Assembly: GCA_025462725.1 (NCBI GenBank)
Contig: JAOAPE010000007.1
Coordinates: 1-51,874 of the forward strand
Origin: Terriglobales bacterium
Lineage (GTDB): Bacteria > Acidobacteriota > Terriglobia > Terriglobales > Acidobacteriaceae
Length of the DNA stretch: 51,874 bases
Direction of reading: 5' to 3'
Below, in pieces: positions 1 through 51,874 of this stretch. Under the pieces are notes generated by a model. The model was not told the origin of the DNA. It saw only the letters and a list, made by a program, of their open reading frames with translations, and did no database searches. Position 1 is the stretch's first letter. The number at the start of each line of letters is the position of its first letter. A program made the translations under genes and the position numbers.

Positions 1-67
1 GGCTTCCTCACCAGCGCTACCCAGAGACCATCCTTCGGCCGATGTTGAGCGTCCGCGCGAACCCGTA

Positions 68-1309
68 GTGCTGTGGAACTTTGTTGGAAGACTCGCGGCG
101 ATGGCAGTCATTCCCACTTTGATCGCCCTCAGCATTGAAGTAGTCCCCAGCGGGATGGGTGGCGTTCGCGTCAGCCAGATATCGGGAACGCGTCCGGGAA
201 CGCTCTATCCGGGAGTGCACTTCGTAACTCCGCTCTTCGATTACGTCGCTCTGTACGATATCCGCGACCAGGTACTAACAACCTCCGCCAAGGACGCGGA
301 GCCCACTAAACAAGTTCAGAAGACTGAAGGGACGCAGAAACAGGAAGTATTCAATGTGCAAGCACGAGAAGGCCTTACCATCGGACTGGCAATCACGGTC
401 CGTTACAGGCTTGATCCTAAGCGGCTGGATTACATTCACAGCAATCTTCCGCTGCCGGTAGAGAAAGAGATCGTGCCACCGGTTGTGGCCAGCGTCTTCC
501 GGGAACTTGTCCCGAATTACACCGTCCGTGAAGTGTTCGCTGTCCGCCGAGAAGACCTCCGACGCACCGCGGCAGAGAAGATCACTGACAAGCTAGGACG
601 TGACGGCATTATCGTGAAAGAAGTCATGGTGCGCGACATCCAACTTCCCGCCGAATACGCCAAGGGCCTCGAAGGCTTGCTGTTGAAAGAGCAGGAGAAC
701 GAAGGCCTCAATTTTGAAACCGAAATCCGCCAGAAGCAGGTGCGCATCGCGGAACTTGAAGCAGAGGCAGCCAAGGCCCGCGAAGTGAAGCACGCCGAAG
801 GCGACGCGCAAGTCCGTGTGCTCCAGGCCAAGTCAGAAGCTGACGCTATGCAATACACGCTTCCGCTAAAGGAGAAGCAGATTCAACAGAGCAGACTCGA
901 AGCTGAAGCGCGCAAGGAAACCACGCTGAAGAATGCCGAAGCACAGGCGCAAGCAAAAGTCATCGACAGTAAAGCTGAGATGGAACGTCGCAACCTTTTA
1001 GCTGAAGCCGAAGCAAAGCGCATTCGCATCGTCGCCTCAGCGGACACGGAACGCATGCGCTCAGAAGCAACGCTGCTGAAAGAAAATCCGTTGCTGATCA
1101 ACAAGATCATCGCGGAGAGGCTCTCAGACAAGTTGCAGATCATGATGGTTCCGTCGAATGGCAAGTTCTTCTTCAATGACGTGCTCAAAGGTTCAACGCC
1201 TGCCAGCATGGCATCGCAAGCGGACGACGCCGAAAGCGAGGAAGGTGATGACTCCAACGCGCAAGCGCAGCAACAGAATAAGAACTTCAGAGGCGCAAGC
1301 AAGCGGTAG
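68..1309 (+). CDS. SPFH/prohibitin-family membrane protein (5' end uncertain)
   Basis: Membrane-anchored SPFH (band 7/prohibitin-like) protein of 413 residues from the first in-window start, a GTG. A hydrophobic N-terminal anchor (about residues 5-28, VPSG just after) leads into an SPFH domain (about 30-200) with the prohibitin-like signature RPGTLYPGVHFVTPL. A long Ala/Glu/Lys-rich coiled coil (about 200-330) follows, then a short polar tail rich in Asp, Glu and Gln. Family members oligomerise into ring scaffolds at the inner membrane and often partner with proteases; no partner gene is adjacent. The reading frame stays open upstream to base 2 and no ribosome-binding site precedes the GTG, so the true start may lie outside the window. 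Family call strong; cellular role unknown. Confidence 0.85.
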   Translation: MLWNFVGRLAAMAVIPTLIALSIEVVPSGMGGVRVSQISGTRPGTLYPGVHFVTPLFDYVALYDIRDQVLTTSAKDAEPTKQVQKTEGTQKQEVFNVQAREGLTIGLAITVRYRLDPKRLDYIHSNLPLPVEKEIVPPVVASVFRELVPNYTVREVFAVRREDLRRTAAEKITDKLGRDGIIVKEVMVRDIQLPAEYAKGLEGLLLKEQENEGLNFETEIRQKQVRIAELEAEAAKAREVKHAEGDAQVRVLQAKSEADAMQYTLPLKEKQIQQSRLEAEARKETTLKNAEAQAQAKVIDSKAEMERRNLLAEAEAKRIRIVASADTERMRSEATLLKENPLLINKIIAERLSDKLQIMMVPSNGKFFFNDVLKGSTPASMASQADDAESEEGDDSNAQAQQQNKNFRGASKR

Positions 1310-1328
1310 TTTTTCCCGGTGCCCCCAA

Positions 1329-1367
1329 CCGTGTGGCCGCATCCCCCGCCGGGGTGAGGCCACACGG
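1329..1367. repeat. Intergenic hairpin with perfect 10-bp arms
   Basis: Arms CCGTGTGGCC (1329-1338) and GGCCACACGG (1358-1367) are perfect reverse complements, and the loop holds a second C/G-run stem (CCCC...GGGG). No T-tract follows on the + strand, so it is not a classical terminator. It sits between the SPFH gene and the next cluster and may be a palindromic repeat or mRNA-stabilising structure. Confidence 0.5.
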
Positions 1368-1462
1368 TGCCGGTAACTGAGGCCGAAAAAATGAAGCACA
1401 CGACCCTACAGCACGGCTCCGAAGGCGATTCCCGCAAATGCTATACTTCGCCCTTCGCACAA

Positions 1463-2701
1463 ATGTCTGCTCCCTCCCGGATTCGGCTGCTTCCCTGCTG
1501 CTTCGCCTTCATCCTTCTTGCGCTGAACTCTTCCGCGCACGCTCAAGATACTTCTCCCAATCCATACGGAAAAGCCGCTGTGGAGTTCGTGGCTGAGATG
1601 ATGTCGCGCGCTGGTTCGCCTTCGCTGATCGCGTTAAAAGTCGAGAACAGGTCATCGATTACACCGGCCGAGATATCGCAGATCCATCAGGCACTCGATG
1701 CGCAGTTTCGAGCCGCGAACATCCGTATCGTGAAATCAGACCGCGCTCTGGCCGACGTCAACGTGACCGTCTCAGAAAATGCGCAAGGACTCCTATGGGT
1801 CGCCGAGATCAAACAAGGTGTCTCAATACATGTCGCTATGCAGCAAGTACAACGGCCCACTCCTCCGGTTGCAACCCATGTGCCAACATTAAGTATTCGG
1901 CAAACGCCAGTCTTCGTACAGGCTGATGGACAGCCCATCCTTGATTTCACAGTCACCGATGCAAAAATGTTGATCGTGCTGAACCCCGAGCAACTAACGA
2001 CCTACTCACCGGATGTAAAGAAATGGCGGGCGCGCGACACGCTCAAGATCAAACACTCCCGACCGTGGCCGCGCGACATCCGCGGACGCTTGATCGTGCG
2101 GCAATCGCAGCTTCAGGTTTTGCTGCCAGGAGTGCGCTGCGCCGGAACCTTCGACGCGAACAACAGCGTGACATCCTTCGACTGCACTGAGAGTGACGAC
2201 CCCTGGCCGCTTACGTGGGACGCTGCCTCTCCCATCAGTGCGTTTTACGCTTCCAACAAAAACAACTTCACCGGAGTTTTGAGCACATCCACTTCCGATC
2301 AAACCTTGCCTCCTTTTTATTCGGCATCATTTATCGGCGATCCGAGTGAGTCGTGGATCTTTGCCGGCGTGGATGGCCGCGCTCGCTTTTATTCCACGTT
2401 GAAGCAACAGCCTATTTTGCTTCCGGCACTCGGCAGTGATTTGGCAACTGTGAAGTCAGAATGCGGCGGCAGGTGGCAGGTGCTGGTGACTCGTCCGGGG
2501 GACAGGACACAACCGGATGCGGTACAAGCACTCGAAGTTTCAAATCGCGGAGCTGACCCGGTCAGCGCTCCTTTTGAATTCCCAGGGCCGGTGACGGCAC
2601 TCTGGCCCACGCCTGAACACAACACTGCGATTGCGGTCTCCCGAAATCTTGCGAACGGAAATTATGAAGCGTCTGCTCTTACTATTTCTTGCACTCAGTA
2701 G
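1463..2701 (+). CDS. Secreted protein of unknown function
   Basis: A 412-residue exported protein not assigned to a family. The ATG at 1463 gives a convincing signal peptide: basic MSAPSRIR, a hydrophobic core, and a likely cleavage after SAHA. The longer frame from 1367 would place 32 polar residues before it and is rejected. The mature part looks soluble and beta-rich with several Cys residues (VRCAG, FDCTE, SECGG, ISCTQ), suggesting a periplasmic or outer-face fold. Its last codons overlap the next gene by 38 bases, so the two are probably co-transcribed with the solute-binding protein, kinase and regulator that follow. A sensing or ligand-handling role is only inferred from that context. 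Confidence 0.75.
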   Translation: MSAPSRIRLLPCCFAFILLALNSSAHAQDTSPNPYGKAAVEFVAEMMSRAGSPSLIALKVENRSSITPAEISQIHQALDAQFRAANIRIVKSDRALADVNVTVSENAQGLLWVAEIKQGVSIHVAMQQVQRPTPPVATHVPTLSIRQTPVFVQADGQPILDFTVTDAKMLIVLNPEQLTTYSPDVKKWRARDTLKIKHSRPWPRDIRGRLIVRQSQLQVLLPGVRCAGTFDANNSVTSFDCTESDDPWPLTWDAASPISAFYASNKNNFTGVLSTSTSDQTLPPFYSASFIGDPSESWIFAGVDGRARFYSTLKQQPILLPALGSDLATVKSECGGRWQVLVTRPGDRTQPDAVQALEVSNRGADPVSAPFEFPGPVTALWPTPEHNTAIAVSRNLANGNYEASALTISCTQ

Positions 2702-4151
2702 CGCTTGCCTGTCGCCTCATGCGGCATTCGCGGGCACTCGTCCGCGATATGGGGGCAGTGCACATGTCCAAGTAAAAGAGACACTCACATCGCTGGACGT
2801 CATCGCCACAAGACCAAACACATTTCTGCGCCAGCAACTCGCGATGTTGTTGTTCGACCGCCTTACGCAACTTGATGAGCACGGCTTGCCGCAATCGTCG
2901 CTCGCAATCTCCTGGACCTCAGATTCTCAGCATCGCGTCTGGCAATTTCGGTTGCGTCCGGGAGTGATCTTCCACGATGGATCGCCACTCACCGCCGCGC
3001 TGATTGCGTCATGCATTACAACTGCAGAACCAGATTGGAAAGTCACCGCTCCCAGCAGCCAAACTGTCGTGATCGAGACTGACTCAGCGAGCCCGAATCT
3101 GCCAGCTATCGTTTCCGCCGCGCGCTTCTCGATCTACTCGCACGATTCCGATGCCGCACTCATCGGCACCGGCGCATTCAAGATTGGTGAATTCCTCACT
3201 AATCGCAGACTGCTGCTGAGCGCGAATGATGACTATTGGGGAGGACGTCCTTATCTAGACGCGCTCGATGTGCAGATGGGCAACTCGATCCGTGAACAAC
3301 TGATCGATCGCCGACTCGATCGTGATGACGTTGTCGAACTCTCACTCGATCAGGCACGAACCTTGGGCTGGACTCCCGCGGGTAGCGCGACACAACATCT
3401 TGCCGCGTCTGCTGCGTCCGACGTATATGCGATTTACTTTTTCAGGGCGGATCCCATTTCGGTCATCAGCCTGCACCCGACAACACCTGGGGATCGTGCC
3501 CGAATCCGCGAAGCACTTGCGCTTACGATCGACCGCATCGCGATTGCTTCAGTCCTACTTCAGCGACAAGGAGAGCCCGCGCTCGCCTTACTGCCGCAAT
3601 GGCTCACAGGATATGAATTCTTATTTCCTTCTACGGTCGATGTAGACCGCGCGCGCAAGCTGCGTCTCGAAGCCGCCAAGAATTCTGCGATCGCCATTCC
3701 GCTTGCCTATGATGCCGGAGACAATGTGGCTCGTGCCATTGCCGAGCGAGTTGCCGTCAACGCACGCGAGGCGAATATCACGGTACAGCCATTTGGCGAG
3801 AAGAACGTCTCCATCGACACAGCTTTTTCCACCAGCGCCCAAGCCGTGCTGGTGAAGCTGCCGACTCCATCACTCGACTCCGCTCTCGCGCTATTCGAAT
3901 TCGCGAAGGTTTTCGGTGTAACCCAGCAACAGGAGTCAACCGTTCTCGGCGCCACCACGCCGGAATCCCTTTACGCCGCTGAACGCGACCTCCTGCAAGA
4001 CTTCCGCATTATTCCCATCGCTCACGTCCCGGAGATATTCTGGTTGAACCCTCGTCTAAAGAATTGGGCCCAGCCGCGCGAAGGTGGATGGCGGATGCAA
4101 GATGTTTGGCTAGAGAACGATCGCCCCGCATCTTCCGGAAGTCAGCGATGA
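2664..4151 (+). CDS. Family 5 extracellular solute-binding protein (orphan)
   Basis: A 495-residue periplasmic binding protein of the oligopeptide/nickel ABC type (SBP_bac_5). Evidence is the signal peptide MKRLLLLFLALSSACLSPHA, the family start RPRYGG, and the block WQFRLRPGVIFHDGSPLT. The ATG at 2664 follows GGAA and begins a clean signal peptide; an upstream start at 2631 would add 11 non-signal residues. No permease or ATPase gene is adjacent. Instead the stop overlaps the histidine kinase start as ATGA (4148-4151). Known family members bind peptides, nickel or sugars for import; here, inference favours ligand presentation to the neighbouring kinase. The ligand is unknown. Many His, Asp and Glu positions would need modelling to choose between peptide and metal. 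Confidence 0.85.
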   Translation: MKRLLLLFLALSSACLSPHAAFAGTRPRYGGSAHVQVKETLTSLDVIATRPNTFLRQQLAMLLFDRLTQLDEHGLPQSSLAISWTSDSQHRVWQFRLRPGVIFHDGSPLTAALIASCITTAEPDWKVTAPSSQTVVIETDSASPNLPAIVSAARFSIYSHDSDAALIGTGAFKIGEFLTNRRLLLSANDDYWGGRPYLDALDVQMGNSIREQLIDRRLDRDDVVELSLDQARTLGWTPAGSATQHLAASAASDVYAIYFFRADPISVISLHPTTPGDRARIREALALTIDRIAIASVLLQRQGEPALALLPQWLTGYEFLFPSTVDVDRARKLRLEAAKNSAIAIPLAYDAGDNVARAIAERVAVNAREANITVQPFGEKNVSIDTAFSTSAQAVLVKLPTPSLDSALALFEFAKVFGVTQQQESTVLGATTPESLYAAERDLLQDFRIIPIAHVPEIFWLNPRLKNWAQPREGGWRMQDVWLENDRPASSGSQR

Positions 4152-6010
4152 ACTTCTCGTTCCGAAACAAATTGGTGTTGGTGATCACGTTGACCGTAGC
4201 TGTATCGGTGGCATCGGTCGCTTTCCTTGTTCAGGCGAATATCCGCAAATCGTTCGAGCGCCTTGAAGAAGAACGCACGAATGCCCTCGTGAACCAGTTC
4301 AGCTCGGAGTTTGATCGCCGTGGCCAGCAGATCGCGCAGAGTATTGACGCGGTCGCCAATTCTGAAGCGGCGTTGAAGATCGCCTTGAGCGCGGCGCAAG
4401 CGCAGCCGGATCTCTCTCCCTTTGTGAATGAAGCGCAATCGCTCAGTCCAACCAAAGAACTCGATCTGCTGGAAATTCTCGCGCAGGATGGAACCATCAT
4501 CTCCTCCGCGCATTGGCCGGCCCGCTTCGGTTACAAGGAAAGTTGGATCACGGAGCGCGGCATCATCGGGGGCAAACCATTTCTGAAGCGCGAGGAACTT
4601 CCCGAAGGAGAAACTCTCGCCATCGTTGCCGCCCGCGCGCTGAAGGTGCGAGATGCAACCATATATATAGTTGGCGGAGAGCGCCTCGACCGCAAGTTTC
4701 TGCAGTCCATCGTCGCGCCTTGTGGACTGCGTCCGCTCTTGTACCGTTACAACGATTCGGCGTTCTCGCCCGACAATTTCGTTTCCTTCTCAGAGCCGCT
4801 GAGTTCAGGCCTGATAAAACGTTCGTCGCCGCCCGAGCAACTCGCTCCGGCAAAGATTGCACCGTTGATTCAAAAGATCAGGGACACATATCACGCCGAC
4901 CCTTCAGCCAAAGTCACGCAAACGATCGAATGGACTGACGATCCCGAAGACGCCGAGACGATTCACGCGAGCGTGCTCGTCGGCCGCAACAACGAATTGC
5001 TCGGGGCGTTGTTAGTGGCCAGTCCGAGACGCGAGCCCATCCGCCTCGCCCGGCACATTCGCAATGTTGCACTCGGCGTGGGTGCCGGCGCGATTCTGCT
5101 GGGAATTTTGCTCAGTAGCTTGATCGCCGCCCGCGTTACCAAACCCATCGAAGACCTTGCGGCTGCAGCCAAAGAAGTTGCCGAAGGGCGTTGGGACACC
5201 GAGGTACGCGCCTCCTCCAATGACGAAATCGGCCAACTTGCCGAAGCTTTCAATCGCATGACGCACGAACTGATACTTCAGCGCGAGCAACTTGTGCAAA
5301 GCGAGCGCGTGGCTGCCTGGCGCGAATTAGCTCGCCGCCTCGCTCACGAACTCAAAAATCCTCTATTCCCTCTGCAGATCACAGTCGAGAATCTGTTGCG
5401 CGCACGGGAAAGCAGCCCCGAACAGTTCGACGAAGTCTTCGTTGAAAGCACCGCGACTTTGCTCGCGGAGTTAACAAACCTGAAAACCATCATCGGGCGC
5501 TTCAGCGATTTCTCTAAGATGCCCGCTCCACAGATCCAACCAGTGGACATAAACGCGATCCTGCGCGAGGTAGCGCAGCTTTTCCAAGCCCAGTTCACTC
5601 GCGCAGGAGGGCCGCAGATAAAGAGTTCCATGGAGCTCGCTCGCGATCTTCAGTTGGTTCCTGCGGATCCAGTTCTTATTCGCCGCGTTATCGAGAACCT
5701 TGTCCTGAATGCGCTCGACGCCATGCCGAACGGAGGTACTTTGACTTTCCGAACCTTCGCGGAAACGGAAGACCGGATTGCGCTTGAGATTTCCGACACC
5801 GGCGCTGGACTCACTCCCGAAGAGTGCGACAGGCTTTTCACGCCGTACTACACTACAAAGCAGTTCGGCACCGGTTTAGGACTCGCCATCGTGCAATCGA
5901 TCGTGAGTGATCATGGCGGCAGAATCTCAGTGAAGAGCCAGAAGAATATTGGAACAGCTTTTCGCGTAGAGCTTGCGATGCAAGCTCGAACAGCTTCGGC
6001 GCAAGCATAA
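4148..6010 (+). CDS. Sensor histidine kinase, NtrY-like
   Basis: A 620-residue membrane sensor kinase. The ATG at 4148 overlaps the upstream stop (ATGA), implying translational coupling. Transmembrane helix 1 (about residues 9-27) precedes a 280-residue periplasmic sensor region, then helix 2 (about 312-333), a HAMP domain (about 334-390, RVTKPIEDLAAAAKEVAEG), and the H-box RRLAHELKNPLFPLQ. The ATP-binding part has the N-box NLVLNALDAMPNGG, D-box DTGAGL and G-box GTGLGLAIV. Order and H-box resemble NtrY-type kinases, though no PAS domain is obvious. It ends four bases before the response regulator, so the pair is a cognate two-component system. Full length, nothing missing. Confidence 0.93.
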   Translation: MNFSFRNKLVLVITLTVAVSVASVAFLVQANIRKSFERLEEERTNALVNQFSSEFDRRGQQIAQSIDAVANSEAALKIALSAAQAQPDLSPFVNEAQSLSPTKELDLLEILAQDGTIISSAHWPARFGYKESWITERGIIGGKPFLKREELPEGETLAIVAARALKVRDATIYIVGGERLDRKFLQSIVAPCGLRPLLYRYNDSAFSPDNFVSFSEPLSSGLIKRSSPPEQLAPAKIAPLIQKIRDTYHADPSAKVTQTIEWTDDPEDAETIHASVLVGRNNELLGALLVASPRREPIRLARHIRNVALGVGAGAILLGILLSSLIAARVTKPIEDLAAAAKEVAEGRWDTEVRASSNDEIGQLAEAFNRMTHELILQREQLVQSERVAAWRELARRLAHELKNPLFPLQITVENLLRARESSPEQFDEVFVESTATLLAELTNLKTIIGRFSDFSKMPAPQIQPVDINAILREVAQLFQAQFTRAGGPQIKSSMELARDLQLVPADPVLIRRVIENLVLNALDAMPNGGTLTFRTFAETEDRIALEISDTGAGLTPEECDRLFTPYYTTKQFGTGLGLAIVQSIVSDHGGRISVKSQKNIGTAFRVELAMQARTASAQA

Positions 6011-6014
6011 GAAC

Positions 6015-7412
6015 ATGGCCGTTAATACACATCGCGCGCAACTGCTCATCGTCGACGACGACGCCAACACGCTCGCATCACTTGCCCGCGCGTTCCGCCT
6101 CGCGGGACACGAAGCCACTGTCTGCGACAATCCCAATCGCGCCCTCGAGATCCTCAAAGCCGAGAAGTTCGACCTCATCTTTTCTGACGTGGTGATGCCG
6201 GGCAAAGACGGACTCTCGCTGCTTGCCGACATCAAAGCTGCAGGCATCGAGACTCCCGTAGTCATGATGTCCGGTCAAGCTCATATCGAAATGGCGGTGC
6301 GCGCCACGCGTCTTGGCGCGATCGACTTCCTCGAGAAGCCCATTTCCACAGACAAGTTATTGCTTACAGTCCAGAACGCAGTGCGCATTTCGCGTCTGGA
6401 AGACGAAAATCAGAACCTGCGCAAGAAATTGGGCGACACGGAAATAGTTTTTCAGGGCGAGACCATGCGCCAACTCATGGGCCAGGTAGAACGCGTTGCC
6501 GCCAGCGAGTCACGGGTATGCATTCTTGGTGAGACTGGCACCGGAAAAGAATTGATCGCCCGCACTCTGCACCACAGCAGCGCGCGCGGAAAAAATGACG
6601 GACCGTTCATTACGTTGAACTGCGCTGCCGTTCCTGCTGAACTGATCGAATCAGAATTGTTCGGACACGAAAAAGGTTCTTTCACCGGGGCGGGCGCGCG
6701 CCATATCGGAAAAGTAGAACAAGCGCACAACGGCACCTTATTTCTTGATGAGATCGGCGACATGCCGCTCAACATGCAGGCTAAACTCTTGCGCGTTCTC
6801 GAACAGAGCGAGATCGAACGCATCGGCGGCGACAAGCCCGTGAAAGTTAACGTCCGCGTGATCGTGGCCACGCATCAGAACCTCGAATCGCAAGTACAAC
6901 AAGGGACATTCCGGCGCGATCTGTTTCACCGCATCTACGTCTTCCCTGTCATGCTGCCTGCATTGCGAGAACGACAGGAAGACATCCCCGCGCTGGTCGA
7001 ACACTTCGCGCGCCAGATCGCGAACCAGAATGGATGGCGCACTGCAACATTCACTCCGGAAGCCATCGAAGCACTCTGCAACCATTCATGGCCGGGAAAC
7101 ATTCGCGAGCTGAGAAACGTCGTTGAGCGTTTGCTCTTGTTCTCGACAGATGAGCGCGTTGAGCTCTCCACGATCAGCAAGGCTTTACCTCAAGCAACCT
7201 ACGCCGCAACTGATGCACACAGCCTGACTCCCCAAACCGGACCGCTCTCGTCGCGAGTAGAGCAATTCGAGCGCGAGACGATTCTGGCAGAGATCAAGCG
7301 ACAGCAGAACCACATCACCAACACCGCCAAAGCATTAGGGATGGAGCGTAGCCATCTATACAAGAAGTGTCAGCAGTTGGGCATTGACCTGAGGGAAGCG
7401 CGCAAGAGCTAG
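6015..7412 (+). CDS. Sigma-54-dependent response regulator, NtrC family
   Basis: A 465-residue activator of sigma-54 promoters. An N-terminal receiver (about 8-125) has the acidic pocket VDDD and phosphoacceptor Asp in DLIFSDVVMPG, with the KP motif in LEKPIS. The AAA+ domain (about 150-385) has Walker A GETGTGKE, the sigma-54 contact loop ESELFGHEKGSFTGA (GSFTGA instead of GAFTGA) and Walker B GTLFLDEIG. A Fis-type helix-turn-helix ends the protein (NTAKALGMERSHLYKKCQQL). The start at 6015 begins right at the receiver; the longer frame from 5973 is rejected because it overlaps the kinase. Partner of the upstream kinase. Targets unknown. It overlaps the convergent TonB-like gene by four bases. 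Confidence 0.95.
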   Translation: MAVNTHRAQLLIVDDDANTLASLARAFRLAGHEATVCDNPNRALEILKAEKFDLIFSDVVMPGKDGLSLLADIKAAGIETPVVMMSGQAHIEMAVRATRLGAIDFLEKPISTDKLLLTVQNAVRISRLEDENQNLRKKLGDTEIVFQGETMRQLMGQVERVAASESRVCILGETGTGKELIARTLHHSSARGKNDGPFITLNCAAVPAELIESELFGHEKGSFTGAGARHIGKVEQAHNGTLFLDEIGDMPLNMQAKLLRVLEQSEIERIGGDKPVKVNVRVIVATHQNLESQVQQGTFRRDLFHRIYVFPVMLPALRERQEDIPALVEHFARQIANQNGWRTATFTPEAIEALCNHSWPGNIRELRNVVERLLLFSTDERVELSTISKALPQATYAATDAHSLTPQTGPLSSRVEQFERETILAEIKRQQNHITNTAKALGMERSHLYKKCQQLGIDLREARKS

Positions 7413-9316
7413 CGCGTATCGATATCAAATCCCAGTATCGCATCTACCGCGATCGCTTCATCACCGCGCAACACGGGACGAAAACGCCAATCGTGAAGAG
7501 CGGAAATGATTTTCCTTGTCATGTCAGAGGCGGCAGACTCCAGGACTTTCATATTCCGTAAAACGCCGTCCGAGCCGATCACACAAGAGACGACCATCCG
7601 CGAATTGTGCACGTCATCCGGCAGTTCTGATTCCATGGGTTCCGGCGCGGTCAAGTCTGCATCGAATTTTTGCGCACCTGTTGCCCGCTCCGCAAATTCG
7701 AGCACTGCCGTCCCCAACCGCGTCTGTATATATATTGTGTAAACTTTCCCGCCTTTGAGCGCGCCGTAGCGGTTCAGTGCTCCACCTGATCTCTCGGAGC
7801 CAACCACGGTTATCGCTGGCGGATGTCTCGGCCCTAGGACCTTCGAGCGAGACGTGTTCAGCGGAACATTCGATCCCCCGAAGCTCGGCAGCGTAACGCC
7901 TCCTCCAGTGACCGTGATTCCTGAGACTACCGCTGGTTCTCCTGCGCCAGTCCCTGTGCCTCCGGGGCCGGGTTTGCCCGACGTCCCATTCTTCGCGTTG
8001 ATATCGGCACCCGCTCCCGCGCCTGCCTCAACACTTCCGCTTTCGATGCCTGTGGCGCCACTTCCGCTCTCTGGACCTTTCGCTGTTCCACTTCCGCCAC
8101 CGCTCCCGCCGGACCCTTTGTCGCTGTGCCCTTTCGGGGAGAGTGCGATCGTCCCACCCTCGTTCGCACTCGGCACACCAACATTGTTTCCAGGATTTCC
8201 GCTGATGACGATCGCCTGTATTTTCTGATCGCCTTGTCCGATTCCCCCGCCTATGCCCGCCGATGCAGTCTCGTGTGAAACCGCAGGTTGCGGAGCGCTG
8301 ACCGCTGAAGGTGCAAGCCCCGCATAACCGGCAACCTGCGGAACCGCACTCCCGTTTCGCGCGAGTTGCATTGTAGCCGGGGCGGGTTGCACTGCGTCAG
8401 ATTGAGGTAAGGGATCACGGCGATGCTCAGCTGCTTTCGCAATCTCCTCGATTGAAGGCGCAGGCTGGATCACATCCGACTGCGGCAACAAATTGCGATT
8501 GCGATTGTTGCTCTTTGCAATTTCCTGCGTTGAGGGTGCTGGCTGAACGACTGCACTTGCCATTTCAGGCTTGGCTGCTCTTGTTGGAAGCCGCAGTTTC
8601 GCGACTTCCGGTGGCGGCGGCACGACTTCAGCGTTCGGCAAAACGATTTTCGAAGACCGCAAATCTTGCCGCTCAACTCTTTCAAGCACCGGCTGCACCA
8701 CTGCGGAACTCATTGACTGCATCCGGAGTTTCGACAATTGCATTGCAGGTGGGGTCGCTGCCGGTTGAACCACTTCGTATGAATTCCTCGCGAGTTGCGG
8801 ATCAGCTTTGAGCTGCTTGCGTATCGCCTCCGCCGGAGGCACCGGAGCCGCCGCGCTCGACATGGCAATCAGGTTTGCAAGCTGTGATCTCTTCTCCAAA
8901 TGGAGCTTAGGGGCGTCTAGGATTTTTTCTTCTGCTGCCTTGCCACGCGAAACGCGGATTACCTGCCGCGGATTAAATCCCTGTTTGCCTCCTGAACCTC
9001 CGCTCTCGCCGGCTTCCGCGCCCGCCGCATCTTTTATTTTTGGCAAGTACGGGCCGGGGCGATACGTAAGGTGTGTGGCGGTACTGACTTCCACCAGTGT
9101 CACCTTAGGACGGATAGCAGTTGGCAATATCAAGAGACCTGCGAGGCAAAGGGCATGCAACAACAGTGAAGAAGAAAGGCTTTCAACGCTGGTCCCTGTG
9201 CCGCCACATTCTGACTCAAGTCTCGGTCCTGAACGTTTCAGCGCGGCGGAAAGCGCCGCCACAAAGCCGGACCATGGTCTTTCCCATTCCGGTAGAAGTC
9301 TTGGCCCGCGGTTCAT
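7409..9316 (-). CDS. TonB C-terminal domain protein with repeat-rich spacer
   Basis: A 635-residue energy-transducer-like protein. A single membrane segment (about residues 48-65) follows a cytoplasmic N-terminus. A long Pro/Ala/Gly-rich spacer contains at least five imperfect copies of a V(V/I)QPAP...(E)IAK-type unit (about 180-330), and then a Gly/Ser-rich stretch (about 350-460). The end is a TonB-type domain, recognisable from SALHDWRFRPVLRGDEAIAV. TonB proteins couple the inner-membrane proton-motive force to outer-membrane receptors; no exbB or exbD is present here. The ATGA overlap with the upstream DUF192 gene puts it at the distal end of the pilus locus, so a structural, periplasm-spanning role with the Tad apparatus is possible but inferred. 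Much longer than classical TonB (about 240 residues). Confidence 0.8.
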   Translation of the reverse strand: MNRGPRLLPEWERPWSGFVAALSAALKRSGPRLESECGGTGTSVESLSSSLLLHALCLAGLLILPTAIRPKVTLVEVSTATHLTYRPGPYLPKIKDAAGAEAGESGGSGGKQGFNPRQVIRVSRGKAAEEKILDAPKLHLEKRSQLANLIAMSSAAAPVPPAEAIRKQLKADPQLARNSYEVVQPAATPPAMQLSKLRMQSMSSAVVQPVLERVERQDLRSSKIVLPNAEVVPPPPEVAKLRLPTRAAKPEMASAVVQPAPSTQEIAKSNNRNRNLLPQSDVIQPAPSIEEIAKAAEHRRDPLPQSDAVQPAPATMQLARNGSAVPQVAGYAGLAPSAVSAPQPAVSHETASAGIGGGIGQGDQKIQAIVISGNPGNNVGVPSANEGGTIALSPKGHSDKGSGGSGGGSGTAKGPESGSGATGIESGSVEAGAGAGADINAKNGTSGKPGPGGTGTGAGEPAVVSGITVTGGGVTLPSFGGSNVPLNTSRSKVLGPRHPPAITVVGSERSGGALNRYGALKGGKVYTIYIQTRLGTAVLEFAERATGAQKFDADLTAPEPMESELPDDVHNSRMVVSCVIGSDGVLRNMKVLESAASDMTRKIISALHDWRFRPVLRGDEAIAVDAILGFDIDTR

Positions 9317-9720
9317 GCGGCTGCTCCTTCTCTCTTTCCTATCGCGTTCTCGATCTTGTCGCCCACGGCGGTTCCTGTATTCCAGATCGTGCGTGCCGGC
9401 AATTCGATGACGCTCTCCGCGTACATCACGATCGGCGCCATCCGCCAGGGCTTCACGTTCTCTTCACAGTGGAGGACGACGCCCCCGGCATCGAGATAAA
9501 TGATGTCAATCGGAAACCGCATGAACATTGTGTGTACCCCGTGGGAGGGCACTATCCACAAGCCTTTGCCAGATCGAAAATTTTCCGGAGAAGTGAACAT
9601 CAGGCCCAATAATCGCGACACATGGGAGGATGCAATGCGCAGATCGCTGGCGAGGAATGCTTGCCGTGTCTGGTTGAAAGCGTATCCCTTCTGTGTCTCG
9701 ACAGAAACATCAGTGGTCAT
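9313..9720 (-). CDS. DUF192 family protein
   Basis: A 135-residue protein with the DUF192 core: SRLLGLMF near the start, GLWIVPSHGVHTMFMRFPID in the middle, and YLDAGGVVL after it. The family is small and beta-rich, often secreted; its biochemical role is unknown. No signal peptide is seen with the ATG at 9720; a start at 9750 would add MQPVRIWMAA, a weak hydrophobic leader. It follows tadC by about 90 bases and overlaps the TonB-like gene as ATGA, so it likely belongs to the same transcript. Confident in family, not in function. Confidence 0.85.
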   Translation of the reverse strand: MTTDVSVETQKGYAFNQTRQAFLASDLRIASSHVSRLLGLMFTSPENFRSGKGLWIVPSHGVHTMFMRFPIDIIYLDAGGVVLHCEENVKPWRMAPIVMYAESVIELPARTIWNTGTAVGDKIENAIGKREGAAA

Positions 9721-9810
9721 CGCTGCCATCCAAATCCGTACGGGTTGCAATTCTCCTTGCGTTCAATCGTTTCAGTTTTCATGGCCCGGCACTCGTCCCC
9801 GTTGACACAA

Positions 9811-10716
9811 CTACTTTTGTACTACTGGCAACAACACTCGATACATATGGATCAAAGCCGGCCCCAATGCCACGACGAACATCGCCGGGAAAACGAAAAA
9901 CACCAGCACTGGGATCATCTTGATCGTGGTCTTCGCGGCGGCTTCTTCCGCGCGTTGCCTGCGTTCTGTGCGCAAGGCATCTGAGTGGACGCGCAATGCT
10001 TGCGAAATGCTGGTTCCAAACCTGTCGGTCTGCAACAGCACTGCAACCAGCACTCGAACATCATCAACTCCGGTGCGAAGCGCCAGATTCCGCAGCGCCT
10101 CCGGTCTTGGTTTGCCCGCACGCAACTCCAGGTTCATCAAACCAAATTCCTCGCTCAATTGTGGATGGACATGTTGCAGGTCCTGGCCAACCCGTTGCAG
10201 GGCTTGATCCAATCCCAGACCTGCTTCAACCGAAATGACCGCAAGATCCAATCCATCAGGTAATCCAAGCTTGATATTGCGCTGGCGGGTCTTCACCATC
10301 CTTTTGAGTACAAACCGTGGAATGAAATAGCCCAGGGCCGGAACCACGATCAGAAAGATCATGTGGTGGATCCAAATGCCTGTCATGAGCACCCAGATCA
10401 AGCCTGCCAAGCCAAGAAATCCGCGAAGCCCAAAGTAGACAGTCGAATGTCTGGCTTCGCGATATCCCGCTTGGATAAGCAGTCCCCGCGTTCGCGAAAC
10501 TTCAGCGGGCGACTTGGGCAAAGCACGCGCGATGGGATCCAACGCGTGCTCGATCCGCTCCTGCATCGCAGGCTTTTCTTCAGCCTGGCTTCGCTTGCCC
10601 GCCAAAGAACGCAGGCGCAGCCCGAGGGCCGAAGCGGGCGCGAGCGTCGCCGCGCCGAACGCGAAGATGGTAGTGAATACCGCGACGAAAAGAACCAGAG
10701 TGACCGTGAATTCCAT
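9811..10716 (-). CDS. tadC: Tad pilus inner-membrane platform protein TadC
   Basis: A 301-residue type II secretion F-domain protein. Helices lie near the N-terminus (about 5-30), at about 98-135, and at the C-terminus (about 268-295), flanking the F domain with VISVEAGLGLDQAL and LRAGKPRPEALRNLA. TadC and TadB form the inner-membrane platform on which the CpaF ATPase acts to polymerise Flp pilin. It lies three bases after tadB, with AAGG before the ATG. Length and arrangement are normal for TadC. Directly downstream of tadA/cpaF and tadB, as in other Tad loci. Confidence 0.92.
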   Translation of the reverse strand: MEFTVTLVLFVAVFTTIFAFGAATLAPASALGLRLRSLAGKRSQAEEKPAMQERIEHALDPIARALPKSPAEVSRTRGLLIQAGYREARHSTVYFGLRGFLGLAGLIWVLMTGIWIHHMIFLIVVPALGYFIPRFVLKRMVKTRQRNIKLGLPDGLDLAVISVEAGLGLDQALQRVGQDLQHVHPQLSEEFGLMNLELRAGKPRPEALRNLALRTGVDDVRVLVAVLLQTDRFGTSISQALRVHSDALRTERRQRAEEAAAKTTIKMIPVLVFFVFPAMFVVALGPALIHMYRVLLPVVQK

Positions 10717-10719
10717 GAC

Positions 10720-11688
10720 CTATACCTTGATGTGAATGATCTTCCTGATAATGAAGAATCCGCTGAGCTGCAGGATCACGCCTGCGGCAATGAACATGTG
10801 GCCTATGGGATCGTGAAAGAGCGGCATGAGGAAATCGTGATTGATGAACAACAACAGCGCGAACAATCCAGGAGGCAATGCCATCAGGATTGCCATCGTA
10901 AGGCGGCCCTGGGCGGTATAGACGCGGAGCTGTCGCAATATCTTGAAACGCTCGCGGATCACATAAGACAGTTTGTCTAGTATCTCTGCCAGGTTGCCAC
11001 CGGTCTCCCGTTGCAACATGATCGTAGTCGCAAAAAATTTGACGTCGATCAGCGGCATGCGTTCCGCCATGTTGAGCAAGGAGTCCTTCACCGGCATGCC
11101 AAAATTCTGTTCTTCAAAGACTTTGCGAAATTCTCCCGCGATCGGCTCCGTCAATTCCGTGGCGATCAATTCAAGCGATGTGCCAAACGTGTGTCCCGCG
11201 CGGGTTGCGCGGGCGAGCAGGTCAATTGCTTCTGGGAACTTGGTTTCGAAGGCGTGAAATCTACGGGAGCGCCGCCATGCGACATACATGTACGGAATGG
11301 CGGTAGCCACACCTGCCGCCATGATTGCGAACATCAGCACTCGTGTGAATATGAACATCATCGCGCCAGCGACGACGCCACAACACGCACAGATGAGGAT
11401 GAATTTTCCTGCGCGCATCTTGATGTCCGCTTGCGAAAGATATTTCTGCAATCTCGTGATGCGCTCCGATTTCGCCAGAAAGCGATTCAGCGCCGGGATC
11501 TCGCTCAACAGTTCGTCCCGCAGCAGGGCCAGTTCTTCACTGGGTTTGCGCTCTGCGGCCCGTTGAACGGATTGCAGCCTTGAACGAATCAGGTTTGCCC
11601 GGGCGGTTCTCTGGTCCATCGCCGTCATCAAGACAAAGACTGTGACTAACACGAGAACAAATACGCCTACAACGATTCCCAACAACAT
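10720..11688 (-). CDS. tadB: Tad pilus inner-membrane platform protein TadB
   Basis: A 322-residue type II secretion F-domain protein with an N-terminal helix (about 3-22), a hydrophobic pair (about 98-140), the F domain (LLARATRAGHTFGTSLE, MLQRETGGNLAEILDKL) and a C-terminal hydrophobic region ending FFIIRKIIHIKV. A GGAGG ribosome-binding site lies seven bases before the ATG at 11688. It partners with TadC as the assembly platform. Sited between the CpaF ATPase and TadC genes in one operon. Full length for the family. Confidence 0.93.
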   Translation of the reverse strand: MLLGIVVGVFVLVLVTVFVLMTAMDQRTARANLIRSRLQSVQRAAERKPSEELALLRDELLSEIPALNRFLAKSERITRLQKYLSQADIKMRAGKFILICACCGVVAGAMMFIFTRVLMFAIMAAGVATAIPYMYVAWRRSRRFHAFETKFPEAIDLLARATRAGHTFGTSLELIATELTEPIAGEFRKVFEEQNFGMPVKDSLLNMAERMPLIDVKFFATTIMLQRETGGNLAEILDKLSYVIRERFKILRQLRVYTAQGRLTMAILMALPPGLFALLLFINHDFLMPLFHDPIGHMFIAAGVILQLSGFFIIRKIIHIKV

Positions 11689-11711
11689 TTTGCTGCCTCC
11701 AAAACCTCCAT

Positions 11712-13007
11712 TTACAACTTCGCTTGCGAGTCGAACAGATTTGCTGACAGCCTGTAGCCTGCCGCCGCGAGCCGTTCGCTGAATTTCGGACGGATACCTG
11801 TCGCCTTGAATTGCCCTTTCACGCTTCCGTCCTCCGCAATTCCTTGCTTTTCGAAAACGAATATCTCCTGGATAGAAACGATTTCGCCTTCCATTCCCGT
11901 GATCTCAGCCACGCTGACTACTTTGCGTGTGCCGTCAGAAAGTCTCGCGATCTGAACGATGGCGTGGATCGCGGACGCGATCTGCTGACGCACCGCGCGA
12001 TCCGGGATGTTCAGGTTCGCCATTGAAACCATCGTCTCAATGCGGGACAGCGCATCTCTCGGCGTGTTGGCGTGCACCGTTGTCAGCGAACCTTCATGAC
12101 CGGTGTTCATCGCCTGTAACATGTCTAACGCCTCTTCGCCGCGGACTTCGCCCACTACAATCCGGTCGGGACGCATACGCAAACTGTTGATGACGAGTTG
12201 CCGCTGCTTCACCGAGCCTTTGCCTTCAATGTTCGGCGGACGCGTTTCCAGCCTGACTACGTGTTCCTGTTTCAACTGCAATTCAGCCGCGTCTTCAATA
12301 GTCACCACTCGCTCAGTTTCTGGAATGTAACCGGACAGCACATTCAGGAAAGTCGTCTTTCCGGCGCCGGTTCCTCCGGAGATGAGGATGTTCAATCGCG
12401 CTTTCACCATGCGCTCAAGCAGCGTCAGGACCGGTTCTGTGACCGAGCGGTTGTTAATCAAGTCGCGCGCTGTCAGAGGATCTCTCCCGAATCTGCGAAT
12501 TGACATACACGGCCCGTCAATCGCGAGCGGCGGAATGATCGCATTTACGCGCGAGCCATCGGGAAGTCGCGCATCCACCATTGGGGACGACTCATCGATT
12601 CGCCGTCCTACCCGCGATACGATGCGATCGATGATCTGCCGCAAGTGGGCATCGTCTTTGAACGTGAGCGATGTTTTTTCCAGTCTGCCTACGCGCTCGA
12701 TGTAGATCTGGTTATAACGATTGACCAGGATGTCCGAAATGGTTGGGTCTTTCAGCAGCGACTCCAGCGGGCCGAGCCCGAAGATCTCGTCGAGGATTTC
12801 TCGCGCCATGCGCTCGCGTTCGGCGAACGTGAGCGGAAGATTTTCTGTGCTGATCGCTTCGCGTACTACTACCAGGACGTCGTCCTTGGCCGTATCGCTG
12901 GGAGTCCGCCCAAGCTTTTCGAGATTCAGTTTGTCCAGGATCTTCCGGTGCAGATCAGACTTGATCTGTTGGTATCCATTTCGTTCAAACGTCTGCAGAT
13001 CCAGCAT
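11712..13007 (-). CDS. cpaF: Tad pilus assembly ATPase CpaF/TadA
   Basis: A 431-residue secretion ATPase of the type II/IV superfamily that powers Flp pilus assembly. Walker A is [14 protein letters not shown], Walker B lies in [14 protein letters not shown], and the His-box follows at [16 protein letters not shown]. The N-terminal helical region ([17 protein letters not shown]) is typical of CpaF. AAGGAG stands seven bases before the ATG and abuts the TAA stop of cpaE, so the two are translationally linked. Nothing is missing, and the enzyme should be active. Confidence 0.96.
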
Positions 13008-13016
13008 GAATGCTCC

Positions 13017-14186
13017 TTAAGCGCTGCGGAACAACGACCACGTCTTCCGCTTGGTCGTCTCTTCTTCTTCCCTTGGCGTTAGTGCAGAGGCCAGCCCTAT
13101 GAACGAGCGGGCTATCTCTGAATGGTTCTGTTCTGTCACGGGGATTCCCCGGTCGATTCCCTGCGCGATCAGCGCGTATTGATTCGGCACTTTCCAGATC
13201 AATTTTGTTTGCGTGGCAGACTCGACATCGGATTCAGAAAATCCCGGGATCTTCCGGAAGCGATTCAGCACCAGGCTCAAGCGGTCACTGTCGGCGAGGA
13301 ACGACTGCATCTTTTGCGCGCTCCACAGTGAAGTCACATCGGCTTGCGCCACCAGCAGCACATGATCGGAGAGATCGCAGATCACTCGCGTCACCGGATC
13401 CAGTCGGCTTGAGGCATCTACAACGACGTGTCCGTATTGCAGCACCAGCAGGTCAAAAAGACGCGCGAACTCCGCGCTTGCCCCGGACGTCACTGACGGT
13501 TCCGTCGGGCCCGCGAGCAAGTGCAATCCGCGTTCATGCCGCCCCATATAGCCTTCCAGCAACGTTCCATCTAAACGATGCAGATTATGCAGCGCGTCAG
13601 ACAGCGTGAACCCTGGTTTCAGGTTCAAGTGCAGAGCAGCGTGGCCCAGCGTGGCCACATCCACCAGCGCAACATTTCCGTGAAGCGCCTGCAATGCCAA
13701 CGCTGTATTTACCGCGATAGTTGTGGCACCACTGCCGCCCTTTGCATTGATAACGGTGAAGACTTTTCCGCGGGTGGAATTTGCGTGCGCTTTCCTTTGC
13801 GCCGAAGTTAGTCGCGCCAGGGCTTCCAACAGCAGATGCGTACTGGTAGGACGTTCCAGATACTCCCGCGCGCCCGCTCGCATGGCATTCACAATGACGT
13901 GCGGTTGTGACATCTCGCCGATCGCAAATATCGTTGTCTCCGGCGACACAACGCGCAAGAGTTCTATCGCACGCAATGCCGCACCAGAGTCGCGCGGTGG
14001 GATGTCGATCAGAGTCACGTCGGCGCGGGAATCTTTGATCCGGCGCACCACTGCATCCGTCGTTCCTTCGGGGAAGCCGAAGATCGTGTTGACCGTTTTT
14101 GCGATCGCGGTTCCATCAACGAGCAGCGGCAGCAATGTCCGCTGGTCTTCGTCGGTGGTCAATATCAATACAGAGAGTTCCGGCAT
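13017..14186 (-). CDS. cpaE: CpaE/TadZ-like pilus localisation ATPase
   Basis: A 389-residue protein with a receiver-like N-terminal domain (about 1-130) and a MinD/ParA-type ATPase domain (about 140-370). The receiver has LIDIPP where the phosphoacceptor would be. The deviant Walker A is NAKGGSGATTIAVNTA, in which the usual P-loop Lys is Ala, as in other CpaE/TadZ proteins. Such proteins place the Tad machine in the cell. AAGGAATC precedes the ATG. Located between the TadG-like genes and cpaF. The assignment rests on domain order and locus. Confidence 0.9.
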   Translation of the reverse strand: MPELSVLILTTDEDQRTLLPLLVDGTAIAKTVNTIFGFPEGTTDAVVRRIKDSRADVTLIDIPPRDSGAALRAIELLRVVSPETTIFAIGEMSQPHVIVNAMRAGAREYLERPTSTHLLLEALARLTSAQRKAHANSTRGKVFTVINAKGGSGATTIAVNTALALQALHGNVALVDVATLGHAALHLNLKPGFTLSDALHNLHRLDGTLLEGYMGRHERGLHLLAGPTEPSVTSGASAEFARLFDLLVLQYGHVVVDASSRLDPVTRVICDLSDHVLLVAQADVTSLWSAQKMQSFLADSDRLSLVLNRFRKIPGFSESDVESATQTKLIWKVPNQYALIAQGIDRGIPVTEQNHSEIARSFIGLASALTPREEEETTKRKTWSLFRSA

Positions 14187-14210
14187 GATTCCTTCTAGTT
14201 AATATTTCTG

Positions 14211-15344
14211 TTATGCAGCTGGCACTTGAACAAGTCTTATGGGAACTGCATACGGCCCCGTGGAAGCGGTATTCCCGGCGTTCGTGTCGCACTGAAGCTC
14301 GCTGATCAGGTGACCGTTTACTTGGGTGTTTCCTGAAGTCGAATCCACAAGGATTTTGGCAAAACCGACTACCTTGACGCTTTGGCCGTTCTTGCCGGGT
14401 TTGATTGTTTGGGCACAGTTGTCCCAAACAGGGGCCAATACCAGCGATTTGCTGCTGTCAGATATCCGTCCCGTTGAATTGTCCTTATATTGGTCGATCG
14501 CTACGAACGAATCCGATGGGCTGCCTATCAAGTCACCTACGCCTTGCTTTACTGGACCGGACTTGTTTCCTGTTTCCAACGGATAGGTTTGCCCGCATTT
14601 GATAACCGTGATGCTTGCACTGCAGGTCGGATCGGTCAGACAGTGTCCCCAAGTGCAACGAAGGCTGCTTCCGCCATCTCCGAAATCCAGTGAGTAGTAT
14701 TGGCTGGGCTCCAAGTTGTCATGCAGTGCGATCGGACCTCCCAGTTTCGCTTTTGCCCACGCAGTTACGTTTCCTGCTGAATCGAAAATGATCTGTTTCG
14801 GATTCGCTGCGCAGGCTGCTGCGCTTGTCGAAAGGCTCGTCAACACAGTGTTGGGGATATAGAGCGGCTTGACGCAACGCGAGCCGATCGCTTGCGTGGA
14901 GGCTTCGGCTACAGCCCTTGCTTCGGTCCTCATTTTGCTGACTCCTAAGGCGCCTGCAAAAAACGTATTGATGGGATTGCTTGTCCCCCGATGGACTGTC
15001 ACGGTCACTCGTCGCAGCGTGGTGTCCACCACCACGTCTGAAGCGCTAATGCTCACGGTCGTGCCCAGGATTGCGTTCTTTCCGGCTGCTGCAATGGCGG
15101 CATTCGTGGCGCTCGCAGGTTGCGGTTGGCTGTCATTCAAGAAGCTGTAGGCTCCGGCAAGAGCGGCCGCATCCGCAGCATGTTGAGCGCTGGTTCGGGC
15201 GGTGTACAAAACCCCCACGTCAACAGCGAGGGCAGCCATTGTCATCAATAGCAAAATGCACAGGGCAACCATCACCAACGTGATGCCACGTTCTTGACGT
15301 CTATCTTTTATTGCGGACGAGTTTGCCACCCAAGACCTGATCAT
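14211..15344 (-). CDS. TadG-like pilus-associated protein (copy 2)
   Basis: A 377-residue protein with a single N-terminal membrane helix (about residues 24-46) and the TadE/TadG-like block ARTSAQHAADAAALAGAYSF just after it, then a long exported domain with several Cys residues. It is a tandem paralogue of the next gene upstream, sharing the helix region, the TFFAGALGV/TFFAGVLGV motif, and the C-terminal GPYAVPIRLVQVP. The start at 15344 is preferred: it keeps the helix at the N-terminus, follows AAGGG, and leaves 16 bases after the upstream stop. A start at 15464 would overlap that gene by 104 bases. Role in the pilus is inferred from position. Confidence 0.82.
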   Translation of the reverse strand: MIRSWVANSSAIKDRRQERGITLVMVALCILLLMTMAALAVDVGVLYTARTSAQHAADAAALAGAYSFLNDSQPQPASATNAAIAAAGKNAILGTTVSISASDVVVDTTLRRVTVTVHRGTSNPINTFFAGALGVSKMRTEARAVAEASTQAIGSRCVKPLYIPNTVLTSLSTSAAACAANPKQIIFDSAGNVTAWAKAKLGGPIALHDNLEPSQYYSLDFGDGGSSLRCTWGHCLTDPTCSASITVIKCGQTYPLETGNKSGPVKQGVGDLIGSPSDSFVAIDQYKDNSTGRISDSSKSLVLAPVWDNCAQTIKPGKNGQSVKVVGFAKILVDSTSGNTQVNGHLISELQCDTNAGNTASTGPYAVPIRLVQVPAA

Positions 15345-15360
15345 TGCCCTTACCCATGCC

Positions 15361-16626
15361 TTACGGAACTTGCACCAACCGGATCGGTACTCCGAACGGT
15401 CCGGTAGCCGGAGTTCCTGCTCCGGCGCCCCCCGCCGCATCGCAAGAGATTTGCCGCACAACATGGGTCTTCACCCAGTCTGGCTGTCCCCCTCCACCGC
15501 CGCCATTCCCGTTTCCATTGTTGCCATTTCCATTTCCGTTGCCGTTCCCTGAATTAGCCGGTCCCAAACAATTTGCTGCGAACGCACCTTGGCCATCTAC
15601 GAATACTTCGAGGAAGCCAAGCACGTTTACCGATTGACCATTCGTTCCTGTGGTAATGGTGTTTCCAGGCGGCGTACAGTCATCCCAAATGGGAATGATT
15701 GAGAGCGATCTGCTTGTATCAGTCGTCTTGCTGGTATCACCACCGGGGTAGTACTGATCCACTGCATGCCACAGATCAGGCGGTGAACCGATGAGGTCGC
15801 TTACTCCTTGGCCTGTTGGACCAACCATGTCACCAGTCTTGATGGGATACGGTTTTCCGCATTGAATGACAGTTGTATTCACATTGCACTGATTTAGACA
15901 GCTGCCCCATGAACAGCGATACGTATTGGCTCCAGACCCGAAATCCAGCGAAAAATATTGCCCCGGTGCGAGCGTCCCGTTCGCGTCGGCAGGTCTTGTG
16001 GGGCGCGTCTCCAAACATTTCCCGATTGGATTTTGTGCCTGTGCCCATGCTGTAACGGTGCCATCGGTGTTGAACACCTTATGCCCCGCATTGCACGCAG
16101 CCTGCACTGTGGCATCGCTCGCAAAGATCGTATTCGGCATGAATACCGGCTTCACGCAACGGGATGCCGTGCCGGCGCTCGCTGCTTCCGCAACTGCTCT
16201 CGCTTCGGTTGCCATTTTGTTAACGCCCAGTACGCCGGCAAAAAAAGTATTGATGGGGCTTCCGGCGATTGTCCGGTGTACGGTCACTGTCACTCGGTGC
16301 AAAGCGGTGTCCACAACAACATCAGCTGGCACGATGGTAACGGGCGTTCCCATGACTGAGTTTTTTGCCGCGACCGCGATTGCCGCGTTCTGCGCGCTCG
16401 CTGGCTGCGCATTCGTTGCCAACGTGAATGTATATGCGCCCGCCAAAGCTGCCGCATCTGCCGCGTGCTGCGCGCTTGTTCTGGCTGTGAACAGCACACC
16501 CACGTCGATCGCCAACGCAGCCATCGCCATTAGGGCGAAGATACAAATGGCCACCAACAGGATCGTCACGCCTCTTTCTCCGCGACGTTCTCGCACCGCA
16601 TTTTCATTCACGTTCAATAACTCCAT
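15361..16626 (-). CDS. TadG-like pilus-associated protein (copy 1)
   Basis: A 421-residue protein with an N-terminal helix (RGVTILLVAICIFALMAMAA) and the block ARTSAQHAADAAALAGAYTF, followed by an extracytoplasmic domain. It carries a low-complexity Asn-Gly then poly-Gly linker (encoded by about 15484-15560) before a conserved C-terminal end GPFGVPIRLVQVP. The linker is absent from its tandem paralogue. One-base overlap with the secretin gene (16626). TadG proteins are thought to sit in the envelope and connect to the pilus; the exact job is unknown. Confidence 0.82.
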   Translation of the reverse strand: MELLNVNENAVRERRGERGVTILLVAICIFALMAMAALAIDVGVLFTARTSAQHAADAAALAGAYTFTLATNAQPASAQNAAIAVAAKNSVMGTPVTIVPADVVVDTALHRVTVTVHRTIAGSPINTFFAGVLGVNKMATEARAVAEAASAGTASRCVKPVFMPNTIFASDATVQAACNAGHKVFNTDGTVTAWAQAQNPIGKCLETRPTRPADANGTLAPGQYFSLDFGSGANTYRCSWGSCLNQCNVNTTVIQCGKPYPIKTGDMVGPTGQGVSDLIGSPPDLWHAVDQYYPGGDTSKTTDTSRSLSIIPIWDDCTPPGNTITTGTNGQSVNVLGFLEVFVDGQGAFAANCLGPANSGNGNGNGNGNNGNGNGGGGGGQPDWVKTHVVRQISCDAAGGAGAGTPATGPFGVPIRLVQVP

Positions 16627-18155
16627 TACTGTGCTCCACTCGGTCTCTTCGGGTCGAACTGCTTTGGATCCAGCAGCTTTTCAGGCATCTTCGGCAGTGG
16701 TGATGGTTGATCTGCCGGCGAGACTTTTCTTACTGTGACCAGCACCATCAACTCTGATTTGGATTTTTGCAGGTTCTTGCTCTTGAACAGGTTGCCGATG
16801 ATGGGAAGATTTCCCAACCCCGGCACTTTTGTTACTACGTCGGTCACGCGGTTATCCATCAATCCCGCGATCACAAAGCTCTGGCCGTCTTTCAGTTCAA
16901 ACTCCGTCTCTGCACGCCGCGTACTCAGGGCCGGGATCACAAACCCCGAGATTGTCAACGCGTTCGCGAAATCCAGCGCGCTCACTTCGGGCCTCACCCT
17001 TAAATGAATATTCCCCAGCGGCGTGATGAGCGGCGTGAAGTTCAATCGCACGCCGAATTCTTTGAACTGGATCGTTATGGTGTTGCTTCCGTTTCCGCCC
17101 GGCTGGATGATCGGGAACGGGAACTCACCGCCGGCAAGGAAACTGGCTTCCTTGCCGTTCACCGCAATCAAGTTCGGCTCCGCAAGGATCTGCAAAATGT
17201 TCTTCTGCTGCAATGCCTTGATGATCACGCCCAGGTGGATGTCCGGACGGAACAGGAATACGTTCAACAAATCGTTAAATGTCCGGGTGGTCGTGAATGT
17301 ATCCACTGCAGGGCCGGTGGTTGGCACTGGAACATTTGGAAATGGATCAGCCCTCGTTCCGAAGTTGTCGGTCAGACTGATCGGGTTGCTGCCCCCAAAT
17401 TGTTGTGTAGTGAGATTGCCAACGTTCTTTCCCGTTGAAAAAACATTCAGTCCTAACTGCATCAAGGCGGTGCGGTCAACCTCGGCAAATTTCACCTCGA
17501 GTAAGACCTCTTGCGAGCCTTTCGGCCCGAAGGACAAGACATTGATGACGTTCTTCGAATAAGCGCCCGCCAATGCTCCGGCATTGTCGGCATCTTCCTT
17601 GCGGTCAACATGTCCGGAGAGCACGATGGCGTTCCGTGATGATGACAAGTGAATGTCCTGCTCGGGGAAGATCCGCTTCATCTCTTCCGCCGCTGCGGTG
17701 GAATCAACATCCACGCGCAGATCAAAACTTCGCGAACGCTCCTGCTCGTCCCAAAGCAACAACGAGACTTCGCCCGGGGCCCGGCCATGCAGCAATACTT
17801 GGTTCGGTGTCACAGCGATGGCGTCGGCCACTGCGGGATCTGTGACTGAAACGCGCTTCAAACGGTCAGAAGTATTTACCAGGAGTGATTTGCCGACCAT
17901 CACTCGCAACGGAGCAGCTGATTGTGCCGGCAACGGCTGCTGTGGCACTCCTTCGGGAGGTTGGGATTGCGTTGGTGTCTGTGGCGCGGCTTGCGCGGGA
18001 GTAGATTGCTGTTGCGCAACAGGCGCAGCTCCGTTTGATTGCGATTGCGAGGGCACCGCCGCGGGTGTCGGCGTCTGGGTCTGAGCAGAGCCGATTCCGC
18101 AAGCAATTACCGCCGCGATTAACACTGTTACCGAGATCCTGATGCTAGCTTTCAT
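16626..18155 (-). CDS. cpaC: Tad pilus outer-membrane secretin (CpaC/RcpA)
   Basis: A 509-residue secretin with a signal peptide (MKASIRISVTVLIAAVIACG, cleavage near GSA), then a Pro/Gln/Thr-rich linker (about 25-75). The N-terminal pilus domain follows (VMVGKSLLVNTSDRLKRVSV; DPAVADAIAVTPNQVLLHG), then a BON-like region (IVLSGHVDRKEDADNAG). The secretin core carries EFGVRLNFTPLITPLGNIHL and FVIAGLMDNR, followed by KVPGLGNLPIIGNLF. It forms the outer-membrane channel for the pilus. GGAG lies seven bases before the ATG. The start of cpaB is 24 bases upstream. Complete. Confidence 0.95.
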   Translation of the reverse strand: MKASIRISVTVLIAAVIACGIGSAQTQTPTPAAVPSQSQSNGAAPVAQQQSTPAQAAPQTPTQSQPPEGVPQQPLPAQSAAPLRVMVGKSLLVNTSDRLKRVSVTDPAVADAIAVTPNQVLLHGRAPGEVSLLLWDEQERSRSFDLRVDVDSTAAAEEMKRIFPEQDIHLSSSRNAIVLSGHVDRKEDADNAGALAGAYSKNVINVLSFGPKGSQEVLLEVKFAEVDRTALMQLGLNVFSTGKNVGNLTTQQFGGSNPISLTDNFGTRADPFPNVPVPTTGPAVDTFTTTRTFNDLLNVFLFRPDIHLGVIIKALQQKNILQILAEPNLIAVNGKEASFLAGGEFPFPIIQPGGNGSNTITIQFKEFGVRLNFTPLITPLGNIHLRVRPEVSALDFANALTISGFVIPALSTRRAETEFELKDGQSFVIAGLMDNRVTDVVTKVPGLGNLPIIGNLFKSKNLQKSKSELMVLVTVRKVSPADQPSPLPKMPEKLLDPKQFDPKRPSGAQ

Positions 18156-18179
18156 CTTGCTTCTCCGGTTTCCTTGCTG

Positions 18180-19001
18180 CTAAAACTTCACTTCGTCTCG
18201 TTTGTTGCCTCGAATCATCTCCACCATGTAGACATTGCTGGGAGGCACCACCGGCGCCGCCTTCTTTGCCGCGCGCTTCGCAGGTGCAGGCGCTGACGGC
18301 AGACGATACAACGCCGCGTTCTTCACTGAATTGGGTTGCTGTTCCTGGTTGTCCAATGGATTGCGCAGCGACAACTGGATCTTTCCATCCTGATTTGCAA
18401 GCGTGAGTTTCTGGGCGTCTTCTGGTGAGACCAGCAAAGTGATCACAGGCACTTGCTGCGGTTCACCGTTCGCATCGTGCTGCAACTTTTGTCCCGCTGC
18501 CAGCACTTGCACGTTTTCGAGCACCGTGGTCGTCGTAAGCTCCCCGTTTTGCGCGGGAGTTCCCGTCAAAAGGACATCAACGCGCGTACCCGGGACAACA
18601 AACCCTGCTACAGAGACCACATCATTGACCTTCACTGACACTGCTCGCATGCCGTTCTGGATCATGGATGGCAATCCCGCTCCTGCGTTCTCAGCGGCGA
18701 TCTTGCTCGACAGCACCGGCTCGTTCTTCATCATCGGAACCAGCACTCCGCGTCCAACCACCTCGGAAGTCTGGTGGAAAACTCCGGCAGGCAGATCTCC
18801 TGGAGGCAGCTTTACGAGTCTTAGGTCTTTCTCTTCGATTTGCGCTCCCACGTTCAGGTCCAGTGCGGCAACGACCACTGTTGCTCCACCGCCCGTGCCA
18901 TTTGAGATCGCTCGTTTGAGTATGTTGAAGATTCCCAGGCTGACCACTGTTGCGAGTACCAGTGCGATCAGGCCGACCATCAAAAGCTTTCTGCGTTCCA
19001 T
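18180..19001 (-). CDS. cpaB: Flp pilus assembly protein CpaB/RcpC
   Basis: A 273-residue periplasmic protein with one N-terminal membrane helix (about 7-28), a SAF domain (about 40-105; LDLNVGAQIEEKDLRLVKLP and AAENAGAGLPSMIQNGMRAV) and the RcpC domain (VPGTRVDVLLTG; VLAAG; VTLLVSPEDAQKLTLANQDG-type block). GGAGG six bases before the ATG. Works with the secretin as the periplasmic part of the channel; it directly precedes that gene. The C-terminal tail is rich in Ala, Pro and Lys before MIRGNKRDEVKF. Confidence 0.93.
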   Translation of the reverse strand: MERRKLLMVGLIALVLATVVSLGIFNILKRAISNGTGGGATVVVAALDLNVGAQIEEKDLRLVKLPPGDLPAGVFHQTSEVVGRGVLVPMMKNEPVLSSKIAAENAGAGLPSMIQNGMRAVSVKVNDVVSVAGFVVPGTRVDVLLTGTPAQNGELTTTTVLENVQVLAAGQKLQHDANGEPQQVPVITLLVSPEDAQKLTLANQDGKIQLSLRNPLDNQEQQPNSVKNAALYRLPSAPAPAKRAAKKAAPVVPPSNVYMVEMIRGNKRDEVKF

Positions 19002-19015
19002 AGAGTCCTCCAGCC

Positions 19016-19480
19016 TTAATTTCCATAGAAATTTCTAAATTGCGACGCTCCGGTCAAGAGAATCGTGTTGGGCACATTGAAACCTGGTGCCATCTTCAGG
19101 TAGATCACGGGATACGAATAACTCACCGATACTTGCGACGTATAAAATCCAGCCGCAGCACCCGAAGGCACCACCCATTGGGCCTTTTGATTGACGGCGA
19201 CATTCGCGACATTGACTGTTACTCCGTTGTTCTTTGCATACTGCACGACCGTGTTCTTGACTGCGGTGAGGCAGCTGGCGCTTCCCTGGCAACTGTTCTC
19301 CGGCATACTGGAAAACTTCGCCCCCTCTCGGGCAGCATTGTTCAAAACCTGGTGGACACGGATGAAGTCCGACCCTTCCGTCACTATGGCTGCTATGAAC
19401 AACAGAAGCGGTAACACGATCGCCAGTTCCAGCAACTGCGTCCCCCGCTGCGATCCTCTGTTCTTATTAATTGTTTTCAT
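19016..19480 (-). CDS. TadE-family pseudopilin (copy 2)
   Basis: A 154-residue protein with a class IV-like prepilin signal: RG then TQLLELAIVLPLLLF, with Glu at +5 after the Gly. The TadE block NNAAREGAKF follows. The rest is exported and probably beta-rich (VTVNVANVAV). Substrate of TadV and likely pilus cap or minor pilin. Overlaps the upstream TadE gene by 14 bases. The two TadE copies are diverged beyond the N-terminus. Confidence 0.88.
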   Translation of the reverse strand: MKTINKNRGSQRGTQLLELAIVLPLLLFIAAIVTEGSDFIRVHQVLNNAAREGAKFSSMPENSCQGSASCLTAVKNTVVQYAKNNGVTVNVANVAVNQKAQWVVPSGAAAGFYTSQVSVSYSYPVIYLKMAPGFNVPNTILLTGASQFRNFYGN

Positions 19481-19925
19481 TGCGCATCACCGACTGTGAA
19501 CTTATGTTCAGGGTCCCAAATGGAAAGTAGATGAATTTGTACGGCGCCGTTACCGTCACCTTCGTGTATTGCAAACCGGTAGTGCCATTCACTGCGGGAC
19601 AAGCAGTCGTGCCGGAACAGTTCTGCACCACCACAATGTTGCTGTTTGGAACGGTGATGCCGTCTCCCTTCAGGAAGTACTGCACATACGGAATCACCTG
19701 CGTAGATGGACTGGGTAGTGTCCCGGCATTCGGAAGTCCCGAAGCTATCGGCGCTACCGAGTAGCGTGCTCCTTCGCGCGCGGCGTCCGTGACTGCTTGA
19801 AACATGTTGTAGGCACGCCCGAATTCCAGAATCCCGAACAGGACCGCAAAAAGGATGGGAAGCACCAGCGCCGTTTCCAGCACCGTCGCTCCGCGGCAAT
19901 TGCGCCCTTGATTGCGCAATCTCAT
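19467..19925 (-). CDS. TadE-family pseudopilin (copy 1)
   Basis: A 152-residue protein beginning with a prepilin-type signal (CRG then ATVLETALVLPILF; Glu at +5) and the block TDAAREGARYS. The exported remainder carries two Cys residues. In Tad loci TadE is processed by TadV and needed for fibre assembly. It overlaps tadV by four bases (ATGA type) and the second TadE by 14, so all three are coupled. Full length. Confidence 0.9.
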   Translation of the reverse strand: MRLRNQGRNCRGATVLETALVLPILFAVLFGILEFGRAYNMFQAVTDAAREGARYSVAPIASGLPNAGTLPSPSTQVIPYVQYFLKGDGITVPNSNIVVVQNCSGTTACPAVNGTTGLQYTKVTVTAPYKFIYFPFGTLNISSQSVMRNENN

Positions 19926-20425
19926 CGCATCACCAGCGCCAGAATGGTTCCCAAAGCCGCCGCAACACCAAATGGAGATCGGATCGCGCGCGGGTTGCCG
20001 GCGTGGATCACCGGATGTGGCCTGACTCCGGCCCGCATAAATCCGGAAGCAATGTCATGCATGTTCGCAAGCGTCTGTAGAAAAACCCCGGACCTGACGA
20101 TCTGAACCAGCCCGATCAACGCCGCGGCAAATACTGCCGCCTCCATGGCGTGAACCCATCGGTGCAGGCCCAGTATCGAACCTAACGCGGTTATCAGCTT
20201 CACATCGCCGCCGGCGATTGCTCCAAGCCAAAAAAAACCGAGGCTCACGCCGAACGCCACGAGCAAGGCCATGAATGATGACTTTAGGTCGCCGACAAAC
20301 ACGTGATACACCAGTCCCGCCAGTGTGCCTGCAAGCGTTAAGATTCTTGGGATTTTTCGCGTGTACAGATCTGAGATGGCCGCAGTGATCACGAACGCGA
20401 CAACGAGTGCATTCCAGTTGTTCAT
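19922..20425 (-). CDS. tadV: Prepilin peptidase TadV/CpaA
   Basis: A 167-residue inner-membrane aspartic peptidase (A24) without the methyltransferase domain of PilD. The catalytic Asp residues appear in AAISDLYTRKIP and in AIAGGDVKLITALG (the GxGD-type motif, here AGGD). Several hydrophobic helices follow. The ATG at 20425 gives the family-typical start; a start at 20458 would add a polar leader. It would cleave the Flp and TadE leaders. Located between flp and tadE, which overlap on the 3' side. Confidence 0.92.
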   Translation of the reverse strand: MNNWNALVVAFVITAAISDLYTRKIPRILTLAGTLAGLVYHVFVGDLKSSFMALLVAFGVSLGFFWLGAIAGGDVKLITALGSILGLHRWVHAMEAAVFAAALIGLVQIVRSGVFLQTLANMHDIASGFMRAGVRPHPVIHAGNPRAIRSPFGVAAALGTILALVMR

Positions 20426-20458
20426 AAAACAGTTTCTTTTCGATGCGGCAATTTGCAA

Positions 20459-20646
20459 TGAATCTTTTTCGTCGCGCTTGGTTTGCTTGTTTCTCTACAA
20501 CGTATGTCTCTGGATTCTGTTCGGCTACTCTCGGTTGTCACCTGAGTACGCCATCTAGCGACACGAGAGCCTGGGGTTGTTGCCGGGCCGTACTAGCTAC
20601 GCCTGCACGCAGCTGGTACGACCCAGCTGAACCTTAAAGCCGCCGA
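20459..20646. other. Gap between flp and tadV
   Basis: 188 bases without a credible gene. It holds a short stem AGCTGG (20611-20616) / CCAGCT (20623-20628) without a T-tract. A processing site or attenuator that lets pilin mRNA exceed the downstream genes would fit, but this is inference. Confidence 0.35.
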
Positions 20647-20826
20647 TTAACCTGCAGCTGCCGTGCTCATTGCCGATTCCACTTTCGTGAAGATCGCATT
20701 CGCGTCTGTGCCGATCGCTGTCACCGTAGTGATCACGATCACCAAGATCAGGGCCAACATCAATGCATATTCCGGTACGTCCTGACCACCATCGTCTAAC
20801 CAAAGTTTTCGAAGCATTTCCGACAT
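20647..20826 (-). CDS. flp: Flp major pilin (copy 1)
   Basis: A 59-residue Flp pilin. Leader MSEMLRKLWLDDGG then the processed part QDVPEYALMLALILVIVI, with Glu-Tyr at +5/+6 after the Gly, matching the Flp motif. TadV cleavage after the Gly gives about 45 residues. The ATG at 20826 is set by AGGAGA seven bases upstream; the longer open frame reaching 20991 lacks support. First gene of the main Tad transcript, 220 bases before tadV. Note VPEY in place of the commoner AIEY. Confidence 0.92.
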   Translation of the reverse strand: MSEMLRKLWLDDGGQDVPEYALMLALILVIVITTVTAIGTDANAIFTKVESAMSTAAAG

Positions 20827-21035
20827 TTCTTTTCTCCTGAGCGTGTGCGCTCGCTTCTTGTATATGCAAGTGAAGGCGCAACTCGCCATCAGATCCAAAA
20901 CTTTTGGCACTCTGTTTTCAATCACTTGAACTGCTGTGCGCAGCAGAGTTTCCTCCAGTGTCTCCAAATCAGGACTGTGGCCCACACCCATGGTTCTGAT
21001 TCGCTACACAACTTACGACTCCGGCTTGTCACAAG

Positions 21036-21062
21036 AAAAAAGCCCCGCCGAAGAAGCGGGGC
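21036..21062 (-). terminator. Rho-independent terminator of the methyltransferase unit
   Basis: Arms GCCCCGC (21042-21048) and GCGGGGC (21056-21062) with a 7-base loop; reading the - strand, six T residues follow (A-run 21036-21041 on +). It lies 20 bases after the stop of the gene at 21082, so the flp2/methyltransferase transcript ends before the main Tad operon. Confidence 0.9.
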
Positions 21063-21081
21063 CTAACCAGGGGAGTTTCGC

Positions 21082-21864
21082 TCAGGCTGCTTTTCCAACA
21101 CTCCTATGCGTAGCGTGTATCGTGCGCGGAGGCGCTGTTGCGATCACTCGCCTCGGCAATCTGGGATAAATCGCACGTACCTGCAATTTATACAAGGCAT
21201 ACTCCGGGAACACTGCCATCAGCAATGCTTCTTCATACTTCATTCTGATCAGCATCACGGCGAACCACAGCACCAGAACGATACCCATCGCCGTCGTCTT
21301 ATGAGTAAGCCAGATGCCGATGTATTGAAGCACATACGATAAATAGATCGGATGTCGCGCGATCCGAAACGGGCCAGATGTCACGAGTTCTCGGGCTTGA
21401 GGCACCAGGCTGAATGCGTGTCGGAAATACCAGAGTGAATAAAGCCCGAAGAGCGTGCCTATGAACCAGAATGAGATTCCCAGCCGGTTCAACAACAAGC
21501 CATTGGTATGCTCAACCCACGCTGGATAGTACGAAGAAGCGAGCCTGACGAATGCCACCATCATGAACGTTCCAACGTACGCGGCGATTCGCGGTCCCAG
21601 TCCTTTCGCCTGTTGCGCTAGTGGACGTCTCAATAGAAAACTCGCGGCAACCACCGTTTCGTGTAGCACACCGGGCAGCAGCAGAATTCCTATCTTCGGC
21701 GAGTGCACAAGCAGGTCCACGGCAAGGCATAAATAAAGCGCGCAGCCGGCCCAGTCCGTCCAATGGCGCCCATCTCTCTTTTGCGTGATGGGCGCCACCA
21801 CCTCCGGCTTACTCTGAATCGAGATTACCTGTTCCTTAAGGAGCAACGGCCGCCTCCATTGCAT
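21082..21864 (-). CDS. Isoprenylcysteine carboxyl methyltransferase-like membrane protein
   Basis: A polytopic membrane protein of up to 260 residues in the ICMT/PEMT-type methyltransferase family. The signature lies in the C-terminal half: ELVTSGPFRIARHPIYLSYV, then MIRMKYEEALL-type EE motif and FPEYALYK. These residues bind S-adenosylmethionine in the family. About five or six hydrophobic segments. The substrate is unknown. The start is uncertain: ATG 21864 has a weak site, while a TTG at 21846 follows GGAGG by six bases and sits inside the 3' end of flp2. Either way the gene overlaps flp2 and ends at a strong terminator, forming a two-gene unit. Confidence 0.82.
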   Translation of the reverse strand: MQWRRPLLLKEQVISIQSKPEVVAPITQKRDGRHWTDWAGCALYLCLAVDLLVHSPKIGILLLPGVLHETVVAASFLLRRPLAQQAKGLGPRIAAYVGTFMMVAFVRLASSYYPAWVEHTNGLLLNRLGISFWFIGTLFGLYSLWYFRHAFSLVPQARELVTSGPFRIARHPIYLSYVLQYIGIWLTHKTTAMGIVLVLWFAVMLIRMKYEEALLMAVFPEYALYKLQVRAIYPRLPRRVIATAPPRTIHATHRSVGKAA

Positions 21865-22006
21865 TCTTCACTTTCGCGAAAACCGCGTTCGAATCAGAGC
21901 CGATCGCGCTGATCACCGATAGCGTCAGTACCAGGATGAGCGCGATCATCAGGGCATATTCGGGCACATCCTGCCCGGCATCATCCAACCAGAGCCTTGT
22001 AAACAT
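21836..22006 (-). CDS. Flp pilin (copy 2)
   Basis: A 56-residue Flp pilin: MFTRLWLDDAG then QDVPEYALMIALILVLTL, the same GQDVPEYAL cleavage motif as copy 1, and a similar C-terminal AIGSDSNAVFAKV. The ATG at 22006 is fixed by GGAGG five bases upstream; seven more residues are possible to 22027 but lack a site. It is separated from the main locus by the methyltransferase gene and a terminator, so its expression can differ from copy 1. Probably a minor or condition-specific pilin. Confidence 0.9.
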   Translation of the reverse strand: MFTRLWLDDAGQDVPEYALMIALILVLTLSVISAIGSDSNAVFAKVKNAMEAAVAP

Positions 22007-22308
22007 TTCTTCCTCCCGCCGAGACACGCCTCAGCACACTCACTGCTTTGCAATCGGAGGACACAAATGATGAGTGCGTGCGGGATTTTCCTCTCCTGTT
22101 TTCAACAGCTTCGGTGAGCCGGATTGCGCTTTACTCTCCGCCTGTCCTGAATCTCGGACACCCAGGGATCTTCAATGCTTCTCCCCTGCAACAGTTTTCG
22201 CGCGCTCGTGATGATCACCATCCAAATATCAGACGGAGTCTCAATTGTTTCCGCTCCATGTGAGAGTGCGCCTTAAATTGCAACTAAGTTGCTCCAGAGA
22301 GTCGCCAC

Positions 22309-23595
22309 ATGTGTTTTCAACTTCAAACTAAGCAAGGCCGATTGCGATTCGCGAAGGTTCTTCTCAGCTTTTCACTGCTCGGGATTGCCTGTGTGATCTC
22401 TGCCCGCAAGGTAAATGTCTCGAAAGCAACGATCAGCGACTACGCCGCTTATTGGTCTGCAAGTCGGCTTCTCCTCGACGGGCAGAATCCCTATGACGCC
22501 GAAAAAGTGTTCGCGGTCCAGAAAGCGGTCGGATGGGCACCTTCGGCTCTGGTCATGCGCAATCCTCCATGGACATTTGCGCTCGTTCTGCCCTTCGGAC
22601 TCGTCGCCTACAAATTCAGTCGCATTCTTTGGACAATACTGCAGGTCTTGATCGTGCTCGGATGCGCCTCTTGGCTTTGGAAACAATATTCGCGCTCGTC
22701 GTCCACTCGCTGGGTCGCTGCCATTATCACGGCCACACTTTTCCCCGCACTCTGGGTCTTGGTCATGGGGCAGATCACTCCATTCATCTTGTTGGGACTG
22801 GTCGGATTCTTGTACTGCGAGACCTCCGATCGCACCAACTCCTGGTTACAGGCCGCTTCACTCGTTCTGATCGGTCTAAAGCCGCAACTGCTTTATCTTT
22901 TCTGGGTCGCCTTGGGATTGTCGGCCTGCTGGGCGCTACGCAATTTGGATTGCACCACAAGAGAGTTGCGCCGCTGGACACTGTTCCGCAGATTCGCAAT
23001 CTTGCTGCTGGCCACTTCTGCCATTCCTCTCGCGATCGATCCTCACGTCTTTTCGCAATACTTCAGCTATCTGAGGAATACTCCCATTCTTCTGGAAGCG
23101 ATTCCCACTCCGGGGAATTTTCTTCGCATTCACACCAACATGCGCTGGACGCAATTTGCGCCCATGGCGCTCGGCTCGCTCTGGCTCTACTACTACTGGA
23201 GGAAGAACCGCGACCAGTGGCAGTGGTCGCACCAAATGCCGCTACTGCTCCTCGTGTCGCTAGCGACAACCACCTACGGCTGGTTCTATGACCAGGTCCT
23301 TCTCTTGCCGGTGATCCTCTTCGCAGCCGCACAGAATTTTCCCGCGCTCAACAAGAAGCGCGCCGCCGCGGTCATCGTGTCTTATTTAACGGTGAACGTG
23401 GGGATAGCAACGCTCTTTCAGAGTTGTCAGCGCCTGTCAGATTTCAGGATGTTGTGGACTATGCCGATTTGGTGCAGTCTCTACGCTGGCTTGCTGTGGA
23501 TGTCGCGCGTAGCAAAAAGAACACGCGATGAGCAATTGCATGAGCAGGTGGAAGATGTTGCAGCCGCTGTCTACGCCGCGAATCTAGTGGCATAG
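22309..23595 (+). CDS. GT87 (DUF2029) polytopic glycosyltransferase-like protein
   Basis: A 428-residue membrane protein with roughly nine or ten hydrophobic segments. The family-typical motif is near the N-terminus: ISDYAAYWSASRLLLDGQNP with D and YD following, then MRNPPWTFALVLPF. GT87 enzymes are polyprenyl-phosphate-sugar-dependent transferases, best known as mannosyltransferases in actinobacteria. Acceptor unknown here. It could use mannose from the GDP-mannose genes at 34421-38047, but no link is shown. Its 3' end overlaps the convergent sigma-54 activator by 25 bases. Confidence 0.8.
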   Translation: MCFQLQTKQGRLRFAKVLLSFSLLGIACVISARKVNVSKATISDYAAYWSASRLLLDGQNPYDAEKVFAVQKAVGWAPSALVMRNPPWTFALVLPFGLVAYKFSRILWTILQVLIVLGCASWLWKQYSRSSSTRWVAAIITATLFPALWVLVMGQITPFILLGLVGFLYCETSDRTNSWLQAASLVLIGLKPQLLYLFWVALGLSACWALRNLDCTTRELRRWTLFRRFAILLLATSAIPLAIDPHVFSQYFSYLRNTPILLEAIPTPGNFLRIHTNMRWTQFAPMALGSLWLYYYWRKNRDQWQWSHQMPLLLLVSLATTTYGWFYDQVLLLPVILFAAAQNFPALNKKRAAAVIVSYLTVNVGIATLFQSCQRLSDFRMLWTMPIWCSLYAGLLWMSRVAKRTRDEQLHEQVEDVAAAVYAANLVA

Positions 23596-25025
23596 CGCTC
23601 TTGCGTGTCTCGCTCCAGTTCCGGCTGTTCAACGAATGTCGCTGTGGCATGTTCGATGTGTAATTCATCGATCAACCGATGCAATGACGATCGTGCAATT
23701 CCCAACGTTCGCGCTGCTTGCAGTTTGTTGTTGTTTGTCACTTCAAGTGTTCGCTGGATCAGCCGCCGCTTGAAACTTCGGACTTCTTCATCAAATGAGC
23801 GGCACTCGATCTGCGGTTCCGAGCCCATAAACCTTGCCGGCAAATGCTCCAGCCGGATATCTGGCCCATCGCAGATCACCACCGCGCCTTCGATCACGTT
23901 TTGAAGTTCACGAACATTCCCCGGCCACTCATGCTCCACCAGGGCAGACATCGCGGCAGCGCAGATCCTCAACGCCGGACGGCGATGCCGGTCGGCAAAC
24001 TTGTGCAGGAACGAGCACGCCAGCAGGATGATGTCGTCCCGGCGCTCGCGCAGCGGAGGCAGCGTTAGCTCAACCGTATTCATGCGGTAATACAAATCCA
24101 GCCTGAACTTGCCCGTTTTCACCAGCATGTCGAGCGGCTGGTTCGTAGCGCAAATGACGCGCGCGGACATCGGTCGAGGCAGGTTACTTCCCAGCCGTTC
24201 AAAGCTGCGTTCCTGCAACACGCGCAGCAGTTTCAATTGCATGTTCGGAGATAGTTCTGAAATCTCATCCAGAAAAATCGTTCCCCGCTCCGCCGCTTCA
24301 AACCGTCCCTTGCGGATTGCCACCGCGCCGGTGAAAGCTCCCTTTTCGTGGCCGAACAATTCCGATTCGATAAGGCTTTCTGGCAACGACGAACACGCAA
24401 TGGCTACGAAAGGCTCTCTTGATCTCGGACTAGAACGATGAATCGCTCGCGCAAGCAGTTCTTTCCCTGTCCCGCTTTCACCCGTGATCAATGCCGTTGC
24501 ATCAGTCGCTGCTACCTTTGACGACAGCATGAATACACCGCGCATCTTCGGGTCACAGCCCACCATGGTTGCGAAATCTCCGCTGTTCCATGACGCAGAT
24601 TTCAGTCGCTCGATTTCAAGGGTGAGTTCCCGCAACTGCGCTGCCCGGCGCAGTACCATTCGCAGCTCTTCCATGGATGCCGTCTCGATGAACGAGTCAT
24701 ACGCTCCGGCGCTTACTGCTTCGCGCATCAGCTGCCGGTCTGTTGTGGGCAAGAAAGCGATTACCGGTGTGGACCCGGCATGCCGTGCTACATCGTGTAG
24801 AACTGTCAGTTGTGATTGCATTCGAGCTTGGGTCGCGGCGTTCAGGCCCACAATGATGACATCGCACTCACGGAGCATTTGCCGCTTTTCACTGCTGGAA
24901 TCCTCGCACGGTACAAGCAGGAATCCGCTCCCGATCTTTTCTGACAACGCTTCAAAGAACTCTTTGCGATCATCAATGAAACAGCATTTAAGTGTGTCGG
25001 CCCAATTTACTGCGTTGTCTTGCAT
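23571..25025 (-). CDS. Sigma-54 activator with degenerate receiver domain
   Basis: A 484-residue bacterial enhancer-binding protein (start at ATG 25025, GGAG six bases upstream; a GTG at 25184 would add 53 residues without a site). The N-terminal region (about 10-130) resembles a receiver (CCFIDD) but the phosphoacceptor strand reads ECDVIIVGLN, with Gly where Asp is expected. The AAA+ domain has Walker A GESGTGKE, loop ELFGHEKGAFTGA and Walker B GTIFLDEIS, ending with a Fis-type helix-turn-helix (QAARTLGIARSSLHRLIDEL). It therefore should act without classical phosphorylation. No partner kinase is nearby. It resembles regulators of surface-protein genes in PEP-CTERM organisms, which is inference. 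Targets unknown. Confidence 0.88.
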   Translation of the reverse strand: MQDNAVNWADTLKCCFIDDRKEFFEALSEKIGSGFLLVPCEDSSSEKRQMLRECDVIIVGLNAATQARMQSQLTVLHDVARHAGSTPVIAFLPTTDRQLMREAVSAGAYDSFIETASMEELRMVLRRAAQLRELTLEIERLKSASWNSGDFATMVGCDPKMRGVFMLSSKVAATDATALITGESGTGKELLARAIHRSSPRSREPFVAIACSSLPESLIESELFGHEKGAFTGAVAIRKGRFEAAERGTIFLDEISELSPNMQLKLLRVLQERSFERLGSNLPRPMSARVICATNQPLDMLVKTGKFRLDLYYRMNTVELTLPPLRERRDDIILLACSFLHKFADRHRRPALRICAAAMSALVEHEWPGNVRELQNVIEGAVVICDGPDIRLEHLPARFMGSEPQIECRSFDEEVRSFKRRLIQRTLEVTNNNKLQAARTLGIARSSLHRLIDELHIEHATATFVEQPELERDTQERYATRFAA

Positions 25026-25315
25026 TGCTAACTCCGCGCCTGATTCATTCGACTCGTCTTCTGAGGCGAGCAGCAACATTGGATGTTTACTGCGGAGTAC
25101 ATAGTAGCCAGAAGTAGGTATCATTTCGCCAACTACTGGGGACTGGCGCAACTCGGCGTGGTTTGTAGGATTAAGTATGTTCACAGTCGTGTCGGCCGCT
25201 GGCGCACCCGCTCTCCTGGCGGTCTTGCGCGCGGAAATCGATTTTCTTGCTCTCCTAGATTTACACTCCTAATACTCGCTTCAATTTGCTTTACCCAGTC
25301 GTAAGGGATCGCCGC

Positions 25316-26059
25316 ATGCGTTTTCGTCCATTCCGAGGTGCCATTCGCTTTCTCAGCGTGCTGTGGACAGCGTTGCAGGCGTGCATTCATTTCGTGTTTC
25401 TTCGGTGGAAAAATGGCATACCTCTTGCCGCGGATGTCCGCGCGGAATGGTTACACGTTTGGTGTGGGTTGTTGCTGCGGCGACTTGGAGTTGAGGCGAA
25501 ATATGAGGGTCGGATCCCCTCTCGCGGGTTGATCGTCTGCAATCACTTGAGCTATCTGGACATCATCGTCCTCAGTTCCATCTGCCCTTGCACCTTCGTC
25601 GCAAAAAAAGAGGTTCGCCTGTGGCCGGTCTTCGGCTGGATGGCGACGATGTCCGGCACTGTCTTCGTCGACCGACAGCGTCCGCGCGAGACGGGGACTG
25701 TTAATGATCAACTGGAGATTGCGCTGCGAAGCGGCTTGCGTGTGGTTTTGTTTCCCGAGGGTACGAGCACGAATGGCACAGAGGTATTGCCGTTCCGTTC
25801 GCCGCTTTTTGCTTCTGCGATTGCAGCTGGCGAGCCCATCACTCCCGCGTACATCAAGTACAGCGTCAGCGAAGGCTCAGTCGAACAGGATGTCTGCTAC
25901 TGGGGCGACATGACTTTTCTTCCGCACCTGCTACGCGCCGTGCAACTCCCCCACATTGATGTCGTAGTGCGCTTTACCCCAGAGCCCTTTCGGTTCGACG
26001 ACCGCAAACAGGCAGCCGAGATTACTCGCGAACAAGTTGTCGCTCTGGCACAGATGTAA
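25316..26059 (+). CDS. plsC: 1-acyl-sn-glycerol-3-phosphate acyltransferase (PlsC family)
   Basis: A 247-residue membrane-associated acyltransferase. Motif I is NHLSYLD (catalytic His and Asp), and motif III is VVLFPEGTSTNG. A hydrophobic N-terminal segment lies near residues 8-30. It transfers an acyl chain to lysophosphatidic acid in phospholipid synthesis; use on other lysophospholipids or lipid amines cannot be excluded. ATG 25316 follows AAGGGA; the TTG at 25286 is weaker. Ends one base from the convergent methyltransferase. Confidence 0.9.
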   Translation: MRFRPFRGAIRFLSVLWTALQACIHFVFLRWKNGIPLAADVRAEWLHVWCGLLLRRLGVEAKYEGRIPSRGLIVCNHLSYLDIIVLSSICPCTFVAKKEVRLWPVFGWMATMSGTVFVDRQRPRETGTVNDQLEIALRSGLRVVLFPEGTSTNGTEVLPFRSPLFASAIAAGEPITPAYIKYSVSEGSVEQDVCYWGDMTFLPHLLRAVQLPHIDVVVRFTPEPFRFDDRKQAAEITREQVVALAQM

Positions 26060-26060
26060 T

Positions 26061-26792
26061 TCACTTCCGCGACTGGAACTTCCAGAGGATCTGCCGCAGC
26101 ACTCCCTGCCAGAGTTCCGCATCGCGCTTCGAAAGATTTAGACGAAGCATTTCGCGCCGCATCTTTTCCTGAACGAATTCCTGCGAATGCCCTGACATAT
26201 ATCCGCTGCTTTCCAACGTTTCGAGCAGCAACTGAGTGATGCGCTCGAGGTCTCCCGCAATAGCTGGCATAACGTCAGGCTCTTTAGGAACTGGTCTTGA
26301 TCCGCGCACCAGTTCATACAGGCATACCGCGACGGCCTGTCCCAGATTCATTGAGCTGTGCTCGTCGCGCGTAGGAATCGACAACGACCAATGGCAATGA
26401 CTGAGCGCCTCATTCGAGAGTCCGGTCTTCTCCGAGCCAAAAAGCAAAGCCACCCGCCCAGACTGCAAATGCTGACGGATGGGCTCCGCAGCATCTTCAA
26501 GACTGTTGTGGGATGGCTCAAGTTCGCGATTCACTGCCGCTGTCGTGCCGACAACTAGTGTGCAATCCGCAACAGCATCTGCAACATTTTCGAATACGTC
26601 TGCGGTTGTGAGAACGCTCGCAGCGCCTACCGCGGATTTCGCTTCCAGAAAATTTGCTTCGTACGGATTGACCACCCGCATCCGCAAAAATCCGAAGTTG
26701 CTCATGGCGCGCGCTGCCGCCCCAATATTCAATGGATTTCGGGGCGACACCAGCACCACGCACAACCGCTCTAGTTCATTGGCAGTGAGCAC
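26061..26792 (-). CDS. TrmJ-like RNA 2'-O-methyltransferase (SpoU family)
   Basis: A 243-residue SPOUT-fold enzyme. The N-terminal VVLVSPRNPLNIGAAARAMS, the middle LLFGSEKTGLSNEAL and the C-terminal SMNLGQAVAVCLYEL are the three conserved blocks that form the knot and SAM site. TrmJ methylates position 32 of tRNAs; length and motif 1 fit TrmJ better than TrmH. The last 80 residues are a helical extension as in TrmJ. Convergent with plsC, and about 20 bases from the dienelactone hydrolase upstream. Confidence 0.87.
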   Translation of the reverse strand: MLTANELERLCVVLVSPRNPLNIGAAARAMSNFGFLRMRVVNPYEANFLEAKSAVGAASVLTTADVFENVADAVADCTLVVGTTAAVNRELEPSHNSLEDAAEPIRQHLQSGRVALLFGSEKTGLSNEALSHCHWSLSIPTRDEHSSMNLGQAVAVCLYELVRGSRPVPKEPDVMPAIAGDLERITQLLLETLESSGYMSGHSQEFVQEKMRREMLRLNLSKRDAELWQGVLRQILWKFQSRK

Positions 26793-26813
26793 ATCGTCAG
26801 AATAGATCGGGCT

Positions 26814-27608
26814 CTATTTCGCGGATTTCTCCATGAGGCTCTTCCACCTTGCCCAGGCATCCGTGCGCGCTTTCTTGTCCGCTTCGCTCGCATCGGGGGC
26901 TTCGCCCGAGCGCATGAATCCGTGTCTCGCGCCCTCATAAGTGACCGGCTCGTAGGTCTTTCCCGCAGCCTTCATGTTCTGGATCGTCTCCGGAACCGTC
27001 GCGCCAATGCGCGCATCATTGCCTGCATAAAAACCATAGACGGGAGCCTTGATCTTCGTCATCGCGTCTTTGTCCGGCGGAGGCCCGTAGAAAACAAATG
27101 CTGCGGAAAGATCCGGACGGTTAGTTGCAAAGCGGAATGTTTGTCCGCCTCCCCAGCAAAATCCGGCGACGAAAAGCTTGCCGTTGGATGCCGGCAATTT
27201 CAGCGCATAGTCAGCCGCAGCATTGAGGTCCGCTGTGATCGTATCAGGATTGAGTTTATTAATCGCTTCGCCTACTTTGCCAGCGGGAAAATCCGTCGTG
27301 CGTCCGCCATTCGGCCCCATGCCCGAGAGAAGGTCGGGCGCGATCACAACATACCCCGCTTCGGCCAATTGATCGGTCAGATCTTCTACCCAATCCGTGA
27401 GGCCGAAGATCTCATGAATCACCAACGCGACTGGCCTCTTCCCCTTCGCTTCGGGATACACCACGAACGCTTCCACATTCCGGCCATCATGTTTCACCGT
27501 GACCCACTCACGATGCCGCGGAGACTTCTCCACCTTTGCGCGCGCCCAGTCCTGCGCAAGAGCAGACTGTGCGACCAAAAGAGCAAGTACCAATGCGATC
27601 CGTTTCAT
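26814..27608 (-). CDS. Exported dienelactone hydrolase family protein
   Basis: A 264-residue alpha/beta hydrolase with a signal peptide MKRIALVLALLVAQSALAQ. The catalytic Cys lies in FVAGFCWGGGQTF, the acid in YAGNDARIG and the His in YEGARHGFMR, the DLH triad order Cys-Asp-His. Family members hydrolyse cyclic esters; many homologues act on unknown esters. Export is unusual for a catabolic DLH, so a periplasmic esterase role is likely. Followed by the TrmJ-like gene and preceded by the amidase. Confidence 0.88.
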   Translation of the reverse strand: MKRIALVLALLVAQSALAQDWARAKVEKSPRHREWVTVKHDGRNVEAFVVYPEAKGKRPVALVIHEIFGLTDWVEDLTDQLAEAGYVVIAPDLLSGMGPNGGRTTDFPAGKVGEAINKLNPDTITADLNAAADYALKLPASNGKLFVAGFCWGGGQTFRFATNRPDLSAAFVFYGPPPDKDAMTKIKAPVYGFYAGNDARIGATVPETIQNMKAAGKTYEPVTYEGARHGFMRSGEAPDASEADKKARTDAWARWKSLMEKSAK

Positions 27609-27656
27609 TCTTCACCTCTCGACTTGTCGAAAATAAGAATACCGCAATCCACCCAC

Positions 27657-28667
27657 TCACTTGTGTGGTGGCAAATATTTCTTCTTGATCTTGGCGACTA
27701 TGACGTAGTTGGGATCCACCATCTCGTTGAGCTTCACTTCGCCCACTTGCGACAACAACTGGTAGGCATCCATCTCAGACATGTTGTAGTCGCTGTGCAT
27801 CCATCCCACTAACTCTGTGTAGGCGATGCGCAGTGCGTCGTCCAGCGGACGATACGCTCCCACAGCCATGATGTATTCGTCGTTTTCAAATCGTGGCCAA
27901 GCAATCTTCTTGGCTTTGATCAATTGCACCTGCAGGCGAACCTTCATTGGGACTTCGATCGCTGTCCCGCCGATTTCGCCATCGCCCATCGCCGCATGTC
28001 CATCGCCCACAAATAACAATGCTCCGCGAGTGTTCACGGGGAAATAAACTGTGTTTCCCGCGCTGGCCTCCGGAGAATCCATATTGCCGCCGAACTCCGC
28101 CGGCACGATCGAACTTCGCGCCTCTGCGCCCGCGGGTGCCACCCCTATGCAACCCAGAAACGGATGCAACGGTATTTTCACTGAGAACTTTGAATCGAGC
28201 GCTTTGAAGCTGGCAGTGTTCGTCGCGTGGTCGATCGGATAAAACCAGATCTTCTCGCCGATAGGCGCATTCAGCATTGGCGTGTAGTTGGTGCGGTTGA
28301 TCGCACCGAATCCCTGCGCGATCGTTCCCACCCCCTGATTGCTGTCCACCTTGAGGTCTAGGATTTTCACCGCGAGCGTGTCTCCGGGTTCCGCGCCATC
28401 AATATAAAAAGGCCCGGTCAGCGGATTATCACCCTTGACCATGCTCAGCGTATCCCCCGGTTTTTTGATCACATTGCCGAAGCAATCCACCGTATTGGTT
28501 TCCAGGATGTCGCCCGGCTTCAGGTGAAGTACCGGCTCGCTTGTGGCGAAGACGAATTTTAGTTTGGATTCATCCAGCGTGTATCGAACCACGTTCGCCG
28601 CCGGGATTTGCGCCACGCACGCGCACGAAAGAAGAAATGTGGTGATTGCAACTGCGATTCTGCTCAT
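27657..28667 (-). CDS. Exported acetamidase/formamidase family protein
   Basis: A 336-residue protein of the FmdA/AmdA family with an N-terminal signal peptide (MSRIAVAITTFLLSCACVAQ, cleavage near AQ). Recognised by the blocks LKPGDILETNTVDCFGN, GAEPGDTLAV, LFVGDGHAAMGDGEIGGTAI and HPFLGCIGVAP. Classical members are cytosolic amidases hydrolysing formamide or acetamide. Exported members with this fold are also found. The ATG at 28667 yields the clean signal sequence; a start at 28706 would place 13 residues ahead of it. Adjacent to the DLH-type hydrolase, perhaps one operon. Confidence 0.85.
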   Translation of the reverse strand: MSRIAVAITTFLLSCACVAQIPAANVVRYTLDESKLKFVFATSEPVLHLKPGDILETNTVDCFGNVIKKPGDTLSMVKGDNPLTGPFYIDGAEPGDTLAVKILDLKVDSNQGVGTIAQGFGAINRTNYTPMLNAPIGEKIWFYPIDHATNTASFKALDSKFSVKIPLHPFLGCIGVAPAGAEARSSIVPAEFGGNMDSPEASAGNTVYFPVNTRGALLFVGDGHAAMGDGEIGGTAIEVPMKVRLQVQLIKAKKIAWPRFENDEYIMAVGAYRPLDDALRIAYTELVGWMHSDYNMSEMDAYQLLSQVGEVKLNEMVDPNYVIVAKIKKKYLPPHK

Positions 28668-28714
28668 GGCCGGGCAGTCTAGCATTGCAGCGGCCATTGC
28701 CGCCACTCGCAGGC

Positions 28715-29341
28715 TTAGGTCAACAGCGCATAGGCGACTATGGTCTCTCCGCGAACACCTGTCGCTTGCTCCACTTCTTCATTAAGTCGCGATTCCAACT
28801 CGTCGCTCCCCGGCTTCATCTCGCACGAAGCAATCTCTTCTGCCGTCGCTCCGTGGAAGCACAATTCGCAAACTCCAAGTCCCTCTTCTTGTCCAGACCG
28901 GATCGGCGGTCCAAACACCCGGCACGTCATTGGTCTCGATGCATAAACCGCACACTCGCCGGTCTCAACGATCAGCGCCGGACACGGTTCATCATTCCCA
29001 AACTCCTCAAATGCCAAATCAGCTTCTTCGCTCAGAATGCCCGCTTGCGCATTGCCGGGAAAATCGGACGCTAATCGCGCAACAGACTCCCGCGCCCGCT
29101 TTCGGACAGCTTCCGCGCGGTCGGGATTGTCCTCTTCCAACTTCGCCATCCCTTGTTTCAGGCGCGCCGCATCCAGCTGATTGATCGGGAAAACGCCAGA
29201 GCAGCATTGTGTGCATCCTGAGCGACACAGCAGCCATGGCCCGCTTCTGCGGGCGGCATCGGCGAACGCCGTGTCCACGATCTGCACGAGTTTGCTGTCG
29301 TTTCTAGGTAAGGGACTGCACACTTGAAAATCATAGCTCAT
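28715..29341 (-). CDS. YkgJ-type cysteine-cluster protein
   Basis: A 208-residue cytoplasmic protein with the CxxCC-type cluster: CRSGCTQCCSG near the N-terminus and, later, CPALIVETGECAVYASRPMT with C-R after it, and CELCF. The Cys spacing fits the YkgJ/CxxCxxCC family, presumed to bind zinc or an iron-sulfur cluster. The biological role is unknown. The ATG at 29341 is the family-typical start; 25 residues encoded upstream look unrelated. Small gap to the amidase gene. Confidence 0.85.
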   Translation of the reverse strand: MSYDFQVCSPLPRNDSKLVQIVDTAFADAARRSGPWLLCRSGCTQCCSGVFPINQLDAARLKQGMAKLEEDNPDRAEAVRKRARESVARLASDFPGNAQAGILSEEADLAFEEFGNDEPCPALIVETGECAVYASRPMTCRVFGPPIRSGQEEGLGVCELCFHGATAEEIASCEMKPGSDELESRLNEEVEQATGVRGETIVAYALLT

Positions 29342-29440
29342 GCACGCGGCAGGTACTCGCCTCGCCGCCAAACTCCCGATTTCGCCTGATACAATAAAGG
29401 TGCAGCTACACCTCAACTTTCACGTTCAAAGGATCACATT

Positions 29441-29638
29441 TTGGCAGGAAGACAAGGCTCTACATTTGGCAAACGCCAAAAAGAACAGAAGCGGCAAGAG
29501 AAGCGGCAGGAGAAAGCCCAGCGCCGGGATCAACGCAAGCAGGACAAAGCCAACGGGATTGTGACTCCCGATGACGATTTGGAACTGCTTGGCCCTCCTG
29601 AAGAATCCGATGAAGATGCCGGACTCGGCTCCGAGTAA
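29441..29638 (+). CDS. Small, highly charged protein of unknown function
   Basis: A 65-residue protein starting at TTG 29441 with AAAGGA about eight bases upstream. Residues 8-38 are almost all Lys, Arg, Gln and Glu (RQKEQKRQEKRQEKAQRR type), predicted as a helix; the C-terminal part is acidic (PDDDLELL, EESDEDAG). Such bipolar charge suggests an RNA- or ribosome-associated protein, but this is inference. Similar small proteins occur in other bacteria by my recollection, unnamed. Its stop codon lies within the repeat that follows. Confidence 0.6.
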   Translation: MAGRQGSTFGKRQKEQKRQEKRQEKAQRRDQRKQDKANGIVTPDDDLELLGPPEESDEDAGLGSE

Positions 29639-29681
29639 CTATCCGCGATAGTTACTACGCGGGACGTCTCAAAATAGTTAC
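29634..29681. promoter_or_regulatory. Triple GTAACTAT-type repeat upstream of the hem operon
   Basis: Two 9-base arms, AGTAACTAT (29634-29642) and its reverse complement (29648-29656), enclose a 5-base spacer. A third direct copy, ATAGTTAC, is at 29674-29681. A possible -10 TAATAT lies at 29687-29692. The repeat overlaps the stop of the small gene and stands about 200 bases before hemE. It may be a regulator binding site or a hairpin at the end of the small gene. Confidence 0.5.
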
Positions 29682-29877
29682 GAATGTAATATTGCATTTT
29701 GCCGGACCTCAAGGTACTCTCTTCAGGAACTTAGAACAAGACGTTAGCCGCTGATTCGGGGGGATTGGCGGCTTTCGTGTTTCTACTCACTTTTTATCCC
29801 TCGCCCTCTCTCACGTTTGCGCAATCCGCGCCCTACAATGCTACATTCAAGAGAGTCGTTTTCCTTCAACTGCGCCC

Positions 29878-30954
29878 ATGTCAGCTCCGGATTCCATTTT
29901 CATTAAGGCGTGTAAACGCCAGCCCGTTCCCTACACGCCCATCTGGCTCATGCGCCAAGCCGGCCGATACATGGCCGAATATCGCGCTGTTCGCAAAAAC
30001 TATTCGCTCGTCGAGATCTGCAAGAACTCCGCTGTCGCCGCGGAAGTCACTATCACTGCCGCTGAGAAACTCAAGGTGGACGCGGCCATCATCTTCGCCG
30101 ACCTCCTGCTTCCGCTCGAAGTCATGGGACTGCCGTTTCACTTCGAAGCCGGAGAAGGACCACGCATTGAGAAACCCGTCCGCGAAGCTTCAGATGTGAC
30201 TTCCCTGCGCATCGACCGCGCTGCGGATCTCGGCTACGTCTCAGAGTCAGTCCGCAAAGTGGCAAAGCACTTCGGCACAAAGCTTCCCGTCATCGGATTC
30301 TGCGGCGCCCCGTTCACTCTTGCCAGTTACATGATCGAGGGCAGCGGTTCGCGCAATTACGTCCACACCAAGAAGATGATGTACAACCAGCCGCAGGTTT
30401 GGGACGAACTCCTCTCCAAACTTGTTTCCGTGCTCGCGGAGTACGCCGCCGAGCAAGTCCGCGCCGGAGCTGATGCCTTGCAGGTCTTCGATAGTTGGGT
30501 AGGATGCCTCAGCGTCGAGGACTTCCGCCAATACGTTCTGCCGCAAACAACGCGGTTGATTGATGCGCTGAAAAACACCGGAGTGCCGATCATTTACTTC
30601 GGTACCGATAGCGCCACACTTCTACCGCACATGCAGCAGACCGGCGCCGACGTCATCGGACTCGATTGGCGCATTCCCCTCGACGAAGGCTGGACAAAAC
30701 TACATCATCGCTGCGCCGTGCAGGGCAATCTCGATCCCGTACTTCTCTTCGCCGACAAAAAAGAATTGTGCTTCCGCGCCGAAGAGATTCTCCATCAAGC
30801 TGCCGGTCGTCCCGGACACATCTTCAATCTCGGACACGGCATTCTCCCCGAGACTCCTGTAGAGAACGTGCAAGCACTCGTCGAGTTCGTGCACGAGATT
30901 TCTGCAAACTTGCAGGCGGCATCCGCAGGCGCGCCATCCGCGAGCACTCGATGA
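29878..30954 (+). CDS. hemE: Uroporphyrinogen decarboxylase HemE
   Basis: A 358-residue enzyme that removes four acetate carboxyls from uroporphyrinogen III to give coproporphyrinogen III. The N-terminal signature PIWLMRQAGRYMAEYR and the later GFCGAPFTLASYMIEG are diagnostic; the catalytic Asp lies in AIIFADLLLPLE. First gene of the haem operon; its stop overlaps the hemH start (ATGA, 30951-30954). No obvious ribosome-binding site precedes the ATG. Full length. Confidence 0.97.
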   Translation: MSAPDSIFIKACKRQPVPYTPIWLMRQAGRYMAEYRAVRKNYSLVEICKNSAVAAEVTITAAEKLKVDAAIIFADLLLPLEVMGLPFHFEAGEGPRIEKPVREASDVTSLRIDRAADLGYVSESVRKVAKHFGTKLPVIGFCGAPFTLASYMIEGSGSRNYVHTKKMMYNQPQVWDELLSKLVSVLAEYAAEQVRAGADALQVFDSWVGCLSVEDFRQYVLPQTTRLIDALKNTGVPIIYFGTDSATLLPHMQQTGADVIGLDWRIPLDEGWTKLHHRCAVQGNLDPVLLFADKKELCFRAEEILHQAAGRPGHIFNLGHGILPETPVENVQALVEFVHEISANLQAASAGAPSASTR

Positions 30955-31892
30955 CTGCCGCCTCAAGCACGTTTCGTCCTGCGATTCTTCTTCTCGCGCA
31001 CGGCACGCCGGGCAGCCCGGACGACGTCCCCGCCTACATGCGCAACATCACCGGCGGACGCCCCATTCCCGATGCTGTCATGCAGGAAGTTCAGCACCGC
31101 TACGCGCTCATCGGCACATCGCCGCTGACTGACATCACCATGCAGCAAGCCGACGCGCTCTCGAAAAAGCTTGATGTGCCTGTCTATGTCGGCATGAGAA
31201 ATTGGCATCCCTTCATCGCGGATACCGTGAAAACCATGCTCGCCGACGGCATCACTCACACGATTGCGATTTGCCTCGCTCCGCAAAACTCCCGCACCAG
31301 CGTCGGGCTGTACAAAAAAGTCACAACGGATGCCGCCGCCGATCACATGCAGGTTACCTTTGTTGACTCATGGCACGATCATCCCGATTTGATAGCAGCC
31401 TTTGCCGAGCGCCTCCAGGCTGCTCTCAAGAACGCCGCGCCGGGAGTTCCGATCATCTTCACCGCTCATAGCGTGCCTTGCCGCACCATCTGTGGCGAGA
31501 ACATTGACCCTTACTCAAGGCAAGCTAAGCACACCGCCGAACTCGTCGCCCAAAGTTGCGGCATTACCGATACAGACTGGCACTTCGCATTTCAGAGCCA
31601 GGGAATGTCCGGAGGCCCATGGATCGGCCCCAGCGTTGAAGACACGATCACCGCGTTGAAAGCAGCTGGGCATTCCTCGTTCCTGATGCAACCCATCGGA
31701 TTCGTCTGCGATCACGTCGAAGTCCTTTTCGATATCGACATCTTCTTCAAGAAGTATGGCGACGACCGCGGCATGGCTTTGTCCCGCGCCGAATCACTGA
31801 ACACTTCTCCCCGATTCATAACCGCGCTCGCAGACCTCGCGACCACAGCTCTCAAAAACATCAACGTGACCGCAGGCGCGCCCGCCCGATGA
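30951..31892 (+). CDS. hemH: Ferrochelatase HemH
   Basis: A 313-residue enzyme that inserts iron into a porphyrin. The catalytic His is in FTAHSVPCRT; other family blocks are LLLAHGTPGSPDDV, APQNSRTSVGLYKK and FAFQSQGMSGGPWIGPSVED. Start at ATG 30951, overlapping hemE; longer versions of the frame begin inside hemE and are rejected. It ends with ATGA overlap to hemY (31889-31892). Whether it uses coproporphyrin or protoporphyrin cannot be told from what I can see. Confidence 0.94.
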   Translation: MTAASSTFRPAILLLAHGTPGSPDDVPAYMRNITGGRPIPDAVMQEVQHRYALIGTSPLTDITMQQADALSKKLDVPVYVGMRNWHPFIADTVKTMLADGITHTIAICLAPQNSRTSVGLYKKVTTDAAADHMQVTFVDSWHDHPDLIAAFAERLQAALKNAAPGVPIIFTAHSVPCRTICGENIDPYSRQAKHTAELVAQSCGITDTDWHFAFQSQGMSGGPWIGPSVEDTITALKAAGHSSFLMQPIGFVCDHVEVLFDIDIFFKKYGDDRGMALSRAESLNTSPRFITALADLATTALKNINVTAGAPAR

Positions 31893-33256
31893 AGCGCGTC
31901 GCCATTATCGGGGGCGGCATCTCCGGGTTGAGCGCAGCTTTCCATTTCGAAAAAGCGCGGCAGACCGGAGTTGATATTTCCTACACGCTCTTCGAGAGCG
32001 AACCACGCCTCGGCGGGGTTCTCAGGACCGAAAAGCAGGACGGCCTCCTCTTGGAAGCTGGCCCCGATTCGTTTCTTTCCGCCAAACCCTGGGCCGCCGA
32101 TCTCGCCCGCGAAGTCGGACTTGCTAACGAGCTGATTCACTCCAACGACTTCCAACGCAAAACATACATCCTCAATCGCGGCCACCTCACTCCGTTGCCG
32201 GACGGCATTCAGATGATCGTGCCAACAAAAGCCTGGCCCGTAGCAACATCGCCCCTTCTGTCCTTCGGGACAAAGATTGGAATGTTGCGCGAATACTTTT
32301 CCCCGCCAGCGCCTCTGCCGCCCGACCAAGACGAATCCGTAGCCTCGTTCGTGGCACGACACTTCGGCGAAGAAGTTGTTAACAAACTCGCAAGCCCACT
32401 ACTTGCCGGGGTTTACGGAGGAGACGCCGCTCAGCTTAGCGCCCGGGCAGTGCTGCCCCACTTCGTCGCACTCGAAGCAAAACATCGCAGCCTCGTGCGC
32501 GGTGTTCTCGGCGCGAAGAAAACTTCGACCACAAACGTTCCTCTGTTCACTTCGTTCAAGGGCGGCATGCAGCAGTTCGTGGACGCCATCGCCGCCCGGC
32601 TCACGCCCGCTTCGATCGCACTGACCTGTAAAGTCTCAGCCCTAGACCGGCAGGAGGATCAGTGGCGCATCGTCGCAGCTTGTAGCGCGACCGAACTTTT
32701 CACCGACATCCTCCTCGCGCTCCCATCGCAATCGGCCGCTTCATTGCTGCAGGAACACAACCAAGAACTCGCGCGCACTCTAGCCAGTATCGATTATTCG
32801 AACTCCATCACCATCGCTCTCGGATATGACGCAAGCAAGCTCAACCTGCCGCCCGGTTTTGGATTCCTCGTTCCTCGCACAGAGAATCGCAGCCTGATCG
32901 CCTGCACATTCGTTCACAATAAGTTTGATCACCGCGTTCCTGCAGGCCGCATTCTCCTGCGCGTCTTCTTGACCGAGGGCCTCGACAAGTCGGACGCCGA
33001 ACTCCAATCCATCGTCGAGCGCGAGCTCTCGGAAATCATGAGCATCAAGACTCCCGCGGATTTCGTGAGGATCTCGCGCTGGTCCCGCGCCATGCCGCAA
33101 TACCATATCGGACACCTGCAAAAACTCGCTTCGATCGAGAAGATGTCCGCCGCGATTCCCCACCTTCAACTCATAGGCAACGCATATCGCGGCATCGGAA
33201 TTCCCGATTGCGTTCGCGAAGGCAAACTCGCCGCCGAGAAACTTCTAAAAAACTAA
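31889..33256 (+). CDS. hemY: Protoporphyrinogen/coproporphyrinogen oxidase HemY
   Basis: A 455-residue FAD enzyme of the HemY (oxygen-dependent PPOX/CgoX) class. The N-terminal dinucleotide motif is VAIIGGGISGLSAAFH; ESEPRLGGVLRT and LEAGPDSFL follow; the C-terminal NAYRGIGIPDCVREG is the FAD-binding end. It oxidises protoporphyrinogen IX or coproporphyrinogen III. ATGA overlap with hemH makes hemEHY a tightly coupled operon. Overlaps the convergent M48 gene by four bases. Confidence 0.94.
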   Translation: MKRVAIIGGGISGLSAAFHFEKARQTGVDISYTLFESEPRLGGVLRTEKQDGLLLEAGPDSFLSAKPWAADLAREVGLANELIHSNDFQRKTYILNRGHLTPLPDGIQMIVPTKAWPVATSPLLSFGTKIGMLREYFSPPAPLPPDQDESVASFVARHFGEEVVNKLASPLLAGVYGGDAAQLSARAVLPHFVALEAKHRSLVRGVLGAKKTSTTNVPLFTSFKGGMQQFVDAIAARLTPASIALTCKVSALDRQEDQWRIVAACSATELFTDILLALPSQSAASLLQEHNQELARTLASIDYSNSITIALGYDASKLNLPPGFGFLVPRTENRSLIACTFVHNKFDHRVPAGRILLRVFLTEGLDKSDAELQSIVERELSEIMSIKTPADFVRISRWSRAMPQYHIGHLQKLASIEKMSAAIPHLQLIGNAYRGIGIPDCVREGKLAAEKLLKN

Positions 33257-34419
33257 ACTGTTTTGGGATTCGCTTGCGCGAAGGCTCGCGCCGCTGCGAT
33301 TCGCTTTGATACTGCAGGGTGCGAATGGAACAACACTTCCACCACTCGCGACGGATTTTTCTCCGACAGGTTCTGCTCGCTTAGTTTATCCATCGCCGTG
33401 ATGAACGGATTCACACTGGGCACGGACTTCCAGCAATAATCATCTGCTTGCCGCTCATTATGCCGCGAAAAAGCGTTCAGCGCAGGTAATAGTGCCAGCG
33501 AAAGAATGCTGGACACCAGCGCTAATAGCGGCAAGTTTGCGAAGTCATGCAAATCGGAGAACATTCCCAGGTTCCTGACCGAGTAGTCCAGCACCTGGCT
33601 CGCTGCCCAAAATCCGACCAGCGTGATCATCACTTGCAGGGCGATGCTCTTGAAAATATGCCGATGCACATGATGGCCCAACTCATGCGCCAACACTGCT
33701 TCGATCTCGTCCTCTGAATAATTTTGCAGCAGCGTATCAGAAAGAATGATTCGTCGCGTGTTTCCCAACCCAGTCAGCGCAGCGTTGGCTTTTTTGCTCT
33801 TCTCTGAAAGCTTCCATTCGTAGACTCCGCGCACTCTCGTTCCTGCCGCTTCGCTGAGCCGCACCAATCGCGACTTCAACTCTTCATTCTCCAGCGGGAT
33901 AAACCGATAGAACAACGGGAACAGCACCACCGGCGCGATCTGCGCGAACGCCACGAACAAGAAAATGAATGCCAGCCATGCATACACCCACCACCGCTGC
34001 GGAGACATCCTGATCAGCCAGTAGATCAACTCTGCGACTATCGCGCCCAACACTAATCCCACTAGCCAGCCCTTCAATTCATCCAGCAGCCACGATCCAA
34101 GTTTTTGGTTTGAGAGATTGTGATGGTGCTCCAGGCGGAAGCCGTAATAATCCAGCCCCGCCCCGGCGATCTTCGCCAATGCCGCCAGCATCAACACGTA
34201 CGCAAACAATGCGAGGGCGTAGCGGCCACCGGTGATCTTCCACGCCACATCGCGCAGGTGCGTCGTCCAGCCCGTCGCCAGAAGAACCGCTAGCATCGCG
34301 AAACCGATCGACGCATCCGCAATGCCTATCCAGCGACGCTTGCGGTTGTACTCGCGCGCTTCTGCCGTGTCCTGTTGCACGTTCACAGGCGCCGCTGACG
34401 CATTGGGAGTTGATGCCAT
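33253..34419 (-). CDS. M48 family (Ste24-like) membrane metallopeptidase
   Basis: A 388-residue membrane zinc protease. The HEXXH motif is in EAVLAHELGHHVHRH, with a second Glu ligand likely in HNERQADDYC. At least five hydrophobic segments flank it (for example about 33-52, 68-88, 120-140, 150-180, 290-315). It matches the CAAX-protease/Ste24 branch: residues TRVRGVYEWKLSEKSKKANA and LGNTRRIILSDTLL are typical. Role probably in membrane-protein quality control. Two bases separate it from the upstream phosphohexomutase gene, so it may be co-expressed. Confidence 0.9.
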   Translation of the reverse strand: MASTPNASAAPVNVQQDTAEAREYNRKRRWIGIADASIGFAMLAVLLATGWTTHLRDVAWKITGGRYALALFAYVLMLAALAKIAGAGLDYYGFRLEHHHNLSNQKLGSWLLDELKGWLVGLVLGAIVAELIYWLIRMSPQRWWVYAWLAFIFLFVAFAQIAPVVLFPLFYRFIPLENEELKSRLVRLSEAAGTRVRGVYEWKLSEKSKKANAALTGLGNTRRIILSDTLLQNYSEDEIEAVLAHELGHHVHRHIFKSIALQVMITLVGFWAASQVLDYSVRNLGMFSDLHDFANLPLLALVSSILSLALLPALNAFSRHNERQADDYCWKSVPSVNPFITAMDKLSEQNLSEKNPSRVVEVLFHSHPAVSKRIAAARAFAQANPKTV

Positions 34420-34420
34420 T

Positions 34421-35854
34421 TCAGATATTGCTCACAACTGCTTTCTGATTCACAAACTCTTCTGCGGATGCCAGCAACTCTTTCACGAGCTCCGGAGAAG
34501 CCGCCTCCGAGTACACGCGCAACAAAGGTTCCGTTCCTGAAGCCCTCATCAGCAACCACGCTTCCGCATCTTCCTTCTTCGTCGGAGTCTCCACAAAAAA
34601 CTTGATGCCGTCGAGATTTTCGCTGCGCAGCACTTTGTATTTTCCCAGGTGCGTCAGCCCGGCACTCGCCCGACGTATCGCCGATTCTTTTACATCATTC
34701 GGAATGTGCATATCCAACCGCGCATAATGATGCTGCCCGAAATCCCGCTGCAGATCTGCCACGAGTTGTCCCAGCGTTTTGGCTTCATCCGCCATTACAT
34801 TCGCAAGCAGCAGCGCGTTGAGCAATCCATCGCGCTCCGGAAGGTGTCGCGTGATTCCGATTCCGCCCGACTCTTCCCCGCCGATCAGCACTTCGCGCTC
34901 CAGCATCACGTCGCAGGTGTACTTGAATCCGATCGCCGTCTCAACCAGTTCGCGCCCGTGCTTCGCTGCGATTCGGTCCAGCATCTTCGTCGTATTGAAT
35001 GCGCGCACAACACATCCCGGCCACTTCTTCCGCTCCAGCAGCCAGCGCAAGATGACAGAATAGATTTTGTGCGAATCAACGAAGTTCCCTTTCTCGTCGA
35101 CAGCGCCAATGCGGTCTGCATCGCCGTCGGTGACGAAACCCGCATGACATCCTTCGCGGACGACCATCTCCTGCAACGCTTGCACGTGCGGCAGGATCGG
35201 CTCGGGATTGATTCCCGGAAACAGTGGATTGACTTCTGCGCGTATCTCTACAAACTTGATCTTGTTTTCCGCGAAGATGCCGGCGAGCACACCGCGCCCG
35301 GAGCCGTACATGCAATCGATGCCGAACTTGAAATCCGCTTTTGCGATCTTTTCCAGGTCAACGAATTTGGTGAGCGCGGCAACGTATGATGTCTTGAAAT
35401 CAGCGCGAGTGACTTTCGCCTGCTTCTTCGCAGGAATGGTGCCCGCCTGCAACTCCGTCTCAATGCCTTTGATGATCGACGGCTTCGCGGACCCACCGTA
35501 GTAGGCCTTGAACTTCACTCCATTCCAGTTCCACGGATTATGGCTGGATGTGATCACTACACCACCGGTCGCATCGAAGTGTTTCACCGCGAAAGACACT
35601 GCCGGAGTCGGCACGTAATCGTCGGACAGTGTCACATTGATTCCATAGTTAGCGATCGTGTCGGCTACGAGTTCCGCAAATCGTGGTGACCCAAAGCGCG
35701 TGTCGTATCCGATCACTAATCCCTTTTCGCTCTTCTCGTGCTTGAGCACGTATGCCGCGATCGCGGTCGCGACTAGCCGCACATTCTCGTATGTGTAATC
35801 GTCGGCAATGATTCCGCGCCAGCCATCCGTTCCAAACTTGATCTCGCTTACCAT
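34421..35854 (-). CDS. Phosphoglucomutase/phosphomannomutase family protein
   Basis: A 477-residue alpha-D-phosphohexomutase. The active-site Ser is in VVITSSHNPWNWNGVKFK; the metal loop is FVTDGDADRIGAVDEKG, the sugar loop GGEESGGIGI, and the phosphate-binding end LLMRASGTEPLLRVY. The N-terminal KFGTDGWRGIIADDYT is family-typical. Substrate (glucose- or mannose-phosphate) cannot be fixed by sequence alone; neighbours ManC and ManA favour mannose-6-phosphate to mannose-1-phosphate. Full length. Confidence 0.92.
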   Translation of the reverse strand: MVSEIKFGTDGWRGIIADDYTYENVRLVATAIAAYVLKHEKSEKGLVIGYDTRFGSPRFAELVADTIANYGINVTLSDDYVPTPAVSFAVKHFDATGGVVITSSHNPWNWNGVKFKAYYGGSAKPSIIKGIETELQAGTIPAKKQAKVTRADFKTSYVAALTKFVDLEKIAKADFKFGIDCMYGSGRGVLAGIFAENKIKFVEIRAEVNPLFPGINPEPILPHVQALQEMVVREGCHAGFVTDGDADRIGAVDEKGNFVDSHKIYSVILRWLLERKKWPGCVVRAFNTTKMLDRIAAKHGRELVETAIGFKYTCDVMLEREVLIGGEESGGIGITRHLPERDGLLNALLLANVMADEAKTLGQLVADLQRDFGQHHYARLDMHIPNDVKESAIRRASAGLTHLGKYKVLRSENLDGIKFFVETPTKKEDAEAWLLMRASGTEPLLRVYSEAASPELVKELLASAEEFVNQKAVVSNI

Positions 35855-35881
35855 TTATCTCCGTATCGCTTCAATGGATTG

Positions 35882-37021
35882 CTACAACAGCTTCTTCAGT
35901 TTCTTTTCCTGCAAGTGCTTCACGATCTTGCCCACATCCTGCGAGTGCTCACGTGTAGTGATCAACAGAGCGTCATCCGTCTCCACAACAACGATGTTCT
36001 TCACTCCGATCGTCGCCACAAACTTCTTCGGCGCGTGCACATAATTTCCTTCCGCTTGCAGAGAAAAACTTCCTTTGCTTTCGACAACGTTCAGCTCCGC
36101 CATCGGAATAGCTTCGTCATTAGGAACGGACTTTCCATTCCCCGCAGTGTGATGCTCGTACAGCGCCGCCCACGATCCCAGATCATTCCATCCAAAATCC
36201 GCGCGTATGCAATATAGGTTAGAGGAGTGCTCGCCCTTGGCCGATCTCGGCTCCAATACCGCGTAATCAATGCTGATGTTCTCGCATTTCGGATAAAGCT
36301 TGCGGAAAGTGTCATCAAACTTCCGCGTGCCGAATGCCGCAGCAATCGCCTCGAGATACGGAGCAGTCTCTGAAAGGTGCTCGCGCAGCGCGTTGACCAA
36401 AGTTCGCGCGCTCCAAAGAAATATCCCGCTGTTCCAGAAAAAATTCCCAGCTGCAACAAACTCCTCAGCCTTTTCGGCGTTTGGCTTCTCGGTGAATCGC
36501 CGCACACGCATTACATCTGACTCGATCTTGTCGCCTGTCTCAATGTATCCGTATCCGGTCTCTGCGCGGGTGGGCTGCACTCCCATTACTACAACGTTCT
36601 CGCCAGCTGCGGCGATTTTGATTCCTCTCTCCAAGTCCGCACGGAAGCGCTTCTCATCCCCGATCACATGATCCGCCGGGAACATCCCGATGATCGCGTC
36701 CGGATTCAGCCGATGCAGCAGAAACGCCGCCAGCCCGATCGCCGGAGCAGTATTGCGCGAAGTCGGCTCCGCAATGATCTGTTCTTTTTTAAGTTGTCGA
36801 AGCTGTTTGCGGATGATCTCCTGAACATTCTCATTCGTGATCACCCAAAAACATTCACGAGGAGAAAGCGGCTCCAAACGCGCCACCGTCTGCTGGATCA
36901 TCGTCTCTTTGCCGTTCAGTGCAAGAACTTGTTTTGCCATGTTCTTGCGGCTGCGCGGCCAGAAACGCGTGCCACTGCCACCGGCCAGGATCACAGGATA
37001 GAAATTTTTGGAGATAGCCAA
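35882..37021 (-). CDS. manC: Mannose-1-phosphate guanylyltransferase
   Basis: A 379-residue nucleotidyltransferase: VILAGGSGTRFWPRSR (signature loop), EPTSRNTAPAIGLAA, GMFPADHVIGDE and RRFTEKPNAEKAEEF. It forms GDP-mannose from GTP and mannose-1-phosphate. At 379 residues it is the short form without the isomerase fusion, which is supplied by the separate manA gene upstream. Product feeds glycan synthesis. Spacing of about 30 bases on both sides suggests one operon. Confidence 0.93.
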   Translation of the reverse strand: MAISKNFYPVILAGGSGTRFWPRSRKNMAKQVLALNGKETMIQQTVARLEPLSPRECFWVITNENVQEIIRKQLRQLKKEQIIAEPTSRNTAPAIGLAAFLLHRLNPDAIIGMFPADHVIGDEKRFRADLERGIKIAAAGENVVVMGVQPTRAETGYGYIETGDKIESDVMRVRRFTEKPNAEKAEEFVAAGNFFWNSGIFLWSARTLVNALREHLSETAPYLEAIAAAFGTRKFDDTFRKLYPKCENISIDYAVLEPRSAKGEHSSNLYCIRADFGWNDLGSWAALYEHHTAGNGKSVPNDEAIPMAELNVVESKGSFSLQAEGNYVHAPKKFVATIGVKNIVVVETDDALLITTREHSQDVGKIVKHLQEKKLKKLL

Positions 37022-37051
37022 AGAGACTCGCTTCTAGGAATTTGTCTTCCG

Positions 37052-38047
37052 CTAATTCGGACACGTCTCCGGAACCGGCATCTTCTCCGCCGGCACCATC
37101 GCTCTTATCACTTCAAGCGCCCACTGCGGTTGGATCCTGTATTGCTTGACCGCTGCCGGCACCACCGCGCATTCGCCTTTCGCAATCGTCACCGGAAGCA
37201 TTCCATCAACTTCGATAACGCCGCACCCGTCTAATGCCACCAGCACTTGCACGGACTTCCCGCTCGATTCGAAATTTTTCGCTTCACGCACCACTGATTT
37301 TTCGACTACAAAGTGCGGCGCTGAAATCAATTTCTGTGTCCCGTTGCCTCCAGCCACGCGCGTCACCTTCCCCGCAGCCGTTCTTTCTTTCAGCGCACCC
37401 AGGCCTTCGCGGATATGCAACTCCCGCCCGCGGCCATAATCATACAGCCGATACGTCGTATCGCAATTCTGCTGCGTCTCCAGCAGTATCGCCCCCGGCC
37501 CGATGGCGTGCAGAGTCCCCGCATCCACATAGATCATCTCGCCCGGCTTCAATTCCAACCAGTTCATCAGCGGCTCCAGCCGGGTCTCTTGGATCCCCGC
37601 CGCCACTTCTTCACGCGTCACTCCCGGCCTCAATCCCAGCGCGATCTGCGCTCCCGGCTCCGCCGCTAGCACGTACCAGCATTCCGTCTTGCCGCACGGC
37701 TGTCCTATCGCGCGCGCTCCTTCATCATCCGGATGCACCTGCACAGACAACTTTTCTTTGGGAAACAGGAATTTCAGCAACAACGGAAATCGCGATGAAT
37801 CAGTGACAGCATCGCCCAAAAATTCTCGCCCGAATCTCGCGGTCAGATCTGCCAACGTCTGTCCCGCTAACGCTCCATTCGCCACTCGACAATCATCTCC
37901 CGTGAGCCACACTTCTCCGATCGGCTCCTCGAATTTCCCGTCTGGGCGTCTGGCTGACTTGTGCGGATACAACAACGACAAGTCGCGCGTGCCCCAGACC
38001 CGTTCGCGGAACTCCGGCAGCAACAATAATGGATAAAGTTCTGGCAT
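37052..38047 (-). CDS. manA: Mannose-6-phosphate isomerase, class I
   Basis: A 331-residue zinc isomerase of the cupin-type PMI family. Zinc and catalytic motifs include LSVQVHPDDE, GKTECWYVLAAEPGAQIALG and YVDAGTLHAIGPGAILLETQQ. It converts fructose-6-phosphate to mannose-6-phosphate. The ATG at 38047 was taken; a GTG at 38059 is also possible and no strong ribosome-binding site decides. First of three genes that together make GDP-mannose. Confidence 0.92.
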   Translation of the reverse strand: MPELYPLLLLPEFRERVWGTRDLSLLYPHKSARRPDGKFEEPIGEVWLTGDDCRVANGALAGQTLADLTARFGREFLGDAVTDSSRFPLLLKFLFPKEKLSVQVHPDDEGARAIGQPCGKTECWYVLAAEPGAQIALGLRPGVTREEVAAGIQETRLEPLMNWLELKPGEMIYVDAGTLHAIGPGAILLETQQNCDTTYRLYDYGRGRELHIREGLGALKERTAAGKVTRVAGGNGTQKLISAPHFVVEKSVVREAKNFESSGKSVQVLVALDGCGVIEVDGMLPVTIAKGECAVVPAAVKQYRIQPQWALEVIRAMVPAEKMPVPETCPN

Positions 38048-38134
38048 TTTGAAGGACACTACTTCAGGGGCGTCGAAATGGTTCGGCTACTCTCACTTAG
38101 ACGGATTTCAACGTATGGGCGTTGTGTCTTAGGG

Positions 38135-39328
38135 CTACAACTCGGCAAAAAACTTCTTCATCCGCTCCAGGCCGCGGTCCAACTCCTTGGGTGAAACCGC
38201 ATATGAGAGCCGGATATGCTCACTCGTCCCAAAAGCCTCTCCCGGTACCGTGACCACATGCGCCTCGTGCAGCAACTTCCGCGCTACATCCGCTGCATTA
38301 TTGATTCCAGCCTTACCGAAAAATCCCGTCACATTCGGATAAACATAGAACGCACCCTGCGGCTTCTGGCACTTGACCCCGGGAATGTTTGCGAGTCCCG
38401 CCAGCGCGCTGTCACGCAGCTTGATGTATTCCGCTTTCATCGTGCCGATGCAATCCTGCGGACCGTTCATCGCCGCCACTGCGGCCTTCTGCACGATCGC
38501 ATTCGAGCTTGATGTCGATTGGCTTTGCAACTTCTGCATCGCGTTCGTGATCGGCACCGGTGCCAACGCGTATCCCATTCGCCATCCTGTCATCGCGTAT
38601 GTCTTCGACAATGACCCGATGATGACCACGTGTTCCTTGTACTCCGTGAATGACCCCGCCGATATCGGGTCCCCTGCGTAGTTCAAGTACACATAGCATT
38701 CATCGCAGATCACATAGATTCCGCGATCATGCGCAATCCGCACCAACTCGCGCATCTCTTTCGGGTCCATCACAGCGCCAGACGGATTTCCCGGTGTATT
38801 CAGGATGATCGCCTTCGTGCGCTCCGTCATCGCGCGCTCGATTAAACTTGCCGTGAGCCGGAAGCCTTCACTCTCTTTCGTATCAACGTAAACACATTTT
38901 CCGCCTGCGTATTGAACAATGTCCTTGAATGAGACCCAGTACGGAACCGGGATGATCACCTCATCGCCGTGGTCCACCAGCACTTGAATAGCATTGAACA
39001 GCGCCAACTTTCCGCCTGTGGATGCAATGCACTCATTCGCTGCATAGTTCGATCCCAGATCAGCCGCATGCCGCTTTACGATCGCCTCACGCAACTCCGG
39101 AATCCCCGCCACAGCTGTGTACTTCGTGAAATCGCTGTTGATAGCCGCAATGCCCGCATCCTTTATATGTCGCGGAGTGCTGAAGTGCGGCTCGCCCGCG
39201 CCAAAGTCAACCATGTCGGCGCCCTTCGCCCTCAGTTGCGCCGCCTCATTCACCACCGCCAGCGTCGCCGAAATCTCAATGCGGTTGATCCGGTCGCTTA
39301 CCAGCTTTCCCGTTGCAGTTGCCGACAT
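38135..39328 (-). CDS. Pyridoxal-phosphate aminotransferase (aspartate aminotransferase-like)
   Basis: A 397-residue class I/II fold I aminotransferase. The PLP Lys is in IGSLSKTYAMTGWRMGY; other blocks are FGAGEPHFSTPRHIKDA, NTPGNPSGAVMDP, and DECYVYL for the cofactor Asp. Best match is the subgroup Ib aspartate aminotransferase. It may also act on prephenate or aromatic amino acids. Four bases separate it from coaD upstream, so likely co-transcribed. Full length. Confidence 0.92.
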   Translation of the reverse strand: MSATATGKLVSDRINRIEISATLAVVNEAAQLRAKGADMVDFGAGEPHFSTPRHIKDAGIAAINSDFTKYTAVAGIPELREAIVKRHAADLGSNYAANECIASTGGKLALFNAIQVLVDHGDEVIIPVPYWVSFKDIVQYAGGKCVYVDTKESEGFRLTASLIERAMTERTKAIILNTPGNPSGAVMDPKEMRELVRIAHDRGIYVICDECYVYLNYAGDPISAGSFTEYKEHVVIIGSLSKTYAMTGWRMGYALAPVPITNAMQKLQSQSTSSSNAIVQKAAVAAMNGPQDCIGTMKAEYIKLRDSALAGLANIPGVKCQKPQGAFYVYPNVTGFFGKAGINNAADVARKLLHEAHVVTVPGEAFGTSEHIRLSYAVSPKELDRGLERMKKFFAEL

Positions 39329-39332
39329 AACC

Positions 39333-39848
39333 CTACTCCCTGCCCGCTTTTTTCAACTTGCTTTGCCCGTTCACTTTTTCTCGCAGCCGCTCTTCCACGA
39401 TCTCCGGCACCAACCCGCGCACCGATCCGCCAAGCTGGAACACTTCCTTCACCAATCGCGAACTCAGATATGAATAAGTGTCCGCGGGCATCATGAACAC
39501 CGTCTCAATATTCGGCGACAGCTTCCGATTCATTAACGCCATTTGCAATTCGTACTCGTAGTCGCTGATCGCGCGGATCCCGCGCAGCACCACACTCGCC
39601 TCTTGCTTGGCGACATAATCCACCAGCAGTCCTTCGAACGTATCTACCCGGACATTTCCTAAGCTCTTAGTAGTCGCCTTTAGCATCTCCATGCGCTCTT
39701 CCACAGAGAACAGCGGCGCCTTTTCTGAGTTCCGCAGGATGGCCACCACGAGTTCGCCGAATATCTTGCTGCCACGCTCGATCAGGTCGAGATGGCCATT
39801 GGTGAGCGGATCAAACGATCCGGGATATATAGCTTTCATCCGCTTCAT
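39333..39848 (-). CDS. coaD: Phosphopantetheine adenylyltransferase CoaD
   Basis: A 168-171-residue enzyme adenylating 4'-phosphopantetheine in coenzyme A synthesis. Nucleotidyltransferase motif TNGHLDLIERG follows AIYPGSFDPL; the C-terminal motif is YSYLSSRLVKEV, equivalent to the ISSTxxR block. The ATG at 39839 gives the usual MKAIYPGS start; 39848 is also possible and no site decides. Upstream of the aminotransferase by four bases. Confidence 0.95.
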   Translation of the reverse strand: MKRMKAIYPGSFDPLTNGHLDLIERGSKIFGELVVAILRNSEKAPLFSVEERMEMLKATTKSLGNVRVDTFEGLLVDYVAKQEASVVLRGIRAISDYEYELQMALMNRKLSPNIETVFMMPADTYSYLSSRLVKEVFQLGGSVRGLVPEIVEERLREKVNGQSKLKKAGRE

Positions 39849-39933
39849 AGGGAAAACGTGCGCACGGTCAGATTGTAAATTGTATGCGAGCGGAGGGCGA
39901 AGGGATAGTTGGTAGGCCTCGATTGCAACGAAA

Positions 39934-40209
39934 TTACTCGAGTTCCGAAAGAATTCGCCTCAACGTCTCATCGAAATCCGATTTTGGTGAAAGATTCACA
40001 TTCAAGCACTGTAGCCGGATACTCTCCAGTGCGGGATCGCTGATTCTGATTGAAACGAAATCATCCCAAGCTGAACCTCCACCGATGACCAATGCGCTTT
40101 CGATGAATGCTCGGACTTCGCTCCTGCTTCGCTTAACGGGACGGTGATTGAGCCATCCGAATATGGCCAGTGTTGCGGCAATCCCAGCAATAATGATCAG
40201 TACGGTCAT
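39934..40209 (-). CDS. Small membrane-anchored protein of unknown function
   Basis: A 91-residue protein with an N-terminal hydrophobic helix (TVLIIIAGIAATLAIFGWLN) then a soluble tail with WDDFVSIRISDPALESIRLQ. I do not know a family name, but the WDDF...DP.LE.IR segment looks conserved and is recalled from other bacterial small proteins. Separate from coaD by about 85 bases. Function unknown; a membrane tether with a cytosolic tail is all that can be said. Confidence 0.6.
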   Translation of the reverse strand: MTVLIIIAGIAATLAIFGWLNHRPVKRSRSEVRAFIESALVIGGGSAWDDFVSIRISDPALESIRLQCLNVNLSPKSDFDETLRRILSELE

Positions 40210-40234
40210 GCACCGGCAGCCCTCTTTGCCTTTC

Positions 40235-40269
40235 CGCTTAATGCTAAAGGCTAATAGCTAACAGCTGCC
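40235..40269. repeat. Heptameric tandem repeat (NGCTNAN type)
   Basis: Five 7-base units in register, CGCTTAA, TGCTAAA, GGCTAAT, AGCTAAC, AGCTGCC (40235-40269), end just before the stop of the next gene. Units keep GCT at fixed phase while other positions vary. Part of a repeat class also seen at 41006-41040 and 49208-49235. Confidence 0.6.
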
Positions 40270-40545
40270 CTACGCCAGATCCAACCTCTTCAGATCCGAA
40301 TCCGGAATATTGAGCCCCGTCACGCTGCACGTACCCAGGCTCTCGAGGTCCTCAAGCGCTCGGTTCACGCGCTCCGTCACCAGGTGGAAGTCGCTGGTAA
40401 GAATCGCGGTCAGTACGCTGCGGCCGTGGACCGCGCGGGCTTTCATCGTCCGCTCGGCGCCGTCGATGCCATACATCACGTGATACTGCTCTTCTTCGTT
40501 GTCGCCTTTGTTGATCCACGCCATTTGCAGAGTTCCATGCGCCAT
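40270..40545 (-). CDS. Small soluble protein of unknown function
   Basis: A 91-residue protein with no signal or membrane helix. The pattern reads as alternating strands and helices (LQMAWINKGDNEEEQYHVMY, then TERVNRALEDLESLGT). AGGAG stands nine bases before the ATG, so translation is credible. No family name could be given. The neighbours (small membrane proteins and RecA) give no functional hint. Confidence 0.55.
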   Translation of the reverse strand: MAHGTLQMAWINKGDNEEEQYHVMYGIDGAERTMKARAVHGRSVLTAILTSDFHLVTERVNRALEDLESLGTCSVTGLNIPDSDLKRLDLA

Positions 40546-40639
40546 GTGAACGGCTCCTGTTGCGGAGGATAAAGGAAGTGAATTCCTTGGAGGCCGCCGA
40601 TTCTACTCCCAAAAACCCAAATTACAAGCAAAACAGAAA

Positions 40640-40675
40640 TCGCGGGAAGCGCTTATCTTCAGCGCCGTCCCGCGA
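40640..40675 (-). terminator. Rho-independent terminator candidate
   Basis: Arms TCGCGGGA (40640-40647) and TCCCGCGA (40668-40675), with GCGC/GCGC pairing inside. On the - strand the stem is followed by a T-rich stretch (TTTCTGTTTTG). It lies just after the stop of the small membrane gene at 40682. Confidence 0.75.
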
Positions 40676-40681
40676 CTCATT

Positions 40682-40909
40682 TCAAGGGAGCAACTTCTGG
40701 AATTCTTCGGTAGACGATTTGATCGCTCTCCGCCAAAACAGGAAAAACAATAGAGACAACGAGTAAAGCACCAGTATTGCGGGAATACCACCTATCCCAG
40801 TATGAGCGTCAAAAAGGGCCCCAATCTGGTACAAGAACCAAACATAAAAACTAGTGGAAGTGGTCAATAGAGCAAAAAGAATGAGCCAAATATTCCCCTG
40901 TGTCCTCAT
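40682..40909 (-). CDS. Small two-helix membrane protein of unknown function
   Basis: A 75-residue protein (ATG 40909; a GTG at 40921 would add four residues) with two hydrophobic helices, about residues 8-29 and 40-60, and a charged tail WRRAIKSSTEEFQKLLP. No family name assigned. It has its own terminator and lies downstream of recA on the same strand. The GAGG before the start is distant (about 11 bases). Base composition is lower in G+C than its neighbours. Confidence 0.5.
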   Translation of the reverse strand: MRTQGNIWLILFALLTTSTSFYVWFLYQIGALFDAHTGIGGIPAILVLYSLSLLFFLFWRRAIKSSTEEFQKLLP

Positions 40910-40937
40910 GCGATTTTCCACCTCTTACCCAGGGCTG

Positions 40938-40972
40938 CCCCACCCTTGTCGCTCATCGAGCGAGAGGGTGGG
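40938..40972. repeat. Palindromic hairpin with CCCACCC / GGGTGGG arms
   Basis: CCCCACCC (40938-40945) and GCTC (40951-40954) pair with GAGC (40958-40961) and GGGTGGG (40966-40972), an interrupted stem around a 3-base loop. No T-tract on the - strand, so it is not a standard terminator for recA, and it does not match a known RNA. It resembles the elements at 42899-42953 and 50650-50677. Confidence 0.55.
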
Positions 40973-41005
40973 ATTCTTCAAATATCTTTCCCCACGATCA
41001 CCAAC

Positions 41006-41040
41006 CACTTAATGCTAAGTGCAAATTGCTAACTGCCTAT
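41006..41040. repeat. Heptameric tandem repeat (TGCTAAN type)
   Basis: Units CACTTAA, TGCTAAG, TGCAAAT, TGCTAAC, TGCCTAT run in register at 41006-41040 and touch the end of recA (stop at 41037). Same phase-conserved TGCNAA core as at 40235-40269. Confidence 0.55.
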
Positions 41041-42161
41041 CTCCCCTTCACCGGCTTCGGCAGATTCTCCACCGGTGCATTCCCATTGGCAGTTGCCGCT
41101 GCGGCTCGCTCCGCAATGGTGGACAGCCCAAGGTGTTTGCGCAATTCCGCATCCAGCCGGGCGCAAGTCTCTTTGTTTTCGCGCATGAACGCCTTGGCAT
41201 TCTCACGGCCTTGTCCGATGCGCTCACCTTTATAGCTGAACCACGCGCCGGATTTTTCTACGAGGTTATTCAGCACGCCCAGATCAAGCAGGTCGCCTTC
41301 CTTGGATATCCCCTCGCCATACATGATGTCGAACTCTGCCTCGCGGAACGGTGCGGCAGTCTTGTTCTTGACGATTTTTACTTTCGTGCGCGAGCCCACT
41401 ACCAGGTCGCCATCTTTGATCGCCGCAATGCGCCGGATGTCCACCCGCACCGACGAATAAAACTTCAGCGCGCGTCCACCCGTCGTCGTCTCCGGATTCC
41501 CGAACATCACGCCGATTTTTTCGCGGATCTGGTTGATGAAGATCAAACACGTGCGCGACTTCGACACAATACCCGTCAGCTTCCGCAACGCTTGCGACAT
41601 CAACCTTGCTTGCAGTCCCATGTGGCTGTCGCCCATCTCGCCTTCGAGTTCCGCCTTCGGAACCAGCGCGGCCACTGAGTCAACAACCAGAACGTCAATC
41701 GCTCCTGATCGCACCAGCGCTTCCGCAATTTCCAGCGCCTGTTCGCCATAGTCCGGTTGCGATACCAACAGATTGTCCACGTCCACGCCCAGCTTGCGCG
41801 CATATATAGGATCCATCGCATGTTCCGCGTCAACGAACGCTGCCAACCCGCCGGCTTTCTGCGCCTCGGCTACAACTTGCAGCGCAATGGTCGTCTTACC
41901 AGACGACTCTGGCCCGAATATCTCTACGACGCGACCGCGCGGAAATCCGCCTGCGCCCAACGCCGAGTCAAACGATATAGAGCCTGTCGAGATCACCGAT
42001 ATCGGCACCACTTCCCGCGTGCCCAACCGCATGATCGAGCCTTTGCCAAACTGCTTCTCGATCTGGCTCATCGCCAGGTCCACTGCCCTTACTCGATCGC
42101 TCTTCTCTTCCGCCATGGGTTCCTTCTTCGTTGCTGCGATATGTAGCGCTGTTGGGTTCAT
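41037..42161 (-). CDS. recA: Recombinase RecA
   Basis: A 359-374-residue DNA strand-exchange ATPase. Walker A is [14 protein letters not shown], Walker [15 protein letters not shown], and the L2 region is [17 protein letters not shown]. The C-terminal tail is acidic and short. Two starts are plausible: ATG 42161 with GGAGG nine bases upstream, and ATG 42116 (MAEEKSDR, the usual RecA start) with AAGGA four bases upstream. The longer form would add [15 protein letters not shown]. RecA controls recombination and the SOS response. No LexA box was recognised in the upstream gap. Confidence 0.97.
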
Positions 42162-42448
42162 TATAAAGAACCTCCGATTCCCGCTTTGGTACTCTCAGAA
42201 TTGTTACGAAATCCAAACATCCGTCCTGAGGCGAAAGGCAGCATAACAGGGTTTTCCAGAAAAGGCGAACAAAAAGCGAAAATTCTTGCGAGGCCGAAAA
42301 ACCGCCCTTTCCCGCTCAGCCTCGACGGAAATCCTGGGTCTTGCGATTTCGGCCATCTGCTCGATACCTCCCCGCATCTTCCACTTTGGCCGCCTCCAAT
42401 CCTTCGTATGACACCACCAAACCTTTACCCCAAGAAAGGAATCCTTTT

Positions 42449-42877
42449 ATGCCGCCACTATCTGACCAACTTGAAGACCTGTCTAGGCGCACCAAGAACG
42501 CTGAGAATTCCGTTGCCGCAGCAAGCAAGAAGAACCAGGCTCAACTCGAACGTCGCCGCGATGAATTGAAGTCAAACATCGAATCCGCTCGACAAAAAGT
42601 CGATACCGCCGCTGCCGGAGCCAAGGACAACGTCCGCTCGGGATTGGCTGAGATCAAAAATAAAATCGACGGGCAACTTGCGAATGCGCGCGCAAAGTTT
42701 GAGGAGCGTAAGGCTGAGCGCGACCTGAACAAGGCCGAGCAACGGGCGCAGTCTGCTGAAGACGACGCCGCTGACGTCATTGCTTTCACTGCATACATGA
42801 TCGATCAATCTGAGTATGCAGTGATCAATGCCGTGCTCGCGCGTGCTGACGCCGATAACCTTCGCGCCGCCGCCTGA
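42449..42877 (+). CDS. Coiled-coil protein of unknown function
   Basis: A 142-residue, mostly helical, charged protein (MPPLSDQLEDLSRRTKNAEN..., then QAQLERRRDELKSNIES) with heptad-like spacing of Ala, Leu and Lys and no signal or membrane helix. Low-complexity AKFEERKAERDLNKAEQRA is typical of coiled coils or LEA-like proteins. The ATG at 42449 follows AAAGGA by about eight bases; a longer frame to 42341 has no site. Divergent from recA. No function is assigned. Confidence 0.65.
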   Translation: MPPLSDQLEDLSRRTKNAENSVAAASKKNQAQLERRRDELKSNIESARQKVDTAAAGAKDNVRSGLAEIKNKIDGQLANARAKFEERKAERDLNKAEQRAQSAEDDAADVIAFTAYMIDQSEYAVINAVLARADADNLRAAA

Positions 42878-42898
42878 CATCGAGACAACGGGGCTGCT

Positions 42899-42953
42899 CC
42901 ACCCTTTAAGCCTGCCCTGAGCGAAGTCGAACGGGCGCCAGCGATGGGGGTGG
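42899..42953. repeat. Palindromic repeat containing CTGAGCGAAGTCGAA
   Basis: Outer arms CCACCC (42899-42904) and GGGTGG (42948-42953), inner GCCC/GGGC (42914-42917, 42933-42936). The loop CTGAGCGAAGTCGAA is a motif I recall as a frequent intergenic repeat, seen in translation as PFDFAQGR. No gene here. It lies between the coiled-coil gene and the permease, and shares the CCACCC/GGGTGG design with 40938-40972. Confidence 0.6.
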
Positions 42954-43011
42954 GGATGCGGTCGCTCATTCAGAACATCTCCGAAAGAGCGTAGCCCTAC
43001 TCCTGTCTCCC

Positions 43012-45456
43012 CTATTCTTGTCTGAGGGTACTCGCCGGATCCACCTTCGTTGCCCTGTACGCCGGAACCAAACTCGCCGTCGCCGCCACTACTAGCAGCA
43101 ACATCGACCCGCCCGCCAGCGTGGACACATCCGTCGCGCTCACTCCATATACCATCGTCGCCACCGCGCGTCCCATCGCCAGCGACAGCGCCACTCCGAT
43201 GACCACGCCCACTGCCGCCGGTTTCAAACCTTGCAGCAAGATCAACTTCAGGATGTCCCCAAGTTGCGCGCCCAACGCCAATCGGATACCGATCTCCCGC
43301 ACCCTGCGCTTCACCGCATAAGCCAGCACGCTGTAGATTCCCACCGCTGCGAGCGTCAGTGCCAGCGCCGCGAATGCTACAAGCAGTGTCATGTTCATTC
43401 GTTGCGCCTGCAGAGTCTCGCCGATGAACGCATCCATCGTCATCACATCCAGCGTTGGCATCTGGCTGTCCACCTGATGGACAGCATTGATCACGCTCGC
43501 CGTGATCGCCGCCGGATCTGAAGCCGCGCGCACAACCATTGAAAACGGTTGCGCCTTCCACTCCTGGCCCTTCGGCCATTCGCGTTGAGCAATCGGCTGG
43601 TAGAGCGTGGGAGAAGGTTCATTCGACGTCATTGAATCCTGCTTCACGTCGCCCACCACGCCCACAACTTCCATCACCTTGCCTTGCCCGAAGGTCAGCG
43701 TAAGGTGCTTGCCAATAGCCTCCTGGTTCGGCCAGATCTGTTTCGCCATCGACGCGCTTATCAATATCGCTCCCGGCCGCTCCATCGTGTCGCCATCGTT
43801 GATGTCGCGCCCCTTCAGCAGCGGGATAGCCATCGACTTCACATATCCCGGCGTGATCGCTCGCACATCAACCTCCGGCTGCTCTGACATCTGCACCACC
43901 GGCTGTCCTTCTGCCTGGATCGGCTGATGCGATCCTCCTGCCAGCGGCAAGTCGTCAATCATTCCCGCGGCCTGCACACCCGGCAGCGCGCGGACATTCC
44001 CCAATATCTGCTCCATCGCCTGGCTCTGCGACACTTGGGTTGCGTATCCGCTCTTAGAGAAACCCAGCACCATCGTTAGCGAGTGCTGCGTGTCGAATCC
44101 TGCATTCTCATGCTGCAAATTCCAAAGCGTGCGCATCATCAGCCCCGCGCCCACCAGCAACATCAGTGACAACGCCACTTCGGCGATAACCAATGCCGAC
44201 CTCGTCCGCGATCCGCCACTATCCGCGCCCACGTTGCGCGCGCTGTCTTTCAGCCCCTCGCCCGCATCGGCGTTGGCATACTTCCAAGCGGGGATCAATC
44301 CCGCAACGACTCCCGTCACCACTGACGTAATCAGCGTGAACAACAGCACGGAAGCATCCAGCCCGATCTCCGTCGAGCGCGGCAGGCTATTGCTCAGGAA
44401 TTTCACTATCAGCGCGATACCAAACTTCGCGACCACCAATCCCAGCGCGCCCCCCATCAGCGACAGCACTACTGACTCGCACAGCACCTGTTGCAACAAC
44501 CTCGTGCGGCTCGCGCCCAGCGCCACGCGGATAGCCAGCTCATGTCGCTTGCCCAGTGTTCTCGCGAGAAGTAGGTTCGCAACATTCGCGCATGCGATGA
44601 GCAACACGAATATCACCGCGCACAACAGCACGATCAGCGGACGCCTCACCTCGCCCACCGTCTCTTCGCGCAATGAGACCGCTTTCGCGCCCCAGTCTTT
44701 ATCGTCTGCCGGATACTGCTGCGCCAGCGCCTGCGATATCGTCCCCAACTCCGCGTTCGCCTGCTGCAGCGTGACCCCTGGATTCAACCTGGCGATCACC
44801 AGGTAATTATGGTTTCCGCGCACAGTTTTCCCTTGCGACGTCATCGCCATCGGCGTCCACACCTGCGCCCAACTCGGCTTTGTCACATTCGGCCCCATCA
44901 CGCCGACGATCTGGTATGGCTCACGGTCAAACTCGATCTGCCGGCCAATGATGTTCTTATCGCCCGCGTAATGGTCCATCCAGAACTTGTGGGTCAGGAT
45001 GACAACATGATTTTTCCCCGGCTGGTCCTCCTCCGCTGAAAACGTGCGCCCCAAGATCGGCTGCACTCCAAGCGTAGGAAAAAAACTCTCCGGCACTGAC
45101 CCTGAGGTCACGGCCTGCGGCTTGTCCACGCCCGTCAGGTTATAGCCGGCGAAACCATAGATGGCCATGTTCTGAAAGACATGGTTCATCGCCTTCCAGT
45201 CCAGGTAGTTCGCCGCCGAGACGCTGAACCGCGTCATCCCCGGAAACGCCTTCGGCGGCGGAACATGCCACACCTGCACCAGCCGCTCCGGCTCGGCAAA
45301 TGGCAGCGGACGCAGCAACACCGAATTCACCACGCTGAATATCGCCGTGTTGGCGCCAATGCCCAACGCCATCACCAGGATCGCGGCTGCCGCAAATCCT
45401 TTCGCCTTTAGCAATGACCGCACCGCTTGCCGCAAGTCCTGACCAAGATTCGCCAT
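43012..45456 (-). CDS. ABC-type permease, ADOP family (MacB-like)
   Basis: An 814-residue protein with two FtsX/MacB-type halves. The N-terminal part has [20 protein letters not shown] then [14 protein letters not shown], typical of ADOP (acidobacterial duplicated orphan permeases). Each half has a periplasmic domain and about four membrane helices (for example about 20-45, 270-300, 330-375, and 690-810). The C-terminal [19 protein letters not shown] and [10 protein letters not shown] are conserved. No ATPase gene is adjacent, as usual for the family. Substrate and role unknown. Confidence 0.92.
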
Positions 45457-45700
45457 TCGTGTGTCTCCTAAGAGCTTCGCGGATTAAGTGCAATCCCGAT
45501 GCCATCTCCATAAGACCTATACGAAGGAAATTGGTCACCGTTACAAGTTTTTAGAAGGGATTCGCTGTCCGGAAACAGAAGGAGGTGTTCGGATGTGGAC
45601 AGTGGGGGTCTCGGAACGACTATTTACTACAGAGATACTTTGCAATTTTAGCCATAGGAGTAGTCTTGGTGAAAATCCCCGGCACCCCCCAAGGATACCG

Positions 45701-46870
45701 ATGCCAAGCCAAAAGAAGTCCATTCCGAAGAAACTGACATTAAAAGCACAACGCGCAGCTCGCGCAAAAGAAACTTCCCCGCATCCCGGTCTTTCCTTTT
45801 CGCATAAGCACCACGTTTTCATTTGCAAAGTTAAGCGTGGAGAGATGTGGGCTTTAAATCATTTGACGCCGAAAGATAAGGCCACCGTCACGCCATTGTT
45901 TGAGATGTGGCCTCCCGCTCCACCTCGGAAAGCCCAAGACGGCGAAGAGGGAAAGGCTCCTAAGACATTGAGTGTTCATGCTTCGGACCTTCTCGGAATG
46001 GTCCGGGATGAGTGGAACACGCTTCCATTTTTTCTCGATACACGCTATGTCCCACTCGGTGGCATTCCTTCGCCTTCAAGCGCGAAAATAATATTCGACT
46101 CTGCAAGGAATATGGGCTTAACAGCCATCCCGGTCACATCGATTAAATTCGCCCCTGAATTTCAGCATGCAATCCGCGACATCAACGCGAAAGACGGGCG
46201 CGGGGTCATGATCAGATTGTTTATTCAAGATTTTATTAACCCTGCGCTTCTCAATGACTACCTGTCTGCGCTCTTGGGAGTATTGAAAATTGATGCCACC
46301 AAGGCCGATATCTTGATCGACTTGGAATACAAACCGCAGCAATTGGAAGTTCAACAGTTAGGCCACTCAGCTGTGTCGGTCTTGCCAATGCTTAAGAAAT
46401 GGCGAACCGTGATCCTATCGTCTGGCTGTTTTCCATTGTCGATCTCAGACTTTCCACTTGATGAGTGGAGGTCAATTCAACGAAGCGATTGGCTGGGGTG
46501 GCTGCATGTGAACTCGGTTCTTGCAAAAGCTAAATCGCGGCAAATTTCATACGGTGATTACGGTATCCGATGCGGGGGTACTCCTAAGAACATCCCAAAT
46601 AGGCCAGACCCCAATATCCGGTATTCGGCAGCTAGCAATATTTTAGTGCGGAAAGGCCCTAAAGTTGACGGGACAGTGAAGGGTATCTGCGGGAGCTTGA
46701 TTGGAAAATCAGAATTTGCAGGAATAAATTTCAGTCAGGGCGACGCGGAGATAGCTGTGAGAGCAGCCAGGCCAGGTTTGCCGAATAATGGTCAAGCAGA
46801 GCAATGGATCCAGTGGTGCACGAATCACCATCTTGCTTTGACTGCTTCACAAATCCGGAACCTCCCCTAG
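45701..46870 (+). CDS. Beta-family protein (phage-T4-beta-like, sce7725-type)
   Basis: A 389-residue protein I assign to the beta family (Pfam-type 'beta protein', related to sce7725). It is recognised from the N-terminal basic tail then HKHHVFICKVKRGEMWAL, the block LTPKDKATVTPLFEMWPP, and the C-terminal NNGQAEQWIQWCTNHHLALT. The ATG at 45701 follows AAGGA five bases upstream; a start at 45488 would prepend unrelated residues. Molecular function unknown; such genes occur in mobile or defence-like contexts. The 3' end overlaps the convergent sce7726-like gene by 140 bases. Visibly AT-richer than neighbours. Confidence 0.78.
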   Translation: MPSQKKSIPKKLTLKAQRAARAKETSPHPGLSFSHKHHVFICKVKRGEMWALNHLTPKDKATVTPLFEMWPPAPPRKAQDGEEGKAPKTLSVHASDLLGMVRDEWNTLPFFLDTRYVPLGGIPSPSSAKIIFDSARNMGLTAIPVTSIKFAPEFQHAIRDINAKDGRGVMIRLFIQDFINPALLNDYLSALLGVLKIDATKADILIDLEYKPQQLEVQQLGHSAVSVLPMLKKWRTVILSSGCFPLSISDFPLDEWRSIQRSDWLGWLHVNSVLAKAKSRQISYGDYGIRCGGTPKNIPNRPDPNIRYSAASNILVRKGPKVDGTVKGICGSLIGKSEFAGINFSQGDAEIAVRAARPGLPNNGQAEQWIQWCTNHHLALTASQIRNLP

Positions 46871-47417
46871 CTTTAATTGCTAATCTGGCTTCTTTAGCTA
46901 GAGTTTTTACGTCCAACAGCCGCGAAGTCTCGTTCCAAATTTGCTCTGCTGAAGCTTTGGAGGTGAGATGCCTGTGCCCATGACGTCTTAAACATTTTAA
47001 CGCCTCATCTTTCCACAACATGCGTGACAAAGCGGTACTGTCCTGAAACTTGTTCCTTTTGGCGCTACGTTCTTTAGAGATAGTAATGGATCCGTTTTCG
47101 TTTTGCGCGAGTTGCAGACCCCACCATTTTGGAACGACTGCGCGCGCGGCAGAGATTAGCTTCTTTCCACAAACAAGAGTGACAAAATCGAATACTCGGC
47201 GGTACTGGTCAACCTGCCCAGCTAAACGGTCTAAGTTGTCACTGTCGCTCTTTATCTCGTAGCCGTGAAGAAATCCATTTACGACTGCTACATCGATGCG
47301 GGACGCATTGCATCCAAACTCTTCCAAAATTAAATCGTGAGACGGGTCAGGATATTTCTCTTCTAAGATTGCCAGCAAGACCGCGCGAATGTCGGAATCT
47401 CGGGTTAGCGTTACCAT
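46731..47417 (-). CDS. sce7726-family protein with PD-(D/E)XK-like motif
   Basis: A 228-residue protein of the sce7726 type, which is commonly paired with sce7725/beta proteins. A nuclease-like signature is present: E32/E33, D42 in SRIDVAVVNG, then E54-x-K56 in HGYEIKSDSDNL. This spacing is what a PD-(D/E)XK nuclease would show; catalysis is inferred, not shown. The C-terminal 120 residues are helical and basic. A candidate -35/-10 with an overlapping palindrome lies just upstream. Tail-to-tail overlap with the beta gene. Confidence 0.8.
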   Translation of the reverse strand: MVTLTRDSDIRAVLLAILEEKYPDPSHDLILEEFGCNASRIDVAVVNGFLHGYEIKSDSDNLDRLAGQVDQYRRVFDFVTLVCGKKLISAARAVVPKWWGLQLAQNENGSITISKERSAKRNKFQDSTALSRMLWKDEALKCLRRHGHRHLTSKASAEQIWNETSRLLDVKTLAKEARLAIKARGGSGFVKQSKQDGDSCTTGSIALLDHYSANLAWLLSQLSPRRPD

Positions 47418-47481
47418 AAAAGTTTCCGTGTATCACAATAGAACCAAACTAAACATTCAGCAAAGTGAGCGAGGTTGATTC

Positions 47482-47510
47482 ATCTTAACGGATAGATTGA
47501 CGCGGTCAAT
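47482..47510 (-). promoter_or_regulatory. Candidate promoter and operator of the sce7726-like gene
   Basis: On the - strand, TTGACC (47504-47509) and TAAGAT (47482-47487) are 16 bases apart. The -35 overlaps a palindrome with arms ATTGAC/GTCAAT around GCG (47496-47510). The position is right for a repressor site. Strength modest. Confidence 0.45.
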
Positions 47511-47561
47511 TATGGAGTATGGTTCTCGACCAATATGGTAGACCCGGACAGACATTGCACG

Positions 47562-48620
47562 CTACCTTTCACGATATTTTTTCCAGACTTCTTCCAAGTT
47601 CAAGGTTGGCAACGCTTCCCTAATTTTTGTTACGGCTGTTGTGCTATATCTGTCGAAACGCGCCTTTCCTATCTGCACCTGCTTAAAGCAGTCAGGCTTC
47701 TCCTTGATCTTGAGTTGCCATATCACGGCTGTCGTTTTAGGGGGGCTGAGTGCCACCTGCTGTGCGACTTGATCGCGACCAAGCGAATAAAACCCGAGTT
47801 CGTCAACTCGTCTCACCGCTACTACGGCGACTCCGGGCGTAGTCTCACGTACCAGCTGTACTGGGATGCCTTCTTTCTTGCTGATACGGAGATTCACCGG
47901 AACGCCGGTACCTTCTGTATTCAATGACAACGAAGTTATCCCTGGAAAAACCACATCAGCAGCCTCGCTCCTTCTAATTCTTGTTAACAGTGCATTAAGC
48001 TCCCCTTCACTAGGCTGCACTTTCTCTCCCTTTAAAGTCGATTCAATTACTGCAAGGCTTCGAGCGCGAGCTCTAGCTTCGAAGAGTCGCCGCCGTCCAG
48101 GACGGAGAAGACTTCGAATGAATTTCATTTCGTCTTCTACTAACACATCCAAATCGGACGGAGGATGCGTAGTAATAGGGAGCACTCTACTTGGCAAGAA
48201 CGTCGCGAGTCCTTCGCCAAAGACTGTGGCAAGAATGTCAGAAAACAGAGTGACTCCTGATCTAGTTGCAAGGTAGAGCTGTTGTTCTGGAATATCAAGC
48301 AGATAGTGTTGCTCTGCGTCTCTTAATCCATTAATCATTTGCAGAGTCAGTGCTTGTTCGTTGCTCAGAAAGCTCACATTACCGTCGTTCAGCGCCCTTT
48401 GTACGCAAGCATCAAAGCCAATCGTGTTCTTTGCTCGCCGTTCTCGAATTCGGCCGCCACGCTCGAGAATTCCCGCTTTGAGCAACATCTCAAAGCCATG
48501 GTCTAACAGGATTAGCACCGCCTGCGCCCGACCCGGATCAACAGGACGGTTAAACAATTCAATTGAAAGCAACAAAGCATCCAATGCTTTTTTTCTGAGC
48601 AGCTTGACTTCTCGCTTCAT
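47562..48620 (-). CDS. DUF3644 protein with HEPN-like motif
   Basis: A 352-residue protein of the DUF3644 type, recognised from DALLLSIELFNRPVDPGRAQ and VLILLDHGFEMLLKAGI. The helical N-terminal part contains R100-x4-H105 (INGLRDAEQHYLLD), the signature of HEPN ribonucleases; assignment to that fold is my inference. The second half (about 150-350) is mixed and unassigned. The start overlaps the upstream small gene as ATGA (48617-48620). Role possibly abortive infection by RNA cleavage, not shown. Lower G+C than the rest of the window. Confidence 0.78.
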   Translation of the reverse strand: MKREVKLLRKKALDALLLSIELFNRPVDPGRAQAVLILLDHGFEMLLKAGILERGGRIRERRAKNTIGFDACVQRALNDGNVSFLSNEQALTLQMINGLRDAEQHYLLDIPEQQLYLATRSGVTLFSDILATVFGEGLATFLPSRVLPITTHPPSDLDVLVEDEMKFIRSLLRPGRRRLFEARARARSLAVIESTLKGEKVQPSEGELNALLTRIRRSEAADVVFPGITSLSLNTEGTGVPVNLRISKKEGIPVQLVRETTPGVAVVAVRRVDELGFYSLGRDQVAQQVALSPPKTTAVIWQLKIKEKPDCFKQVQIGKARFDRYSTTAVTKIREALPTLNLEEVWKKYRER

Positions 48621-48883
48621 TCCGTTCTTCCGCTCAGCTCTCTTGTTTTTTCTAGTGCTTCAGCTTCATCCAGCAAAAAATCTTCAACCCAAACTTTTGT
48701 CTCGTTGCCGTTAGCAACTTGAATTACGCTCTTCATCCCAAATGACTCTAGTTCTCCTTTAATGACCGAACCCTCGGACAATAGCGCACCACCGAACCAC
48801 TCCAGGATGGTGCACCCCAAACGGCACTCGATCACATAGTAATCACCTAACTCCTTGATCACGGTGCCTGTCTTCATCGTCAT
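48617..48883 (-). CDS. Small beta-rich protein, putative partner of DUF3644
   Basis: An 88-residue protein with no family assignment. Alternating short strands (GTVIKELGDYYVIECRLG, then SVIKGELESFGMKSVIQVAN) suggest a small beta-barrel; the end is helical and charged (DEAEALEKTRELSGRTE). AGGAG stands nine bases before the ATG. Its stop overlaps the DUF3644 start, so the two are coupled with this gene first, as antitoxins often are. A candidate operator is just upstream. Antitoxin role is inference. Confidence 0.65.
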   Translation of the reverse strand: MTMKTGTVIKELGDYYVIECRLGCTILEWFGGALLSEGSVIKGELESFGMKSVIQVANGNETKVWVEDFLLDEAEALEKTRELSGRTE

Positions 48884-48918
48884 TGCGGTATTCTCCTGCG
48901 TCGGAAACTTGGCCCGAA

Positions 48919-48960
48919 AGTATAGCTGACTCAGTCACCGCATACTGATCCAAGTCAGCT
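48919..48960 (-). promoter_or_regulatory. Candidate -10 and operator upstream of the small gene
   Basis: On the - strand a TATACT -10 (48919-48924) lies next to an 11-base palindrome TGACTCAGTCA (48927-48937). A wider inverted repeat AGCTGACT (48924-48931) / AGTCAGCT (48953-48960) overlaps it. No clear -35 is seen. The layout resembles an autoregulated toxin-antitoxin operator. Confidence 0.5.
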
Positions 48961-48978
48961 GGAAAACTATTTTCCCCC

Positions 48979-49008
48979 TTGACACTCCCCTGCAATCAGG
49001 CATATACT
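48979..49008 (+). promoter_or_regulatory. Near-consensus sigma-70 promoter
   Basis: TTGACA (48979-48984), an 18-base spacer and TATACT (49003-49008). The -35 is perfect, the -10 has four or five matches. It points to the gene at 49253, giving a leader of about 240 bases. Confidence 0.75.
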
Positions 49009-49087
49009 TTATTTGTTAATTAGCTAGAAGTTATATGCCTCACCTACTCTCCCTCACCCCGCCCTCGCACTCCGTCCTAAGTTCTTT

Positions 49088-49173
49088 CTTTTGTCATTTT
49101 TACCCGCAACCCCTTTGCTTTGTCATATTTACCGCACCTTAGCCACCTAAAGCATTTGTTTTGTGATATTTGC
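49088..49173 (+). repeat. Three degenerate TTTGTCATATTTACC repeats in the leader
   Basis: Copies at 49090-49104 (TTTGTCATTTTTACC), 49119-49133 (TTTGTCATATTTACC) and 49160-49173 (TTTGTGATATTTGC), about 29 then 41 bases apart. Role unknown; regulator or RNA-binding sites in the leader are possible. Confidence 0.5.
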
Positions 49174-49207
49174 ATTTTGACCCCCCGGGGGGGGGTAGGT
49201 CGACTTC

Positions 49208-49235
49208 TAGCCACTGATCACTAGCCACTAACCAC
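49208..49235 (+). repeat. Heptameric repeat (TAGCCAC / TAACCAC type)
   Basis: Units TAGCCAC, TGATCAC, TAGCCAC, TAACCAC (49208-49235), then TGATGA, immediately before the ribosome-binding region of the gene at 49253. Two of the four units are identical. Confidence 0.55.
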
Positions 49236-49252
49236 TGATGAAGAGGGTTCCA

Positions 49253-49897
49253 ATGACCACTTGCACACACATCAAGACCAACGGAAGCATTTGCCAGGGC
49301 GTCGCCATGGAAGGAAAGGAATACTGCTATTTCCATCTTCGCGACCGCCAGCGATACAGCAATCTTCGCCGCGCCCACAACTATCGCCTCGAGCGCCTTC
49401 GCAAGGGTTACACTCCCGCCGAGATCTATCCCCTCAACGCTCGCAACAGCCCCGAGAACCTGGACATGCAGAGCGCGCACCTCTTCGGCACGCTCGAATT
49501 GCCCGTGCTCGAAGATGCGGCTGCCATTCAGATCGCCGTCTCCAACATCTTCCGCGCGCTCGCATTGCAGCAACTCGACCGGCACACCGCTGCAGTCCTG
49601 CTCTACTCGCTCCAGATCGCCAGCGGAAATCTGAAGAACCTCCAGACCCAGCCACTCGCGGAAGAACCGGCCGCTTCGAAAGAGCCGCATCCCTTGGACA
49701 CTTTCGCCCCCGGATTGCTCGAAGAAGACAAGCTGGAAGCGCAAGCCGCTCCCGCATCAACCCCCGCCATCGACGACGACGAAAACGTTTACAACGACAA
49801 GACCGTCGATCCCGCCCGCTTCTTCTGCGGCCCTGAAAAACCCGAACCCACAGACGCCGAGATCAACGACATCAGCCAGCCGACCGGGAACAGCTAG
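49253..49897 (+). CDS. Putative zinc-binding protein, acidobacterial family
   Basis: A 214-residue cytosolic protein. The N-terminus holds C4, H6, C14, C25 and H28 in a compact block (TTCTHIKTNGSICQG, then KEYCYFH) suggestive of a zinc-binding finger. A helical region (about 29-130) follows, with LPVLEDAAAIQIAVSNIFRA and VLLYSLQIASGNL, and an acidic, disordered tail (DDDENVYND...). I recall similar C-H...FCYFH proteins as frequent in acidobacteria, but no function is known to me. ATG 49253 follows GAGGG; the 49238 start is less suited. Long leader with promoter at 48979. Confidence 0.7.
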   Translation: MTTCTHIKTNGSICQGVAMEGKEYCYFHLRDRQRYSNLRRAHNYRLERLRKGYTPAEIYPLNARNSPENLDMQSAHLFGTLELPVLEDAAAIQIAVSNIFRALALQQLDRHTAAVLLYSLQIASGNLKNLQTQPLAEEPAASKEPHPLDTFAPGLLEEDKLEAQAAPASTPAIDDDENVYNDKTVDPARFFCGPEKPEPTDAEINDISQPTGNS

Positions 49898-49956
49898 ATC
49901 CGTGCCGACGCACTGTCAAACAAAGCCACTTTCATTTGTATGCAAACTGTTTCACA

Positions 49957-49972
49957 CACCACTAAAGTGGTG
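49957..49972 (+). promoter_or_regulatory. 16-base palindrome, candidate activator site
   Basis: Arms CACCACT and AGTGGTG with a 2-base spacer, a perfect palindrome. It lies about 35 bases upstream of the GG-N10-GC element at 50007, fitting an enhancer-binding-protein site, though closer than many. Confidence 0.45.
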
Positions 49973-50006
49973 GTCTGCAACTCTATGAAAAGAATGAGCA
50001 CGCAGC

Positions 50007-50022
50007 TGGAACTCCAAATGCA
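50007..50022 (+). promoter_or_regulatory. Candidate sigma-54 promoter of the PEP-CTERM gene
   Basis: TGGAACTCCAAATGCA has the GG-N10-GC core and matches nine of twelve defined positions of the sigma-54 consensus. It ends about 50 bases before the start at 50073. GG-N10-GC alone occurs often by chance. Confidence 0.45.
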
Positions 50023-50072
50023 TAAGTGATTGCGCAAGTTCTTAGCAACACATCTCACAGGAGTTTTTCTAA

Positions 50073-50612
50073 ATGAAGCTTTTCCGCGTTTTGGTCTTGG
50101 CTGTATTTGTCCTCGGCACCGTCTCTGCTTTTGCAGACAACGTGACCTGGTCGCTCAACAACGTCTCATTCAATGACGGTGCTACCGCGACCGGCTCTTT
50201 CACCTACAACGCTGACACCAACGCCGTCAGCAATTGGAACCTCACCACCAGCTCGACCGATGCCTTCGGCGGCTCGAACTACAACACGGGCAATAGCAGC
50301 GAGTTCACCCAGAACCTGGGCAATCCCGTAGATTCGTTCATCTTTTACATTGGCCTGTTGCAACTTCGCTTTACTCCGGTCACCGGGCTCACCAACGCAG
50401 GTGGAAACATTTCCCTGGATCTGGCCACTGCAGGCGGCGGCTCCGGCGGCGTGGAATGTTACAACTGCAGTCCCTATCGCGTGATCACCTCCGGCAGCTT
50501 GTCCGCCGAAGGCAACGCCAACAACCCGGTTCCTGAGCCATCCAGCCTTATGCTGATGGGTTCCGGACTCATCGGTCTCGGCGCCGGTCTTCGCAGAAAG
50601 TTTGGCGTTTAA
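50073..50612 (+). CDS. PEP-CTERM sorting-domain protein
   Basis: A 179-residue exported protein: signal peptide (MKLFRVLVLAVFVLGTVSAFA), a beta-rich, Asn/Ser/Thr/Gly-rich middle (WSLNNVSFNDGATATGSFTY) and a C-terminal VPEPSSLMLMGSGLIGLG, then RRKF, the PEP-CTERM signal of exosortase substrates. Exosortase would cleave it and anchor or release it at the surface; no exosortase gene lies in the window. AGGAG nine bases before the ATG. Followed by a strong terminator. Confidence 0.92.
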   Translation: MKLFRVLVLAVFVLGTVSAFADNVTWSLNNVSFNDGATATGSFTYNADTNAVSNWNLTTSSTDAFGGSNYNTGNSSEFTQNLGNPVDSFIFYIGLLQLRFTPVTGLTNAGGNISLDLATAGGGSGGVECYNCSPYRVITSGSLSAEGNANNPVPEPSSLMLMGSGLIGLGAGLRRKFGV

Positions 50613-50649
50613 CAAAGTTTCAACTCAGGAAAGCTTCTAACAAACTTGT

Positions 50650-50688
50650 CCCATCCTTCGCTGACGCGAGGGATGGGATTTTGTCTTT
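50650..50688 (+). terminator. Rho-independent terminator of the PEP-CTERM gene
   Basis: Arms CCCATCC (50650-50656) and GGATGGG (50671-50677) with TCGC/GCGA pairing inside a 4-base loop, then a T-rich tail ATTTTGTCTTT. Located about 38 bases after the stop at 50612. Also resembles the palindromic elements at 40938 and 42899. Confidence 0.85.
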
Positions 50689-50746
50689 CCCCACATTTTT
50701 AGATTGGTGGATTCACCGCGATTCGGAAGCTGTATAACTATCTCTC

Positions 50747-51874
50747 GTGCGCCGCATCCTCAAATTCGCGCTTATCTCGATCGCCACGATCTACTTGCTG
50801 CTCTGCGTCGCGCTGTATTTGCACCAGACCAAATTCATCTTCATCCCGCAACGCGAAGTCGAGAACACGCCGCGTGATTTCGGATGCGACTTCGAAGACG
50901 TACAATTCCCCGCCACAGACGGCAAGTCGCAACTCCACGGTTGGTGGCTCCCCAACAATTCCGAAGCCAAAGCCGGAATCGATCCGCAACGGCGCGCCGA
51001 ACACGATGCAGATGATGATTCCGAATCGGGCGCCGAGCCCGAACCACAACGCGATCCGGAAAAATCGGACGAGAAGTCAGACCAGGATTCCGAACCAAAG
51101 CCCGCACACAAACCGTTCCAAAAACCGCGACGCCTCTCCGGAGTCACAGCTCTGGTCGGTCCCGCAGGAGTCGCGGCAGCCGCCGGAAATCGCGGGCTGC
51201 ACATCAACACCGTTCCTGGCCTTGCTGCGGAAGCGGCCGCGCAAGCGGGTTCTAGCAATCGCCGCGCGCTGATCTATTTTCACGGAAACGGCGGCAGCAT
51301 CGGCGCGAACGCCGCGCACGCTTGCCGTCTGAGCCGCATGGGATTTGCCGTGCTCATCTTCGACTATCGCGGATACGGCCGCAGCGAAGGCGGTCCTCCC
51401 ACAGAGAAACAGGTTTACGACGACGCCGAGCAAGCCTGGAACTTCCTACTCACTAAAGAACCGTTAAGCGACCCGTCCCCAGACAAGATAAACGCCAAGC
51501 CCGTCATCTACGGACACTCCCTCGGCGGTGCCGTCGCAGTGGAGATGGCCACGCGCCATCCAGAAGCCAGCGCGCTCATCGTCGAGAGCTCGTTCACTTC
51601 GATCCAGGAGATGGCGAAACAAAGCCCGCAGTTCCGCTTCTTCCCCACTTGGCTGATCCTGAACCAGCACATGGATTCCCTCGAAAAGATGTTCACCGTG
51701 AAGATGCCGGTGCTTGTGATCCACGGTACCGCCGACAACATCGTGCCATTCGCAATGTCAGAAAAGCTCTACGCCGCCGCGCCCGGAAAGAAACAGTTGT
51801 TCCTAGTCCCCGGCGCCGGACACGAAAATTGCGCCTCCGTCGCCGGCGAGAAATATCAGGAAGCAGTAGGAAAA
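50747..51874 (+). CDS. Alpha/beta hydrolase, 3' end outside the window
   Basis: At least 376 residues; the frame from GTG 50747 is open to the last base, so the gene is truncated by the window. A hydrophobic N-terminal helix (about 5-25) precedes the hydrolase core: ALIYFHGNGGSIG, FDYRGYGRSEGG, the nucleophile Ser258 in VIYGHSLGGAVA, then VIHGTADNIVP for the Asp and GAGHEN for the His. A charged, Pro/Asp/Glu-rich insert (about residues 72-170) separates LHGWWLPN from the core, where family members have only a short loop. Opposite-strand frames here are shadows. Substrate unknown. Confidence 0.88.
   Translation, partial: MRRILKFALISIATIYLLLCVALYLHQTKFIFIPQREVENTPRDFGCDFEDVQFPATDGKSQLHGWWLPNNSEAKAGIDPQRRAEHDADDDSESGAEPEPQRDPEKSDEKSDQDSEPKPAHKPFQKPRRLSGVTALVGPAGVAAAAGNRGLHINTVPGLAAEAAAQAGSSNRRALIYFHGNGGSIGANAAHACRLSRMGFAVLIFDYRGYGRSEGGPPTEKQVYDDAEQAWNFLLTKEPLSDPSPDKINAKPVIYGHSLGGAVAVEMATRHPEASALIVESSFTSIQEMAKQSPQFRFFPTWLILNQHMDSLEKMFTVKMPVLVIHGTADNIVPFAMSEKLYAAAPGKKQLFLVPGAGHENCASVAGEKYQEAVGK

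Follow-up and report, generated by a model that had tools for sequence, protein, structure and literature searches.

Genes and features of the island

The window (the whole stretch of 51,874 nucleotides analysed here, from a Terriglobales bacterium) carries a 3.2 kb insert in which four intact ORFs are tightly packed. Its neighbours are a gene for an FtsX/MacB permease and, at 49238, an ORF that had no significant Pfam match. The genes and associated features are as follows.

45701..46870, plus strand: beta, PF14350 Beta protein, 389 aa from an ATG start
46731..46870: convergent (tail-to-tail) overlap of beta and sce7726, 140 bp
46731..47417, minus strand: sce7726 (cII-like), 228 aa, predicted PD-(D/E)XK nuclease
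47418..47561: gap of 144 bp between DUF3644 and sce7726, which share a strand; one weak promoter-like match
47562..48620, minus strand: DUF3644 (PDC-S19), 352 aa, with a HEPN region at about residues 1-137 containing R100-x4-H105 and a winged-helix-like C-terminus at about 275-341
48617..48883, minus strand: small, 88 aa, of no named family, ATGA-coupled to DUF3644
48924..48960: inverted repeat 1, perfect over 8 bp, AGCTGACT...AGTCAGCT (at 48924 and 48953) with a 21-nt spacer, candidate operator of small-DUF3644
48998..49040: inverted repeat 2, perfect over 9 bp, AGGCATATA...TATATGCCT (at 48998 and 49032), second candidate operator

An earlier note on this DNA had described a compact, AT-richer island of families of defence type, and the four ORFs, their composition and their matches to Pfam and PADLOC families agree with that description. 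The G+C content of positions 45650-48900 is 0.483, against about 55% in the surrounding DNA; 3250-bp segments across the window (n=195) had a mean of 0.552 (sd 0.019), and the only segments at or below the island value plus 0.005 (4/195) all lay on the island. The four island genes range from 0.468 to 0.490 and three measured flanking genes from 0.567 to 0.601. It seems probable that the island was acquired horizontally, and because G+C is alike in all four genes, the beta-sce7726 and small-DUF3644 pairs may have been acquired jointly. No tRNA genes were found within the window, and no convincing direct repeats bounded the island. DNA of the FtsX permease gene, used to look for an empty insertion site, returned many partial matches, the best of which (G601 and G623) had no clear orthologous junction when judged by eye. 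PDB sequence searches with sce7726, DUF3644, beta and small gave no useful match.

The beta-cII pair

The beta protein matched PF14350 in Pfam (E 2.6e-51) and the PADLOC PD-Lambda-2_C model (E 3.9e-32), and its closest homologue (E 1.3e-126) was encoded at a locus from the same bacterial family (L038). A GTG start at 45488 is likewise open, but we prefer the ATG because the resulting length agrees with the 391-aa ORF of that homologue. The sce7726 protein matched NF033832 (E 8.6e-45; 152.9 bits, cut-off 70) and the PADLOC cll model (E 9.1e-29). The earlier statement that the pairing of these two families is known was supported. The 140-bp overlap of their convergent 3' ends was absent from the earlier note.

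Convergent beta and cII genes were present in 20/20 pairs from genomes, plasmids and phages, 19 of them overlapping, and in 77 of the best 80 of 168 viral-contig loci (overlapping in 75), many of these viral loci ending at contig ends. The convergent, overlapping layout is a trait of the beta-cII family. The sce7726 loci seen in context comprised 13 of 44 plasmid records (L014 and twelve others), 3 of 15 phage records, 9 of 10 loci from the window's phylum (the window included, G232 left out) and 4/4 from the phylum of Actinoallomurus (G298).

Five residues of sce7726 (E33, D42, E54, K56 and Q68) are invariant in 25/25 aligned proteins, P4 cII among them. These include the D42 and E54-x-K56 from which a PD-(D/E)XK-like signature had been proposed, and the predicted fold agrees with it. 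The model (mean pLDDT 80.4) aligned with 3dnx (Z 11.2, 141 residues, 4.3 Å) and with the restriction enzyme PaqCI (Z 9.2, 125 residues, 4.3 Å), and there were middling matches to XisH proteins (Z 7.7), EndoMS (6.8) and BamHI (5.2); PaqCI, XisH proteins, EndoMS and BamHI share the restriction-endonuclease-like fold. Foldseek matches were weak (best E 5.7e-3). Sequence and model together predict that cII/sce7726 is a PD-(D/E)XK nuclease, which would cut DNA, with beta, tied to it through the convergent overlapping 3' ends, as its partner in the role of regulator or sensor. That role for beta is uncertain, as the beta-like component of PD-lambda-2 is reported to be dispensable for toxin neutralisation (PMC9519451). 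The available portion of PMC9122126 does not state the function of cII within gop-beta-cII, and the intact PD-(D/E)XK centre in 25/25 aligned proteins makes cII a nuclease candidate for these systems.

No window ORF of at least 30 aa matched P4 gop in a phmmer search at E ≤ 10, although a strongly diverged gop could escape such a search, and none of the four island proteins matched the PADLOC models for PD-lambda-2 A (HigB-like) or B (Xre-peptidase). A beta-cII pair left behind after loss of gop, next to a stray toxin pair and now without function as part of an island of cargo, would fit the lack of a P4 gop match in the window. It would also fit the rarity of the island, which was seen nowhere else among 297 genomes of the window's phylum, where the only other strong DUF3644 match (G267) is a broken gene. 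We consider this unlikely: the catalytic residues are all intact, the four ORFs are intact and closely packed, and many pairs lack a recognisable gop, so that its absence is no sign of a remnant. A P4-gop match was found in 0 of the best 80 of 168 viral loci (a single-sequence search, which a diverged gop could escape), suggesting that gop may be an accessory that lies outside the core. The pair in the window is best read as the beta and cII core of a gop-beta-cII or PD-lambda-2 type of system in which neither gop nor a HigB/Xre gene can be recognised.

The small-DUF3644 pair

The DUF3644 protein matched PF12358 (39.6 bits, gathering cut-off 27.6) and, over its full length (residues 1-351), the PADLOC model PDC-S19 (474.9 bits). 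R100 and H105, which form an R-x4-6-H motif, are present in 17/17 aligned DUF3644 proteins, and with the predicted HEPN fold they strengthen the HEPN-like reading of R100-x4-H105 made before. The model (mean pLDDT 74.6) aligned with 2hsb (Z 14.7, 125 residues, 2.5 Å), with the HEPN toxins of MNT-HEPN pairs ranking below it; the best Foldseek E value was weak (0.14), at a probability of 1.00. From sequence and model, DUF3644 is a probable HEPN endoribonuclease toxin, with RNase activity expected from the motif.

Two close DUF3644 relatives (L009, L045) are encoded between hsdS and hsdR, the slot that the PrrC gene also occupies, and further relatives lie beside other defence genes, such as a TIR gene; plasmid matches were seen in context for 8 of 13 records. 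Homologues situated outside defence islands would have spoken against the earlier interpretation, and the close relatives were instead in restriction loci or beside the TIR gene. Because two of them lie within type I restriction operons, DUF3644 is likely to be a second-line (abortive) effector, and the hsdS-DUF3644-hsdR loci provide a candidate family of second-line RNases that resemble PrrC and lack an ATPase domain. The available part of PMC12839542 does not mention DUF3644 by name.

The coupling of DUF3644 to a small protein by ATGA, noted before, is present at the junction GGAATGAAG. The small protein had no significant family match in Pfam, the NF models or PADLOC. Distant relatives were found in G141 (L090, 680-1006) and G067 (L076), both with starts that look signal-peptide-like by eye, and in two viral loci (L102, L103); there were further matches in G242 and G243, and those in G155 and G233 look spurious. 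As a recurrent partner of DUF3644 the small protein was rejected, with no relative in the other DUF3644 loci examined and none in plasmids. Gene coupling is our one ground for proposing that it may inhibit DUF3644. By this mechanism, the gene coupled upstream of the toxin would keep it inactive through its product or the complex of that product; in the window this gene encodes the 88-aa protein, and in other loci it is hsdS. Infection would free the RNase and stop growth.

The 354-bp intergenic stretch upstream of small contained three repeat hits, a number reached by 0.8% of mononucleotide shuffles, two of the three being overlapping 8-bp views of the 9-bp repeat. For repeat 1 alone, 2.2% of shuffles had such a repeat in the 100 bp nearest the small gene. 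An operator belonging to this pair had been suggested, and the inverted repeats do exist upstream of small; their role as operator is that of a candidate. Promoter-like matches in the gap between DUF3644 and sce7726 were no commoner than in shuffles.

One system or two modules

The proposal that all four genes form one set was not supported, since co-occurrence counts against it; homologues of the joined set were mostly found apart. DUF3644 was missing from 18 of the 20 beta-cII pairs of genomes, plasmids and phages, within the stretch examined, and from all of the best 80 of 168 viral-contig loci (profile search, E ≤ 1e-3), including the best-scoring viral relative (L104). Conversely, sce7726 was missing from 17 of 19 DUF3644 loci. 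The most similar beta-cII pair, L038, had no match to DUF3644 or small. The window's phylum, surveyed in 297 genomes, had DUF3644 matches in 5 and sce7726 matches in 10, with both only in the window's own genome, which is counted in each; among 296 genomes of the Actinoallomurus phylum the numbers were 8 and 4, with none in common.

DUF3644 lay near beta-cII in just 2 of 29 sce7726 loci, the window and one Azospirillum plasmid (L014). The plasmid neighbourhood could mean that the two are linked, and in the window DUF3644 is upstream of and co-directional with sce7726, so that co-transcription across the 144-bp gap is possible. Effector swapping is plausible as well, as beta occurs with differing toxins (gop in P4; an Xre-peptidase and its upstream gene in L060/L061), and MNT-HEPN (L055) and Abi_2 (L062) genes are likewise found near sce7726. 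From these observations a single system could be drawn in which the HEPN toxin replaces gop or HigB and beta-cII is a regulatory or licensing core. On the plasmid, however, the modules are 2.5 kb apart with two other genes between them, in an orientation unlike that of the window, and they differ in G+C (0.70 and 0.62). The gop and Xre genes lie on the beta side and DUF3644 on the cII side, and the genes adjoining sce7726 in L055, L062 and L038 belong to differing families or to none. A single four-gene system, set aside as first choice on the co-occurrence counts, is in our view improbable. A broader idea takes beta-cII, a PD-(D/E)XK nuclease and its partner tied by a conserved antisense 3' overlap, as a two-gene immune core complete in itself, which accepts toxins of unrelated kinds as exchangeable suicide effectors (Gop, HigB/Xre-peptidase, or in the window a HEPN RNase accompanied by a small inhibitor); we consider it equally improbable.

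We favor the reading that the island consists of two separate modules side by side, beta-cII and small-DUF3644, in a small, probably acquired defence island, and assign this a probability of roughly 0.7. Both modules probably act in phage defence.

Comparison with known systems

Satellite phage P4 carries gop-beta-cII with convergent beta and cII genes, and its three proteins match the PADLOC gop, beta and cll models nearly full length. The system confers protection from lambda and P1, and its gop becomes toxic when beta is absent (PMC9122126). The window shares the beta and cII (sce7726) families, the convergent genes and the E...D...ExK...Q residues of cII. It differs in having no recognisable gop, in a beta protein that matches PD-Lambda-2_C models and not the P4 beta model, and in 3' ends that overlap by 140 bp, whereas in P4 they lie 27 bp apart and a terminator is annotated between them. 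The beta-cII pair is of this described P4 kind, which the earlier note did not name.

In PD-lambda-2 (HigB-like, Xre-peptidase and beta-like C), the C component is related to a P4 antitoxin and required for defence (PMC9519451). The window beta belongs to the family of this component, and rhizobial loci L060/L061 combine an Xre-peptidase, whose L060 protein matches PADLOC PD-Lambda-2_B, with beta and convergent sce7726. Neither the Xre-peptidase of L060 nor the protein encoded upstream of it had a match in the window (E ≤ 0.01).

In MNT-HEPN toxin-antitoxin pairs the partner is a minimal nucleotidyltransferase, and the 88-aa small protein matched none at E ≤ 1. The HEPN RNase PrrC is encoded among the hsdMSR genes (PMC3710099). 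The two close DUF3644 relatives in hsdS-hsdR loci resemble this anticodon nuclease of the EcoprrI type I restriction operon in their position, whereas the window DUF3644 had no ABC-ATPase match in Pfam and no adjoining hsd gene. A further counterpart is the PADLOC candidate PDC-S19, with a full-length match and the HEPN motif retained, the difference being that the coupled upstream gene encodes the small protein of no named family instead of being hsdS or another known defence gene. The parts of the island are mostly of known kinds, and the small partner of the HEPN toxin is new.

Island layout and family assignments

The best-supported reading of the island is that it holds two modules, a β–cII pair (cII being the P4 name for the sce7726 family) and a pair formed by the small gene and the DUF3644 gene. 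The genes and their flanks are arranged as follows.

Genes of the island and its flanks
43012-45456, - strand: FtsX/MacB-type permease gene, one flank
45701-46870, + strand: β, intact ORF, PF14350
46731-47417, - strand: sce7726, intact ORF, NF033832
47562-48620, - strand: DUF3644 gene, intact ORF, PF12358
48617-48883, - strand: small gene (88 aa), intact ORF, no significant family
49238: ORF, other flank

The compact, AT-richer island described in the earlier note was borne out: its G+C is 0.483, whereas 195 windows of equal size average 0.552 (sd 0.019), and only 4/195 windows came near 0.483, all on the island. The small and DUF3644 genes share an ATGA junction. Upstream of the small gene, the 354-bp intergenic stretch contains two perfect inverted repeats; 0.8% of its mononucleotide shuffles gave as many 8-bp inverted-repeat matches, the observed number counting one repeat twice. 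Promoter- and terminator-like matches did not exceed their frequency in shuffles. Immediately to the right of the island (49183-49234), a C run and then a G run stand beside a tandem 14-bp repeat (CTAGCCACTGATCA/CTAGCCACTAACCA).

The β protein matched its Pfam family with an E-value of 2.6e-51 and also PADLOC PD-Lambda-2_C, sce7726 matched its NCBIfam model and PADLOC 'cll', and the DUF3644 protein matched its Pfam family and PADLOC PDC-S19; the small protein had no significant match in Pfam, NCBIfam, PADLOC or PHROGs. The three P4 proteins matched the PADLOC gop, beta and cll models nearly full-length, and P4 cII was among the matches of the sce7726 search.

The β–cII module

A β gene accompanied sce7726 in 20 of the 29 loci surveyed across genomes, plasmids and phages, the window included, and was convergent in all 20; one of these (L059) has a β fragment adjoining an insertion sequence, L060 and L061 are near duplicates, and L043 and L044 are alike. 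The 3' ends overlap by 4-140 bp in 19/20 pairs, P4 having a 27-bp gap. Among the best 80 of 168 viral-contig loci, with 58 distinct sce7726 C-termini, 77 had a convergent β, overlapping by 8-159 bp in 75 and separated by 37 and 341 bp in two. Because the overlap recurs in both sets, against 3/34 other convergent neighbour pairs in a rough background (4, 4 and 20 bp; hand count from annotated tables, omitting β/sce7726 neighbours and including two sce7726–transposase pairs), it is a trait of the family and no quirk of the window.

Nine of the 29 loci had no β by profile. Among them, L064 has sce7726 adjoining a Tn3 transposase gene, L100 stops at the contig edge, and in L098 (5247-7138) and L037 (3633-5521) an sce7725 gene runs in the same direction as sce7726, which gives the family a second layout.

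Single-sequence searches of the best 80 of 168 viral loci found P4 Gop in 0/80, a search that a diverged gop could escape; the protein encoded upstream in the L060 operon and the HEPN/Abi proteins of L055 and L062 likewise matched 0/80, and a short Xre match occurred in 2/80. The best-scoring viral relative of the window sce7726 (51%; L104, 2179-3994) has a convergent β and adjoins, by eye, an integrase-like ORF. In L060 and L061 (5944-9352), the genes for an upstream protein, an Xre-peptidase and β form a PD-lambda-2-like operon, and sce7726 converges on it with an overlap, an arrangement suggesting that such loci may include cII as a fourth component. In L038, two ORFs of 73 and 293 aa with hydrophobic stretches lie directly upstream of sce7726 (8467-9570), where a possible effector of that β–cII locus may be encoded; the 293-aa ORF had no family in Pfam or PADLOC.

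E33, D42, E54, K56 and Q68 were kept in 25/25 aligned sce7726 proteins, including P4 cII (four proteins from the phylum of G298, an Actinoallomurus genome, were excluded), so the PD-(D/E)XK-like signature noticed earlier (D42, E54-x-K56) holds across the alignment. An AlphaFold model built from 8 sequences (mean pLDDT 80.4) resembled 3dnx (Z 11.2, 141 residues, 4.3 Å) and the restriction enzyme PaqCI (Z 9.2, 125 residues, 4.3 Å), with middling scores for XisH proteins (7.7), EndoMS, BsmI and BamHI; Foldseek E-values were weak (best 5.7e-3). The invariant residues and model fold point to cII/sce7726 as a predicted nuclease, and this assignment, with the β–cII architecture, is one value of the analysis.

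DUF3644 and the small protein

The HEPN-like R100-x4-H105 motif of the earlier note was likewise kept, in 17/17 aligned DUF3644 proteins (the fragmented L036 and L069 genes excluded). In a model from 10 sequences (mean pLDDT 74.6; residues 231-274 poor), residues 1-137 form a HEPN fold (2hsb, Z 14.7, 125 residues, 2.5 Å), MNT-HEPN toxins scored Z 10-12, and residues 275-341 adopt a RacA-like DNA-binding fold with a middling score (Z 6.4, 56 residues, 1.8 Å). The family was named as HEPN in 2013 (PMC3710099).

Close relatives (L045, 57%; L009, 54%; L013, 52%; L010, 49%; L014, 40%) include some embedded in restriction loci, a further value of the analysis: hsdM–Fic–hsdS–DUF3644–hsdR in L045 and hsdS–DUF3644–hsdR in L009. 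In L010, DUF3644 comes after an Eco57I-type methylase. In a type I restriction locus of genome G267 (L036, 9092-10168), DUF3644 is split into three ORFs between hsdS and an hsdR-like fragment. Pairing with a TIR-domain gene is also possible: DUF3644 runs into a ThsB-type TIR gene in L013 (11998-13505), and a more distant DUF3644 (35%) directly precedes a CAP12/Pycsar-type TIR-domain gene in L047 (9103-11707). Annotated tables for more distant plasmid-borne DUF3644 loci (L015, L016, L017) gave no restriction- or TIR-type context.

Because it is ATGA-coupled and takes the slot held by hsdS in L009 and L045, the small protein may act as an inhibitor of the putative HEPN toxin DUF3644. Its relatives were found in none of the other DUF3644 loci examined. 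Distant relatives in genomes G141 and G067 have, by eye, hydrophobic, signal-peptide-like N-termini, which the window protein lacks.

One system or two modules

The earlier note had joined all four genes into one set. DUF3644 and sce7726 are co-directional in the window, low G+C is common to the four genes, and an Azospirillum plasmid (L014) has β, sce7726 and DUF3644 within 5.5 kb; gene order and strand differ there, however, two genes intervene, and the modules are unlike in G+C (0.70 and 0.62). In these partial samples of matches, DUF3644 occurred in just 2/29 sce7726 loci (the window and L014) and in 0/80 viral ones (best 80 of 168), and sce7726 in 2/19 DUF3644 loci. The closest β–cII pair, in L038 of the same bacterial family (sce7726 54%), is equally AT-rich (G+C 0.485 against 0.600), yet in place of DUF3644 has unrelated ORFs upstream of sce7726. 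A joined system is thus not supported, and two modules in one small island remains the preferred reading.

Comparison with known systems

The functions of the island genes are predicted from families, contexts, motifs and modelled folds. β and cII converge in P4 gop-β-cII as β and sce7726 do in the window; that system defends against λ and P1 (Rousset et al., PMC9122126), and gop is toxic without β, as cited there. PrrC sits inside a restriction operon of the hsd kind (PMC3710099), and the DUF3644 relatives in L045 and L009 are similarly embedded.
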